Positions 1-64,000 of a stretch of DNA of 64,000 nt are shown here, one piece after another (position 1 is the first letter of the stretch; each line of letters begins with the position of its first letter). The stretch is from positions 34,300,980 to 34,364,979 of the forward strand of contig JALIGW010000005.1 in assembly GCA_023053685.1 (NCBI GenBank), in the 5' to 3' direction. This DNA is from Diadophis punctatus similis. Its lineage: Eukaryota; Chordata; Lepidosauria; Squamata; Dipsadidae. A program made the translations under genes and the position numbers. The notes beneath the pieces are model-generated. The model saw nothing but the letters and a program-made list of their open reading frames with translations, was not told the DNA's origin and searched no databases.

Positions 1-212
1 TCTTTTTCATAGACAAATTTGGGAAGAAACACCTGCCATTCTAAATTAGTTGTGCTGATACAATGCATCCCTCTCACAAGTTCAGAGATGACACATATCT
101 GAAGTAGAATGCACACATATCAATTTTTATTAAATTTATTATTGTATTGTGTATCAAAAGAACAAAAGAAAATCACTTTCTAACTTACAGTATCTCTATC
201 CTGTCTCTACAG

Positions 213-358
213 CAGGGGTGGCCAAACTATGGTTCTTTGAGGACCTGTGGACTTCAACTCCCAGAATTCCTGAGCTAGCCATACATACATGGCTGGCTCA
301 GGAATTCTGGGAGTTGAAGTCCACAGGTCCTCAAAGAACCATAGTTTGGCCACCCCTG
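213..358. mobile_element. hAT-type MITE, near-perfect palindrome
   Basis: A 146-bp inverted repeat beginning CAGGGGTGGCCAAAC and ending in its complement. It is flanked by a perfect 8-bp duplication CTCTACAG (205-212 and 359-366). The 8-bp duplication and CAG...CTG ends are diagnostic of hAT transposition. The arms contain the phrase CTTCAACTCCCAGAATTCC, which recurs in at least four other places in the window (about 15.0-15.4, 16.0, 25.95 and 57.05 kb). There is no coding capacity, so it must be moved by a transposase encoded elsewhere. The arms and target duplication are almost undamaged, which suggests a fairly young insertion. Its first bases closely match the ends of the gene-carrying element at 33,689. 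Confidence 0.93.
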
Positions 359-366
359 CTCTACAG

Positions 367-1115
367 TTTCTATAGGTTATTTTATTTTGTAGGCCTCTTT
401 AGTCATCCCTATTCTGACTTCTGTTTTCCTAGTTTTCTGTAGCTTCCTAAAGTCTAACTACCTGACTTTTATCTTTTACTTTTTATCTATAACTCTGTAA
501 TGCCCTTAACCTATAGATTTCTATATCGGCTTCAGCTCTTATTTATCCTGGTCTCATCCTAGACATTACTACCAACTGTTCCTAATGTCTTTACTAATGA
601 ATTGGTCTCTGCTGTCATCTGACTCATCCAGACAAAACTAATATGAGGTTGGAACTGCTGCTATGTTTGATTTATCTTGCCACCAGTATCATCTAAATCT
701 GATGCTTGCTTCATGAAATTATTGCTTCTCTGACTGTAATGACAGTCCTTTCAGTGTTGATCTCTTGGTCCCTTGGTACATCTGAATCACTCTGGTTTGG
801 CCATTTCTTTGGCCAACTTCCTTCTGTCTTAAGTTGCCACTGAACTTCTTACAAGGCCTTTCTCACCATTATTCTTGACCCTGCTGCTAACTCTGTTGAT
901 CTGTGTTGCCTCTTTCTCTTTTTATTTGGTATAGTTGCCAGAGAGGCTGGTTTCTGATGGTATGCTTGGTTGTCGCCTCCGAAAGATTGTAGTTACAGAA
1001 CAAATAGCCCAACTTTTAGGCTCTTCAACTAAGACTCCATAGTTTTCCTCATCCTGGCACCCTAGTACTCTAAAGTGGAGGAAAGTAATCACCTTCTCTT
1101 CCCTTTCTTCTTCTT
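367..1115. other. Unassigned AT/CT-rich sequence
   Basis: No gene, inverted repeat or recognisable repeat seen on either strand. The plus strand is pyrimidine-rich. Short open frames here have no recognisable domain. Confidence 0.4.
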
Positions 1116-1123
1116 GCTTAATC

Positions 1124-1387
1124 TAAGGTGACCAGATTTTAATATTTGTAAAGTGGGACACCATTGACGGGGGGTGGGTTTCTAGGGGAGGAAGACAGAA
1201 GGGGCCCGTCTCTCTTATCCTGCAGCTTTGTGCACCCCCCCAAACACCCCTCCGTTCATCGCAGCCCTTACCGCTGCCATGGCTCGCCTCTGTTGCGTCT
1301 GGCCCAGAGAGGGACAGCGGCAGGAGAAGGAAGAAAGCAAACCGCAGCTGTGGTGCTTTGGGAGGGCGGGTGTTTGGGGGGGGGTGC

Positions 1388-1438
<51 letters not shown>

Positions 1439-1442
1439 ATCT

Positions 1443-1532
<90 letters not shown>

Positions 1533-2029
1533 GTGGCTGTGGCGGAGGCTGGGGGCTAGGGGCTCCTCCCCCCCGCAGCTCTCCCCCTGGCAGCAGAATC
1601 ACTAACAGGGCAAACGGGAACCACGTGAGCAGCAGCCCTGACTCACAAAAAACTTCCCACCGCTATACTCCGGAGCCTCGCCAGGAAATCCAGACAGGAA
1701 CTCCTACAGCCTCCTCACAAGCAGCGAAGCACAATGGAGCCGAGATCACGTGAGCGGAAGACCCGACTCACAGCTGAGCAGCTCTTGCAAGTAGTTCCAA
1801 AGGCTTGCCGGAGCCCTGGACAAGCACTCTCGACAAGCCAGTAGGAGGGTCAGAGTGAAGCAAAGCAAGAGGGGACGACTTCCGTGCCCCCCCCGAGCAT
1901 GGGAGGAGTAGGGCGCAATCTCTTCAGTGCTTGTCAAAAAATCGGGACTTTTTAGAAATGCCGTGGGACGCGTGACAAATGTTTAAAAAGCGGACTGTCC
2001 CGCCAAAAGCGGGACGTCTGGTCACCTTA
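1124..2029. mobile_element. Non-autonomous hAT-like element, TAAGGTGACCAGA family, copy 1
   Basis: Starts TAAGGTGACCAGA and ends TCTGGTCACCTTA. The flanks GCTTAATC and GTTAATCC share TTAATC, consistent with an 8-bp duplication that has suffered a one-base indel. The right subterminal region carries repeated CCCGC/GCGGG blocks, typical of transposase-binding subterminal repeats. The second copy at 17,414-18,020 is in the opposite orientation and has a perfect 8-bp duplication, which supports the hAT assignment. The interior is GC-rich and contains an ATCT and a CT microsatellite. Overlapping open frames here are only microsatellite translations. No transposase is encoded. Confidence 0.85.
1388..1529. 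repeat. (ATCT)n followed by (CT)n microsatellite
   Basis: About 50 bp of ATCT units followed, after a short ATCATCTATCTT break, by about 80 bp of pure CT. It lies entirely inside the hAT-like element at 1,124-2,029 and is absent from the sister copy at 17.4 kb, so it expanded after insertion or in a sub-lineage. Confidence 0.97.
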
Positions 2030-2074
2030 GTTAATCCCTTCTCTAGGGATACAGCCCATCACTGCTAGGTTGAT

Positions 2075-2465
2075 CTAAATGTAGTTCATAAAATTATCTG
2101 CCACAATGTCCTACCTGTCAATGACTACTTCAGCTTCAACCACAACAATACACGAGCACACAATAGATACGAACTCAATGTAAACCACTGCAAACTCGAT
2201 TGCAGAAAATACGATTTCAGCAACAGAGTGATCAACGCCTGGAATTCACTACCCGACTCTGTGGTTTCTTCCCCAAACCCCAAAAACTTTAACCTTAGTC
2301 TGTCTACAGTCGACCTCACCCCATTCCTAAGAGGTCTGTAAGGGGCGTGCATAAATGTACCATTGTGCCTACCATCCCTGTCCTACTGTCCTATTGTCCT
2401 CATTTATCTGTACTTACTTTGCTTATGTTTATGTTTATACCTATACTTGCTATCTTGTACATGTT
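2075..2465 (+). mobile_element. LINE family A (L2-like), 3' end, copy A1
   Basis: The 5'-truncated 3' end of a LINE. The plus strand from about 2,085 to the TAA at 2,339-2,341 encodes an undamaged LINE C-terminus (…YDFSNRVINAWNSLPDSVV…PFLRGL). The arrangement resembles the C-terminal tails of CR1/L2/Jockey-type LINEs, where a conserved N.RVxxxWNxLP motif follows the RT. A 3'UTR runs to about 2,465 and passes directly into a hexamer microsatellite. The same sequence recurs at 20,322-20,800 (+), 21,412-21,645 (-) and 47,607-48,850 (-). The last copy retains RT motifs, which identifies the family as a non-LTR retrotransposon. The exact clade is uncertain. Confidence 0.85.
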
Positions 2466-2583
2466 TGACAAAATCATAATCATAATCATAATCATAATCA
2501 TAATCATAATCATAATCATAATCATAATCATAATCATAATCATAATCATAATCATAATCATAATCATAATCATAATTATAATC
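2466..2583. repeat. (ATAATC)n hexamer microsatellite
   Basis: About 19 uninterrupted hexamers directly abutting the 3' end of LINE copy A1, so it probably grew from the LINE's A/T-rich tail. It is followed by ATAATAGGAACC, the left copy of the target duplication of the R4/Dong-like element. Confidence 0.95.
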
Positions 2584-2595
2584 ATAATAGGAACC

Positions 2596-2724
<129 letters not shown>

Positions 2725-2725
2725 A

Positions 2726-3097
2726 TTGAAGTCTATACTGGCTCGGCCGTCGCCCAGGATAAAAAGGTCTGCGGCGGATGCTGCTGATTCCGGGCATTCG
2801 CTGGAAAGTGGGTTACGGAATCAAAACTCAAATGAACAATTACAGAAGCGGCAGAAATACACCATGTCAGAGAATCGTACAGTAATGAAATGCTACTATA
2901 AATCAGAACCTCAAAAGCGTGGCTACCAAAAAAGGATGTACCAACTGTGGAAACAAGTATACCCTGACTCAAAGATAACTGAACTTCGACTGGCTGATCA
3001 AAGAAGATTCATAATCAGAAATAAAGTATACAGTGAGGTTGAACTTGAAGAAATTCAAAAAAGTTGCGAAGCAAATGAACATCAGGCTACTGTATAG
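2726..3097 (+). pseudogene. R4/Dong-like ORF, N-terminal segment cut off by an amber codon
   Basis: This 123-codon stretch is in the same frame as the long ORF that follows, separated only by TAG at 3,095-3,097 and one further codon. It opens from the AAC/AAT tract with no ATG at its left edge. The first ATG is at 2,864-2,866 in a favourable ACCATGT context. The downstream part is basic and aromatic (YQKRMYQLWKQVYPDSK…), which fits the DNA-binding N-terminal region found in restriction-endonuclease-type LINEs, though I see no clear zinc finger. The amber codon is most simply a C-to-T change of a glutamine codon. I infer that this copy cannot make the complete protein without readthrough. Confidence 0.75.
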
Positions 3098-3100
3098 ACA

Positions 3101-6100
3101 GTGGCTGACGTTTCAGTAACATTAGGAGTCATTGAACAAACTGAACCAGAAGAAAATATGGAAATTTTTCAAGAAAATGAAAAGGAGCCACAACCTGATG
3201 TCTTTGTTGCAACACCAGGAACATTGACAACAAGGCAACAAGAACTGAAGGATAAACTCACAGCCCATACTGTATTAAATGCAGTAAGAAGACGGCTTCC
3301 AACTTTGAAAACTGTGCCCAAAAAACGACTTGCACCGCTGATGAAGGATGTGAACACTGTACTTGCTACGGTCCAAATAGCATCCATTGAACAAATAAAT
3401 CAGTTTGCTTATAGTACAGCAGTAATAGTAACAGAAGAGCTTGGGCTCCTGCAGCCTCCTAGAAAATCAACTGGAAAACCAAAATGGAAGATCAGGTTGG
3501 AGTTGAAAATAAAAAGTTTACGATCAGATGCAAGCAACTTGAAGAGTATGAAAGAGAAAAAACTGAAGAATGAGAAGATCAAAAAATACCTGATCAGAAG
3601 GTACTGGCTGAATACCAGAAAAATCGAAGAAGTTCTGGAAATTGTGAAAGAACAAATTACAGCAACAGCCAGAAAAATCGAAAGATATGAAGCCAGAATC
3701 ACCCAGTACAAACAAAACCAACTGTTTCAATTAGACCAAAGGCGGTTCTACCAGACCTTGAATCAATCAACAGACATAGTAGTTGAAAAGCCTGAGAAAA
3801 CTGAAACAACTGCATTTTGGAAAGAGCTCTGGGAAAATGAGAAGGACTATAACAAAAATGCTGGGTGGATAAAAGAGTTTGAGGAAAAATTCTCACACAA
3901 GAAAATGGAACAGATGCAAATAACAACTGAAATGATCAGCAAACGTGTGAGGAAAGTAAAGAACTGGACATCACCTGGCAGTGATCAACTGCATGGATTT
4001 TGGCTCAAACATCTGACTAGTCTGCATGAAAAAATGGCCCAAAAATTCAATGAGATGCTGCAAAAAGGAAGTATCAGTGAATGGTTGACAACTGGGAGAA
4101 CATATCTGATACAAAAAGACCCAGCAAAAGGAGCAGCACCAGGAAATTATAGGCCAATAACTTGTCTACCCACTATGTTTAAACTATTGACTGGCATTAT
4201 GGCTGACAGAATTCAAGATTATCTTGAAGAGAATGACATCTTACCAGATGAACAGAAAGGCAACAAACGAAAAAGCAGGGGCACAAAAGATCAGCTTTTG
4301 ATTGATAAAATGATTCTGGAGAATTGCAAAAGCCGAAAAACTAATCTTCACGCAACATGGATTGACTATAAAAAAGCTTTTGATTCACTCCCACACAGTT
4401 GGATCATCAAGTGCCTAGACACCATTGGGATTTGTAAAAATGTTGGCAGTTTTATTGAAAACATGATGAAGCACTGGAAAACTGAACTGTTTGTGGGAAA
4501 TGAAAATTACGGATTTGTCAACATCAAAAGAGGAATTTTCCAGGGAGACTCATTGTCACCATTACTTTTTATCATTGCCATGATTCCGCTGTCAACAATC
4601 TTACAAAAAACAAACCTTGGCTATCAAACATCCAAAAAATCTAATAAAATTTCACACCTGTTGTACATGGATGATCTGAAGTTGTATGGAAAAACTGAAA
4701 CTGAAATTCAGTCTCTGACCAACATTGTCCGAATCTTTAGCAATGATATCAGCATGGAGTTTGGTTTGGACAAATGTGCCACAGTAGCATTGAAGAAGGG
4801 CAAAATCACTGAAAGTGTGGGCATAAACATGCCTAATGGTCAAGCCATAAAGTGTCATCAGCCAGAGGCCTATAAATACCTGGGCATACTACAACTGGAT
4901 AATATCAAACATGATCATGTGAAGAATGTGGTCAGTAAAGAATACACACAAAGAGTCAGAAAAATTCTCAAAAGCAAGCTCAATGGAGGCAACACCATCA
5001 AGGCCATAAACAACTGGGCTATACCTGTTATAAGATATACTGCTGGCATAATAAACTGGACACAGGCTGAACTGGACAATTTGGACAGAAAAACAAGAAA
5101 ACTCATGACCATTCACCATTCACTTCATCCTCGTAGTGATGTCGACAGACTATATCTGCCCAGAAAAACTGGTGGCAGAGGACTTTTACAAGTAAAACAA
5201 ACAGTAGAAGAAGAAAAACATGCATTGGCAGAATACGTCAAAGAAAGTAAAGAACCTGCATTGATTGAAGTAAACAACCGGAAGCTTCTGAAAGTGCAGC
5301 AGACCAAGCATCAGTATAGGAAAACTGCAATGCAAACTAGAGCCGACAGTTGGTGCAATAAAGCCTTGCATGGACAATTCCTCAACAAGATTGAAGGAAA
5401 AGTTGATAAGGAGAAGATCTGGTTATGGCTCACTAATGGAACACTGAAGAAGGAGACAGAAGGCTTGATTCTTGCAGCCCAGGAGCAAGCAATTAGAACA
5501 AATGCAATCAAAGCCAAGATTGAAAAATCAGCTGATGATCCAAAATGCAGACTTTGCAAGGAAGCTGATGAAACAATTGATCATATCCTCAGCGGCTGCA
5601 AGAAAATCGCACAGACGGACTACAAACAGAGGCACAACTACGTGGCCCAGATGCTTCATTGGAACCTGTGCCACAACTACCACCTACCAGTGGTAAAGAA
5701 CTGGTGGGATCATAAACCTGAGAAAGTAGTTGAAAACAAACATGCCAAAATACTTTGGGACTTTCGAATTCAGACTGACAAGGTTTTTGAACATAATACG
5801 CCAGACCTCACGATTGTGGAAAATAAAAAAGTGTGGATCATTGATGTCGCCATTCCAGGTGACAGTCGAATTGATGAAAAACAACAAGAAAAACTTAACC
5901 GATATCAGGACCTTAAAATCGAATTACAACGACTCTGGCATAAACCAGTACAGGTGGTCCCAGTGGTAATCGGCACACTGGGTGCTGTGCCAAAAGACCT
6001 TAACCGGCATTTGAAAACAATAAACATTGACAAAATCACGATCTGTCAGTTGCAAAAGGCCACCGTACTTGGATCTGCGCGCATCATACGAAAATACATC

Positions 6101-6112
6101 ACACAGTCCTAG
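3101..6112 (+). CDS. R4/Dong-like polyprotein: reverse transcriptase, CCHC finger, restriction-like endonuclease
   Basis: An open frame of 1,003 codons. The first codon is GTG and only marks the position after the amber stop; the first ATG is at 3,158. Residues 1-250 are lysine- and glutamate-rich and probably helical. The RT spans about 290-640: NYRPITCLPTMFK near 349-361, motif A IDYKKAFDSLP near 421-431, motif B GIFQGDSLSPLLF near 478-490, and motif C YMDD at 522-525 with both catalytic aspartates. A CX2CX8HX4C finger lies at C816, C819, H828 and C833. A restriction-like endonuclease core follows, with PD at 901-902, D915 in VWIIDVAIPGD, and K931/Y935. In this family the endonuclease nicks the target and the RT primes reverse transcription there. 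All catalytic motifs look intact and there is no frameshift. It is known as a clade feature, not shown here, that such proteins act in cis on their own RNA. Confidence 0.93.
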   Translation: MADVSVTLGVIEQTEPEENMEIFQENEKEPQPDVFVATPGTLTTRQQELKDKLTAHTVLNAVRRRLPTLKTVPKKRLAPLMKDVNTVLATVQIASIEQINQFAYSTAVIVTEELGLLQPPRKSTGKPKWKIRLELKIKSLRSDASNLKSMKEKKLKNEKIKKYLIRRYWLNTRKIEEVLEIVKEQITATARKIERYEARITQYKQNQLFQLDQRRFYQTLNQSTDIVVEKPEKTETTAFWKELWENEKDYNKNAGWIKEFEEKFSHKKMEQMQITTEMISKRVRKVKNWTSPGSDQLHGFWLKHLTSLHEKMAQKFNEMLQKGSISEWLTTGRTYLIQKDPAKGAAPGNYRPITCLPTMFKLLTGIMADRIQDYLEENDILPDEQKGNKRKSRGTKDQLLIDKMILENCKSRKTNLHATWIDYKKAFDSLPHSWIIKCLDTIGICKNVGSFIENMMKHWKTELFVGNENYGFVNIKRGIFQGDSLSPLLFIIAMIPLSTILQKTNLGYQTSKKSNKISHLLYMDDLKLYGKTETEIQSLTNIVRIFSNDISMEFGLDKCATVALKKGKITESVGINMPNGQAIKCHQPEAYKYLGILQLDNIKHDHVKNVVSKEYTQRVRKILKSKLNGGNTIKAINNWAIPVIRYTAGIINWTQAELDNLDRKTRKLMTIHHSLHPRSDVDRLYLPRKTGGRGLLQVKQTVEEEKHALAEYVKESKEPALIEVNNRKLLKVQQTKHQYRKTAMQTRADSWCNKALHGQFLNKIEGKVDKEKIWLWLTNGTLKKETEGLILAAQEQAIRTNAIKAKIEKSADDPKCRLCKEADETIDHILSGCKKIAQTDYKQRHNYVAQMLHWNLCHNYHLPVVKNWWDHKPEKVVENKHAKILWDFRIQTDKVFEHNTPDLTIVENKKVWIIDVAIPGDSRIDEKQQEKLNRYQDLKIELQRLWHKPVQVVPVVIGTLGAVPKDLNRHLKTINIDKITICQLQKATVLGSARIIRKYITQS

Positions 6113-6197
6113 ACGCTTGGGAAGTGTTCGACTTGTGATATAGTGATACGAAATCCAGCATATAAATCTCGTTTGCTGTGTATTACATTTTTTGTGA

Positions 6198-6345
<148 letters not shown>

Positions 6346-6351
6346 GGAACC

Positions 6352-8277
6352 TATTATTATGCTGCTCTTTGGCAAGCAGAGAACTCATCGTACTTGGTTT
6401 TATCTTGGCAGCTATTGTTTCTCCTTTCTCCAGCTTTGAGATGGACCTTCTGCAACCATATTCCTCTAGAATCTCCTCTCTTCTTGCCAAGGCCTTTGTC
6501 TCCTCATCTCCTCTGCTACAAAACAGTTCGCCAACAGCCCAAGGAAATCCAAATGCACACTACATGCTGGGTATGTAGACTCCTTTTTCCTAGAGTTGGC
6601 TTTGGACTTCCTTTTTCTCTTTCTTTGGTTTTTCTTTTAAAGGGAATGACTCCCTTTTCTTCTGGGTAGAGTTCTTTCTGAGCATTCAGAAGAAGAAAAA
6701 AATGTAAAGTGAAACAGCTTACTATTTTCTGCTTCCAAAGCCAATGTCTCATAATCCTACTTTAGTATATTACTCCTGGTTTACTTTTACTCCCATTATT
6801 GCACAAGAACGATTAGTTGATAGAGCTTAAAAAGAAACTTATATGGCATTATCAATAGGCCATAGATGCTAGGGGAAGTCTGGATCAGCCACAAAAATTA
6901 GGATGGACATATGCCTATGGATCACAGAGGATGCTATTCTATAATCAGTGGTTAAAAAAAAAAGCTATATCTATCAGCCAGTTAGATCTGGAGATGAAAT
7001 GATCTTTCCGTCCAGTGCAGGCAGCCAATGTCCTGAACTCGCCCAAGGTATTTCTGTTCAGGCATTTCTTATCTCTTGATAATTATTATTAGGTGGAGAG
7101 AAGCAAGAACAAATATGTTGACATTACTTCCCCCACTTTGGCTACCCCAATCTTTCTCCATGATAGTTAGCCACAGTTACCACACTACCCTTTGTTGTCC
7201 TCCTACTCATGGAAGTTGATAATTGGTACAGATATGCATGGGAACAAGGTTGTAATTTTATCTCCCTATGAGAAAGATTGTATTGCTATTTTGAATGAAG
7301 ATCTTTTCCAAATTGTGTTGGAAAATATTAATTGATCCAAGGTAGGCCTACACACTAATTTCTTCTGTATTCCCTAATTATCTAACAGATTTTACTCCCC
7401 CGCCATGTGTGTATGTGTGTATGTGTGTATATATACATATATAAATACTATATTAAAATTTTACACATAGACATGTAAACATATACACATGTATTGAAAT
7501 ATAAATCTGCAAATACAAAACTCTTTTTTACTGTGTTTACTGAGAAATTGGGTGATATATTGATTTTTGTAATAAAGATTTGAATCTGCATTTGAATGGA
7601 GGTATTTGTTCTGTCTTAGCATTAACACCCATTCTCTTTTCTCCGGATTGTGGGAATATGAATCTTTTGACACCTGGTTAAAACCTCTTTGATCTTTCCT
7701 ATTTCAAACAGACTATCAAAGTAGACATCTAATGATGCCGGCTTTTGTTATTATCCTGAAAGGAACTATTTAATTGGAATTTCTAACAAAGAGTTTGCCT
7801 AAATAAATGTGAGGAAATAGAAGCATTTTATCACATTACTTTCCAGAGGAATTAAGTAACTTCAGATACATGACAGAAATGTCAGAATTTAACCTTCATG
7901 AATTTAAACTGCCTGATCCATATTAATTTCAATCCATTCTGTCTAAAATATATTATAGAGATGAAAAAAGTCAAAGATATGAAAACAGGCTATTAAAGTT
8001 TGGAGTTACATTCTTTTTTAAAATATGTGAATAATTAAGAAATGGTATAATTAAGGATCAACAAAGATTTATACATTTTGCCTGATATTTAGAGATAATT
8101 ATTTTTCTCACCTTTCATAATTATCATTTGGTGCTCATCCATGGAAACTAATAATAGGTTTAGGACAATATATTGCTTCGCCAAATGTTTTCAATCATGT
8201 ATCTCATTGCCACAAATTGGGCTAATTTTAGACATAGTGTGGCAATGAGTGTTAGCCAAAATAATGATGCAGAATTG
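6352..8277. other. Unassigned AT-rich sequence
   Basis: No gene or recognisable mobile element. A small GT/AT-rich patch lies at about 7,405-7,445. Short open frames carry no recognisable domain. Confidence 0.4.
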
Positions 8278-9675
8278 GATTAGAGCAGGAGTCCTCAAAC
8301 TTTTTAAACAGGGGGCCAATTCATGGTCCCTCAGACTGTTGGGGGGGCGGACCAGCTGGGTGGGCATGGCTAGGTGGTCATGTGACTGGGTGGGCGTAGC
8401 TATGTCATGTGACTAGGTGGGAGTGGCTAAGTTAACACTCCATTAAACAATACACACAAATTAAACTTTAATTTGTTTTGCTCCTGGGGGTGTTTTATTT
8501 GCTTTTGTTTGCATGTTGCTCTTTTGATTGACTTTTCTTTTTACTAGATCGTTTTTTAAGTTGTTTAGGAGTCTAGTGGTCCACTTCAGAAAACTCAGTT
8601 TTGTAGCAATTCTTCTCAGCCCCAAGGAGCTTACAATCAACAAATAGAACAAACCAGGGAAGGCTTTGCCTCGCCTTGTTTTGGGTGGGTGGGTGGGAGG
8701 CAAGGTACTCAGCCCAAGAGCTGGGCCTCCTTAGAGAGGCAAAGGAGCAGGTTTATGTCTACTCCAGAACCTGGAAAAGGCACCCCTCAGCAGCAACTTC
8801 CCACATACTTGGGACTGTTCCCCGTCCAAGTCCCCCAACCAGCACAGGCTCCTTTTGCTCTCCCTCCACTGCTGCTCACTGCCAGAACAGACAAGAAGGA
8901 AAGGGGGTGCTTCTCCTCTGGGCTTGATTCCTCTGCCCCCTCCCCAATAGCTCCCTTGTCAAGACTGTGGCTGAATCCCTTGCCCCCAATAGCTCCCTTG
9001 CCAAGATTGTAGCAGCCATGAGACCCAGGCAAGCCCCTAATGGCACAAGGGCCTCCTCTGCCTTCCTGGGCTGAGCTAGACTACCAAGTATAGTAGCCTG
9101 CCTGCTCCCTTAATTGGTGGGGGAAGGAAAAATGAGGAATTACTAGACTGGCCTGCCTTCCCAGAGAGCATTGCCTCTCTCTCCCCCTCCCCTCCCCTGC
9201 CCCCAATTTGGCTATTGAAATCAAGGCTGGCTTCCCCTCAGCCCCGCTCTTGATCAGGGAGCCCACAGCCTCAATCTGAAACCTAGGAAGAGGGATAGGG
9301 GAGCACGGGAGATGTGCTCCCATTTTCCAATTAAGAAAACTTAAAATCTATAATGCTGATTCTTCAGAATGCTGCACCAAAACCCTTTTCTTGAGCAGGG
9401 AAGAGGAAACCATCTTTAGTGCAGGGCTTCTGCTCCCGCTGTCACCGTGCAAGCCTGGCCACAGCAGAGGTGCCATCCACAGGGCCAGAGGTGGGGGGGG
9501 TTCCTGCTGGTGATGTTGCCTCACTGCCACCTGACAGGTGAAGTAGGGGCAACATCCTGGAAGGGATCTTGCCACTCCATCTCCCCCTTGGTGTGCTCCC
9601 CAGGGGCAGATATTATAATTAAACTTTGCCCTCTCCACCGGAACTGGGCAGCGAAGGGTGAGCATCCCGAGCAAG

Positions 9676-10505
9676 GTGGGGAGCAGCAGTGGTGGCATTC
9701 AGGGCAGGGGATTTGGCTGGTGCGAGGTGCTTTGGGGAAGAGCCAGGGAGCATTCCAGGAAGCCTCACTATCCCCCCCGCACAGAGGTGGGTTCCTGCCA
9801 GAGCTGCCTGGTGCACACCTCCGGTAGGGAGCAACCGATTGCGCAATTTGCACACAACCTCTCCAGAGCCCTCTCTGCTGGTCCATCGCGTGCATTGCCA
9901 TTTTTTTGGTGAATTTTTGGCCAATTTTGCTTCTGCGCATGCACGGAAGCAAAATCACGCCAAAATCTCGCGAGGGGACGCACACACATGTGAGATTTTG
10001 GTGAGATTTTGCTTCTGCGCATGCGTGGAAGCAAAATTGTGCTGAAATCTTGCACATGTGCGTGTCCCCTCGCAAGATTTTGGTGCAAAATTGTGCGAGG
10101 GGGCGCACGTGCGTAGCGAGCGTGCACGCATCTGAAGCATGGAGATGCGTGCGCAGCACACCGGCACTGGTAAGGGAGCAACCCACCACTGCCCCCACAG
10201 CTGTCCTGTCCAAAATGCCGCTGTGAGCATCCCAAGCAAGATTTGGTGAGGTGCTTCAGAGAAGAGCCAGGGAGGCTTCTGACACTGCTGTCTTTCACAC
10301 GCTCCCCTCTCTCCCTGTGCATGTCAGTTCACCTGCCTCCACCGCCAGCCAGGCCAGGTGGCATTCCGGGAAGCCTCACCTCTCCCCAAACCACGACTGC
10401 TGTCCTGTCCCAAGCAAGGTGGGGAACGGCAGTGGTGGCATTTGGGCCACGAGATTTGGCTGGTGCAAAGCACTTCAGGGAAGAGCCAGGAGGGTTCTGA
10501 TGCCA
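9676..10505. repeat. Diverged direct repeats inside the 3.5-kb hAT
   Basis: A block reading roughly 'AGCAAGGTGGGGA.CGGCAGTGGTGGCATT…GAGATTTGGCTGGTGC…CTTCAGGGAAGAGCCAGG' starts at about 9,672 and 10,408, with a shorter relative at about 10,230. A fourth, inverted match lies at about 11,165-11,214. The element's interior therefore grew by internal duplication. Confidence 0.7.
9925..10095. repeat. Palindromic CGCATGCG-containing patch
   Basis: Two copies of GCTTCTGCGCATGC followed by GGAAGCAAAAT (about 9,929 and 10,011) are each self-complementary. They are interleaved with GAGATTTTGG / CAAAATCTCG blocks on both strands. Each centre is an NRF1-like TGCGCATGC motif. Confidence 0.7.
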
Positions 10506-11214
10506 TCATCTCCCACATGCTCCTTTCCCTCACTGCCACCAACCAGGCCGCAGTCTCAAAGATCTGGAGGGCTGCGCGGGAAGAGAAAAGGCAGCAAAAC
10601 TTGCAAGAGCAGAGATAGGAGAGCAAAGCAAGCAAGTGAACCTTCGGCATGCCAGTTGGCCTCTTTATTCTCCCTAGCTATTGAGGCAGCCCTCTGGAAC
10701 AGCAGTGACAGCACACGTGGCTGCAAGAGGAAGAGAGGCCAGGTGAGACCCAGATGCTTTCTGGCTCTCTTCGTCACAGAAGCATCAACCCCGCACTCTC
10801 CCCTAACTGCTAGTGGCTGCCCCCTTCTCCCTCTCCCTCCTCACTCCTGGGCGATCCTGTGTGAAAAACAGGGTGGCTGCTAGCAAAGAGGAGAGAGTGC
10901 AAAGTTGATACTTCTGGGACAAGGGGAGCTGGAAAGCGTCTGGGTCTCACCTGACCTCTCTTCCTCTCACAGACACATGTGCTGCCATTGCCGTTCCAAA
11001 GGGCTTTCCTCGGGAGCGAGGTGGAATAAAGAGGCCAGCCGGCAGTCCGAAGGTTCACTCGCTTGCTTTGTTCTCCCGTCTCCTCTCTTGCAAGTTTCGC
11101 TGCCTTTTCTCCTCCTGCGCGGCCCTCCCAATCTTTGAGAATGTGGCCAGAGCGGCAGCGGGGAGGGGAGCGGGTGGGAGATGGCAGCATCAGAGCCCTC
11201 CCTGGCTCTTCCCC
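10479..11214. repeat. Long imperfect inverted repeat inside the 3.5-kb hAT
   Basis: The left arm (about 10,479-10,860) reads GAAGAGCCAGGAGGGTTCTGATGCC…AAGGCAGCAAAACTTGCAAGAG…TGGCCTCTTTATTC. It is matched in reverse complement by the right arm (about 10,885-11,214: GAATAAAGAGGCCAG…CTCTTGCAAGTTTCGCTGCCTTTTC…GGCTCTTCCCC). The arms differ by several percent and small indels. The transcript would fold into a hairpin with arms of more than 300 bp. Confidence 0.8.
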
Positions 11215-11761
11215 GAAGTCACCCTGGACTAAGTGGGCGATCCCATGTGAAGCTGCCTGGCAATCCCATATGAAGAAGGGGGCGGCTGCTAGCACAGAGA
11301 TCCTGAAGTTGGTTCTTCTCTGGGACAAGGGGAGCTGACCGCAGCTGCTCACCCACCCAGCCTCTGGCTTGGGGGCACGTGGCTGCACCGGCAGCAACAC
11401 CCCTCCACCTGTGGGCCCTCCCCCACCTACCGGCGCCCTTCGGCATTACCTTTGTGGCAGCAGCAGCAGTATGGTGAGCATTGAAATGTTGAAATGAGCA
11501 GAAGTGGGAAGTGTGGCTGGAAGTGGAAGATAAGGGTGACAGCTGGAGGAGGGGCAATGTGGGTGGCGAACCCTTGCGGTAGGTGAGGGACCTCCTCCCC
11601 AGGCCCCTGTCAGCCAGGAAAAGGCAGCCACATGGGGAGTGGCTGGGAGGAGAGGGGCAAAGGGTGGGGCTGAACCCCACCACTCCGCGGGCCAGATATA
11701 TTGGGTCAGCAGGCCGTATCTGGCCCACGGGCTGTAGTTTGAGGCCATAGTTGGATTAGAG

Positions 11762-12120
11762 TCATAGAGTTGGCCACTATAGGTCAATCTGTCTCCTCCA
11801 AAGATGTTGGTCCTATAAGTCCTCAACCAGTACTACTAAAGCATATTTCAATCAGCAGAGAAGCCAAAATGGGATTGCAAATGATCCTGCTGTGGTATTT
11901 TGTTCCTTTTCACAAATCATCAGCTTAAAGACCACTTCCTTTCTAAGCACATAGAAATGAAACTGAACTGGGAGAAGACATAAGGATAAAAACTCCCTTT
12001 AGTCATATCGGACACCTGGTGATTTCATGGGCATCCATGTAATTTTATTGGTAATAATGTGGAAATTGTTTGCTATTGTCTTTTCCTGCCTATTTTTTCA
12101 TTTCCCAAAGCCAAATTTAT
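11762..12120. other. Unassigned sequence
   Basis: Unique-looking AT-rich DNA between the 3.5-kb hAT and a LINE remnant; no feature seen. Confidence 0.4.
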
Positions 12121-12124
12121 CCTA

Positions 12125-12917
12125 TGGCTCTGAAGTAAGGAACAACTTACTTCAGAAACTAAGAGGATCAAGATGGGGAGCCTCAGCCTCTACTCTCAGA
12201 ATATCAGCACTAGGGTTGGTCTACTCCACAGCTGAATACTGGGCCCCTGTTTGGCTTAATAGCTGCCACACCAGCAAGATCGATGCTAGACTAAATGATA
12301 CAATGGGGATCATAAGTGGTTGCATAAAATCTATTCCAACTTGCTGGCTCCCTGTCTTGAGCCACATTGCACCACCAGCCCTATGAAGGCAGGAAGCCTT
12401 AGTGAAGGAGCACAGCGAAATTACGAGAAACCCACTTCTTCCTGTGCACGCTGATCTTCCTTATTTATCAATTGGCAGGCTTAAATCCAGGAAGCCCTCT
12501 CTGGCACTCGCTCAACAGCTGTCTAACAACTTTGACATCAACACACAGTGGAAAGCCAAATGGGTTGCTGAACGCCCAGATACAGGCAGTTAAGTAGATG
12601 ACCCTACACAAAAGGTGCCAGGTTTTGACCTTCCTTGCCAGCATTGGTCAACTCTGAACAGGAGCCGTACCCAACATGGTGTCTGCCAGGACTCATTGTT
12701 TAAGTGGGGTTTGTCTCTACCCCTCAGTGTGACACTGGTGCTCCTCGACAAAATATCCACCACGTTGTGTCCGAATGTCCATCAAGAGCTTACACCGGTC
12801 CCAATGTCTGATTTTTTCAACATAGACCACCCTGTCCTTGAATGGCTGGGTGGACTGGACATTAACATTTGAACTACTATAAGTCCATGTATTTGCCATA
12901 CGCTAAAGAAATAAATA
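12125..12917 (+). pseudogene. Dead LINE C-terminal region (clade uncertain)
   Basis: The frame starting near 12,130 reads through LRISALGLVYSTAEYWAPVWLNSCHT…LPVLSHIAPPAL, then a TGA at 12,384-12,386. It continues in the same frame through RLKSRKPSLALAQQL to a TAA at 12,591 and then GFDLPCQHWSTLNRSRTQHG. A frameshift near 12,720 leads to CDTGAPRQNIHHVVSECP, a CX2C…HX4C finger typical of LINE C-termini. A/T-rich repeats at about 12,905-12,917 mark the 3' end. The AEYWAPVW and LPVLSxIAPP phrases are typical of Jockey/I/Vingi-type non-LTR retrotransposon proteins; I cannot fix the clade. The TGA is in the position of an expected CGA and looks like CpG decay. Confidence 0.75.
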
Positions 12918-14001
12918 AATCCTATGACTGTGATATTTCCTGGTGGTCTCCATGTTCTTATCAAGTCTGACCCTGCTTAGCTTTTTGAAATCAGTCAAGA
13001 TCTGCTAGAGGTTGCCATCTAGCTGAACAAGGCTGAGAAAAGGCTGCAGACCAATTATATAATCTTATAACTAAGGATAGCTGTGATTTCTCATAGCTGT
13101 ATGGAGTCCAAATACTTGTAAACTTTCAAAGCCATAATACAGTATGGACAGGTTATGTCATTTTCTTATACCAAATCTTTTTGGTCAAAAGCCACCACCC
13201 ACTGTCTGAGAAATCAATGGGTATGTGCTGTAATGTCCATTCACACACCCACACTCACCGGTCTTTTGTTAAGACTGCAATAAACATCTCCCTGCAGACT
13301 CATTAGCAGCTGAAGATGTTTCCATATGTTTCTCCCACCACAAGATAACATAAAGGGAAGCATATACATGGGAAATAAATCAGAAGACTTGACTTATTGC
13401 AACTATCACATAGTTGTAACTGAGATACATCCTCCTTGCTTTTTCAGGAGGCAATAGTCATAAAGGCGTTGTTTCTGAAGAATGCTGTGCTGTGATTCAC
13501 AGAGATTGCTGGAATCTTCTCTCCAGTTATGAGGATCACCTGAGTTTAGGAACTAGGCTAACTTACTGTTATGTCATCAAAATAAATTTAGGGATCAAAA
13601 ATTGATGCCAGACAGGAAGACTTGCCTGGGACACCCAGAAGCCATCTCAGACTTTGAACTGTAGTTATAGTAAAACTTTAATTGCTATGCAATTGTTTTT
13701 AGCTTTAGGGGATAATGGAATTAATTACAAACATATAAAATCATTTTCAAAGTCTTGAAAGTAAGTTTGGTCCAGTGTAGCTCAGAATTTTTCAATACTG
13801 AGTTACTACAAATGAATAATGCAAGAGAAAAGGGACCTGATCCAATGTACTATGCATATTCAGAGAGTCCAATTCAATCTATGAGTAGGCATCAAGTGTA
13901 AACATAACCCTACTTTTTCAGCACATAAAATGCACACAGGGATAACTTACTTGGGAAACGTGCCATTATTATCCTAAAAAAATTGGAGAAAGATGAGGAT
14001 G

Positions 14002-14008
<7 letters not shown>
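12918..14008. other. Unassigned AT-rich sequence
   Basis: No gene or recognisable repeat seen. CpG is scarce, as in old vertebrate intergenic or intronic DNA. Confidence 0.4.

Positions 14009-14085
<77 letters not shown>
14009..14085. repeat. (AG)n microsatellite
   Basis: About 38 pure AG units preceded by imperfect GATGAG units at 13,992-14,008. Confidence 0.98.
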
Positions 14086-14088
<3 letters not shown>

Positions 14089-14479
14089 TTGTAGCAGGAT
14101 TTTTGTTCTTTAATAGATACAAAATAAAGAGAAAATCAGTAGATACAGCTTTTGCTTTCCATGCTGCTGTTTGCTATGTAAAATTATTTATAGTTTTACC
14201 CCTGGAGGCTTATACCGTATTTTTCGGAGTATAGGACGCACCTTTTTACTCCCAAAAAGGGGGTCAAAAAGTGGGTGCGTCCTATACACCGAATGCAGCC
14301 CCCAACCCCCCCCAGCCCCCACCCTTCAGAGGTTTTCCCCGCCGCCCGCTGCTGCCTCCGCCACCGCCACTTGCCCCCCCCGCTGCTTGCCCCCGCCGTT
14401 GCTTGCCGCCGCCACCACCGCTGCTTGCCCCCGTCCTTTCGAGGTGCCACCGCTCCGCTTCGATCCCCACCGCTGCCCG

Positions 14480-14895
14480 CTTGCGAGCGAGCGGGCGTGC
14501 GAGCAGGCGAAGCGCAGCGGCAGGCAGGTGTCTTGGAAGCGCCGAGGGCAGCACGCGCGTCCGGGATGCACCTTTCTGTGCTTTCCGCTTAGCCGGCAGC
14601 AGCGGGCGCAGCGAGTCCCGTCCTCACGCGCGTCCCCGGCGCTTGCTGTGGCGACGCTGTTTTCTCCGAGACCTTTGTCTACTGCTCCTTCTCCGAGACA
14701 AAGGTCTCGGAGAAAACAGCGTCGCCACAGCAAGCGCCGGGGACGCGCGTGGGGATGGAACTCGCTGCGCCCGCTGCTGCTGGCTAAGCGAGAAGGGCAT
14801 CCCGGACGCGCGTGCTGCCCTCGGCGCTTCCAAAACACCTGCCTGTCACCGCGCTTCGCCTGCTTCCTCAGCTGCTCTTCTCTAGCGAGCGCTCT
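14480..14895. repeat. GC-rich inverted repeat, arms about 200 bp, loop about 16 bp
   Basis: The left arm (about 14,480-14,679) ends TCTCCGAGACCTTTGTC and the right arm (about 14,696-14,895) starts GACAAAGGTCTCGGAGA. Matching continues outward through CAGCGTCGCC/GGCGACGCTG and GCGCCGAGGGCAGCACGCGCGTCC, to GAGCAGGCGAAGCGC on the outer left. Overlapping open frames on both strands are mirror images produced by this palindrome and not genes. Confidence 0.9.
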
Positions 14896-14995
14896 TTGGC
14901 CGGGAAAACCAGGAGCCGCCGCTTTCGCCGCAGATCTGCTCAGCTCAAGTTGCAGCCCTTGAGCTTCAGGAGGGAACTGGCTGCAAGACCGGGAG

Positions 14996-15425
14996 GACTT
15001 GTGGACTTCAACTCTAGCTAGCATGACTGGAGGAGGAATTCTGGGAGTTGAAGTCCACAAGTCTTAAACTTGCCAAGGGGGTGCAAGGGTCTTCAAACTT
15101 GTGGACTTCAACTCCCAGAATTCCTCCTCCAGTCATGCTAGCTCAGGAATTGGAGTTGAAGTCCACAAGTCTTAAAGCTGTCAAGTTTGAAGACCCCTGG
15201 GTTAGGGGTGCAAGGGTCTTCAAACTTGGCAAGACTTTTTACAACCATGTACACTTTTTACAAACTTCAAACTTGACAGCTTTAAGACTTGTGGACTTCA
15301 ACTCCCATTCCTGAGCTAGCATGACTGGAGAAGGAATTCTGGGAGTTGAAGTCCACAAGTCTTAAAGCTGTCAAGTTTGAAGTTTGTAAAAAGTGTACAT
15401 GGTTGTAAAAAGTATACATGGTTGT
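14996..15425. repeat. Three consecutive hAT-MITE-derived palindromes
   Basis: The motif GTGGACTTCAACTC…GGGAGTTGAAGTCCAC occurs as three successive inverted pairs (about 14,998-15,060, 15,100-15,165 and 15,285-15,360). They are linked by AAGCTGTCAAGTTTGAAGACCCCTG-type ends and duplicated GTACACTTTTTACAA / TTGTAAAAAGTGTAC blocks. The units belong to the same MITE lineage as 213-358 and 25,912-26,055. Confidence 0.85.
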
Positions 15426-15570
15426 AAAAAGTATTCTGCTACACTGGTATTTTATTAAATAATATATTACTACACCATTTGGTTCAGAATACTTTTTTCC
15501 TTGTTTTCCTCCTCTAAAATCTAGGTGCGTCCTATACTCAGGTGCGTCCTATACTCCGAAAAATACGGTA

Positions 15571-17405
15571 ATTAAAAAAAGATATCAAAGGTTTAGTTTA
15601 ATTAAGATTTTTATTATTTATTCTGGGTAACATGTAGAGTGACATATGGATTAAATATATAGAGTTCGAAAAATCTGGATGACCACAGATGATAGTAAAT
15701 GACTGTCTATGTTCTGTATCTCTTTGTTTCTTTGTAGTGAACATTGGGACTTTTGCACCTACAGTAGATATGGCAACCCTATTATTTATTTGAAGGTATT
15801 ATTTGAAGGTATTTATTATTTGAAGGTATTTATTATTATTTGAAGGTATTGCTACACATTTTTCTTTGCTGGTCACCTGCATCTTTATCATCTACCATAA
15901 GGGTCACAAAAAAGGAGTTTTCCAAAACAAAAATGCAGGATAGCAACTGGTGTTAAAACCAGCATTTCTAGACCTCAGCAACTTTAAGCTATGTGGACTT
16001 CAACTCCCAGAATTCCCTGGGCACCCTGGGGGATAGGGATAAAACTGCATTACAGTTTTAAAAGCAAAAGAACTCCTGTGGGGGGGAAAGAGTCACACAC
16101 TAAGATACCGGTAATTTCTTGTTGGTGATTTCAGGCTTCTTCATAAAATTACCTAGCTATCTCTGAGGCAACATGAAGCATTACTTTTAATTTGGAACAG
16201 CAATGACTGAACAACTTTATAAAATGCTTTAAGTTGTTAGAAGGGAAATGATCTAATTGGTAATAACTCTTGTCATTATGTCAGTGTTTCCTGGTCTGTT
16301 TACTTTCCAAAAGCATTGTGCCCTTACATTTGTGTAGCCTTATAATTATAGTCATATAGGCAATGCATTGAATATTTCAAACAGAGAAAGCTTGAGATAA
16401 GTATTAAAAATAAAATTGTCATCCTAACCTATATTGCAGTCTGACCCATTTTCTAAATTGCAGGAAGCAATGAGAAGGAAGTTAACATATATATTATGCA
16501 AACTAATTAGTAGGAAATATATTGACATAATTACTGTACTATAATACTATTGGGCTTCATATATGGGGAAAATTCCACAGATTGATAGACAATGCAAAAG
16601 AAAGAAACACGGATTTCTGCTGTATCCACAGCAAAGTGATTAACATACATTACAAGCTTGGAATTTGAATATTTTTAAAATCTTTCAGACAAATTTAAAG
16701 TGTTGAATTTGAAAACAAAGAAAAGGAAGCATTTGGTATTGAATGTTTTGCTTTATTGCTGTTATATATTTTTATTCTTTTCATTTGTTTTATTCAGCCA
16801 GACAAACAATACTGGAGGTGGCGGAGATAAACTAGTACTTTTGTGGCCTAAATAATCTACTCAGAGAATGATGAACGGGAAGAAATGAGTCATGAGCATC
16901 CTTTGTGTATTATTTTTATTTTGTATTTTATAACCAATTATTGGCTCCCACCTTCCTATTTTCTGACCATAGTGAAACTGATTCTCATTAGTGAAGAGGA
17001 GGAGTCAGCAAGGCCAAAGGAAAACTCAGGAAAAATAGCAAGAGTTAGCTGAGGGATGAGGTTTGTCTTAGAAAAAGCAGATTAAGGGCTATACGACAAA
17101 CACCTTCTATGTTTTAGTTATTGGAAATGAACTAAATCATTTTTGCATAAGACAGTCCGTTTCTAAAGAACGAACAATGATGTTTTTGCTTTATAGGTTA
17201 ATTTTATACACCAACTATATATCAGCAAATAAAACTCCTTGAGTTTCATTAGCAGTGGCATATTTCCTGTTATGACCAAAGAATGCTAGGAAATACCTAG
17301 TAAAATTATGGCTTGATTTATTCAGTTTCCACAGCTGATGTATGGTTAAAGTGTGACAACACCTTTCTTTCAATGTATGAACGTTTTAAAAATTATATTT
17401 GATAC
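15571..17405. other. Unassigned AT-rich sequence with a MITE scrap and a short tandem repeat
   Basis: ATTTGAAGGTATT is repeated four times with variable spacers at about 15,788-15,850. A remnant of the CTTCAACTCCCAGAATTCC MITE family lies at about 15,985-16,020 without a second arm. No gene is seen in the rest. Confidence 0.5.
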
Positions 17406-17413
17406 TCCATAAA

Positions 17414-18020
17414 TAAGGTGACCAGATGTCCCGCTTTTGGCGGGACAGTCCCGCTTTTTAATAATTTGTCCCGTGGAGTTTCAAAAAAGTCCCGCTTTTT
17501 TAATTTGAATTTGCCCTGCATACCCCTCTGCCTCCTGCCTCGCCTGCCTCCTCCTGCCAGGCAGGAAGGGAGGGCAGTGAGAGGGGCAGCGGTGGTCTTG
17601 CCTGTTCGTCGCCGCAGAGCCGAAGAAGCTGGTGGCGTTCGCGGCACGGGGCTTCCCCTGCCCGCTTTCCCCGGCTGCCGGGACACCGCCATTTGCGTTC
17701 TTTTGCCCTCTGCGCAGGCACAATGCTTTGCGCATGCGCAGAGGGCAAAAGAACGCAAATGGCGGCGTCCCGGCAGCCGGGGAAAGCGGCTGGGGGAAAC
17801 CCCATGTCACGAACGCCACCAGCTTCTTCGGCTCTGCAGCGACGAACAGGCAGGACCTCACTGGTAAGAACCCACCTCTGGCTGCGATGAAGGGGGGTGT
17901 TTGGGGGTGTGTGCACAAAGCTGCAGGATAAGAGAGATGGACCCCTCCCGTCTTGCTCCCCTAGAAACACCCCCCATCAATGGTGTCCCGCTTTACAAAT
18001 ATTAAAATCTGGTCACCTTA
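17414..18020. mobile_element. Non-autonomous hAT-like element, TAAGGTGACCAGA family, copy 2
   Basis: Begins TAAGGTGACCAGA, ends TCTGGTCACCTTA, with a perfect 8-bp duplication TCCATAAA (17,406-17,413; 18,021-18,028). The left subterminal region repeats TCCCGC(TTTT) four times around a GGCGGGACAGTCCCGC palindrome. The right 170 bp is the inverted counterpart of the left end of copy 1 at 1,124, so the two insertions are in opposite orientation. The middle is a long hairpin. No transposase is encoded. Confidence 0.93.
17598..17856. repeat. GC-rich inverted repeat centred on TGCGCATGCGCA
   Basis: The left arm (about 17,598-17,716) contains GAGCCGAAGAAGCTGGTGGC and TTTGCGTTCTTTTGCCCTC. The right arm (about 17,735-17,856) is its complement with a few percent divergence and a short length difference. 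Between the arms, 17,729-17,740 is a perfect 12-bp TGCGCATGCGCA palindrome matching the NRF1 consensus. Confidence 0.9.
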
Positions 18021-18028
18021 TCCATAAA

Positions 18029-19180
18029 CCATACAATTTATGAAATTCTTTAAAGAAAGAATAAGACTGGGTTACAAATGTATTTTAGACTGATAGAAAA
18101 TATAAGTCAGAACAAAGACTTTATCATCCTCCAGATATTGTCAAACAACAGTTCTGAACAACTCCAATTCACATAATCAATGTGGCAGAAGGCTGAAAAT
18201 TATAATTTAGTAACATTTGGAGATCTCAGATTCACTATTTCTGTTTTAAATGTATCTCTATCCCATTCTCCAGCTTAGTTTTAAGTACGGTTGTATATAA
18301 AAAATTAAGTTCACTTGATATATTTCAGTCTGTTCAGTAACTGAACAGAACTTGGCACAATGCTATTGTAGTACAAAGTTAAACACATATTTTTGCAAAT
18401 TTGTGTGAATACCTGCTGTTAATGTACAATTATTTACCCCCCAAAAGCTTCTGTTTACTTAAGAAATCATGAAAAGATTCAATCCAATCAAAGTGCCGAA
18501 ACTTTTGTGTGTAACTATACCTTAATTAGGCCTCAGTTTCATTTATTAGCTCCAGCAATTTGTCTCAACTTTTGAGCTTATTTCACACAGAATATCATTT
18601 AGAAGTTCAGTATATTGAAAATGAAAGATAACTCTTGCAGTGAATCAAGAAGAACCAATAATGACTCCAGAGAAACCCTTCTCTAGATCATTAAATTAAA
18701 CTACTTTAATCATTAAAATAAACTACTCTATTTATTGATTCATCAAGGTGTCATTTTGCTTTGGTGAGGATATGATATATGGTGAATGGTTATTTTTTAT
18801 CACACTACTTAATTCTAAAGGCAGAGGGCAATAATAATATGTGAAGTTTAGAAGCTCTCCCCTTTCTAATTTAATGTAAGTGGTAGGAAAGGATTTGGAG
18901 AAAACTATAATCTCCATTATAACTATAATCTCTCTTATGAAGTAATGCTTTTTGCCCTTGCAAATGGCCACACTAAGAGGATACCAAGGGAATGGGGGGG
19001 AAAAGCTATTCATAACTATTACTTATGCCAGATATTTTATTCCAAATTGAATAACGACTTGTTGATACTCAAGGGATACATTAAACATGGAATAATGCAT
19101 AATCTTAATCTTAACCTAAAATGAAGAATTTATCTACCTGAACGTTTATTATGGCTGTTGCTATTCACTTTCAACCTACT
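18029..19180. other. Unassigned AT-rich sequence
   Basis: No gene or recognised repeat. The short minus-strand open frame at 18,732-19,013 shows no domain. Confidence 0.4.
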
Positions 19181-19184
19181 ATTT

Positions 19185-19405
19185 GTAGTGCTTCTTAGTT
19201 ATCACAGCTGGGAACGGCAACTCGGTTATTAAGCAAGTCACTAACTGAAACCAGAACTGTCCTCATGATCTTCAGCTTTCCTTTCCTTTACAGACTGCAA
19301 AGTTCCTAAATAAGGGCTTGGTTCACAAAGTTACTTTTCATCATCATTGTAACTGTGAAAACATGCTATATGAGGCAGTCACTAAGGAAGGACTACTTAT
19401 AATGA
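19185..19405. mobile_element. Diverged squamate interspersed repeat (probable DNA transposon)
   Basis: Phrases such as ACAGCTGGGAACGGCAACTCGGTTATTAAG, GCAAGTCACTAA and CAGTCACTAAGGAAGGACTAC resemble a common squamate repeat rich in 'gtaagtcgaggactac' ends. The copy is old and lacks clear termini, so the class is tentative. Confidence 0.35.
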
Positions 19406-20133
19406 AAATTATGCTTGGGTTTTTCAAACTTTCCAAAGTATTGCTTTTATGGAAACTCCAAGTGGCACTGAGACCTTAAGTGCTGCATTCCTGCTTTATA
19501 AATTTATTTAAAATAACAGCATATTTCTGAATAAGCACTTTTAAAGGTTTGATTCACTTACTTACGGTAATCATTTAAAGCAGGTTTTATAATCAACATT
19601 TATTATTTTGTTTTACTATTATATTTGTTATTTCACCAGTTCTCCTTCTGAATGCCAGACTCCAGAGAAATAGTTAATATCTGACATGTTTTTCTGTCTC
19701 ATTTTGTTTTTTTCAGTCTGACAACTGATGAGCACAGGGGGTTATTTTCTTCAGTGATCCAATGACTGTAGGCTGCCCTCTGATCCTTAGCCTCAGGTGA
19801 AGGAAAACCAGAAGTGAAAAAAATAAGCTATATCATGCTTGGAATGTACATTGCCCACTGAGGAAGTTCCAGTGACTCAAAAAAAGAAAAGAAAAGAGGA
19901 AGAGAAACTGTTGAGGCCATAACTTGTTTTTCCAGTTCTAGAAGCAACGTAGGGGACAAAGACTCATCACCTATACCTGTGAAAACAAAATAGGAAAGTG
20001 CCAATCGTATGGATTTTTAGTCAACTCGAACATTATTTCTAATTCATGCTTTCGTAACATCATGATTAAGGAACTGAATGATAGAAGAGTAACTATTTTT
20101 CTAGGAAGAAATATTTAAATAAAATTTCCTGTT
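19406..20133. other. Unassigned AT-rich sequence
   Basis: No gene or recognisable repeat seen. Confidence 0.4.
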
Positions 20134-20321
20134 TAGTGTAGTGGTTAAGGCATCAAGCTAGAATATAAGATACTGTGAGTTCAAGTCTTGCCTTAGGCAC
20201 AAAGCCAATTGAGTGACTTGTGCCAGTCACTCTCACTCAACTTGAGGAAGCAGGCAATGGTAAACTATTTTGGAAAAACCTTGCCCAGGAAACTGCAGGG
20301 ACAGGCAGTCCAGGCAGTCAT
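20134..20321 (+). mobile_element. tRNA-derived SINE, tail-less copy
   Basis: Starts GTGTAGTGGTTAAGGCATCAAG, an A-box-like promoter. A B-box-like GTGAGTTCAAGTCTTG lies about 45 bp later. The tRNA-unrelated part (AAGCCAATTGAGTGACTTG…CAGTCACTCTCACTCAAC…CTGCAGGGACAGGCAGTCC) matches the Sauria-SINE type as I remember it. It joins LINE copy A2 at about 20,322 with no A-rich tail, so its 3' end is missing. Confidence 0.7.
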
Positions 20322-20800
20322 AGCTCATAAAATTATCTGCTACAATGTCCTTCCTGTCAACGACTATTTCAGGTTCAACCACAACAATACACGAGCACAC
20401 AACAGATACAAACTCAAAGTGAACCGCTCCAAACTTGACTGTAGAAAATACGACTTTAGCAATAGAGTGGTAAATTTATTTATTTATTTATTTAAACGCT
20501 CTTATAGGCCGCCCAATCCCGTGGGACTCAGAGCGGCGTAATGCCTGGAACTCACTACCTGACATTGTGGTTTCGTCACCAAACCCCCAAAACTTTACTC
20601 TTAGACTGTCCACTGTTGACCTCACCCGATTCCTAAGAGGTCAGTAAGGGGCATGCATAAGTGCACCAGCGTGCCTACCGTCCCTGTCCTAATGTTCCCT
20701 CTTATCAGTACTCATTTTATGTATATAAACAATGTTATATCTATGTATATTACCAACACGTACTTGACAAAAATAAATAAATAAAATAAATAAAAATAAA
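20322..20800 (+). mobile_element. LINE family A (L2-like), 3' end, copy A2
   Basis: Same C-terminal coding region and 3'UTR as copy A1 at 2,075, ending in an AAATA-rich tail (20,770-20,803). The reading frame is interrupted at about 20,470 by a 66-bp insertion. If that is ignored, the frame still ends at the family's TAA at about 20,645. Confidence 0.85.
20470..20537 (-). mobile_element. Ultra-short SINE/RTE tail insertion inside LINE A2
   Basis: About 66 bp reading (TTTA)n then ACGCTCTTATAGGCCGCCCA…GGGACTCAGAGCGGCG. Read on the minus strand, this is the 3' terminus (GGCCGCCC…CTATAAGAGCG plus AAAT tail) shared by squamate SINEs and their BovB/RTE partner. The LINE resumes at TAATGCCTGG. A GTAA duplication fits the junctions (GGTAA | CGTAA). 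Only the tail was inserted. Confidence 0.75.
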
Positions 20801-20803
20801 TAA

Positions 20804-21405
20804 AACTGTCTCAAAGGCACACACACACACACACACACACATTACACACACGGACAGCCCAGGGATAGGGAAATTGCAGCTCTCCAGACATTTTTGGAAT
20901 CTAATACTGAACCTTAGATTCATGAATAGTAATAAAAATGAGATTTTTAATTTTTTAATTAGCCAGCTTGCTTAATAGTTTTGGGAAATGCTATAGAGAT
21001 GCTATAATGTGACTTATAGTTTGCCATCATTTGGCAAAATATGATATCATATTCTGATTAGCAAACTAGTGAAGGTGGATTTATAACTGATTTATAAGCC
21101 ATATAAACAATTTCTCAGCAATGGTTCCTTAAACTAGAACAGGTTGTGAAGTACATTCTCATAGGCTTTGGTCCTGATTCTAGTACTCTTAACATTTTCC
21201 TGAATAGTTTCATTGATAAGATGAGTAGCCAGAATTCTAACAAGATATGCCCATGACTTCAAACTGGAAGATTTTCAATGTTCTAGCAAATGCTTAAGAA
21301 GACAAAAATAAAATTTAAATAACTTGTTCAACCAGAGGTAAACTTAAATAAAAGAATGTAATTTAATAGAGGGAATTACAAAATCTCTCACTAAGTAAAA
21401 TGAAA
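20804..21405. other. Unassigned AT-rich sequence with a short (AC)n
   Basis: (AC)n at about 20,818-20,842; otherwise nothing recognised. Confidence 0.4.
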
Positions 21406-21411
21406 TTATTT

Positions 21412-21645
21412 TATTTTATTTTATTTATTTATTTGTCAAACATGTATAGGATAGTAGAAGTTTGTATAAACATAAGTAAAAAGTACCGATAAAAGACGAC
21501 AGTAGGACAGGGACGGTAGGCACAGTGGTGCTCTTACAGACCTCTTAGAAACGGGGAGAGGTCGACTGTAGACAGTCTAAGGTTAACGTTTTTGGGGTTT
21601 GGGGAAGAAACCACAGAGTCAGGTAGTGCATTCCAGGCATTCATC
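21412..21645 (-). mobile_element. LINE family A (L2-like), 3' end, copy A3
   Basis: Minus-strand copy. (TTTA)n at 21,412-21,436 is the tail, then the 3'UTR, then the last about 30 codons of the ORF ending near 21,545. It is 5'-truncated near 21,645. The plus-strand open frame here is antisense to the LINE. Confidence 0.85.
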
Positions 21646-22265
21646 ATTCTTTGCATGCATAGTTACAGGATTGGGATATTTAGTAAGGCTTTGCAGTACT
21701 TCAGAAATACTGTGGAAAAGGTGTTGTGCAATCACACCAAAAAAGGAAGACTTCACCCTCACTTGTCAGTATCTTTTAAGTGATACTGAAAAACAAGGTA
21801 GTAGCTTTTTCTATCTTTCAGCTGCAAACTCCAGCTTCCAGTTTCAAAGACTATTTCGACACTGGAATTCAATGAAGAGGGAGTCACCCAAAAAACCCAT
21901 TGAGTTAGGAAATGCTTGTGATTTTAAAGCCCTTGCTCTTTAGTTGAAGCAATTACAAATTTCTGTAGACACTAAAAATGTTTGTCTCTTAACAAGAATG
22001 TCTAAAATAACCGTAATTAACTTCTGGTGAGAACAGGTTAAATTACTCTGAATCTGCTGAGAGGCAACATGCCAAAGATTTTGAACTATGGAAAGGGAAT
22101 AAAAATAGGCAGGATTAATAGACTTGTCCATGGAGTTTCTTACCCAGAAATAATTTTTGATGAATATTCCTTATAATGCTGAATCAGAGCAATTTCTGGT
22201 GGGGAAATGTGTGGTTTTGTTTTCATTAAAACCTGAATACCAATTCCAAATAGGGGCATTGTACC
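21646..22265. other. Unassigned AT-rich sequence
   Basis: No gene or recognisable repeat seen. Confidence 0.4.
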
Positions 22266-22273
22266 TTTTAGAG

Positions 22274-22748
22274 CCGTGATGGCGAACCTATGGCACACGT
22301 GCCACAGGTGGCACGCGGAGCCATATCTGAGGGCACGGAAGGTGTTGCCCTATGCCAGCTCCAGCACACATGCACGCGCTGGCCAGTTGATTTTCGGCCT
22401 TCCAGAGGGCGGGGGGAGGGCGTTTTCACCCTCCCCAGGCTTCAGGAAAGCCTCCGGAACCTGTGGATGGCGAAAAACGGACCCAATGGGCCTACTGAAA
22501 GTTCGGAAATGAGCTTCCAGTTGGCCCATTTGGCCGTTTTTCACCCTATCCAGGCTTCAGGAAGCTCCTGAAGCCTGGGGATGGTGAAAAACGTGCCTGT
22601 GCGCATGTGCGGGGAGGCAGCATGGATGGTGGTGGTTGTGCGTGCGGGGGGGAGGGCAATGCATTATGGGTGTAGGCACATGCATACAGACTATTGTGCA
22701 TGCGTGCACCCTTTTGGCACCTGAGCAAAAAAAGGTTCGCCATCACTG
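22274..22748. mobile_element. Non-autonomous hAT element, CAGTGATGGCGAACC family, copy 1
   Basis: Ends CCGTGATGGCGAACC (CAG mutated to CCG) and AAGGTTCGCCATCACTG, with a perfect 8-bp duplication TTTTAGAG at 22,266-22,273 and 22,749-22,756. The interior repeats the phrase CCAGGCTTCAGGAAGC / GCCTGGGGATGG several times in direct and inverted form. It includes an NRF1-like TGCGCATGTGC at about 22,600. No transposase is seen. Confidence 0.95.
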
Positions 22749-22804
22749 TTTTAGAGTTTCATTTTCTGTTTCCTCTTGAAACAAAAATGTGTTTCTGTCT
22801 TATT

Positions 22805-23052
22805 GAGGAGCCGAGGTGGCGCAGTGGTTAAAAGCAGCACTGCAACTTACTTCAGCTGACTGCTAGTTCAGCAGTTCAGCTGTTCAAATCTCACTGGCTC
22901 AAGGTTGACTCAGCCTTCCATCCTTCTGAGGTCGGTAAAATGAGGATCCAGATTGTTGGGGGCAATATGCTGAACTCTGTAAACCACTTAGAGAGGGCTG
23001 TAAAGCAGTATGAAGCGATATATAAGTCTAAGTGCTATTGCTATTGCTATTA
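22805..23052 (+). mobile_element. tRNA-derived squamate SINE (S1 family)
   Basis: GCCGAGGTGGCGCAGTGGTTA is the A-box region and AGCTGTTCAAATCTC the B-box region. The body (GGTTGACTCAGCCTTCCATCC, GGGGGCAATATGCTGA, TAAACCACTTAGAGAGGGCT) and a (GCTATT)n tail follow. It is full length. Further copies occur at 33,548-35,628 (split), 38,669-38,900 and 63,410-63,614, all on the minus strand. Confidence 0.9.
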
Positions 23053-23084
23053 TGCAATGGAGGGGTTTTTTGCATTTCAAATTG

Positions 23085-23460
23085 AAATCATATGAAGGAG
23101 GACTGCTTCCATTATATTCTCAGATCCCATCTTGAATGTTGTCCTGTTCTGAGCATGGCATGGAACAGGTGCAAAGAAGCATAATTCAGATCAACAGGGG
23201 ACTGGAGAGAAGTCTTAAGAAGATAAATGAAGGGAAATCAGCATATTTAGAAAAAAAGATGATGGCAGGAGATATTATAGCAATTTTCAAATACTTGAAA
23301 AGGGTTTAAAACGTAAGAAAACTAAGACCTGTTCTCTATGGTCTCAGTAGGTAGGAGATAATATAACAGCCTTATGTTACAGCAAGGAAGATTTTGGCTC
23401 ATATAAGGAAAATTTCCTAGGGGTAAGAGGAATTTAATAGTAGAATCATTTACTTATGGA
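23085..23460 (+). mobile_element. Old CR1/L3-type LINE fragment
   Basis: A diverged plus-strand match to the CR1 RT C-terminus: GAAAAAAAGATGATGGCAGGAGATATTATAGCAATTTTCAAATACTTGAAAAG corresponds to the 'RGDxIAxFxYLKG' region of the intact fragment at 30.3 kb. Frames are broken throughout. Confidence 0.6.
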
Positions 23461-24100
23461 TGGAAAACAAGCAAACCCAGAAAACATCTGGGAAATAAAT
23501 GCTGAAGTTAGCAAAGTAACATTTTACACAGGATTGGCTTCTTTCTATGGATTAACATTCACAGGACAAATACAAATGTTGAACACTACTTTATATAACA
23601 TGTTCGAGTATAATCTCTGCTGTGACTAAAAAATATTAAAATGTCCCCATACTATCTACTGGTATAAAGATAGTCATTTTCTAAGCCTTTTTTTTTTTGG
23701 AGGGGGGCTACAAGTTCCTTATAGGGCTTTTCCAAACAGGGTGAGGTTCCAATAATAGATCAGAGTGAATACTTTGTTGAATACTTGATACTTCAACCAA
23801 ACCTTTATAGTTGAATATTGCTCTACCAACTGCAAAATTTCTACTAAGAAAGGACTCTTTTGTGTGGAAGTATTGAAATTTTATTGTATGCTGGATGCAT
23901 TTCCAAACATTTCTGCTTTGAAGCTATCACTCTGGGAATCAAAACTCATCAAAGGATCATTCTTTTTCTCTCCCACTCTCTCTTGCCAACCACGAATATG
24001 AGGAAAAATAGGAAAAGATAAGAGGGAAAGTAGGTCTTTTGTTGCTGGTTTCCCAGCTCCAAAAGACGCACTTCCCCTCGTGGAACTGTGATTGAAGACC
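23461..24100. other. Unassigned AT-rich sequence
   Basis: No gene or recognisable repeat seen. Confidence 0.4.
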
Positions 24101-24108
24101 CTATATAC

Positions 24109-24515
24109 CAGTGATGGCGAACCTATGGCATGCGTGCCACAGGTGGCATGTGGAGCCATATCTGAGGGCACGTGAGGTGTTGCCCTATGTCAGCTCCAAC
24201 GCGCATGCACACTCTGGCCAGCTGATTTTTGGCCTTCTTTTCGGCTGTTTTTGCTCTCCCCAGGCTTCAGGAAAGCCTCCTGATCCCTGGGGATGGCAAA
24301 AAATGGCCCAACCGGAAGTTCGTTTCCGAAATTCTGGTTGGTCCATTTGGCCATTTTTCGCCTTCCCCAGGCTTCAAGAGTCTGGAGGCTTCAGTGTGGC
24401 CTGTGCGCATGCACGGGCGGGGGGAAGAGGGCATGGGTGTTGGCATGTGTGTGTGCTAGTGCGTGCACGCACACATCCTTTTGGCACCCGAGCCAAAAAA
24501 GGTTCGCCATCACTG
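24109..24515. mobile_element. Non-autonomous hAT element, CAGTGATGGCGAACC family, copy 2
   Basis: Begins CAGTGATGGCGAACCTATGG, ends AAGGTTCGCCATCACTG, with a perfect 8-bp duplication CTATATAC (24,101-24,108; 24,516-24,523). It is 68 bp shorter than copy 1 at 22,274, with the same orientation and the same CCCCAGGCTTC repeats. The TGCGCATGCA motif near 24,404 is kept. Confidence 0.96.
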
Positions 24516-24523
24516 CTATATAC

Positions 24524-25518
24524 TGTATATAACAGAGGCAATATGAATTTAATAAAAAACAACATCAGATACAAATTGTGAAGTGTAATATAAGCTACAG
24601 ATACTTGTTTCATTGCTAACAGATATAATGGTTCAGAATAATTGTAATTTTGTGATACTGATTATGTGATTTATGGAAGAATGTTTGTACAAAAAATGCT
24701 GTCATTGGATAGTTGGGGAAATACATTTTGACTAAGTCTTCCATATTGGCATTTTAAAAACTATTATACAGGTAAGGAAATATGTTAACAAATGTTATGT
24801 GTTTTGTGTCTTCATTATTAATTATTTCTGCTTTATATTATTTTTTCAAAATTTTTAGTTTCTCTCTGATTCCCCTTCTGTTTATTTGATTTTATGAGAT
24901 ATTTAAAAGGGAAGGAGTTAATGTGTAGCTTTCCAAAACATTTGAGAAGCATATGAGATTTCTCCCCCTGCAAATCTTGCCCCGACAAAAGGCTTGAATC
25001 AATCATCCTTTTCATCAATATATTTTGCTGATTGCAACAGCTTGTTCCAATAATTTTAAATAGTCTGCATCACTCTATATGTAAAGTTTTTATTGATATA
25101 CATTTGGAAAAGATTATTTATAGAATTGCAAAGCTGTTTGGACCGGGATGTGGATGTATTTTTAGCATGTACAATCCCCCCATCCACCCCCCCCCCTTTC
25201 TGTTTAGTGGGGGGAAAACAAGAAATATGAGTCCCTGTTTAATTTTCCACCTGATAGAAAAATCACTCCTTTTTTTATTGAGCAAGAGTATCAGAGTAAG
25301 TAACGTTACATAAAAGAACCTTCAAGTGAGGCTTCTATTAATGTGACTCTTCAGGTTACAGATCCCTCATAAATTATTTCAGGATTTTCTTCTTTATTTT
25401 TAGGATTTCAGAATCATGGCTATTCCCATTCTCCTATAATATGTTCCTAGGCATCCATACTGGATCCCTTTTTGAAGTTGATATCATGTATTGATTTTGC
25501 AATCAAAATAGAAGAAAC
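24524..25518. other. Unassigned AT-rich sequence
   Basis: No gene or recognisable repeat. A short C-run lies at about 25,177-25,197. Confidence 0.4.
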
Positions 25519-25520
25519 TA

Positions 25521-26551
25521 CCGTATTTTTCGGAGTATAAGACGCACCTTTTAACCCCCCAAGAGGGTGAAAACTTGGGTGCGTCTTACACACTGAATGT
25601 AGCCCCACCCACCCAGCCACCCCCACCCTTTGGCCTCTGTCTTCCAGCAATTTGCCTGTTTGCAGCAAAGAGAGAAGAGCCTGTAAAGCCAACCAAGTCA
25701 CTAGCAGCTTTCCGATGTACAGCTGATTTGCCACGTGGGAAAATGAAAGTGAAACTGATTTGCAAAGAGGCAAATAGCTGGGAGAGACACACAGATTTTT
25801 ATTTTCTGCTGAACTGGATGGAAGGGTGTAAGTGAATAACTATAAATGTCTGTAGAATGTTCAAATTATTAGATTTATTTTTTAAAGTCTGCTTTATTAT
25901 TGTTCTAGAGCCAGGGGTCTTCAACCTTGGCAATTTTAAGACTTGTGGTCTTCAACTCCCAGAATTCCACAGCCAGCTTTGTTAGCTTTGCTGGCTGTGG
26001 AATTCTGGGAGTTGAAGTCCACAAGTCTTAAAGTTGCCAAGGTTGGAGACCCCTGTAAATCTAGACAACTTAACAAAATAAAGAAGCTTTTTAAAATAAA
26101 TGCTTGCTCTGAAGAGGCCCAGTGCTATTGTATCTTCTTTTAAATAATAGAGAATAATGTATACTTCCAGAAATTTTAATTAATTTGTACAAGTATAGCT
26201 CTGTACAAGTACAAGCTCTGTACAAGTATAGTCTGAAATATAACAGTGTCCTGTTTAGTATTAGAGTTTAGTTACCTTGGAGTAGATCTATTTAAATAAT
26301 TGGGAGGACTTAGTGTGACTACATTTAGGAAAACTTTCTGGCATAATGTACATTTCTCCAATTCTTTGCTATTTCTATGGGTCAGGTACACATGCACAGA
26401 AATACACAGCAAACAGTGTATATCATCTGTGCTGTTTGCTGTTTGCTGTTTGGCAAATTGCTTGGAGGCAGAGGCCTTTTTTCCTTGTTTTCCTCCCCAA
26501 AACTAAGGTGCGTCTTATACTTCGGTGTGTCTTATACTCCGAAAAATATGG
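25521..26551. mobile_element. TA-flanked TIR transposon (CCGTATTTTTCGGAG family), copy 2
   Basis: Begins CCGTATTTTTCGGAGTATA and ends …TATACTCCGAAAAATATGG, with TA on both sides (25,519-25,520; 26,552-26,553). A GGTGCGTCTTA(C/T)A block repeats inside both ends, as in copy 1 at 14,215. The interior is different: AT-rich sequence and one hAT MITE, without the GC-rich hairpin. No transposase is seen. Confidence 0.87.
25912..26055. mobile_element. hAT-type MITE nested in the TIR transposon
   Basis: A 144-bp palindrome CAGGGGTCTTCAACCTTGG…CCAAGGTTGGAGACCCCTG with CTTCAACTCCCAGAATTCC arms around a short AGCCAGCTTTG…CTGGCTG centre. The target duplication is not clear (TCTAGAGC versus TAAATCTA), so it may have moved with the host element or decayed. 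Confidence 0.85.
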
Positions 26552-26553
26552 TA

Positions 26554-27118
26554 GGTAAGGGACAAGTAGGTCCAGTCAAAGGTACTTTTCCCAAGTGCAA
26601 TTTTAAGTAGGATTCAAGTAGTCTTACCTCTTGCAAGTAGGAGATGAAAGGTGAATTACCTTGCTTCAGGCATTCTCCTCCATTGCTCTGGCCACCATTG
26701 CTCCATTGCTCTGGTCAGCCTGTGCACCCACCATTTCTCTTTACCCTCTCAATTAGTGCTGTATTTTCTGAGTTTCTTTCAAAGTCATCAGTTCCTTTTC
26801 CCTATTTTAAAATTAAGTTTCCAGGCAATCTGCCTTCCAACAACAAAGAAGAAAAGTAAACCTATTGCCAGATACAATTTTATTTATGAAAGGAGGGAAG
26901 GCATATTTAAGCAACACTGAAATGGCATTAGAGTAGATATAGCAGCCCTGCTTTCCCTATTAAAATAAGAAGTGTTCTCATTTGCCACCCAGTCATAGTG
27001 TGGTCGGTCTCTTCCTCTCTGAAATGATTTCTGTCCTGGTGTGTCCTTTATATATGTCTAATAACAGCTGCTTCAACCCACGAAAAGTTTATACATTCAT
27101 TTATAATTGATAGCAATC
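26554..27118. other. Unassigned sequence
   Basis: No gene or recognisable repeat seen. Confidence 0.4.
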
Positions 27119-27126
27119 TTCTAATG

Positions 27127-27492
27127 CATGGGGTGTCAAACTTGATTTCATTGAGGGAAGCATCAAGGTTGTGTTTGACCTCAGGGGGACGAGGTGGGCG
27201 TGGTTGGGGTGGGCGTGGTCAGCTTGACATCACTCGTGTCGGGTGTCTGTGAAGGCCCGTGGTGCCTCTGCCAGCGAAAACGTGCTCCCAATCTCCGTTT
27301 TCGGCTGGGACAGCCTCCTGTAGCCCTCTGCCAGTGAAAATGGAATTTGGGAGGGCCATTTTTGCTGGCAGAGGGTGGCAGGAGGCTGTCCCACGGGCTG
27401 ATTCTTCGCTCTTTTCAGTGTGGGCCCGCGGGCCAGATTTAAGCACCACATGGGACGGATCTGGCCCCCAGGCCTTGAGATTGACACCTCTG
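27127..27492. mobile_element. Non-autonomous hAT element (GGGGTGTCAAACTTGATTTC family)
   Basis: Begins CATGGGGTGTCAAAC and ends GATTGACACCTCTG, with flanks TTCTAATG / TTCTAAGG (7 of 8 identical). The interior includes an inverted pair around CCTCTGCCAGCGAAAA / TTTTTGCTGGCAGAGG and CAGCCTCCTG / CAGGAGGCTG. No coding capacity. Confidence 0.9.
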
Positions 27493-27500
27493 TTCTAAGG

Positions 27501-28435
27501 CCTTTGTTCTTGTCACATAGTTTTCTCTTATACACTATCTACATAGAGGATAGGATAAGTGCAACCTAATGGATGAGGCATAAAAACAGATATGAAAACC
27601 ATTTGGTGTGCTTATAATAACTAGTGCAACCACTGTACTAAACAGTGCAGTTGGGTATAGAATTACAATAGACACAACAGAAGCTGAACAGGGATTAGTG
27701 ATGCGGATATTCAGTATTATTTTATGCTGAACACAAGGAGTTGAATAACACTTTAATTAAATAGTGAGGAAATAGCCATGGAAATATAAGTGCATTTTAA
27801 TATTCATTACAAGAGATGCAACCTTGTGTCCTTCAGTTTTTCAAAATAAAATATAAATAATTACATTGATTGTTATATGTGAATTATGCTTTCAGGCATA
27901 ACTGACATGAAAGAGTATATGGAAATCAATATATTTTAAAATATAAATCACAAATATATGAACTCTGCATTTTTAGATACTTCTCTCATAAATCTGAAAT
28001 ACATTTGTTATTCCAGAACCAGCTGATATAAATGCTGTCTACACATTTATAGACAGGCCAGCTCAGAATGACTTTGGCAGTCCTTAGGTCTGCTGAATCT
28101 CTCCAGAAGTTTAGAAACAGCTAAGCTAACCTTTAGCCTTACAGTAGAAGAAGCTGAAATATAAGATTTATCTTCCCTTTCACAGGCCATATATCTGTAT
28201 ATTTCCTCTTCAGGAAGATGCTGATAGCAATCTTTCAACAATCCTTTTATTCTTTCTCCTACATTCTTTCTCTATTCCCCCCACCCCTCAAATTCTGTAC
28301 CCTTCTACACTGCTGAAAATATGAGTGTTTTCTAGATATGATGGGGATCCATTATTTTGTAGAGAATTTAGAGGGATCAAAATAATCTTTTGTAATTATT
28401 ATCCTTTAAAGCTAACATATTTTGTAACTCCCGCC

Positions 28436-28437
<2 letters not shown>
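27501..28437. other. Unassigned AT-rich sequence
   Basis: No gene or recognisable repeat seen. Confidence 0.4.
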
Positions 28438-28466
<29 letters not shown>

Positions 28467-28487
28467 CCTCCCTCTCTCTCCATCTAC
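28438..28487. repeat. (CT)n-type microsatellite
   Basis: CT dinucleotides interrupted by CCCTCCCTCC; about 50 bp. Confidence 0.9.
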
Positions 28488-29424
28488 TTACTTGCCTATT
28501 GAAATTAATCTGAATATAATTTTGTATTGTATTTTATTTATAGAGGGAGATATGGGAGCCCATTGAGACATGAAAATGCAGAAGTTATGTCCCTCCAATT
28601 TCCATCCATTTTCTCATTTTAGTAACTTGTCTACAATGAGCTACCATCTCATTTATGCCCTCTAATTTTTCATTATTTATATCTAAATAATGATAGATAT
28701 TTAATAGATAAATTTATATATTAGATTTATATCTAAATAATGATAGATATTTAATAGATAAATCTATTATCTAAATAATAGATAATTTATATCTATTTTC
28801 CTTTTCAAACATAAATATTTGCTCTGAAATACAGCATATTAATTTTCAGATCCAAAGTCCTTGCTATTTTCCTATAATCTGACATTTGCTATAATTCATT
28901 CACATTCTCAGCAACAACACATTATTTGCCTATAAAAGTACATGCACATTCACATCCCCAACCAGTGTACCTATACCAACTCCACAATAATTTCTCATAT
29001 GTTTATCCATGAAACATATTAAGTAATCAAGAGACATCAATCCTTGTCTTATTCCATTCCTTTATGTTAAAAGATTTGCTAAGTGTTCCATTTGTTCTCA
29101 TACTTTGTCACCAAAACTTGGGGAACTCTACCACTGGCCACAGTATCCAGCCTCTCAAGTGGGAAGAAAGCTTCACAGGAGAAAGTCTACTACAACTGTC
29201 AGGTTTGGAACATCATGCTTCATGTCAAGGAAAGTACATATTAATTAAAAATAATACCTTAGAAAATTAAATGTTACTTTCTCTGTGCAGTTAGAAAGAA
29301 TGCATGCCTGTGGAAATTTCATTAATGACAAAAACTTCTGTAACTGCTAGCATGTTAATGGTAAGATAGAAAAAATTGAATCCATAATAAGCAGGCATCT
29401 TGGAAAAATATGAGTTCAGCTGAA
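28488..29424. other. Unassigned AT-rich sequence with one tandem duplication
   Basis: TTTATATCTAAATAATGATAGATATTTAATAGATAAAT-type sequence is present twice with a period of about 54 bp (about 28,676-28,714 and 28,730-28,768). No gene is seen. Confidence 0.5.
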
Positions 29425-29760
29425 TAATGTGAAAACCTTGGAAAAGACTGCTAAGATTAAGATGCTAAACTTGTCAACCGGAAAGTTCGAGACCCAAGCA
29501 CTGTGTGATGGAGTGAGCTCCTGGTCCTGCCTCAGGTCATGCCAAACTCACAGATCGAAAGTAAGCAAATGCAAGTAGATAAATAGGTACCACTTCAGTG
29601 GGAAGTAACAGTGCTCTTTATACCTTAGCTTATAGTCATGCTGGCCACATGACCATGGAAGTATCTTCGGACAATGCTGCCTATCTTGATTAGAATTAAT
29701 ACTGCCTAGAGTTGATTAAAAATAAAGGCGGGATAAAAATCCCTAAGTCAAGCAGTATAA
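29425..29760 (+). mobile_element. tRNA-derived SINE, second type
   Basis: A B-box-like GGAAAGTTCGAGACCC lies at about 29,480. It is followed by GCAAATGCAAGTAGATAAATAGGTACC, GGGAAGTAACAGTGCTC and CATGCTGGCCACATGACCATGGAAG, a body typical of squamate SINEs. The end is ATAAAGGCGGGATAAAAATCCC, after which no long tail remains. Confidence 0.7.
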
Positions 29761-30250
29761 TCCTCTGTGCAATATCTATTCAAAAAGAATTCTCTATCAA
29801 TCTGTTTGAAATTGCTCTCAGATACATTATTTGTTATTTTGGTAAGTTATTTTGATAAATAGTTAGAATAGAGTTATTTTTCTAATTCAGACAAGTCATT
29901 ATTAGCAGCAATATTTTTTTCTTATCTCTTTTTCTTTTTCCTTCCTTCCTTCTTTCCTTCCTTTTTTTAGAAAGTGACACATCTGGTTCTCAATTCAATT
30001 GTTTTACTAACTGACAGTTATGGGAATTTCATGGCTGATTTTCATAACAAAGAAACTTTTGTTTGGTGTTAACAGATGAGAAACAAAGACATGGGGAATA
30101 GCACAATGAAGGAGCACAGGGTTATTCTTTTTGTTGCCTTTATGTTACTAAAAATAGTCTTCATCTTATAATTACTGATTTTTAAAATTTGCTGAATATT
30201 TATTCCACTGCTTTGAACATCTGAGGTTTCTGTTAACAGTTAAGAACATT
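29761..30250. other. Unassigned AT-rich sequence
   Basis: A pyrimidine patch (CTTCCTTCCTTCTTTCC) at about 29,940; otherwise nothing recognised. Confidence 0.4.
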
Positions 30251-30325
30251 TATTTAGATTTATTATTAGAGTTAGAAGGGACCTTGTAGGTCATCTAGTC
30301 CAACCCCCTGCTCAAGCAGGAGTTC

Positions 30326-30883
30326 CTACACCATTTGAGACAGATGGCAGTCCAGTCTCTCCTTGAAGGTCGCAAGTGTTGGGGCTCTCACAACCTCCGC
30401 TGGCAAGCTGTTCCACTGGTTGATCGCTCTCACTGTCAGAAAGTTTCTCCTCACTTCCAGGTTGAATCTCTCCTTGGTCAGCTTCCATCCGTTATTCCTT
30501 GTTTGGCTTTCTGGTGCCATAGAGAACAGCCTGACCCCCTCCTCTCTGTGGCATCCCCTCAAGTATTGGAACACTGCTATCATGTCACCCCTGGTCCTTC
30601 TCTTCGCCAGACTGTCCAAGCTCAGTTCCTGCAACCGCTCTTTGTATGTTTTATTTTCCAGACCCTTTATCATCCTGGTTGCTCTCCTCTGCACTTTCTC
30701 TAGAGTTTCAATGTCTTTTTTGTAGTGTGGTGACCAAAACTGGATGCTGTACTCTAGGTGTGGTCTGACCAAGGCTTTATAGAGTGGTACTAGTACCTCT
30801 CTGGTCCTTGATTGTAACCCTCTATTTATGCAGCTCAGGACTTCATTGGCCTTTTTGGCTGCTGCTGCACACTGCTGGCTCAT
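30326..30883 (-). pseudogene. CR1 ORF2 C-terminal region (thumb/C-terminal tail of reverse transcriptase)
   Basis: An open 185-codon stretch without internal stops: [37 protein letters not shown], then [58 protein letters not shown], ending …CHLSQMV. These are standard CR1 motifs downstream of the RT catalytic core. The YADD catalytic region is missing because of 5' truncation and the insertion at about 30,908, so this copy is inactive. The lack of stops suggests a relatively recent insertion. Confidence 0.92.
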
Positions 30884-30907
30884 ATTTAGTTGGCTGTCTA
30901 CAAGGAC

Positions 30908-30955
30908 TTAAATTTAATAGACGCTCTTATAGGCCGCCCAATCCCGTGGGACTCA
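30908..30955 (-). mobile_element. Ultra-short SINE/RTE tail insertion inside CR1
   Basis: TTAAATTTAATAG then ACGCTCTTATAGGCCGCCCA…GTGGGACT, about 45 bp, sits in the CR1 between CTACAAGGACT and CAGATCCCTCTCGC. GGACT occurs at both junctions. The core is identical to the insertion at 20,470. Confidence 0.7.
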
Positions 30956-31059
30956 GATCCCTCTCGCAATCGCTGCTATTGAGTGTGGTTTCGCCCAGTT
31001 TGTATGTGTATTTTTGATTCTTCTTACCTAGGTGCAGAATTTTACATATATATAAATTC

Positions 31060-31210
<151 letters not shown>

Positions 31211-31384
31211 TATACTTACCTTGTGTTACACAACTTGGCAAAGGAATTCAAAATATCAGGAGAAGACCTGGAATAGGAAAGTTAAATTTTAGGCAATTAC
31301 TACCCCTTTCCTATCAATGATTACATCATTGCTTAAATATATGAGATTAAGCCCCCCCCCCCTTACAAATTCAGTTTTAGGAAC

Positions 31385-32045
31385 TTGACTTGGTAAGAGA
31401 CAGGCAGTCTTCTAGTCCAACTTTCTGCTCAGGGCTGAAATCCTCAGGACATCCCATACAAATAACTTTCCAATTGTTTGAAAGTCTCCAATGTTGAAGT
31501 ATTCACAACATAAGGAGCTACTTCAGCTACTTCAGCTATTTAATAGCTTTCATGGTCACTCCTTATTTCTTATTTCCTACCTATTGTTCTGCTCTTACCA
31601 TTGGGTAATAAAATTAACATCCACTTCTCTATGATTTCATTTCAAGTATTGGAAGACTGCTATGTGGTCTTCCCTTAGTCTTCTCTTCTTTAGGTAAACA
31701 TGCCCAGTTATTTTATCTGTACATCACAAGATTTAGTCTCAAAACATGTCAACATTGTTTTTCTCTGCACTTTTTCCAGTTCCTTGTCATTCTAAAACTA
31801 GACACAGTATTCCACAGGTTGTCTGCATAAAAGATCAGAATTATCACTTCTCATGATCTATCTCTGTTAATGCAGATCAAGATTGCATTGTTTTGGAAAT
31901 CGTAGGCTCGTGCATAATATATGGTGTATCAGGAACCCCAGAGCTGGGTGCCATTTGTCTTGTGCATCAGCCTTTTTTCACACCTAATGGCAGGACCCTA
32001 CATTCCTCACCATTGAGCTGCATTTTGTCAGAAAAGACCCAGAGT
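31385..32045 (-). mobile_element. Old diverged CR1 LINE
   Basis: A co-linear but badly decayed match to the CR1 at 30.25-31.05 kb: TCTAGTCCAACTTTCTGCTCA, CAATGTTGAAGTATTCACAAC, GTATTGGAAGACTGCTATG, TTTCTCTGCACTTTTTCCAG, TAATGCAGATCAAGATTGCATTG, ATTGAGCTGCATTTTGTCAG. Same strand as its neighbour but much older, so the two are independent insertions. Confidence 0.75.
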
Positions 32046-32255
32046 TCAAATTATGTTCAATAGCCTTTTGTTCACAAATGGCTGGCTGAAAACAGCCATT
32101 AAAATTTCCTACAATGCTTTGGATGCAGCATCACTCATTAACATGATTATTTTAAAACTAATTTTTATGTTTTCTTAAATTTCTATATAATAAAACTATT
32201 ATGTCCAGAATATGCAGCACAGAAGACCTTTAAGTCAAGATTCCAGAATCTAATG

Positions 32256-32481
32256 CAGTGGTTCCCAACTTTTTTTGGCCATGCCCCACCTAAGCATCTC
32301 TAAAATCCTGATGCCTCCCTCCCCATGACATATAATTCTTACTTTTCAAAAAGTGAACTCCTATTCACTTGGAGGAAGCCTAAAAGGCCATTAACTTGGT
32401 TTAAACAAGGTTCCAATTGCCCCCATTAAAAATAAAATTGCCCCCCCCTGTGGGGCGTGGGCCCCACGTTGGGAACCACTG
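32256..32481. mobile_element. hAT-type MITE (CAGTGGTTCCCAAC family)
   Basis: Begins CAGTGGTTCCCAACTTTTT and ends CGTTGGGAACCACTG, 226 bp. The flanks ATCTAATG / ATTAATGG align as an 8-bp duplication with one indel. Ends of this type are widespread among vertebrate hAT elements. Non-coding. Confidence 0.88.
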
Positions 32482-33545
32482 ATTAATGGGATGTGAGATC
32501 TAATGCCCAGCAATGTATAACTCTTCTGCCAAAGTACTTTACCTCTGATTCCCTTTTTTACAGGAAACAGAAGAACTATATTTGACCAGTCATGCTATTA
32601 AAAGGACATTTCATTTAAGAAGGCCATAAAACAACTAGCTCAAAAAGTGTATGTGTTTGATTTTTCTTTGCATTTGGGATGATAAAAAAAGATGAGGCAG
32701 AGGAATGTTCCAAGTCACTGTGGAACTTCAGATGAGTTACAAAGCCCATCCTCCTCCTCAGCCCTGAGGCGTGTCTGCCTGGATGGATGAGTGTTGTAGT
32801 TAGCACATCTGGAAGGTCTCAAGTCTGAAAAGCTGCAATGAAGCTTCATGAATCAGCCTTCTGCTCCTTGGTTATTTTGCCTCACAACTTTTAATGTGAG
32901 TTTTTGAAGTGTGATTTTTATTATTCCACTTCTTCTAAGGTAGAGTCAGTCGTAGCCTGAAAGGAAATGATTGCAGATTATCACAGTGGAAGTCTATATC
33001 TACAATTAAAACAATTTCCTCTCAGAACAATGGGGCAAGCAATACAGGAACACATTCTACATTTTGATCTTGTCTGTCACAACATATAAATAATATTACA
33101 TAATACTGAATGAAATAAACTAACAAATAGAAATGTATTGTTGTCATTTTTGCGGAAAAGAATAAATGGGAAAAGTTCAGCTTTCAAAATAAATCTGCTG
33201 AAGAAAAACAATGTGACAAAGCAACATTTAGAAAATGAGTCAAAAATTATACCTTACCAATTTTTCTAAATTCTAGTTATTATAAAATGCGTGACTGAAA
33301 TATCTTGAATGTTTTCAGAAGTTTTTTTTTACTGATGCTATCTTCTCTTTGAAGCTTTTTATCTTGGGGAAAAATCTAAACTTTCTGCAGATAACAGCTA
33401 AGACCACTCACCATATCCAGAGGACAGAAATGAATGATATCCTCCTCCAATGATATCCACACTGCATATGCATCCATATGTTTTCCATCATCAGCCATCT
33501 TAGGCTTTTCAAAGAAGATGATCTCCAGTGCTTCATTCTGTTCTA
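32482..33545. other. Unassigned AT-rich sequence
   Basis: No gene or recognisable repeat seen. Confidence 0.4.
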
Positions 33546-33547
33546 GT

Positions 33548-33555
33548 TTGTTTGT

Positions 33556-33642
<87 letters not shown>

Positions 33643-33645
33643 TTT
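33548..33645. repeat. (TTTA)n microsatellite, expanded tail of a minus-strand SINE
   Basis: About 24 TTTA units directly preceding TTTGTGAGACTTATATACCGCC, the 3' end of the split S1 SINE read on the minus strand. The SINE's AAAT tail has expanded. Confidence 0.95.
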
Positions 33646-33688
33646 GTGAGACTTATATACCGCCTCAAAGTGCAAGCACTCTCTAAGA
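33646..33688 (-). mobile_element. S1 SINE, 3' part, cut by the FOXF1-carrying hAT
   Basis: GAGACTTATATACCGCC…CACTCTCTAAG matches the 3' part of the SINE at 38,669 (same strand). The remainder resumes at 35,438 after the hAT insertion. The last eight bases CTCTAAGA (33,681-33,688) are the left target duplication. Confidence 0.9.
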
Positions 33689-33774
33689 CAGGGGTGGCCA
33701 AACCATGGTGCATGCGTCAAACGTGGCGCATTGGCTGATTGCAAGTGGCGCATTGCAATCATCCAACGGACAGA

Positions 33775-34258
33775 AAAGGTGACACTGTTTTAGAGAGCGA
33801 AAGTGATTCCGACCGCGGAGCAGAGGTGCCTGGCGCCCACCAATGTTGAGTTGAGAGGCGGCGGGAAGGGGGGCAGGGGCAAGGGGCGGGGTCTGCTCCC
33901 TCTGCCTCTTACGTCACGCTGTTAAGAGCCACCAGGCGCCCGCTGACTCGCGATAAAGTGAAAGGCAGTCGCTTCGGCTGGGGGCAGACCGGTGATTCCA
34001 CATGCAGAGCAGCAGCGGCGGCAGCAGTTCCTGGGTGGCAGAGACCTGGGGGGCTGGAAGGAGGAGGAAATGCGGGGCAGGTGGGGTGGAGGGGGGAGCG
34101 AAAAGGAGAAGGCCAGATCCTCCGTGGAGCCTGAAGAATCGGGAGGGGGGAAGGGTGAGGAGGAGGAGGAGGAAGAGGAAGGAGATTGTAAATTAAAAGG
34201 AGGAGGAGACAGAGGAACGAAGGAAGGAAAGGAAGGAAAGGAAGGAAGGAAAAAAGGA

Positions 34259-34350
<92 letters not shown>

Positions 34351-34704
34351 GAGTAACCCCTGTGCCGAAAAGCAGCAAGATCCAGGCAGCCGCTCCTAGT
34401 TTGGATCCCCGGGAATAAATCCCGGGGTGGGGGCGGGAGTTGGACACCTTCCTTGCCAAGAGGGGCGTGCCTTCGCGTCACTGCTCCTTCTTTCCTGGGT
34501 TCCTCCGAGGTAGCTGCCTGACGCAATCGGCGCTTGAAGAAGAGGTGCCCCGCGGATCGCAGGCCCTCGGTGGTGGAAGGCGGGAAGTCAAGTGCGCGGA
34601 GGAGCAAGCCGGGTGCGCGCATGCACGCCTGGAGAGGCCGGTCCCCTCCCTTTGCGCCCCAGAGCCTGTCCTTAGGGAGGGGTGGTGGCATTCGGTAGCC
34701 GTCG
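33775..34704 (+). other. CpG-rich segment, probable captured FOXF1 upstream/5'UTR sequence
   Basis: High GC and many CpGs inside the hAT, directly upstream of the forkhead frame. It contains a CRE-like TTACGTCA at 33,909-33,916 and GC-rich stretches resembling a CpG-island promoter. It is interrupted by GGAGGA and GAAA repeats (about 34,130-34,352). Assignment to the FOXF1 promoter or leader rests on position and composition only; I cannot align it. Confidence 0.45.
34216..34352. repeat. (GAAA)n/(GGAA)n microsatellite
   Basis: GGAAG-type repeats grading into about 24 GAAA units inside the captured segment. The minus-strand open frame of 341 codons across it is an artefact of phenylalanine/leucine/serine translation of this repeat. 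Confidence 0.97.
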
Positions 34705-34992
34705 ATGACCGCAGGGCTGCTGCTGCACGCTCCTGCCTCTCGCCCGCCGCCGTCGCCGCCGCTGTTGCCCAAGGCCGGGGCGTTTGCTATGTCCGCAGCC
34801 TCCGACAAGCCCCAGCCGCTGCTCGGACCAGCCACCACCATGGAGGCCACCTCGTTCAACAGTTCCTTGATGCCCAGAAGCAGCGGCGGTGGCGGCAGCG
34901 GCGGCCTGAAGACCAAGAAGAGCAATGCGGGCATCCGCCACCCGGAGAAGCCGCCCTACTCCTACATCGTACTGATCATGATGGCCATCCAG
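34705..34992 (+). pseudogene. FOXF1: FOXF1-like 5' coding fragment, truncated inside the forkhead domain
   Basis: In-frame ATGs at 34,705 (MTAGLLL…) and 34,789 ([10 protein letters not shown]…) lead into a glycine-rich linker, [10 protein letters not shown], and then [17 protein letters not shown], the start of a forkhead DNA-binding domain. The KSNAGIR-(R/H)[17 protein letters not shown] junction and the short N-terminus fit FOXF1 better than FOXF2, from what I know of the family. Homology stops after CAG at 34,990-34,992. The next bases are a GAAA repeat, so recognition helix 3, the wings and the activation domain are absent. Three changes in an otherwise near-invariant segment (R to H, A to V, V to M) are of the transition type expected from neutral decay. 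FOX proteins bind DNA in the nucleus and FOXF1 patterns lateral mesoderm; this fragment cannot do so. Confidence 0.85.
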
Positions 34993-34995
34993 AAG

Positions 34996-35077
34996 AAAGA
35001 AAGAAGTTAGGAAAAAAGGAAGGAAGGAAAGAAGGAAGGAAGGAAGGAATGAAGGAAGAAAGATAGAAAGAAAGAAA

Positions 35078-35146
<69 letters not shown>

Positions 35147-35208
35147 GTTAGGAAGGAAGGAAGACAGAAAGAAAGAAAGAAAAAGATGTTAGGAAAGAAG
35201 AAAGATGA

Positions 35209-35291
<83 letters not shown>
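34996..35291. repeat. (GAAA)n microsatellite with interruptions
   Basis: Nearly 300 bp of GAAA/GGAA units, broken by GATGTTAGGAA(G/A)GAAG twice. It starts directly at the 3' end of the forkhead fragment, so the original capture breakpoint has been overgrown. Confidence 0.97.
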
Positions 35292-35366
35292 TTGTATGGC
35301 CGCCCTGAGTCCTACGGGAGTGGGGCGGCATATAAAAACGACAAAAAAATAAATAAATAATAAATG
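35292..35366 (+). mobile_element. SINE/RTE 3' tail fragment inside the hAT
   Basis: TTGTATGGCCGCCCTGAGTCC…GGGGCGGCATATAAA followed by an AAATAAATAA tail. This is the plus-strand version of the tail found at 20,470 and 30,908, somewhat diverged. It is again only the last about 50 bp of the source element. Confidence 0.75.
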
Positions 35367-35437
35367 GCGGATCGGAACTCGTCTGCGAAAAAATTTGGCA
35401 GATGGTATGCTTAAGGTTGGCCACCACTGCTCTAAGC

Positions 35438-35628
35438 GGTTTACACCATTAAGCAATGTATATTTATATTGCCCCCAACAATCTGGGTCGTCATTTTACC
35501 TACCTCGGAAGGATGGAAGACTGAGTCAACCTTGAGCCGGTGAGATTTGAACAGCTGAACTGCTGATCAGAGTCAGCTAAAGTAGCCTGCAGTACTGCAC
35601 TCTAACTGCTGCGCCACCTCGGCTCATA
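35438..35628 (-). mobile_element. S1 SINE, 5' part, after the hAT insertion
   Basis: CGGTTTACACC…ATTGCCCCCAACAATCTGGG…GACTGAGTCAACCTTGAGCC…CTGCGCCACCTCGGCTC. Read on the minus strand this is the SINE body, B box and A box of the copy whose 3' end lies at 33,646. Together with 33,646-33,688 it makes one complete S1 SINE. Confidence 0.92.
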
Positions 35629-35631
35629 GTT

Positions 35632-36150
35632 GTAGCCCCAGCTCTGATTGGCTGCAAAATGTGCACACTTTTGGCTTCTACCCAGAGTGGATGAAGAAAG
35701 CTTTCCTTGCTTTCCTACCACATGGCCACAGTAGTACAGAACTTCCCTTTCTTTTCCTTTTTTAAATGAAATCCACTTTAAGTTGCAATTTGGCCATTGC
35801 CACCTTGTTTCTATGAAACTGAACTAACAATTCTTCCGTTTCCATTGATCTGCAGAACAACAAACCACCAAAGAAAGTTTTGTTTTCATTCTACTTGCTT
35901 TGATTACCATAGCATCAGAGCAGCAATGCTATTGTGGGGGGGGGGGGGGAGAAAAAAAGAATGGTTCAAATTTACTGTCAAAGGAGATAATGTGGGAGGG
36001 GGTGTGAAGGCATCCATGTATGCAACTATATGGAAAAGCAAAGAAAAGGTAGAGGGACTAGCAAGGAAGGAACAATTCTATTGGTCCTGCAATAATCATA
36101 GTCCAGATTGAGTACCAGTCTGACTTCAATCCATTTCAACAGAGACAGAA
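35632..36150. other. Unassigned sequence
   Basis: A G-run at about 35,935-35,949; no gene or recognisable repeat. Confidence 0.4.
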
Positions 36151-36151
36151 T

Positions 36152-36225
36152 TTTCTTTTCTTTTCTTTTCTTTTCTTTTCTTTTCTTTTCTTTTCTTTTC
36201 TTTTCTTTTCTTTTCTTTTCTTTTC
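36152..36225. repeat. (TTTTC)n microsatellite
   Basis: About 15 TTTTC units. Read on the minus strand this is a (GAAAA)n tract, so it could be the expanded A-tail of the LINE-like sequence to its right. Confidence 0.97.
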
Positions 36226-37150
36226 TTCTTTTATATTTTCCATTTAATAACAGTAGTAAAAGAAAATGCAAACTAAATTTGGAAAGCAGAAGGAAAGGGA
36301 AAAAAGAATAATAGGTGTACAAAAATATAAAAGAAAAAGAAATATAAAGAAGTAGCTTTCAATCTTCATCACAAATACAAACTTAATAATTCATCATCCT
36401 CAATAACATTACATGCAAGTTTCTCTTCTTCCCATGACCCATCCCTTATCAATACTCAAATCCAAAATCATTGACATTTTGGTCCTAGTGAGCAAAAAGT
36501 CCATGAAGTGATCCCAGATTTATACAAAATATCTTATTGTAATCTTGGTCAAACAAACTAATCTTGTACTCCTTTTTTTGCTTTTAACAATTTTAAATCT
36601 TTAGTTCCTTCAGATGCTGTGTGGGATTTGATTTATTTTCTATTTTACTTTTTCCCATTTCAAATATTTCTTTAAGAATTTAACTTTTTTGTATGTCCAC
36701 TAAAAAGTCCTCGTCCAGTCAATTTCTTGGCTTGTTATTTGTACTTTCATTGTAGTTGTTTTAGTACATTTTTATAAAATAACTAGTACGTTTGCAAATT
36801 CTTTAAGTGATCTGATATTTTTGCATGAGGAAATGTTTGTTTCTTTAGATTGCAAATCTTCCAAGATATTCTCTTTTGCATGAGTAATTTCATCTTTAAT
36901 GTCTTTAGGACATAGTCTATTCATAGAAGAATGTATCATGCTGAGATCAAAGCTATTTTTTAACCCCATCTTTCAAAAATGTCCTGAAGTATTTCAAATG
37001 TCAAATTATTTACTGTCATTTTGCAAGTTCTGAGATGACCAGACACTTTTTTCCACATTTCCCTTTCTGCCTGTAATCTTTAGCCCTCTCTAGAGTTCAG
37101 TTTCTAAAATCACATAAAGTCTCAAGTAGCTATTTTTACTAAGATAGACT
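36226..37150 (-). mobile_element. Possible LINE remnant (L1-like?) on the minus strand
   Basis: On the minus strand the sequence is A-rich and lysine/asparagine-coding, includes a 65-codon open stretch (36,772-36,969), and ends at an A-rich pentamer repeat. A-rich coding strand plus A-tail fits an L1-type 3' region. I do not recognise a diagnostic motif, so this is tentative. Confidence 0.3.
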
Positions 37151-38660
37151 AAAGAAGTTGGTTCCCATGAATTTGCTGTTCATTTATATAATTATTTCCA
37201 AGATTTCGTAGCAAAAGTCCCAGTGTTCCATTATTTCAGGTTTGTCTGGTCCCTTAATTCATTTATAACTTTCTTAAATCAGATTCCTATTTAGCTTTTT
37301 GCTGTTCATTTTTTAATTTCCTATAAGTTCTTAAGCTTATAATTAATTTCTCTTTTATTCAAAAATGAAGGTAAGCACATCAGCTGACTTTACAAACTTT
37401 TAAATATCTCTAATCACTTTAAGGTAGTTTAATCGATCATTTTTGAAAGTGATTAGAAAATGAGATAGTGAAATGAATGTACTTTAACAGACTCCATCTT
37501 GGTTGAGAGCATGATGATTCCATTTGACTTCTGGTGCTCAAACCCATGAGGAACTGCTATTTCTGTGGTCTTCTTGCAAGGAGCAGCCCTCTGAAGCATA
37601 AGTGGGTGACTATTACTCTCTTCTTATCCAGACAAGTTCTGGGTCTAGACTACTTGCCAGTCATTCAGTCATAGCCACAGTAAGAATCTCCACTCATTCA
37701 GAGACATCTTAGCTTACCACCCAGAAACTGCAATTAAGAATGGAATTTCTGAAAAAAACAGTTAGGAGCAGCATGAAAGAGAACCAACTTAGGCTGCAAT
37801 GCAGAATGCTCTTAATCTCACAGACAAATAGAAAATAGAATTATATTCAATAAAACATGTGCCAAATTTTGGTTGATTTGGAGAAATATCTTCAGTCTGC
37901 CCCTATCAGGTAGCCCTGTGAGGTAGTCCAGACAAGAAGCACAACCAGGAGTAATAGTTACATTAACAGAATCTTGAAAGAGTGGAAATATTTGTCCCTT
38001 CTTTTCCTTTTAATCTCCTGACAACTAAGAAGAAATATTCCATGCCATTCCCCTTTCTGTTGGCTGAGACATGTTTTATATGGTAATTGTTCCGTTTGCA
38101 GCTCTCCCTCCAATCTTGCAAGCTCATTTCCACATACCACTTCACTACCTTATGTCTTCCAGATATGTAATGTGAGCATCTATTCTGAACTAGCATGTGG
38201 ATTGGTAATAGTGGGCATTATATTATAGGCTAGCACTGTTAAATGATCCCAGGATGAACGATTGTCCTAGATTTATATTTCTTTATTAATTAAACTTTTA
38301 TATTTGCTTTAACAGAAAACTGACAACTCACGTGGGATCTCTGGTAGACCCTTTAAGAATTCTTGTAGTGATAATTAGGGTAGTAATTTCAGAGAGAATA
38401 AAAGCATTGTTATAATGATGTAGGGCCAGTGATAAAATTTTTGTTTTGTCTTGCAGGATTTGAAGTCGATATCCTATCTATATTAATGACAATGTATTTG
38501 TTCAGAAGAGAGAAAATATAAATGGCATTTCAAGTAACTGCTTACTTACCGGTACTTACTTCTGAGTAGAAATGTGTAATATTTGCTGGGAGTTATTTCA
38601 GGTACTTACAAATTGTTATCCAAATGTCAAATAATAAAATGGCATTAAATAAACAATCAA
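37151..38660. other. Unassigned AT-rich sequence
   Basis: No gene or recognisable repeat seen. Confidence 0.4.
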
Positions 38661-38668
38661 ACAAAAAA

Positions 38669-38900
38669 ATAGCAATACCAATAGCACTTAGACTTATATA
38701 CCGCTTCGCAGTGCTTTACAGCCCTCTCTAAGCAGTTTAAAGAGCCAGCATATTGCCCCCAACAATCTGGGTCATCATTTTATCGACCTTGGAAGGATGG
38801 AAGGGTGAGTCAACCTTGAGCCAGTGAGGATCAAACTCCTGGCAGTCAGCAGAATTAGCCTGCAATACTGCATTCTAACCACTGCACCACCATGGCTCAC
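38669..38900 (-). mobile_element. S1 SINE, full length, minus strand
   Basis: The (AATAGC)-type tail at 38,669-38,690 is the complement of the (GCTATT)n tail of the copy at 22,805. The body is CTTATATACCGCTTCGCAGTGC…CTCTCTAAGCAG…GCCCCCAACAATCTGGG, ending in the A-box region ACCACTGCACCACCATGGCTC. This copy shows what the split SINE at 33.6/35.4 kb looked like before insertion. Confidence 0.92.
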
Positions 38901-38904
38901 ATAG

Positions 38905-41900
38905 GAGAAATCAGTCTTAGACCTGGTCTTGTCTTGGTCTGAAATAATAAATCTCATAAAATCCACTTGGGACACATTGGTTTTATGGCACTGTAGAATA
39001 TGCTTTGATCAATGAAGCTGGTTTGTTGAGCCTGATGTGTTAGCACAGAAGCTCTTTTTCCAGATGTTTATATTTTAATGACTTCCCCACCACCACCACT
39101 TGTGTGGGAGCTTCAAAACTAAAAACCACTCCTCTGGAATAGTAAAAGCTTCCTTCAGTGGCAAATAGTGTATTTGAGCTTTTAGGAAAGCCACAATCTG
39201 CTCAATTGTCCTTTTAAAAAAATCAATCTAATGGAATGGAAATAGTTGTGACACTATACAGCACTAAACAGGAAATCTGGTAACGTATCTGAAATAATTC
39301 TTCCCTTAGGGATACTGCAAATACTTGTCTGTCTTTGTTTCATAAAAAGCAACTTCTCTATCTTGGAAACATGAGCTCACACATGAGCTAAATTCCATCT
39401 AATTGCAGATGCAATCTTAAAATGTAAGATTTGGATTGAATTCTAAGAAAAGGAGCCATATACAGTATGTTGGTTATCCCAAATGTGGCATAATGCCCAG
39501 GGTTCCTAACCTGAATTGTTGTTCTTCTGCACAGTGATGCCAAAGCTATTATGAATCCACCATTTTCATGAAAGCCGACAGTTCAAAGGCTTAGTGGAAT
39601 ATCTAAATGCTCCAGCACCAGATTTCTAAATGCATGCATGATGCCTGAAAGTGCGTGTTTCTCTCTGTGAATATCTATATGCAGAGAGGTAAATGTTGAA
39701 GAATATGGCATTTTAGTGGACATGCCACCGAGGTGTGCAGATTGTGTATTTTATATAGCTCAAGATCACTCACTCCGTCTTTCCTGTTAAACACTACTAA
39801 TTTTTGTTTTGATATATTAATTTTCAGATTCATTTATCCTATTGCACACTATTTACTTAACATCTGCCGCAAATCATTCAGATTCTCAGCCATCAACACA
39901 GAATTCTCTATATGCAAAAGTAACTACACATTCATATCCCAACTAGCACACCTTTAATGTCATCACAAGCGTTCTTTATTAAGTTATCCATAAAGACATT
40001 ATAACTACCAAAGAGATATTATGTGCCCTTGCTCAGTATTGAAACAAACATCCATTTATTATAATGCATGCTTTACTTCCATAATATACTGCTCTTCTCA
40101 TATTCTGTGATTATCCTTCATATTCTCTCAAAACAGATCATAACTCAAGCATATTTACTTTATTCTCTAAGTCAACAAGTGAAAAAACTTTCTAGTGTTT
40201 ACACATTTCTCAGGAACAAATTGAAAAAAATCTGTATTAATTTTAAGTGGGTGTTTCAAACAGTAAACAAACATAAAGCATCTCATATCTCTTTGTCACA
40301 TGAAGAAGCATTTCACTGAATGTTATACTGTAGTAACCAATATACGAATTCAGCCAGTAAAGTTACTTTATGGTTAACATATCAAAATTAAATCTCCAAC
40401 CTAATAGTTTCCACATATATCTTTCAGCATTAAGGGCAGGTGCTAACATGCAACTGATAATTTCATAATCCAAAATGAGGAATAATATTGACAGTACACT
40501 TCAGGTATCATTTTTCCCCCTGTTTCTGCAGCATCCATCTGATAAGGTGTTCAGAGCTTGAGTGCTTTCAAGCTCAGTCTCCCAAGCATGTTGGGACCCT
40601 CATTTACCAAAATATACAATGTGTTTAGTTTTGCACACACTTGTGCATCATTTTGTTCCTCAACCATTTTTCTTCTTGCTAGCTAAAGAGAATTTTTGTC
40701 TTGGATAAGGACTACATTTGCATATCGTTGCTTATTTACATGGAAGTAAGTCCTGTTAAACTCAATATTTCTTACCGGTAGTTTCTGACCAAACAATAGG
40801 TTGTTAAGTCTGAAGATAGGGAATTCTAAGAAGCATAAAGTACACTGATAATACCCAAGGAAACCACAACTTAATACCTCAAAGATACGTATCTAAAAAT
40901 ACAAGTTCCACCTGTCTCAGCAATAGCAATATGAGAAACGTAAAATCAATTATAGAGAAGATGCAATTATGGGCTTACTCCTTCTGAAAGCACTACAGTA
41001 ATGGTTTGAACTGCTTTCTATCCCCAAAAGCCAAGACTGTACAGTTTTTCTTCAGTCCACTGCAAAATATATTCTCTTAGCCTATTCTGTCAGATAAGTT
41101 TTAACTGGTTACAGTGTCTTCTTGGTCAGATTGTTGCCTAAGGCTTCAGAAACCAATCGAAAGCAAAACTGCAATGCAACTTGCCCAAAGAGATTGGACA
41201 AAATAATATATTCAAATAAGGTTGAATAGAAATTCTACTGTTTAACCTACTGCATTCCTCTTACATATTAATTAGCCCATAGTTTTTCTGATAGAGCTTT
41301 CAAGGTAGGAATATGAAAGCTATTGCATATTCATGGGTCTGATGCAACCCTCTGCTTCTGAACAGTTTTGGGCTTGTTCATCTGATTAGAATAGTTGAAC
41401 ATGCAGGAACATAATGCTATATATACATACAAATTGACTAACAACTATGTTAGATTATATATTTGTCAACTGTTCAGTCCAATGGCCTCATATCCTGTTT
41501 CAAACCATCACTTTAAGTGGACCAGCTGACTCATTTCATAGTTGCTGTTGCTAATTTAAGTGTCTAAATCAATTCAAGAAGGAGCATGACAAGCAGTCAC
41601 TTCCTCATGCAAAGGTTTTGAACTTGTGTTATTCTAATTATCTTTACCTTTCAATTTCCTCAGAAGAGATCAGCACTTACATGTCAGCAGCCCCATCATA
41701 TCATCCGGTCTCCTAAAAGAACAAAGCACTTAGGGGCCTTGGACATGGGATGTGGCTCAAGCCTCTTTGAATTTCTGAGATGTGTGTGTTGTGTACAGTG
41801 GGGAACTTGTAGCCCCACTGCTTTGCTCCTTCTGACCTAACCCCCCCCCCCTTTTCAGACCGGTAACAAGCATTGCTTTAGACTCCAGCCACTAATTTAC

Positions 41901-42277
41901 AAAATGTGGAAATAAAACACAATTGTCTTAATGTGTTTGCCTGCTCTTCTTTCTTTGGTGGCTGCTCATATTTTAACTACACAGTTCACCAGCACCAATG
42001 AAAATTTTTCTTTTAAGTGGGAGAAAAGCAGAAGGGGAAGAGGAGGCTGTGAAAACCTGCAGTCGAACAGTTCTTCATCTGAGTGTGTTGAAAGGCACTG
42101 TTGTCAGTTATTTTTAGATATCTGTTAAAGTTCATATCATCCAGCTTCCTTAAACAGCACCTTCTGGTGCAGGCTTTTTTGTTTTGTCAGTCTTAACATG
42201 CCATATGGGGAGCTCATATTTTTAGCTAGCAAACATTATGAAGTTTCATGAGGTTAATTTCTCTCCCTCTCATATTA

Positions 42278-42280
<3 letters not shown>
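38905..42280. other. Longest repeat-poor stretch; no feature recognised
   Basis: 3.4 kb of AT-rich DNA without an obvious mobile element or gene. Open frames are short and have no recognisable domain. C-runs occur near 41,840. It may be old intergenic or intronic DNA, possibly with conserved non-coding elements that I cannot detect from one sequence. Confidence 0.4.

Positions 42281-42282
<2 letters not shown>

Positions 42283-42331
<49 letters not shown>
42283..42331. repeat. (CA)n microsatellite
   Basis: About 25 CA units. Confidence 0.97.
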
Positions 42332-42335
<4 letters not shown>

Positions 42336-42802
42336 ACGCCTTGGCAACTAGTAGATTTTTAGCACCACAAGAAAATATTGGCTGTCACCCACCAAAGTCT
42401 GCCATGGACATATTTGACTATCACTGAATATTGATATTGATTTTTATTTTTAAAATAAAGGACTCCTCTGTGATAGTACTACCCTATTTTTCTGGATCTT
42501 TATATATTTCTTCACTGTTGTAATTCCAGTGTTCAAAATGGCAGCAAAGGGCAGATAAGATGCATTGGCAGTTTGAGTTCTCCAGTATCATATAGTGGAA
42601 CAATGAATAGGTGAAAGCAAACCATAAATGAAAGCAAATAAAATATTTAATCAGCAGATTATTATCTATTAAAGATACATGCACAGATTTTAAACATTTG
42701 GGTGCGTTTAGAGCAGCCAAGTCTAGATCTGCCCTATAATAATTTAGACAACCATTAGATGACAACAAAGAAACACAGACCTCTCTTTATTGCCATCTAT
42801 CT

Positions 42803-43045
42803 TTTTTTTCTTTTTACGATACGTTAATCTCTTTATTTGGGGTGGAGTCAGGGCGACTGAATGGAACTGAGCGTTTACTGGCTGGATTCCCTTCCTGATG
42901 TCTATGCAGAGTTTGCAGCAGATAGTTTATCTTTGCATCGCTGCCTAGGATTGAACTCTTAACTTTGCAAGCAACTTCACCTCTAGACCACCGCACTGTT
43001 CTATTCAGGAAGTTGGGATGACTGAATGGAGCTGAGTGTTTACTG
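42803..43045 (-). mobile_element. tRNA-derived SINE, third type, partly duplicated
   Basis: Read on the minus strand: GTGCGGTGGTCTAGAGGTG (A-box region), AGAGTTCAATCCTAGG (B-box region), a body ending CATCAGGAAGGGAATCCAGCCAG, then TAAACGCTCAGTTCC and an A-rich tail near 42,805. A second copy of the TAAAC(G/A)CTCAG(T/C)TCCATTCAGTC segment precedes the promoter (43,018-43,044). That suggests a head-to-tail dimer or insertion next to an older copy. Confidence 0.7.
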
Positions 43046-45338
43046 CCATCTAATAACAGTATGAATTTCTCTATCCTATACTAGAAGCCCTAAATGTATT
43101 CTTATTCAAATGTGATGTAGCATTTTGTGGTGGAATGTAGTCTGGATTCTCAAGAGGAAGGGAGTGAATTTTAGAAGAATAAGAGGCAGCAAAGTTCAAA
43201 TAGTTTGGTTGGGAGGAAGAGGGCCAACCTGGTCTACTACTGAAGTTCAGCAATAAATGGTTCATTGTTCTGCTAACACAATGAGTTTTAATATCTTTTA
43301 ATGTGTTCAAATTTTGCAGGGCACAATGCTTTAGATTTTCAGGTGTTAATGACATATTTTACTGGAGTTTTAGCCATTTTTTTTGTCCTAGCCACATCTT
43401 ACATTTCTGAGTCTTGCTGCTATAATATTTCTTGAAAATAAAGTGTAGTCCTCAGCCTGAAAAAATTGAAAATATGACTATATTTAATTTATTTCTGTGT
43501 TTTAAAAATGTACATATAATATGTAGTTATACAGCTTGGTTGTAAACTAGTGTTCTTTCTTCTGCTACCACACAGGAGACCATAATCATTTTTACACTTA
43601 AGATACTCATTTGTATCTTGGGTCCTTTTCATATGCAAAGACTGGGCCACTCAAAGATCAGTTCCAGTCCCTTGTGTCCTGATGATAGTGTGAGATTCAG
43701 GAATCTGTAGTCGATTGATTGACAATTACCTTACCTTTTGTTCCAGAGGATATTTGTGAAGACAGTTCCCCCCCCCCATTTTTTCTAGAGCTATGGGGCA
43801 AGGCAAGCCATTTTCCATAATTCCCACCTCATATTTCTTCCAAGAATATATCCTCCTTCTTCATATAGCCATGTTGCTCTGGATCTTGCCATCTACTCAC
43901 CCACTTGAATCTTGTGTACCATAGCTGGTTGCTTGTTTTTATATTAACCATCTTTTTTGTCCTATGAAAAGCAAACACTGGTTAACGTGATAGGTGGGGA
44001 AATAGCAGGCTGCTGGTGGCAAATTTTAATTCATTGTCATTGGCCAGCTGAAAAAATATAACAAGATCCATGGGAAGATCCAGATATTGAAACTCTTGCT
44101 GACAAGGTTGAGTGGCTGCTTTTCTTTTTGTAACAATATTTTGGACCACCAAAGAGTCAAATTTATCCTCTGGCTGAGTCTTTTTGTAATGCTGTTTAAA
44201 TTTTTGAACCAAAGGCCTTTAAAACCAATTTGTTCATAGAGATTCACCACAATTCAAACTGAATTTTGTTACAGCCTTTGGCCAATTAACAAAGTACAAT
44301 GATTTCTACAATTGATTTATCATTCTTAAAATTAGTTTATTATAGAGTGGATACATCATTAATAACTGGGCCATTGTCTTAATACATGTTATTTGCACAG
44401 AACTATAATGGTTATTGGTTATTTTTAGTAGAATATTTTTGTTACGTAATGTAGAATTACAGTTCTAATTCTATAAAATGTAATTTCTAGGAATGAAATA
44501 AAATAACATTTTCTGAAACACTTAAGATAATACAGTAGTTGTGACTAAATTCTAAACCATTTCTTACATGGGTCTGAAACAGAAATCCCAGCACAGAACT
44601 GTGATTCGCTATAAGATTTCTAGATAAAAAGTTGAAATTTCCAGGCAAACCTTTGAAACAATCTACTCGTCCATGATAACTAAACATTTAACTAGTGTTC
44701 TTAAATATATCTTAATATAATAATTGCAAGTATGTATGTTAAACCTGTGTGTGTCAAGAGAAATTGAAAAAAAGTGAAGAGAGTGGTTACTGCTAGGGAT
44801 TGTAGTAGTATTATCAATAAATTCAAGTACCTTTTTTTTTACCAATTAAAGGCCTGGAAAATAATATGTAACCTGACTTCTTGACAGTGCAAGTAGATTG
44901 CAGACTTATTTCTATGTAAACTTAATGTTGATTGTACTATAAATCCTTTTCTAGTTATAGTGGTAGCTTTAGTTACTTTCAAAGTAACTCATTGGTTTTT
45001 CTGTTTTCTTCCTTAGCCGTACTAGAAAATTGCATTTTCCTTGTATCTTCAACACATATTTCACTAGGCGTTTAACTGAAAATGCTCTTACTGGACAATA
45101 TGAAAATATAATAAATTGGTTGATATGATTCATTGTTTTAAATCAACTAGTTCTTCAAAGAAAAATAATAAGTTGCAATGGACAAGATAAAGGTCAGTGT
45201 TTATAGAAAGAAAAAAAAATTGTGGAATTTGAAACTGCTGCTATTCCAGAATTACATTTGTACAAATTTTAGTGACTGGCTAGATGTATTTACTCAAAAG
45301 GAAGCACCACTCTATTCAATAGGATTCTTCTATTGCAA
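43046..45338. other. Unassigned AT-rich sequence
   Basis: No gene or recognisable repeat; several minus-strand open frames of 60-94 codons show no domain. Confidence 0.4.
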
Positions 45339-45450
<112 letters not shown>

Positions 45451-45605
45451 GAGTTGGAAGGGACCTTGGAGGTCTTCTAGTCCAACCCCCTGCTTAGGCA
45501 GGAAACCCTACGCTACTTCAGACAGATGGTTATCCAACATCTTCTTTAAAACCTCCAGTGTTGGAGCAGTCACAACTTCTGGAGGCAGTTACCACAAAAT
45601 GTTGG
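45451..45605 (-). mobile_element. CR1 LINE 3' end
   Basis: AGAGTTGGAAGGGACCTTGG, TCTAGTCCAACCCCCTGC and CAGTGTTGGAGCAGTCACAAC are the complement of the CR1 3' region, as at 30.3 kb. It is 5'-truncated after about 155 bp, with the microsatellite at its 3' end. Confidence 0.92.
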
Positions 45606-45754
45606 TAGAAAGAGAAGGACATGCTTTACAGAATGTTTAATGGCTGTATTTAAAAATATACTTAGCTATTTGAGTTAAGATTTAGCCAGTTGTATATACA
45701 TAACATCCTTGGCTTGGTTAGTTTTAACCTTAGGTAGGTACCCATCAGAATAAC

Positions 45755-45803
45755 AGAAAAGTTGGAAAGGACCTTGGAGGCCTTCTAGTACAATCCCCTG
45801 ACA
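45755..45803 (-). mobile_element. CR1 LINE 3' scrap
   Basis: AAAGTTGGAAAGGACCTTGG…CTTCTAGTACAATCCCCTG repeats the first about 50 bp of the preceding CR1 3' end. It is too short to carry anything else. Confidence 0.8.
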
Positions 45804-47200
45804 TCAAGTTGGCTTAGCTTATTCATTACAAAATGCAAACCCTCAAAATGGGCTAATTCAGTAAGCATATTGAATGTTTTGTGGAAACCCAGCCAATAGG
45901 TATGGTCCATGAATGCAGAACAGTTGATATAAATAAAGAAGGATATAGAAGACAACATCTATCTTTCTTGGGATTCTTCACATTTACTTTGGTTGCACAT
46001 TATCTTGTTTGTGTGTATTCTGCTCTTTATTAGATTTTTTACACAATGTCCAGCAAAACTGTAAAATTTCATATCATATATATTTAGGTGGCTTAAAGGG
46101 ATCCTGACCAATAAATGAAGAACATACCTGTAATTGTTAGTGGCTAGTGATTTATAGCCAACATGCTTTAAATACTAGCAGCTCTCAGGAATAGTTGAAC
46201 AATGTTATCACCTATATGTCTGTATTTAATAACTTCCAATATGTATTTGGTTAGTCACATGTGACAGATAATAGAGGATTCCATGGCTTAACACAATAAG
46301 GCTGTTCTCTGTTTTTTTTAATGGATTCAACAGTGTTGGGGATTTATTATAAGTAGACCAAAGTACACTATGAGCTGAAGCCTCTTGACTGGAAACATCC
46401 CCAATATTATGCTGTAAGATGGACCTGAAGCATGTAGTGCTTAGAAATAAACAATATGCTATCTGGGATTAAAGAAAAAAAAAAGATGAGTATCTGGAAA
46501 TTTTTGCTTAAATGTGTTCTTGATGGGGAAATGATAGAAATCTAATAGAAAAGAATGTTGGAAAAAATGAGCAAAAACTGTCCAGATCTAAAGATTTTTA
46601 TCATATCATTTATATAGAAGAAAACACATTCTTTTTATCTCATCCTGTAAGGATGAACAGTGGGCCACAGCTATGTCAGAGACGTGACTGTTATAGTGGG
46701 GAAATTACATAGATTAACAGGTCACAGTAAGCATTAGTCATCTGATATGACACTGAGCAAATAATCATGCTGGATATTTTTAGCCCATTGTTGACTGAGT
46801 ATAAACATCAGAAATTTTAAAGTGAAACAGTAAATTTTGTTCTGGGCAGAACAAAATTGATCCATCTCACCAAGCCTTCAAACCCAACATTTTTGTGTAT
46901 GTATGCAAATTCAAAAAACACTGTAAAAACATTTTGCAAAGTCCATGCTATAGTACTTGAAACGTGGACACTTTATCCTAATCTAATATGCCCTTTATAT
47001 TGCTTAGTAATAGTCTTTACATTATTATTTACAACATAATATTGTTCATAAGTTAGAAATGCCTTTAAATAAGCACCTGCACTCCCCCACCCCACCGACA
47101 AATCCCTCATAAACTTTGTAATAGTTCAGAGCATAAGGCCCAAGTTGGACAAAGCTACTTGAACCTTCTTCAGTGATTCTTGTTGTCTTGTGCTCAAGCT
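45804..47200. other. Unassigned AT-rich sequence
   Basis: No gene or recognisable repeat seen. Confidence 0.4.
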
Positions 47201-47205
47201 TGACT

Positions 47206-47345
<140 letters not shown>

Positions 47346-47606
47346 GATTTTGAATACATGAAAAGGATACAAATTTAAAAAGGGACATAAAACCATATTT
47401 ACGTGGTAAATCTGGGCACAACCATAAACATAAATAGGAGACCATGTCTCAGCCTACAATAGGAATGAGAATGATGAAGCATCCATACATTTATGCCCTA
47501 ACTGTCTCTTTGGAGTGCCTTCTGGTGGCCCTATTTAACAGATAGGAAAATCTTCCTGGGAAACAATGTGACTTTTTTGCAATGCATTTGAAGACAAAAA
47601 CCACTC
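47346..47606. other. Unassigned sequence between two LINE tails
   Basis: No clear feature; possibly diverged LINE 3'UTR. Confidence 0.3.
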
Positions 47607-48850
47607 ATTTATTTATTTGTTTTTATTTTATTATTTATTTATTTATTTAATTTGTTGTATATATGATTACAGAAAAAGTATAAACATGATTGTGAATACA
47701 TAAAATGTATAAACATGGTTATGAGTACATGAGATGGTTATGAATACATGGGGACATTAGGACAGTAGGCATGTTGGTGTGCTTATGCACACCATTTACA
47801 GACCACTTAGGAATGGGGAGAGGTCGATAGTAGACAGCCTAAAGTTAACGTTTTGGAGGTTTGGGGAAGAAACTACAGAGTCAGGTAATGTATTCCAGGC
47901 ATTGACCACTCTGTTGCTGAAGTGGTATTTTTTGCAATCAAGTTTGGAGCTGTTTATGTTATGTTTGTATCTATTGTGTGCTCGTGTATTGTTGTGGTTG
48001 AAGCTGAAGTCATTGACAGGTAGGACATTGTAGCAGATAATTTTATGTGCTACACTTAGGTCAGATCAAAGGTGGCATAGTTCTAAATTTCAAGTCTGGT
48101 GGCATAAGGTATTCTGTTGCGAACAGAGGAGTGGAGGACTCTTCTCGTGAAATATCTCTGAACATTCTCAATTGCATTAATGTCTGATATGTAGTGCGGG
48201 TTCCAGACAGATGAACTGTATTCGAGAATTGGTCTAGCAAATGTTTTATATGCTCTGGTTAAAAGTACAATATTAACAGAGAAGAAGCTACGCAAGATTA
48301 GGTAAACCACTCTTAATGCCTTTTTGGCAATGCTGTTGCAGTGGGCTCTGGCACTTAGATCATTAGAGATGAGTATGCCAAGGTCCTTAACTGAGTGAGG
48401 ATCGTCAACAAGGTCATGATAATCTAGCTTGTATTTTATGTTCTGATTATTTTTGCCAATGTGTAAGACTGAGCATTTGTTGATTGAGATTTGAAGTTGC
48501 CACTTGTTTGACCATTCTGATACATAGTCAAGGTCTTTTTGAAGGGTAGTAACATTGTCGGTGGTGTTAAATAATTTTACATCATCAGAGAAGAGGACGC
48601 AGTTGCTTTTAATATGATCGCAAAGGTCATTTATGTAAAGTATAAAGAGTGTTGGTCTAAAATGCTGCCTTGGGGGACACCGCTGTTAACAGGTACAGGG
48701 TTTGATAGAGCGCTTCCTATTTTGACCACTTGCTGCCTGTTTGACAGGAACGCAGTTATCCATTTATGCAGGGGTCCAGAAATGCCATAAGATTTTAGTT
48801 TTAGAAGTAATTTGTCATGTAGCACTGAATCAAAGCAGAAGTCTATGTAA
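47607..48850 (-). mobile_element. LINE family A (L2-like), longest copy A4
   Basis: A minus-strand LINE with an AAAT-rich tail at 47,607-47,655, 3'UTR, ORF end at about 47,815, and a coding region extending to about 48,850 where it is 5'-truncated within the RT. It includes the RT motif-B region, so it ties the shorter copies at 2.1, 20.3 and 21.4 kb to a bona fide non-LTR retrotransposon. Confidence 0.9.
47816..48848 (-). pseudogene. LINE family A reverse transcriptase, broken
   Basis: From right to left: DFCFDSVLHDKLLLKLKSYGI…LSNRQQVVKIGSALSNPVPVNSGVPQGSIL (48,631-48,848; the fold before and through motif B), then frameshifted remnants of the motif-C region. LTRAYKTFARPILEYSSSVWNPHY…NVQRYFTRRVL (48,083-48,310) and the family C-terminus follow. 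Several stops and at least two frame changes make it non-functional. The GVPQGS and RPILEYxSxVWxP motifs place it in the CR1/L2/Jockey group. Confidence 0.87.
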
Positions 48851-48934
48851 ATTGTGTTTATTGCTTTCTATATTTATATATACAAATACTTATATTTGTG
48901 TATATTTATATCTATTTATACCACTATTGGTTCA

Positions 48935-49640
48935 GAGCTTGGTACTTCTTGTGCAGTTTCTGATGGATTGCCGCGGGTGGCGTCTTATGAGGTCACCTGG
49001 AATGCATCTGGCCCTATGGACACTGAGATGGACAAGGTCCTCTTTAAGGATAACTCTGCCACTTAAGGGGTGGATTCCTGCCCTTCCTGGTTCATTCAAG
49101 CTTCCAGGGAAGAGACTGGGAGTTATAGGAATGAGGTTCTGAATTCTGAATGAATTTCCTAGCTCCAGCAATATTAGATAACTTCTGCCCCATTCCCAAC
49201 CTTCACTTTTTGGGGTAAGGTTCTGGATAAAATCATTGTGTACACCCATTGCAGAAGCCAGTCTACAAAACAAAAAAAACTTATCTAGATCTCTGTCAGG
49301 CTGATTTCAAGCTAGGGTATCTATCACAAATTGCCTTATCACCCTTATGGTTGACCTATGAAGAGACCTGGATGGAGTCAGCATAGCTCTTCTGGGTTAG
49401 ACCTCTAAGTGGTTTTCAATACAATTGACCATGGTATTCTTGTAAACCATCTGAAAAAGACTGGAGATAGAAAGCCCTAGTTTATAGTGATTCTGTTCCC
49501 TCAAAGATGGACAGTTCCAGTTGGCGTTAAGGAGAGATTGACTCTGGATTTTCCAGTATGAGACTTCTTCCCTGACTTATGTAACTTCTATATGAAGCCT
49601 TGGAACTTTGTAAATTTGGAAAACCTTTTTGTTGATAGTC
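48935..49640 (+). pseudogene. Diverged LINE reverse-transcriptase remnant
   Basis: On the plus strand, decayed RT motifs are in order: a DNFCPIPNLHFLGKVLDK-like block (about 49,170-49,230; compare NFRPISNLPFLSKVLE of squamate LINEs), then DLDGVSIALLGL…FNTIDHGILVNHLKK (about 49,367-49,460; RT motif A AFDTIDH). Multiple stops are present. A Jockey/L2-group LINE different from family A. Confidence 0.65.
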
Positions 49641-50935
49641 TATGCTGGCTTTTACTAACTGCCATGTTTTATTTCAATATGTTTACAAAATTGATCTCCT
49701 CATCATCTGCTCTAGAATCTTTCCAGGAGTCAACTCAGATGCAATAACCTTTTTTTAGGTGAGTACAGACAAGAATTACTAATACAATAAAAATAGGAGT
49801 AGTTTACAACATGTTTTACATGAGCAAGTTCCAAATAAACACCTACTAGTTAAGTGGATTTCAGTAAAATGAATGGACAACTTGTGTCTCTAGCAGCACA
49901 TACTGTATGTCTCTTGATTCAATTTATGTGCTTCATGGCCTAATTTAAAACTCTTTTGAAAGTAATAAATTTAAACTGCAGCATGAGCAATCTGCCCTCT
50001 CTAGCAGCCTGCTGCATGAGGAGGAGGAAAGTGATAGAAAACAATACCAGAGAGGGAAACAGAACGATGTGATAGGAAAAAACCTAAAACCCAAAAAACA
50101 TTCCCAATTCAAAAGAGAGACTTAGCATCTCTCTTACTTTTGAATTTTGCAAGATCCATACCTTGCTTCAAGCCAATTCCCCAATTGGCAATTGTATCAA
50201 TCATTTCTAGGAGATTATATTAAGACTTAGATAATACTGGGGTGGGATGAACACCTAAGACACTATTAGCTCTTTTGGGAAATTGAAAGAGGGCATAAAC
50301 ATGGTAAAATCGTTTCATAAATAGACTGTGGTTGGGAAAGAAAAATGGGAAATACAACTGAGCGGTTTCAGGAACCTAACTTGTGGCTTTTTGAAAATGT
50401 TCTTCTGAACACCTGTTTAAAGATATTTTAAAAATATAACTGAAAATAAAATGCTAAAAATGCACTATATGGTAAATTCTGTGGAAAACAGTGTGATTTA
50501 TCTCTGCCAGGTAAGAATTATTGCTGTACGCAATACCTGATGCTATAGTAATAATGTGAATATTACAAACATATAGGCAAGATAATAGTCTCATGATCTA
50601 GTCTCCAAAGAGACTGGCAACTCCCCAACTCCAATCACAGTTTCTTTTCCTGTGAACTCCTTAGACCACTTCAACTTTTTCTTCTGTAGGGTTAATATAC
50701 ATACACACATACATGCATGCATGCATACTGTGTATATATATATACACACACACATAAACCAGGAAATTCCATTGGCAACAATTCAGAGGCTGTATTTGAT
50801 GCCGAGGAAAAGGAAGATCTAAATACATGTCTCTCTGAATGAGTTGAATTCCATGCATGGATCATTGTGATGATTCATAGTATCCTCATCCTTCTTTCAT
50901 GCTGCCTAATTCAGTCCTGTTTGTGTGTGTGTTTG
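49641..50935. other. Unassigned AT-rich sequence
   Basis: Short ATGC/ATAC alternations at about 50,700-50,755; nothing else recognised. Confidence 0.4.
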
Positions 50936-50938
50936 TGT

Positions 50939-51102
50939 CAGTGGTGGGTTTCTACTGGTTCGCCTCAGTTTGGGCAAACCGGTAGCAGTGGCGGTGGGAG
51001 GCTCCGGACGTCATCACGGACGTTCTGCGCATGTGCAGAAGCATCGCGTGTGAGCGCTCCCTTTTCCAAACCGGTAGCAAAGATAAGTAAAACCCACCAC
51101 GT
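50939..51102. mobile_element. Short hAT-type MITE (CAGTGGTGGGTT family)
   Basis: Begins CAGTGGTGGGTTTCTAC and ends AAAACCCACCACG, with flanks GTTTGTGT / GTATGTGT (in GT-rich DNA, so weak). Two AAACCGGTAGCA blocks lie inside. CTGCGCATGTGCAG at 51,025-51,038 is an NRF1-like palindrome near the centre. Related ends occur at 53,047, 54,309 and 61,003. Confidence 0.75.
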
Positions 51103-52168
51103 GTATGTGTGTGTGTGTGCGTGCGCACGCGCGCTTGTATGTTATTGGAAATTTTAGAGAAAATATAAAAACAGCAAAGGAACAGAAACAAAAGAGATAA
51201 AAGGGTGCGATCTAAATGAATAAATTCTTGATCCTGTCTATCTTAACTCAGATAGACATTGATACTTATTGATCCTGCCTATATACAAAAATATGTGTAC
51301 CTAGGTTAATCTTGGAAGCAGAGGGACAAAATGGAAGAATGTGGTGAATTCCATAGTTCTGGTTTCAAAACATGTCTTTTCTCAAGAAATAATACTTTCT
51401 TGATATCTAATCTGCACATTTTAAAGCATCCATACTGCTAATATGAGTCATCTAACAGATTTGCTATTATGACTACTGTAGAAAGGAGCAAGTCTGGAAG
51501 TTGTCATAGGTGAGGAATAGAGTTACCTTGGCAAAAATAAATGTTAAATAGTGGGTAAAAAGTACTAATTATCTAAACATGAGAGTTACTTACGGTAATT
51601 TCGGTCTAGAGTTTTAAAATAAGATCTACAAATTTCATCTCACCTTTACACTTGGAATGAATAGCACTGAATGGGTGTTGTATTATATGCCTGTGTGGGA
51701 GAGAAACAGCTCAGTGTCATAAAATTCAGGCTTTTCAGAATCTATTTTCAGGCCTGCTTTTCTTCAACAAATTCATTTTTAACCCTCTGTGTATCATAGC
51801 TGAATTTCATTTCTTCATCAACAGCTGGTAATAAGGCCAGGCTTATGAAAAGTCACCATTTAGTCATGTTTCACATTTTGAGATTCTAGCATACTGTATA
51901 CTGTATATACAGCTATGCAGTTTAATAGTTGTATTTGCCATTTGTATAGGTAATGATTGGAGAATTCCATCAATGGGACTTTCCCATTAGAAGCAGTTTT
52001 CCCCAATTCCTCCTTTGGCTTGCATATGCTTCTGGTTTTGTGGAACAGCATGTGAAGTAGCCAGGAAACAGGATGCAGAAGAGAAAATCAACAAAAACCA
52101 ACTGTTCACCTCTTTCTCCAGAGAAAGAAATGCTGGTAGACTTTTTCATGAATAGATGGGAGAGGTAG

Positions 52169-52249
52169 ACATATAAAGTGCTTGACCATTCTGAATTACA
52201 GTGGGAACAAAACCCATTGTAATTCAGAATGGACAAGCACTTTATATGT
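52169..52249. repeat. 81-nt near-perfect hairpin
   Basis: Arms of 37 bases (52,169-52,205 and 52,213-52,249) with two differences, around a 7-base AACAAAA loop. One difference is A opposed to A; the other would be a G-U pair if the plus strand is transcribed. The left arm includes AAAGTGC (52,175-52,181). The size fits a microRNA precursor, but such high complementarity also fits a tiny MITE. No target duplication is evident. Confidence 0.85.
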
Positions 52250-52611
52250 TATCATTCAGCTCACACAACACACACAGGACTATTATATTAATGTTATAAA
52301 CTTAAAATGGAGTAGGAAGAAAATATATATAGTGTGAATAGTAGATCAATGATTGATTTGTTCAATCAATCAATGATTGATTGAAAACTGAATGGATAAC
52401 AAAGATTTCTGTCATTTATAAGACATTCTTAGCTTTGCTACAATATTGGATGAAGTAATTATTTCAGAACTTTTATTTGGGAGAATTTATACAATTCTGC
52501 TGTTTCAGTTATGACCATGTGCTATTATCTGTATGATAATACCAACTGGCTATTTTGGTACTGCCTAGATTGCATCTAACCAATTGCATTATTGGAAAAA
52601 TAATTCTAAAA

Positions 52612-52648
52612 AAAATGTGATATTACCCTTACAGTAATATCACATTTT
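52612..52648. repeat. 37-nt perfect hairpin
   Basis: AAAATGTGATATTAC and its complement flank a 7-base CCTTACA loop. No flanking duplication is apparent. Confidence 0.85.
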
Positions 52649-53046
52649 ACTGAATGTATTGTATGCATTGCCCAGTAATACTCCTACTCAGTTATTCAGA
52701 AATGGTTATTTAGGAGAACAACAGGCAGAGCTAAGCAAGTAATCAGCCTGGAGTCATTACATTTCCACAAACATTCTAAATCCAACCTTTTTTGAATTTT
52801 CTTTGACCCTTATGTACTACCAATTTAACACTGAACATTAGTTGACTAATTTTTTGTTTAGATTTGAACAATAAATCTTGATTGCAGCTTAATGTTCTAA
52901 GTGCCAGGCAGATTAGCTTTCTAAATAAAGGGAAGAATTTATCTTTTGAGTCTAATAGGACAGAGGCATCATTTCTTTATATTCCTTCAACAAGTCCCCA
53001 CCCTGCTTCATCACTTTTATTTCAACACTATATTTATTGTATATAA

Positions 53047-53554
53047 CAGGGGTGGGTTCCTACCGGTGCGGTCCACTCTATAGCACCGGTAGCAGCCCGC
53101 TGGTGATGTCACAGTACCGGTACGGTCGGTTGCCAGTGCCTAGGTGCCGCCATTTTTTTTAAAAAAATTATTATTTTGTTTTTATTTTCTTCTGTGCATG
53201 CCCAGAAGCCGAGCTTCCGGCACTGCGCATGCGCTGCCTTCCTACCCCACAGTGAGTCCAAGCAGGGGAGGATGGCTGAGGGAGCGCGTGAGACACTGAA
53301 AGAACAGGCGGCAGGAGCCTAGGATCATCGAATGGGGAGAAGCATTCAGGCCGGACGGAGCCTCCTAGAAGAACCGCTGCCGTGGTCTTGCTGCTCCCAC
53401 TGCGGGGGGCTGCGTTGCGGGTGGGCAATGCCCCCCGCTTCTCCATCCGCTGCCAAGCTCCCAAGGCCCACCCGGTCACATGGCTGGCAAGCCACACCCA
53501 CAAAATAAGCCACGCCCACAGAGTGGTAGTAAAAAAATTAGGAACTTGCCCCTG
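53047..53554. mobile_element. Non-autonomous hAT element (CAGGGGTGGGTTCC family)
   Basis: Begins CAGGGGTGGGTTCCTACCGG and ends AGGAACTTGCCCCTG, with a perfect 8-bp duplication GTATATAA (53,039-53,046; 53,555-53,562). CTGCGCATGCGC at 53,223-53,234 matches the NRF1 consensus. A right subterminal CCACACCCACAAAATAAGCCACGCCCAC block is typical of this squamate family. No transposase. Confidence 0.96.
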
Positions 53555-53562
53555 GTATATAA

Positions 53563-54300
53563 GCAAACAGATTGGCTTGCTTTTATACAATCAACTACCT
53601 TGACACATTATACCAGAAAATCATGTCTTTCATTGGTTACCTTCCTAGATTTTCTTACTTCTAAAATCTATAAAAAAGGAATGGCAGTACTAACAGTATT
53701 AAGAATCCTAAGTATGAAAGCAACCTTAGTTATATGAGTCAGAAAGTTTTGTCCTAGAAATTTGACCGCATGAGATTGGCTGTTGTATTTGGTTGCTGTA
53801 GTTTGGGGCAAACTTGACAAGAATTTCTTGCTAATATTTTTTCAAATAAAAGCTGTATTCACACAAGGTATTACTGTGAACTATAGCTTGCTGTATGGCA
53901 CAAACTATGTCAAGATAAAAATGTATTAAATCCAAACAAAATAAGTGATAAGTGTCCCTTCAATGATTGAATGAGTTAAGTCTTCCTGTAGTTTTTTTTT
54001 AGGAAACAGTTGAGACATTTCTCATAAATGATCTCACTTGTAAAGAAACCACACAGTCATACAGTAATCATACAAAAACTATCACATGAAATAAAATGCC
54101 TGTTCTGCTATCCCATATTCAAAAATAGTTATGCTACTATAACTTTATTATAGATTTCAATTATGAATCTTTGCAGGTTGACAATTGAGCTCCTCAGCAA
54201 GGAACATAGTTATTCTTCTCCTGTAATTTCACATCCCTTAAAAAACTGTTTAATTTGGAAATTATTTTGTAATTATAGTTTGGACTCTAATGTCTCTCAG
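53563..54300. other. Unassigned AT-rich sequence
   Basis: No gene or recognisable repeat seen. Confidence 0.4.
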
Positions 54301-54308
54301 GAGTGTAC

Positions 54309-55745
54309 CAGTGGTGGGATTTAATTTTTTCTACTACCGGTTCTGTGGGTGTGGCTTGGTGGGCATGGCTTGGTGGGGCAGCACCTTGCTGTGAGTAACA
54401 TTGAGTTGGCCATGCCCACTCAATCACATGACCCCCACCAAGCCACTCCCACTGAACCTGGTAGTAAATTTTTTTGAACTTACAGCTATTGCAGACTTTT
54501 TCTACCTATTATTTTCTGCCCAGGGTCTGAGGTGGCTAAACTCAGAATCTGTCAAAGGCCTCCTACTGCATGCCGACTGCTCTCCCTTCACCACATGTTG
54601 CCCCATTTCCCCTCCTTCAGAGGCCCCAGCCCTTACTCAATCTCCCCGCTTCCTCCCCCAGGGAAGACCGCCTCTTTCTTCATCCCATGACCTTACCTTC
54701 CTCCCATGGCTGGCTGCCAGGGAAGGTAAGCCAGGGCTGAGCTGTCACTGCTGGGCTCCCCGCCAGCCCACATTTGTTTGCCCCCCTTGTCATGAGAAGC
54801 TGAAAAAGAGGTGGTGGCTGCAGGCTTCTTGCGCCAATAACTACTGGGCTCCGCTTCTCAAATGCGCTGAAAAAGAGCTTCAGTCCTGTGACTGTCGCCA
54901 CCATCGCTGCCCTGTTCTATGGTGCGCATGCGTGGATGGCACAAAGAACAGGGCGGCGGTGGCAGCGTCCACGGGACTAAAGCTCTTTTTCAGCACATTC
55001 AAGAAGCGGAGGCCGGTAGTTATTGGCGCAAGAAGTCTGCAGCCGCCGCCTCTTTTTCAGCTGGCAGGGAGCCCAGTGGCGACGGCTCAGCCCTGGCTTG
55101 CCTTCCCTGGCAGTCAGCTATGGGAAGAAGGTAAGGTCATGGTGGAGGAAGTGGGGAGATTGAGTAAGGGCTGGGGCCTCTGAAGGAGGGGAAATGTGGC
55201 AATACGTGGTGAAGGGAGAGCAGGTGGCATGCAGGAGGAGGCCCTGGGAAGGCCGGAGCCAGGAAATGGCGCATTCCCTGACCCGACCAAGGTGGGCGGC
55301 AAGTGAGGTGGCGGCTCTGGGGCAAGGCTGGAACTGGGGAATGGCATGTTCCCTGACCTGGCCGAGGTGGGCGGTGAGTGGGTGGAGCCTCCAGGGCCTC
55401 AGGGAATGGCACATCCCTGAGCAGCGGCCCCCAACCCAAGGCAAAGGGTGAGTGGGTGGCAAGCTTACCTTTGGTGAGCTGAGCAGAGCGGGTGAGGCGC
55501 AGAGGTGACTGGCAAGGCGATTAGCTGGGCCATGTGGCGAAGGCAACATATATAGGGATGGGCGGTGTGAGCGTCGGGTGGGTGGGTGGGGTGAGCGTTG
55601 AGCAGGCGGGTGGGGCGAGTGAGCATCGAGCAGGTGGGTGGGGCAGGGGCCACCCAGAGGTGGTATTTAATGGTTTGGCGAACCAGTTAAAATTGCCACT
55701 ACCGATTTGCCCGATCTGGTCCAAACCGGCTGAATACCACCTCTG
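54309..55745. mobile_element. Non-autonomous hAT element with a giant internal palindrome
   Basis: Begins CAGTGGTGGGATTTAAT and ends GAATACCACCTCTG, with a perfect 8-bp duplication GAGTGTAC (54,301-54,308; 55,746-55,753). The left subterminal region has GTGGGTGTGGCTTGGTGGGC repeats and the right has GGTGGGTGGGGC repeats. The interior is dominated by an inverted repeat. The open frames of up to 260 codons are palindrome artefacts without a recognisable domain, and no transposase is present. Confidence 0.95.
54557..55248. repeat. Inverted repeat, arms over 300 bp, centred on GTGCGCATGCGTGG
   Basis: The left arm (about 54,557-54,917) carries GGCCTCCTACTGCATGCC, AGGCCCCAGCCCTTACTC and GACCTTACCTTC. 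The right arm (about 54,946-55,248) carries the complements GAAGGTAAGGTC, GAGTAAGGGCTGGGGCCT and GGCATGCAGGAGGAGGCC. The arms meet at CCCTGTTCT…AGAACAGGG around TGCGCATGCG (54,923-54,932). Confidence 0.9.
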
Positions 55746-55753
55746 GAGTGTAC

Positions 55754-56981
55754 TATGTAATGTGGTACAGGGACAGGCAAATTTTGACTACTCAAATCTT
55801 AGAATTCTAGGTTTCATGACCATGGACACAAATATATGAAGTGTTTGCTTTATTCTGAGAGAGCAGGATGAGGACTAATTTTCTTATCTTATAGGGTGAA
55901 AGATTGTGGATGAATGCTAACAGCAATTGTTGAATAATGAAATCAGTTCCCAGAGAGATTGAGAGTTCCCTTTTACTGTATATGTTTAAACTGGAGATGG
56001 GCATGTTTTTTTGGGGGGGTGGAGGGAATACTTTAGTTGGATGCCTGTACTGAGCAGCTGCCCTCTTGCAATAGCGTTCCTCCAGTCCTAACAAAAATAT
56101 TTTTGTTACTTCTGTATATCAGTATGCATACTGTATAGAGGCTACATAAACAGTACCCAACATGTGAATAAGATTATCACCTTTGATAATAGATACAAAG
56201 CAGTTAGATGTCTGAAGTCTATTTTTTTCTTTCATCAACAAACCATTGTACTGGATTAGAAGTCTTATTCCCATGCCACAAGAAAACGGTATTGTATAAT
56301 GAGGTGTTGTTGTCCATTATATCAAGACAACATCAAATTGGGCAGAACTGTTATAAGGAGATTTCCCCCCCTACTCTCCTCACCTTCGTATTGCCAAACA
56401 TAAAGCAATTCCTGATTAAGAACCATGGATTTGGACTAGGAAGCTTTGTGGCTCCATAGTAGGTTTCCCAGTTCAGAAAGAAACTATTACTGCTCAAAGG
56501 GTCCAATTATGCCTAACTATTCAATCACATATTTCTAAAGGGATAATTGCTTGGACTTTCTCTAAAGGAAGCCATTGTTTTCAACCGGAAACTCCAGAGG
56601 GTTGGAAGACTTTGGGGGTGGGGAGAATTTAAAGAAGTCCAGATGAGAATAACAGCTCCCTGTGTGGAAAGGGACCGATTTAGTTTCTTTCAGCCTATTC
56701 AATTTTTGTGCTGTTTCTGTCTTGATTTTTAATACCCACCCACAGCTCTCTGAATGTTATGTTACACATAATCTGCCTGTTGAGCAATTACCTTTGAGGG
56801 CTACACAGCAGTTGTTTCTATCTTCTGTGTTATAATCCGCCTGTGGTAGTGCTGCACTGCAGAATTTAGCATTTTTCTGGCTTGTATCACTGCTTCTTAG
56901 AATCTGAAACAATCTTGGATAAGCAGCTGGAGAAAAAAAATGATCTGCTTTGGAAGGATTTCCCCCCCAGATTCTAGGTTA
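55754..56981. other. Unassigned AT-rich sequence
   Basis: No gene or recognisable repeat seen. Confidence 0.4.
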
Positions 56982-56989
56982 CTCTGGGA

Positions 56990-57125
56990 CAGTGTTTTTC
57001 AACCTTGGCAATTTTAAGATATGTGGACTTCAACTCCCATAATTCCTGAAGTCAACATCCTGGCTGGGGGAATTGTGGTAGTTGAAGTGCATACATCTTA
57101 AAGTTGCCAAAGTTGAGAAATGCTG
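56990..57125. mobile_element. hAT-type MITE (CAGTGTTTTTCAACC)
   Basis: A 136-bp palindrome, CAGTGTTTTTCAACCTTGGC…GCCAAAGTTGAGAAATGCTG, with CTTCAACTCCCATAATTCC arms. The flanks CTCTGGGA / CTCTGGGT (56,982-56,989; 57,126-57,133) match at 7 of 8. It is older than the copy at 213-358: the arms differ at many positions. Confidence 0.92.
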
Positions 57126-57133
57126 CTCTGGGT

Positions 57134-59224
57134 CATTGGCTTTCCATTAATCAAAGAATTGGTGGGTTTTCTTCCCTACGTGTGTTCAGACAAAGGCTAG
57201 GCAGGGATTCTTTAATCTGAATTTTTGAACTAAGACACAGATTAAGCTCAAGAACCTAAATGGTGAATTCAAAGTTTATGATCCTATCTTCTATGTGGGA
57301 GGTGATTGGCTGTTTGGTCAGTAATTTAGGGGCTTGTCAAGTCCTAGCTACTGGAGTAGGAGGTTGTGAGAGTGTACTAAAAATCACATTTCCCTGAAGT
57401 GGGTTAGCTCAATACTCTTGTACTATAAGAATGACTGTTTCGGTCTCTGTCTCATGTAATAATATGAATCCAGATTAAAAAGGGTACTGGTAATTCACAT
57501 CATTCAGGACCATCGATAGTTAATGCTTCATCATTTCCTTAACAAACATTTCCCAAAATGGGAGGTTGAAACAGTCTAATAACTTTCTATGTTTGCTGTG
57601 TAGAGGCATGACCTTTTGAGACAGATATGCCACTACTACTTCTTTCAAGTCTGATAGTGTAACTAACCCCCTTGAGGAAGCATTCAGCCCTCCTGCACCC
57701 ATCTCTTTGTCTACTCTTTGATAGTTCTCATCTACAAGACCCATCTAAGTTCTAGACCACATATTGTGAATTTCATCCAACAGACAATGCTCCCTATTTC
57801 TGTAGAATGCACAGGTTCAAACTGGAATTCCAGGTAATTACTCAAGGCTGATTATCCCTATCAGGTTATGATCTATGTCCAGTATGCTTCTAACTTGAAA
57901 TGAATGGGAGCAATTTTTATATGTAAAATTCCTAGCAAAAAATTCACAACAATGTCACCAAAGTGGCATTTCACTGTGCTTTGTTGTTAGTTTTTTTAAG
58001 AGTATATTCTATTCTGCAAAACATGGGCTTCTGTTGTGCACACTGGTACTGTTCTCATTTTTTAAAATATTCTGTTTGCTATACATTCACCTGCACTCAT
58101 CACTCCAGCTTGCTATTAAGAATGACATTAAATGGACTGCTCTGCAATCCATTGTATTCACAAGGTGTTCTCAGTGAAGCAACAACCTAGTCCACTGATC
58201 CTACATGTCAATGTCATCTCCTGCAGTTTACAATTCATGAGTTGGGAGGCAGACAACATAACAAGGGATTAAGAAACAATTGGTTGGAGCCATGTACCCA
58301 AATGTTCATTCCTCCCAGAGCAGAGTGGTGACTATAATAACAACAGCAAAAAATAGAACAGAATATCAAGGAAGTGGGACCTTTAAAATTTGCCATGTCA
58401 CCACTGCTTTGCTACGTATGACAGATGATCCACAGAAGGTTTTCATCTATCCGGTTATAGAGACTTAACCCAGCCTTGTGATTTGTGCCAGTTGATTAAT
58501 CACAACACAATGGGGTTATTACAAGATTGGATGAGTCTTAGGGTCCTCATCTCACTGACCTAGACAATGCCCTGGGGCAATTGACAAGAGACTCAGTTAC
58601 ATTTAGGACAGTGATACCAGTTTTGAGTATTTATCCTATAAGAGAAGAAAGACTGTATCTCTATCTGCAGTGAAAAGACTGTCCCTAGGTGTTTCTTTTT
58701 AATAGGTAAAGTGAAGATTAACCCTCAGAAAATGGGTTAGGTAATGGCGGGCGGTTGTGTGGGTATTTGATTTAAAGAGGATCAGGATTGATTGCCCAGT
58801 TTGATTTGTCTGAAGTGGATTGAATTATGGGGACAAGTGAGGGGAAAGATGGATGGGCAAGAGAAGGAATATATGAGTATTGGGGGTGTGTGATCAGCAG
58901 CCATATTCATGTTGGGGCAAGGGAAATACGGCAAAGTGGATTAAACATACCATTTCAGATTAAGGATGACCACTACTTTGATAGTAATCTCCACCTGGCT
59001 CCCTCTACTGAAGAACTAGTGGCCAAGAACCAAACTTCTTGGTTTGAATGATAAACACCAGATCTCTCTGCAATAACAGCAAATTCACATAAGATTTAAT
59101 AGTGGATGATATGTATTCACTCCATCCACTATTACATTATTCTGTAAGATTTGAGGCATCAAATTGCATCCCTGTGAGAAAGCTGTGCCCCATCCTGGTG
59201 AGCAAATGCTTAGCTTTGATGTTA
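57134..59224. other. Unassigned sequence
   Basis: No recognised gene or repeat. A 74-codon minus-strand open frame at 57,520-57,744 has ordinary amino-acid composition but no domain or splice context that I can identify. Confidence 0.4.
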
Positions 59225-59640
59225 CTCTGTCTGGAGGACATTGCGGAAAGTTAACATTCAGAAAGCAGCAGACCCAGATAATATGCCTGGGTGTGTTCTT
59301 AGGGAATATGCAGACGAGTTGGGTTGTGTTCTTACAGATATTTTCAATCTTTCATTGCAGGAGGCAGTGATCCTATCGTGTTTTAAGACTGCCATTATTT
59401 TGCCAGTACCAAAAAAATCTACGATTAGAGGTCTTAATGATTATTGTCCGGTTGCACTTACATCCATCTTTATGAAATGTTTTGAGAGGCTGATAAAGGC
59501 ATTCATGTGTGAATGCTGTTTGTTGACTTCAGTTTGGCATTTAATACAATCATTCCTCAGCACCTAGTAGAGAAACTGGGCCTTTTAGGCTTTAATACTC
59601 CTTTGTGCAATTGCATTCTTGATTTTCTTATTGATAAGCC
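59225..59640 (+). pseudogene. L2-type reverse-transcriptase fragment
   Basis: RKVNIQKAADPDNMPGCVLREYADELGCVLTDIFNLSLQEA, then PVPKKSTIRGLNDYCPVALTSIFMKCFERLI, and, after a frameshift near 59,520, [35 protein letters not shown]. The 'NxRKAAGPD…TDIFNLSL…NDYRPVALTS…KCFERL' series is characteristic of L2/Maui-type LINEs. Motifs B and C (GxPQG, YxDD) are deleted, so it is dead. Confidence 0.85.
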
Positions 59641-59883
59641 GCAGTAGTTCACTTCCTTCTATCCAGGACATAGCATATAAGCATTGCTTGAGCAGGGTCT
59701 GGAGGGTTGTCTGGGATGCTACACATCCTCTTCATGACCTGTGTTCCTTGTTTCCTTCTGGGAGGAGGCTTTGTGGTATCTGAAGCAGAACATCTAGATT
59801 TAGTCACAGTTTTGTTCCATATAGTATCAACAACCTTGTGAACTCTTACGTTTCCTGTTTCTGCTATGTATTCATGGACAATA

Positions 59884-59966
59884 ATACACACACACACACA
59901 CACACACACTGTATGTATGTATGTATGTATGTATGTATGTATGTATGTATGTATGTATGTATGTAT
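59884..59966. repeat. (CA)n then (GTAT)n microsatellite
   Basis: About 13 CA units, CTGTATG, then about 14 GTAT units, directly after the L2 coding end. Confidence 0.97.
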
Positions 59967-60530
59967 CAGAGTGTATGGGGTGCTCAGGGAGGGGTAGCAC
60001 CTCTGGTGTAGGGGCATGTCGTGTCCTTTTACGGCAGCTCATTTTAGGGCAGCTTTTAGGGCAGTTCGTTCACCTTTGGTCCCCACCTGTCACTCAGCTC
60101 TCACCTGTGGCTCCTAGCAGCTGTAGCATGCGCAGCGGCCACACCCTGGGCAACAGCTTCGACAGACTGGCCAAACCAGGTTGAGAGTAGCCATTGGGTC
60201 ATTGACCTTCGATGAGATAGGAACTTGTCTATCCTGAGCATGTGAAGACAGATTCTGGCGGACTGAGCGGATGAAACCTACTAGAATAGGACAACGGACA
60301 ACGGAGACTGCAGACGGCAGTCTCTGCAAGTGATGTGGTACGCTAAGAGCACGGCAAGATACGAAAGACGCCCTGGCCAACCACTGCGCCCAGCCCATCT
60401 CCAACTGTCTTGACTCTTGTCCTGCTATTTGGAGCAAGATGGAATCTGGGAAGAGAGAGTGAGGCTGACTATGCGCACCTCTCCCTCACTTTAATCCAAT
60501 TCACGCGCAAGTCTTGACATCCCCCCCAAT
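59967..60530. other. Unclassified CpG-containing unit inside the L2 element
   Basis: Starts about CAGAGTGTATGGGGTGCTC and ends about CAAGTCTTGACATCCCCCCC. It is richer in GC and CpG than its surroundings and has no long ORF. An internal AGACTGCAGACGGCAGTCTCTGC is a short palindrome, and GCATGCGCAG lies at about 60,126. It splits the L2 3'UTR, so it is probably another mobile element. I do not recognise its class. Confidence 0.45.
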
Positions 60531-60536
60531 TTCATC

Positions 60537-60566
60537 CATATGTATATATATGTATGTATATATATG

Positions 60567-60628
<62 letters not shown>

Positions 60629-60680
60629 GCATGTGTATACATGTCTTATGTATGGGTATGGGTATGGGTATGGGTAGATA
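60537..60680. repeat. (TATATG)/(GT)n/(AT)n and (TATGGG)n microsatellites
   Basis: TATATG, AT, GT and AT runs at 60,537-60,628, then about four TATGGG units at 60,652-60,677. The last is not the vertebrate telomere repeat TTAGGG. Confidence 0.9.
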
Positions 60681-61002
60681 TATACTTTCTTTTGAGAGCA
60701 GGTAACAGAATTTCATTTTTAATGTGTGCCAGTGTGCTCACAGTGAAACATGACAATAAAGGTTTTCTTATCTTATCTTATTACTGATTCCTGGTGAAGT
60801 GAGGAAGATAATGTCATCCTCTCAGGAAACTGCCTCTCCAGGTTTCATGTCCATTAGCAACCTTGATGCCATGGCGTGGGTGGTGGGGCACTGTGTTTTT
60901 TATACTTCCTTTCTCCAGTAGAACTTAATATTTTTTGTCTTTTACTATATCCATGTTTGCATTAACATTTCTACTGGTTACCGTACTTTTCTTAAATAGA
61001 CC

Positions 61003-61331
61003 CAAGGGTGGGTTCCTCCCGGTTTGGACCAGTTCGCCCGAACCGGTAGGGGCCTGCTGGTGACATCCCGATGATGTCACCGAACCAGATCGGTCGGTGC
61101 CGGTCCGTGGGCATCACCATCTTTTAAAAAAAACATTTAAATTTTATTTTTCCTTCTGAGATGCGCAGTAGCCAAGTTCCAGCACTGTGCCTGTGGTCGC
61201 CATCTTGTTTTCAGCTTTGGTTCCCCCCCCAGATTTTTTTTACTGCGCATGCTCGTGCGTGCCCATGCGGCACGCCCACACAGCGCGTGAGGGACCGAAC
61301 CAGCAGCGAGGTAAGTTGGAACCCACCCCTG
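61003..61331. mobile_element. Non-autonomous hAT element (CAGGGGTGGGTTCC family)
   Basis: Begins CAAGGGTGGGTTCCTCCC and ends GTTGGAACCCACCCCTG, with a perfect 8-bp duplication AATAGACC (60,995-61,002; 61,332-61,339). CTGCGCATGC at 61,243-61,252 again. Same family as 53,047 and 50,939 but shorter. Confidence 0.96.
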
Positions 61332-61339
61332 AATAGACC

Positions 61340-62639
61340 TCTTGTATTTCCCATTTGATTTTTATCAGCTTTTTTTTTTACAAAGCTTATTTGTACAGCT
61401 CCTTTCTCTTCCTGCTATTCTTTGAAACTCAGAGTTAGCTGGGTAGATTTACATCTCTTTTGTTTTTTGCTTTTTCTCTTTGACTCTTTTCAATATCTCA
61501 GCATACAATTATTTTATCTTCCTCTGCTTTTTGCATTTCAGGATTATTTTATTTGCTTCATCTTAAATGGTATCTTCTATTTTAGTCCAGAGTTAATTAG
61601 GCAATCTGTCTAATCAACTAGATCTTTTCTTTACTATCTTCACATATTCATAGGAAATATTGCTAGGTTATATTCTGTTGATTTTATTATTTGTTTTATT
61701 TAGCTTTAATTGTACTTTTGCAAGGAATTTGAGTAGCAATCAATGCTTCACTGACTGAATAAAATTTCTCCATTTTTGTTTATATACTCAATCTGATTTC
61801 AGTGTGATGTCTCTGTGTAGAGTGGTCTTTTGGGTTATAGGAAGAAGATATTTGCCATAAACATTGGGTTTTCTTGGCAGAACTCTGAGATCTTATAGTT
61901 ATTTATACACAATGCTAAATTTCCCCATTGTTCCTACTTATATGGTATTCCACTTTCAACATTAGTATTCTAGTTTCCTATAATTATTTTTGAATTATTT
62001 TAGCAAGTTGCCAAAGAGCTGTTCCAGTTCCATTTTTTTCTTCATCTGTAATTTAAGCAGGATAACTTAGGTCATCCAAAATTGATACTTAATTTATTAA
62101 TAATATGACTACTCCATTTCTTCTGTTAATTTGATGTCTGCAAAAGAACTTCTAATATTCTTCTGATATGAAATTATCCATTCTGGTCCATTTGATTCCA
62201 CTGATTCCCAGAATGTCAATAACCAGCATCAAGTTTGCTTTGGTGTGTAGTTCTACCAGTCAATAAACCTTTTAAAGGATTAAATTTTACTGGTGACATC
62301 ATCAGCCAGATATCCTTGCACCTTTAATCCAGTCACATTGTAAACATAAGTGCTGTTCCCTCTTGTTTTGTGATCTTGAGAAGTTTGTGGGATATTTCCA
62401 AATCTGAGAGTTCATTTGTAAGCATCATGTAGACATTGCCCTGATTGGAAATGTCCATTGAAGGTTTTTGGGGAGAATGCTGGGATGAGTTGTCATTTCC
62501 TAATTCAATGGTAGAAAATGGTACAGCCTTGCCTCTCTAAATGTCTGGCTGTTACAAATATTCTTTGTCCTCTTGGACTTCTTTATATCAATAACTCCCT
62601 TTTACAGTTGCATTTGTTTATTGTACCATTTTCTCTATT
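61340..62639. other. Unassigned T-rich sequence
   Basis: No gene or recognisable repeat seen. Confidence 0.4.
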
Positions 62640-62955
62640 CAGAATGGTTGAGGAAGCTAGGTATGTCTAGCCTATTGAGGAGAAGGATTAGGCGTGACAA
62701 GATAGCTGTCTTCTTGTACTGACACAGAGAGAGGGAATTGACTTATTCTTCAAAGCACCAGAGGGTAGGGCAAGAATTAATGGTGGAAGTGTGTTAAAGA
62801 GAGATCCAACCTAGAAGTAAAGAGAAATCTTATGACTGTGTGAACAATTAATCAATGGAATAGCTTGGCTCCTGGACTTGTGGGTACTACGGTACATCAC
62901 TGGAGATTTTCAAGAATAGACTGGATATTTGTCTAGCAAAGAAAATTTACATCAA
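62640..62955 (+). mobile_element. CR1 LINE, 3' coding fragment, plus strand
   Basis: GAGGAGAAGGATTAGGCGTGACAAGATAGCTGTCTTC corresponds to the 'KRRxRGDxIAVF' region. AGTAAAGAGAAATCTTATGACTGTG and CAATTAATCAATGGAATAGC correspond to '[14 protein letters not shown]'. GGAGATTTTCAAGAATAGACTGGA corresponds to 'TFKxRLD'. Frames are broken. Confidence 0.85.
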
Positions 62956-63369
62956 AAAAGGATGAGAATGCTATATCAAAATGTCTCTGATTACAGGGGA
63001 CAGGAGTAGACCTTCCTCTTTACTTTGTCAGTCCATGAAACACGGCTGAAAACTCTGAGGGACAAAACCAATTGGTAAGATTAAAAACTTTTGATTGACT
63101 TCATTTAAAATACAGCATTGGGCATCTTTCTAGACTACGGATGATGTTTACAACAAGCTTTCTTTCTTGAATGCGGTGAGCTTAGTCTAAATGCAGTGCC
63201 AATAAACAAAATGGTATAGATATAAAAAAAGAAAATCATATATTTTGAATTCCAAAAAAAAAATATTTTTCCTGTGGCAACATTGGTTCAGTACAGAACA
63301 AACTCATATGAGAAGCTGATCAGAAGATGAGAGAACATTGTCATCAATAAATTATTTGTCCAAAATGTG

Positions 63370-63406
63370 ACGAGGTGAGTTCCTCCCGGTTTGGACCGGT
63401 TCTAAA
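63370..63406. mobile_element. Scrap of a CAGGGGTGGGTTCC hAT end
   Basis: GACGAGGTGAGTTCCTCCCGGTTTGGACCGGTTCT matches the first about 35 bp of the element at 61,003 and then stops at an S1 SINE. The other terminus is missing. Confidence 0.6.
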
Positions 63407-63409
63407 GAG

Positions 63410-63614
63410 GGCTTTAAAGCCCTCTCTAAGCAGTTTTACAGAGTCAGCATATTGCCCCCAACAATCTGGGTCCTCATTTTACTGATCTCGGAAGGATGAA
63501 AGGCTGAGTCAACCTTGAGCCTGGTGAGATTCGATCTGCTAAACTGCTGGCAGCTGGTGATCAGCAGAAGTAGCCTGCAGTACTGCACTCTAACCACTGT
63601 GCCACCGCAGTTCT
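63410..63614 (-). mobile_element. S1 SINE, minus strand, tail missing
   Basis: AAAGCCCTCTCTAAGCAG…GCCCCCAACAATCTGGG…GGCTGAGTCAACCTTGAGCC…ACCACTGTGCCACCGCAG. The same body and promoter as at 38,669, but the 3' tail is replaced by the hAT scrap at 63,370. Confidence 0.9.
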
Positions 63615-64000
63615 TATAGCTGTTAAAATCCCATTAGGTGATCAATCATTTAACCTTTCTGCAAGAATTGAAACTTTTCATTGAAAAATATACTGTATCT
63701 CTTCAATTATAAAAAAAAATCAGGAACCTGAAGGTATCTGTGCATACCATCATTATTGAGGAACTATTTTTCCTACTCAACATTGGTAATCCTGTTATAT
63801 GTGTCATACTATCATACTGATCTGCAGTAGTTATTTTTCATTAAGCTAATTTCTACTAAAATAATGGTCTGCAATCAGATTGAATCATAGTTCAAACAGA
63901 AGACTCATTGAATTTAATGGATCTTAAGTTCACTGCTTGAATTACATGTAGCGCTATCCAGAGTCACAAATCATTTGCATGTAAATTTTAGACAGAGGAA
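63615..64000. other. Unassigned AT-rich sequence
   Basis: Nothing recognised up to the window edge. Confidence 0.4.

Follow-up and report, generated by a model that had tools for sequence, protein, structure and literature searches.

Pack-MULEs and other plant Pack-TYPE elements are non-autonomous TIR elements that shuffle GC-rich 5′ gene DNA. In animals, 370 Pack-TIRs are given for 100 genomes in the survey text of PMC8277862, 208 of them hAT elements and four of them multicopy. The same text describes Pack-hAT-N8_XT of the western clawed frog, a hAT that carries 291 bp of the CAPSL 5′UTR and is present in three copies (PMC8277862). The multicopy Pack-hAT is a known kind of element in animals, then, and a rare one in the survey that defines Pack-TIRs, as far as that part of PMC8277862 goes. 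An initial annotation of the locus analyzed here described gene capture as sparsely documented for vertebrate hATs; the 208 animal hAT Pack-TIRs make that view partly outdated, and what stands of it is that only four Pack-TIRs are multicopy (PMC8277862, survey text). A literature search of titles and abstract openings returned no title on a FOXF1-carrying hAT; the term Pack-TIR turned up in one paper, PMC8277862.

The chimeric element and its insertion site

The window, that is, the whole stretch of 64,000 nucleotides of Diadophis punctatus similis DNA that was analyzed, contains at 33689-35429 a non-autonomous hAT with the inverted ends CAGGGGTGGCCAAACC at 33689 and GGTTGGCCACCACTG at 35429. 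The target duplication around it, CTCTAAGA versus CTCTAAGC, is identical at 7/8 positions. The host sequence of the insertion is a SINE, which the element splits. When the flanks are joined via one target copy, they align across the join to 3/3 other SINE copies within the window; the join itself is ungapped, and one of the three alignments has a 1-base gap immediately past the target copy. The ends, the duplication and the gapless rejoining bear out the initial reading of a hAT insertion into a SINE.

Table 1. Features of the chimeric element and the interrupted SINE (window positions)
Feature	Position	Strand	Remark
Interrupted SINE, 3′ part with TTTA tail	33547..33680	-	SINE alignment
Left target-site duplication CTCTAAGA	33681..33688	.	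7/8 with right copy; TA at positions 4-5
hAT left end, 147 bp, terminal repeat CAGGGGTGGCCAAACC	33689..33835	+	92-95% to three sister elements without FOXF1 DNA
Left capture junction, GCG common to hAT and FOXF1 locus	33833..33835	+	3-bp microhomology
Captured FOXF1 upstream DNA and leader	33833..34704	+	Contiguous in parental C365:1711386-1712600(-)
GAAA tract native to FOXF1, inside captured upstream DNA	about 34200-34354	+	Present in parental locus
Captured FOXF1 codons 1-96, end mid-exon within forkhead domain	34705..34992	+	Protein and DNA matches
hAT-side GAAA tract	34993..35291	+	Similar tract in sister element L022
Retroposon-like tail GTTGTATGGCCGCCCTGAG...AAATAAAT, part of hAT family	35292..35362	+	Also in copies without FOXF1 DNA
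hAT right end, terminal repeat ...GGTTGGCCACCACTG	35363..35429	+	End alignment
Right target-site duplication CTCTAAGC	35430..35437	.	7/8 with left copy
Interrupted SINE, remainder	35438..35640	-	SINE alignment

The short terminal inverted repeats CAG...CTG and the 8-bp target-site duplications (7-8 of 8 positions identical in 17/19 FOXF1-bearing rows) are those of the hAT superfamily. The Buster group has the target consensus nnnTAnnn (PMC3517528, in the part available), and all 17 matched targets contain TA at positions 4-5 in at least one of the two copies. The ends and target sites of the window element are Buster-like. Pfam transposase profiles had no match in the frames of the window element, and inspection by eye, in place of a profile search, of the top five frames in each of nine relatives of 2.4-3.4 kb showed no transposase-like frame. 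Because no transposase was found in the frames searched, the window element is not filed as an autonomous hAT. An Rfam search gave zero matches.

Nine CA...TG elements whose ends and duplications match were identified in a scan of the window, the FOXF1-bearing element included, against 0, 0, 2, 0 and 1 in shifted-target controls; given these controls, one or two of the window's hAT-like candidates may be due to chance. A near-palindromic element of 146 bp at 213-358, with the duplication CTCTACAG on both sides, matches the FOXF1-bearing element over its first 21 bases with one mismatch. Further hAT-like candidates with duplications of 7-8 of 8 lie at 9782-10191, 24109-24515, 26342-27888, 53047-53554, 54309-55745, 56990-57125 and 61003-61331; three of them (9782, 53047 and 61003) overlap with CpG-rich DNA. 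The window also holds an unbroken frame of 1003 residues with a reverse transcriptase domain (3101-6112; RVT_1, E 7e-31), which may represent a young LINE, and, within another repeat, an isolated retroposon tail some 60 bp long (20476-20539) that resembles the tail in the right end of the hAT family.

The FOXF1 parent and the copies of the chimera

FOXF1 homology in the window element starts at 34705 (MTAGLLL...) and extends over 96 codons to 34992. The initial annotation was correct in recognizing a FOXF1-type N terminus in this frame, but frame comparison places the annotated start of snake FOXF1 at 34705, 28 codons upstream of the MSAAS start that had been named. Likewise, what had been called the first quarter of a forkhead domain is a partial domain, covering 16-19 of 88 profile positions, under the Pfam cut-off; with the forkhead incomplete to this extent, a functional FOXF1 paralogue or other working FOX gene was rejected. 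The best match of the frame is Ahaetulla prasina FOXF1, with 79% identity over the 68 residues searched (E 7e-22) and 76/96 identical residues over the full frame. A protein search with length padding returned 4 of 28 candidates, all of them named FOXF1 or FOXF1-like. In a protein tree of 12 rows, from which P0016, P0014, P0059, P0017 and P0119 were left out, the fragment groups with three snakes at a support of 86/88, under the 95/80 mark. Chance is excluded as the source of the likeness by the E value, the 76/96 identities and the FOXF1 locus of the genome itself, which matches contiguously at the DNA level.

In the genome searched (1.78 Gb, 419 contigs), FOXF1 exon 1 lies at C365:1710604-1711671(-), with 98% protein identity to Ahaetulla prasina FOXF1 over residues 1-356, and exon 2 is found on the same contig, where residues 339-406 match C365:1702882-1703082. 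Element positions 145-1305 match this locus as a single piece, at 88% by gapped BLAST with the GAAA tract included and at 93.0% over 998 aligned sites outside that tract; the captured piece measures 1,161 bp versus 1,215 bp in the parent. The stretch in common (window 33833-34992) comprises upstream DNA, the GAAA tract, the leader and codons 1-96. A contiguous parent thus confirms that, as proposed, upstream, leader and exon-1 DNA of FOXF1 was captured, and the alignment of the CpG-rich interior that had been suggested as a check spans the upstream region and the leader, well beyond the forkhead motif. As for the extent of the capture, first put at 33775-34992, the right limit holds, but the left limit shifts to 33833-33835, since the sister elements too contain the hAT sequence of 33689-33835. 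In the fetched FOXF1 locus of 4,068 bp, neither hAT end (A or E) was found. CpG-richness alone was rejected as an identifier of a promoter, because three other hAT-like elements of the window overlap CpG-rich stretches too; the origin of the CpG-rich piece is settled because the parental DNA was matched.

The left end as it was before capture is seen in three sister elements (L022, L023 and L024) that have the same ends and no FOXF1 DNA. At the left junction, marked here by a slash, the sisters read ...CCCGGCG/AGCG, the parent ...TTTCC/GCGCCCACC and most copies ...CCCGGCGCCCACC or a mutated form of it, GCG being common to hAT and parent. This junction was printed for 19 FOXF1-bearing copies, with a few bases missing there in L009 and L014. 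The left microhomology could be longer, because GCGCCC stands on both sides. The right junction lies in mid-exon and has about 1 bp of microhomology: FOXF1 GCCATCCAG/AGCTCG becomes GCCATCCAG/AAGAAAG in 5/6 coding copies checked, L005 being unmatched.

The genome search for further copies, also suggested at the outset, found 21 that carry FOXF1 DNA. With the upstream piece as query and 24/24 candidates scored, it identified FOXF1, the sole non-element locus with this piece, and 20 element copies, one of them (C10) in pieces; 19 element copies hold all or nearly all of the 360-base query, and L025 has only part of the upstream piece. L021, which consists of codons and right end with no upstream piece, raises the total to 21. 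Twelve further rows are matches of 30-46 bp, 11 of them outside the FOXF1-bearing copies. Short matches to the far 3′ portion of the upstream query form a tandem cluster at G000:C354:2148346-2149704, probably a purine-rich minisatellite.

Coding DNA is present in seven of the 21 copies (L001, L002, L003, L004, L005, L007 and L021), L008 retains the upstream piece together with most of the leader, and 12 copies (L009-L020) have the upstream piece with neither leader nor codons. In most of the shortened copies listed, the match ends at about 660-668 and restarts at about 1305 (element positions), which are the inner edges of two GAAA tracts: the captured and the hAT-side tract flank leader and codons, and the stretch between them is missing from the 12 shorter copies. 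The right end of L012 was not found.

Target duplications of 7-8 of 8 accompany 17/18 copies with both ends mapped, or 17/19 if L018 is counted; L012 and L021 fall outside the both-ends count, and for L008 and L018 the left end was placed manually. The 17 matched target sequences are all different, and each has the central TA in at least one copy (the right copy of L004 reads TT). The duplication of L005 is 1/8 as printed and fits only after a 1-bp shift (ATGTAGAC/ATGTAGAG), and that of L018, which has lost its left end, is 2/8. Among the sister elements, the duplications of L022 and L024 are 8/8 and that of L023 is 3/8, which amounts to none. Because 17/18 copies have their own 8-bp duplication, the chimera transposed after capture, and the multiplication that the initial annotation had raised as a possibility is a fact. 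L002 and L003 differ at only 11/998 sites, yet their duplications differ, which indicates that movement went on after the main spread.

The carrier family is larger than its FOXF1-bearing members. L047-L057, on several contigs, are GC-rich members of 2.4-3.4 kb, most of them flanked by exact target duplications, and their right ends resemble that of the window element at 92-98%. Nine relatives of 2.4-3.4 kb with the same ends contain the interior piece of L023; both this piece and the interior of L024 are repeats (judged from the best 40 of 657 and the best 40 of 3045 candidates scored). The interiors of L023 and L024 provide no evidence of a second gene capture, and the notion that the carrier family captured many host genes is not supported by these two interiors, which are themselves repeats. 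On these comparisons, the FOXF1 chimera is a small branch within a larger non-autonomous family.

Pack-TIRs are delimited in the part of PMC8277862 that defines them by several criteria. Between the ends of one TIR element there should be 100-5000 bp of non-TE sequence, here 1,160 bp. The parent should show at least 90% identity and a length ratio of 80-120%; the values are 93.0% outside the GAAA tract, 88% gapped, and 1,161 versus 1,215 bp, identity being measured by BLAST where the criteria use BLAT. The 100-bp flanks of the parent should be TE-free, and the ends of the carrier family, which alone were screened for, are absent from the 4,068-bp locus. The sequence should not be a retrocopy of a multi-exon gene, and it is contiguous upstream genomic DNA that stops in the middle of exon 1. 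Finally, the common junctions and different target duplications are those of a multicopy Pack-TIR. With high confidence, then, the window element is one copy of a multicopy Pack-hAT, in agreement with most of the Pack-TIR criteria that could be tested.

Origin and decay of the captured DNA

The alignments used for the tree and for the codon and CpG counts contained 18 copies of the upstream piece, 7 of the leader and 6 of the codons; L012, L021 and L025 (short match) were left out. The six codon-bearing copies are 91.1-94.2% identical to the parent over upstream piece, leader and codons. The upstream tree is star-like, with 1/16 inner branches well supported, and full and shortened copies are intermixed on it (6 changes versus a shuffled mean of 6.8; as low in 75/200 shuffles), a pattern that repeated shortening would give and an unresolved tree would give too. 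Over five independent lineages, 63 nonsynonymous changes compare with 63.7 expected under neutrality with the observed spectrum, L002/L003 being counted once (L002); with both counted, the values are 72 versus 76.7. Nonsynonymous changes are fewer than expected in L002/L003 and in L007 (P 0.02-0.04) and more than expected in L001 and L005 (0.985 and 0.986), and selection might conceivably have acted on single copies.

CpG transitions are found at 390/2148 CpG sites versus G/C-to-A/T transitions at 128/5321 other G/C sites, about 7.5 times faster, in counts that take each copy separately and include shared changes more than once. The majority sequence of the copies has 107 CpGs, of which 1 is decayed in the parent, and the parent has 114, of which 7 are decayed in the majority sequence of the copies. 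In the window copy, 13/20 amino acid differences from Ahaetulla fit CpG loss, whereas the expected share is 0.06-0.12, or 0.19 among transitions only. The simplest reading of the CpG pattern would be germline methylation in the copies that is absent from the parent. Because the pooled codon changes fit neutrality and the CpGs decay fast, the FOXF1 pieces in the copies are most likely methylated and silent or inert. The suggested scattering of CpG-rich developmental DNA thus holds for the upstream piece as such, with its 20 element copies, but the CpG decay argues against promoter activity.

The explanation that very probably holds as a whole is Pack-hAT capture by template switching, followed by spread, GAAA-mediated shortening and silent decay. 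The FOXF1 DNA gained by this high-copy, non-autonomous, Buster-like hAT amounts to about 1.16 kb, made up of upstream region, leader and codons 1-96, and would have entered by DNA-level template switching, over 3 bp of microhomology on the left and about 1 bp on the right, such that FOXF1 was copied in between ...CCCGGCG and the GAAA tract of the hAT; the initial capture may have taken the form of gap filling or fork switching. The chimera retained functional ends and, moved by a transposase presumably supplied elsewhere, reached at least 21 sites in a burst that was followed by at least one later hop. In 12 copies, leader and codons could then have been lost when the captured GAAA tract recombined with, or slipped against, that of the hAT. 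The copies lose CpGs fast and show no clear coding selection; presumably they are methylated and silent.

Most animal Pack-TIRs are single-copy products of gap filling with microhomology (PMC8277862, as surveyed there), and the 3 bp at the left junction of the window element would suit a broken hAT that was repaired on site, within the SINE, with FOXF1 DNA and never transposed as a chimera. Such a history is highly improbable, given that the left junction is common to 19 printed FOXF1-bearing copies (two missing a few bases), 17 of which have their own duplications of 7-8 of 8, and that FOXF1 lies on contig C365 and the window on C364. The common junction and separate duplications refute gap filling at the window site; it may still explain the first capture at the founding site. 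A FOXF1 mRNA retroposed into the hAT deserves just as little credence. The retroposon-like tail 3′ of the FOXF1 fragment recalls such an event, but it occurs also in family members without FOXF1 DNA; moreover, ahead of the start codon the fragment has about 870 bp contiguous with genomic DNA, the gene's own GAAA tract among them, and it stops in mid-exon, to be followed by the GAAA tract of the hAT rather than by poly(A). Least credible of all, to the point of being negligible, is an assembly artefact in which a FOXF1 gene fragment was misjoined into a hAT: the coding fragment does lie between long GAAA tracts, places prone to misjoins, but the left junction is about 365 bp ahead of the first such tract, the same junction is seen at 19 printed loci, which are spread over many contigs and differ in their duplications, and the FOXF1 gene stands elsewhere with exon 1 unbroken.

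There is a slight chance that the copies encode a retained FOXF1 N-terminal peptide or act as promoters used by the genome or the element. The frame over the FOXF1 codons is free of stops in 6/7 coding-bearing copies (in L021 it is split over two frames), and two lineages have the deficit of nonsynonymous changes noted above; against this, a copy would be stop-free under neutrality with a probability of 0.80-0.95, and the pooled nonsynonymous changes equal expectation. The window copy alters R79, A89 and V92, and these residues are R, A and V in 111/111 FOXF-type proteins with the motif (120 fetched, 9 without the motif). Retained function is further at odds with the loss of leader and coding sequence in 13/21 copies, and active promoters with the 7.5-fold faster decay of CpG sites.

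Relation to known systems

The case amounts to a natural experiment, with one CpG-rich developmental upstream region placed at about twenty new sites while the original is still in place. The copies have lost CpGs that the parent has kept, so that what protects a CpG island at its native locus becomes open to direct test. It is unlikely that a vertebrate hAT served here as a vehicle of promoter dispersal, such that some of the 20 upstream-bearing copies would still initiate transcription or serve as enhancers in lung, gut or lateral-plate mesoderm, and would have rewired neighbouring genes in this lineage.

Like the FOXF1 element, plant Pack-TYPE elements are non-autonomous TIR carriers of GC-rich 5′ gene DNA; unlike them, the FOXF1 element is a hAT, resides in a vertebrate and traces to one capture event found, versus many in plants. 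Pack-hAT-N8_XT, as described in the survey text, resembles it as a vertebrate hAT that took up the 5′ portion of a host gene and went on to transpose, each copy having its own duplication; the frog element has 291 bp of captured DNA in three copies, whereas the FOXF1 element has about 1.16 kb, with transcription factor coding DNA, in 21 copies, 12 of them shortened (PMC8277862). Ssk-FB4 of Drosophila melanogaster is likewise a multicopy TIR element with 5′ upstream and genic DNA taken from a host gene, at a distance from that parent; according to the same part of that source, however, its authors place it nearer MULE, it contains nearly the whole gene, and its protein is under positive selection, whereas the FOXF1 codons are pooled neutral (PMC8277862). 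In the ends themselves, the nearest likeness compared is with the non-autonomous Buster2 elements of bats, whose repeat CAGGGGTGGCCAACCT agrees, in a count by eye, at 15/16 positions with the right end of the FOXF1 element and at 14/16 with the left (PMC4298943). The bat elements measure 246-337 bp, and the part of PMC4298943 at hand describes no captured gene in them.
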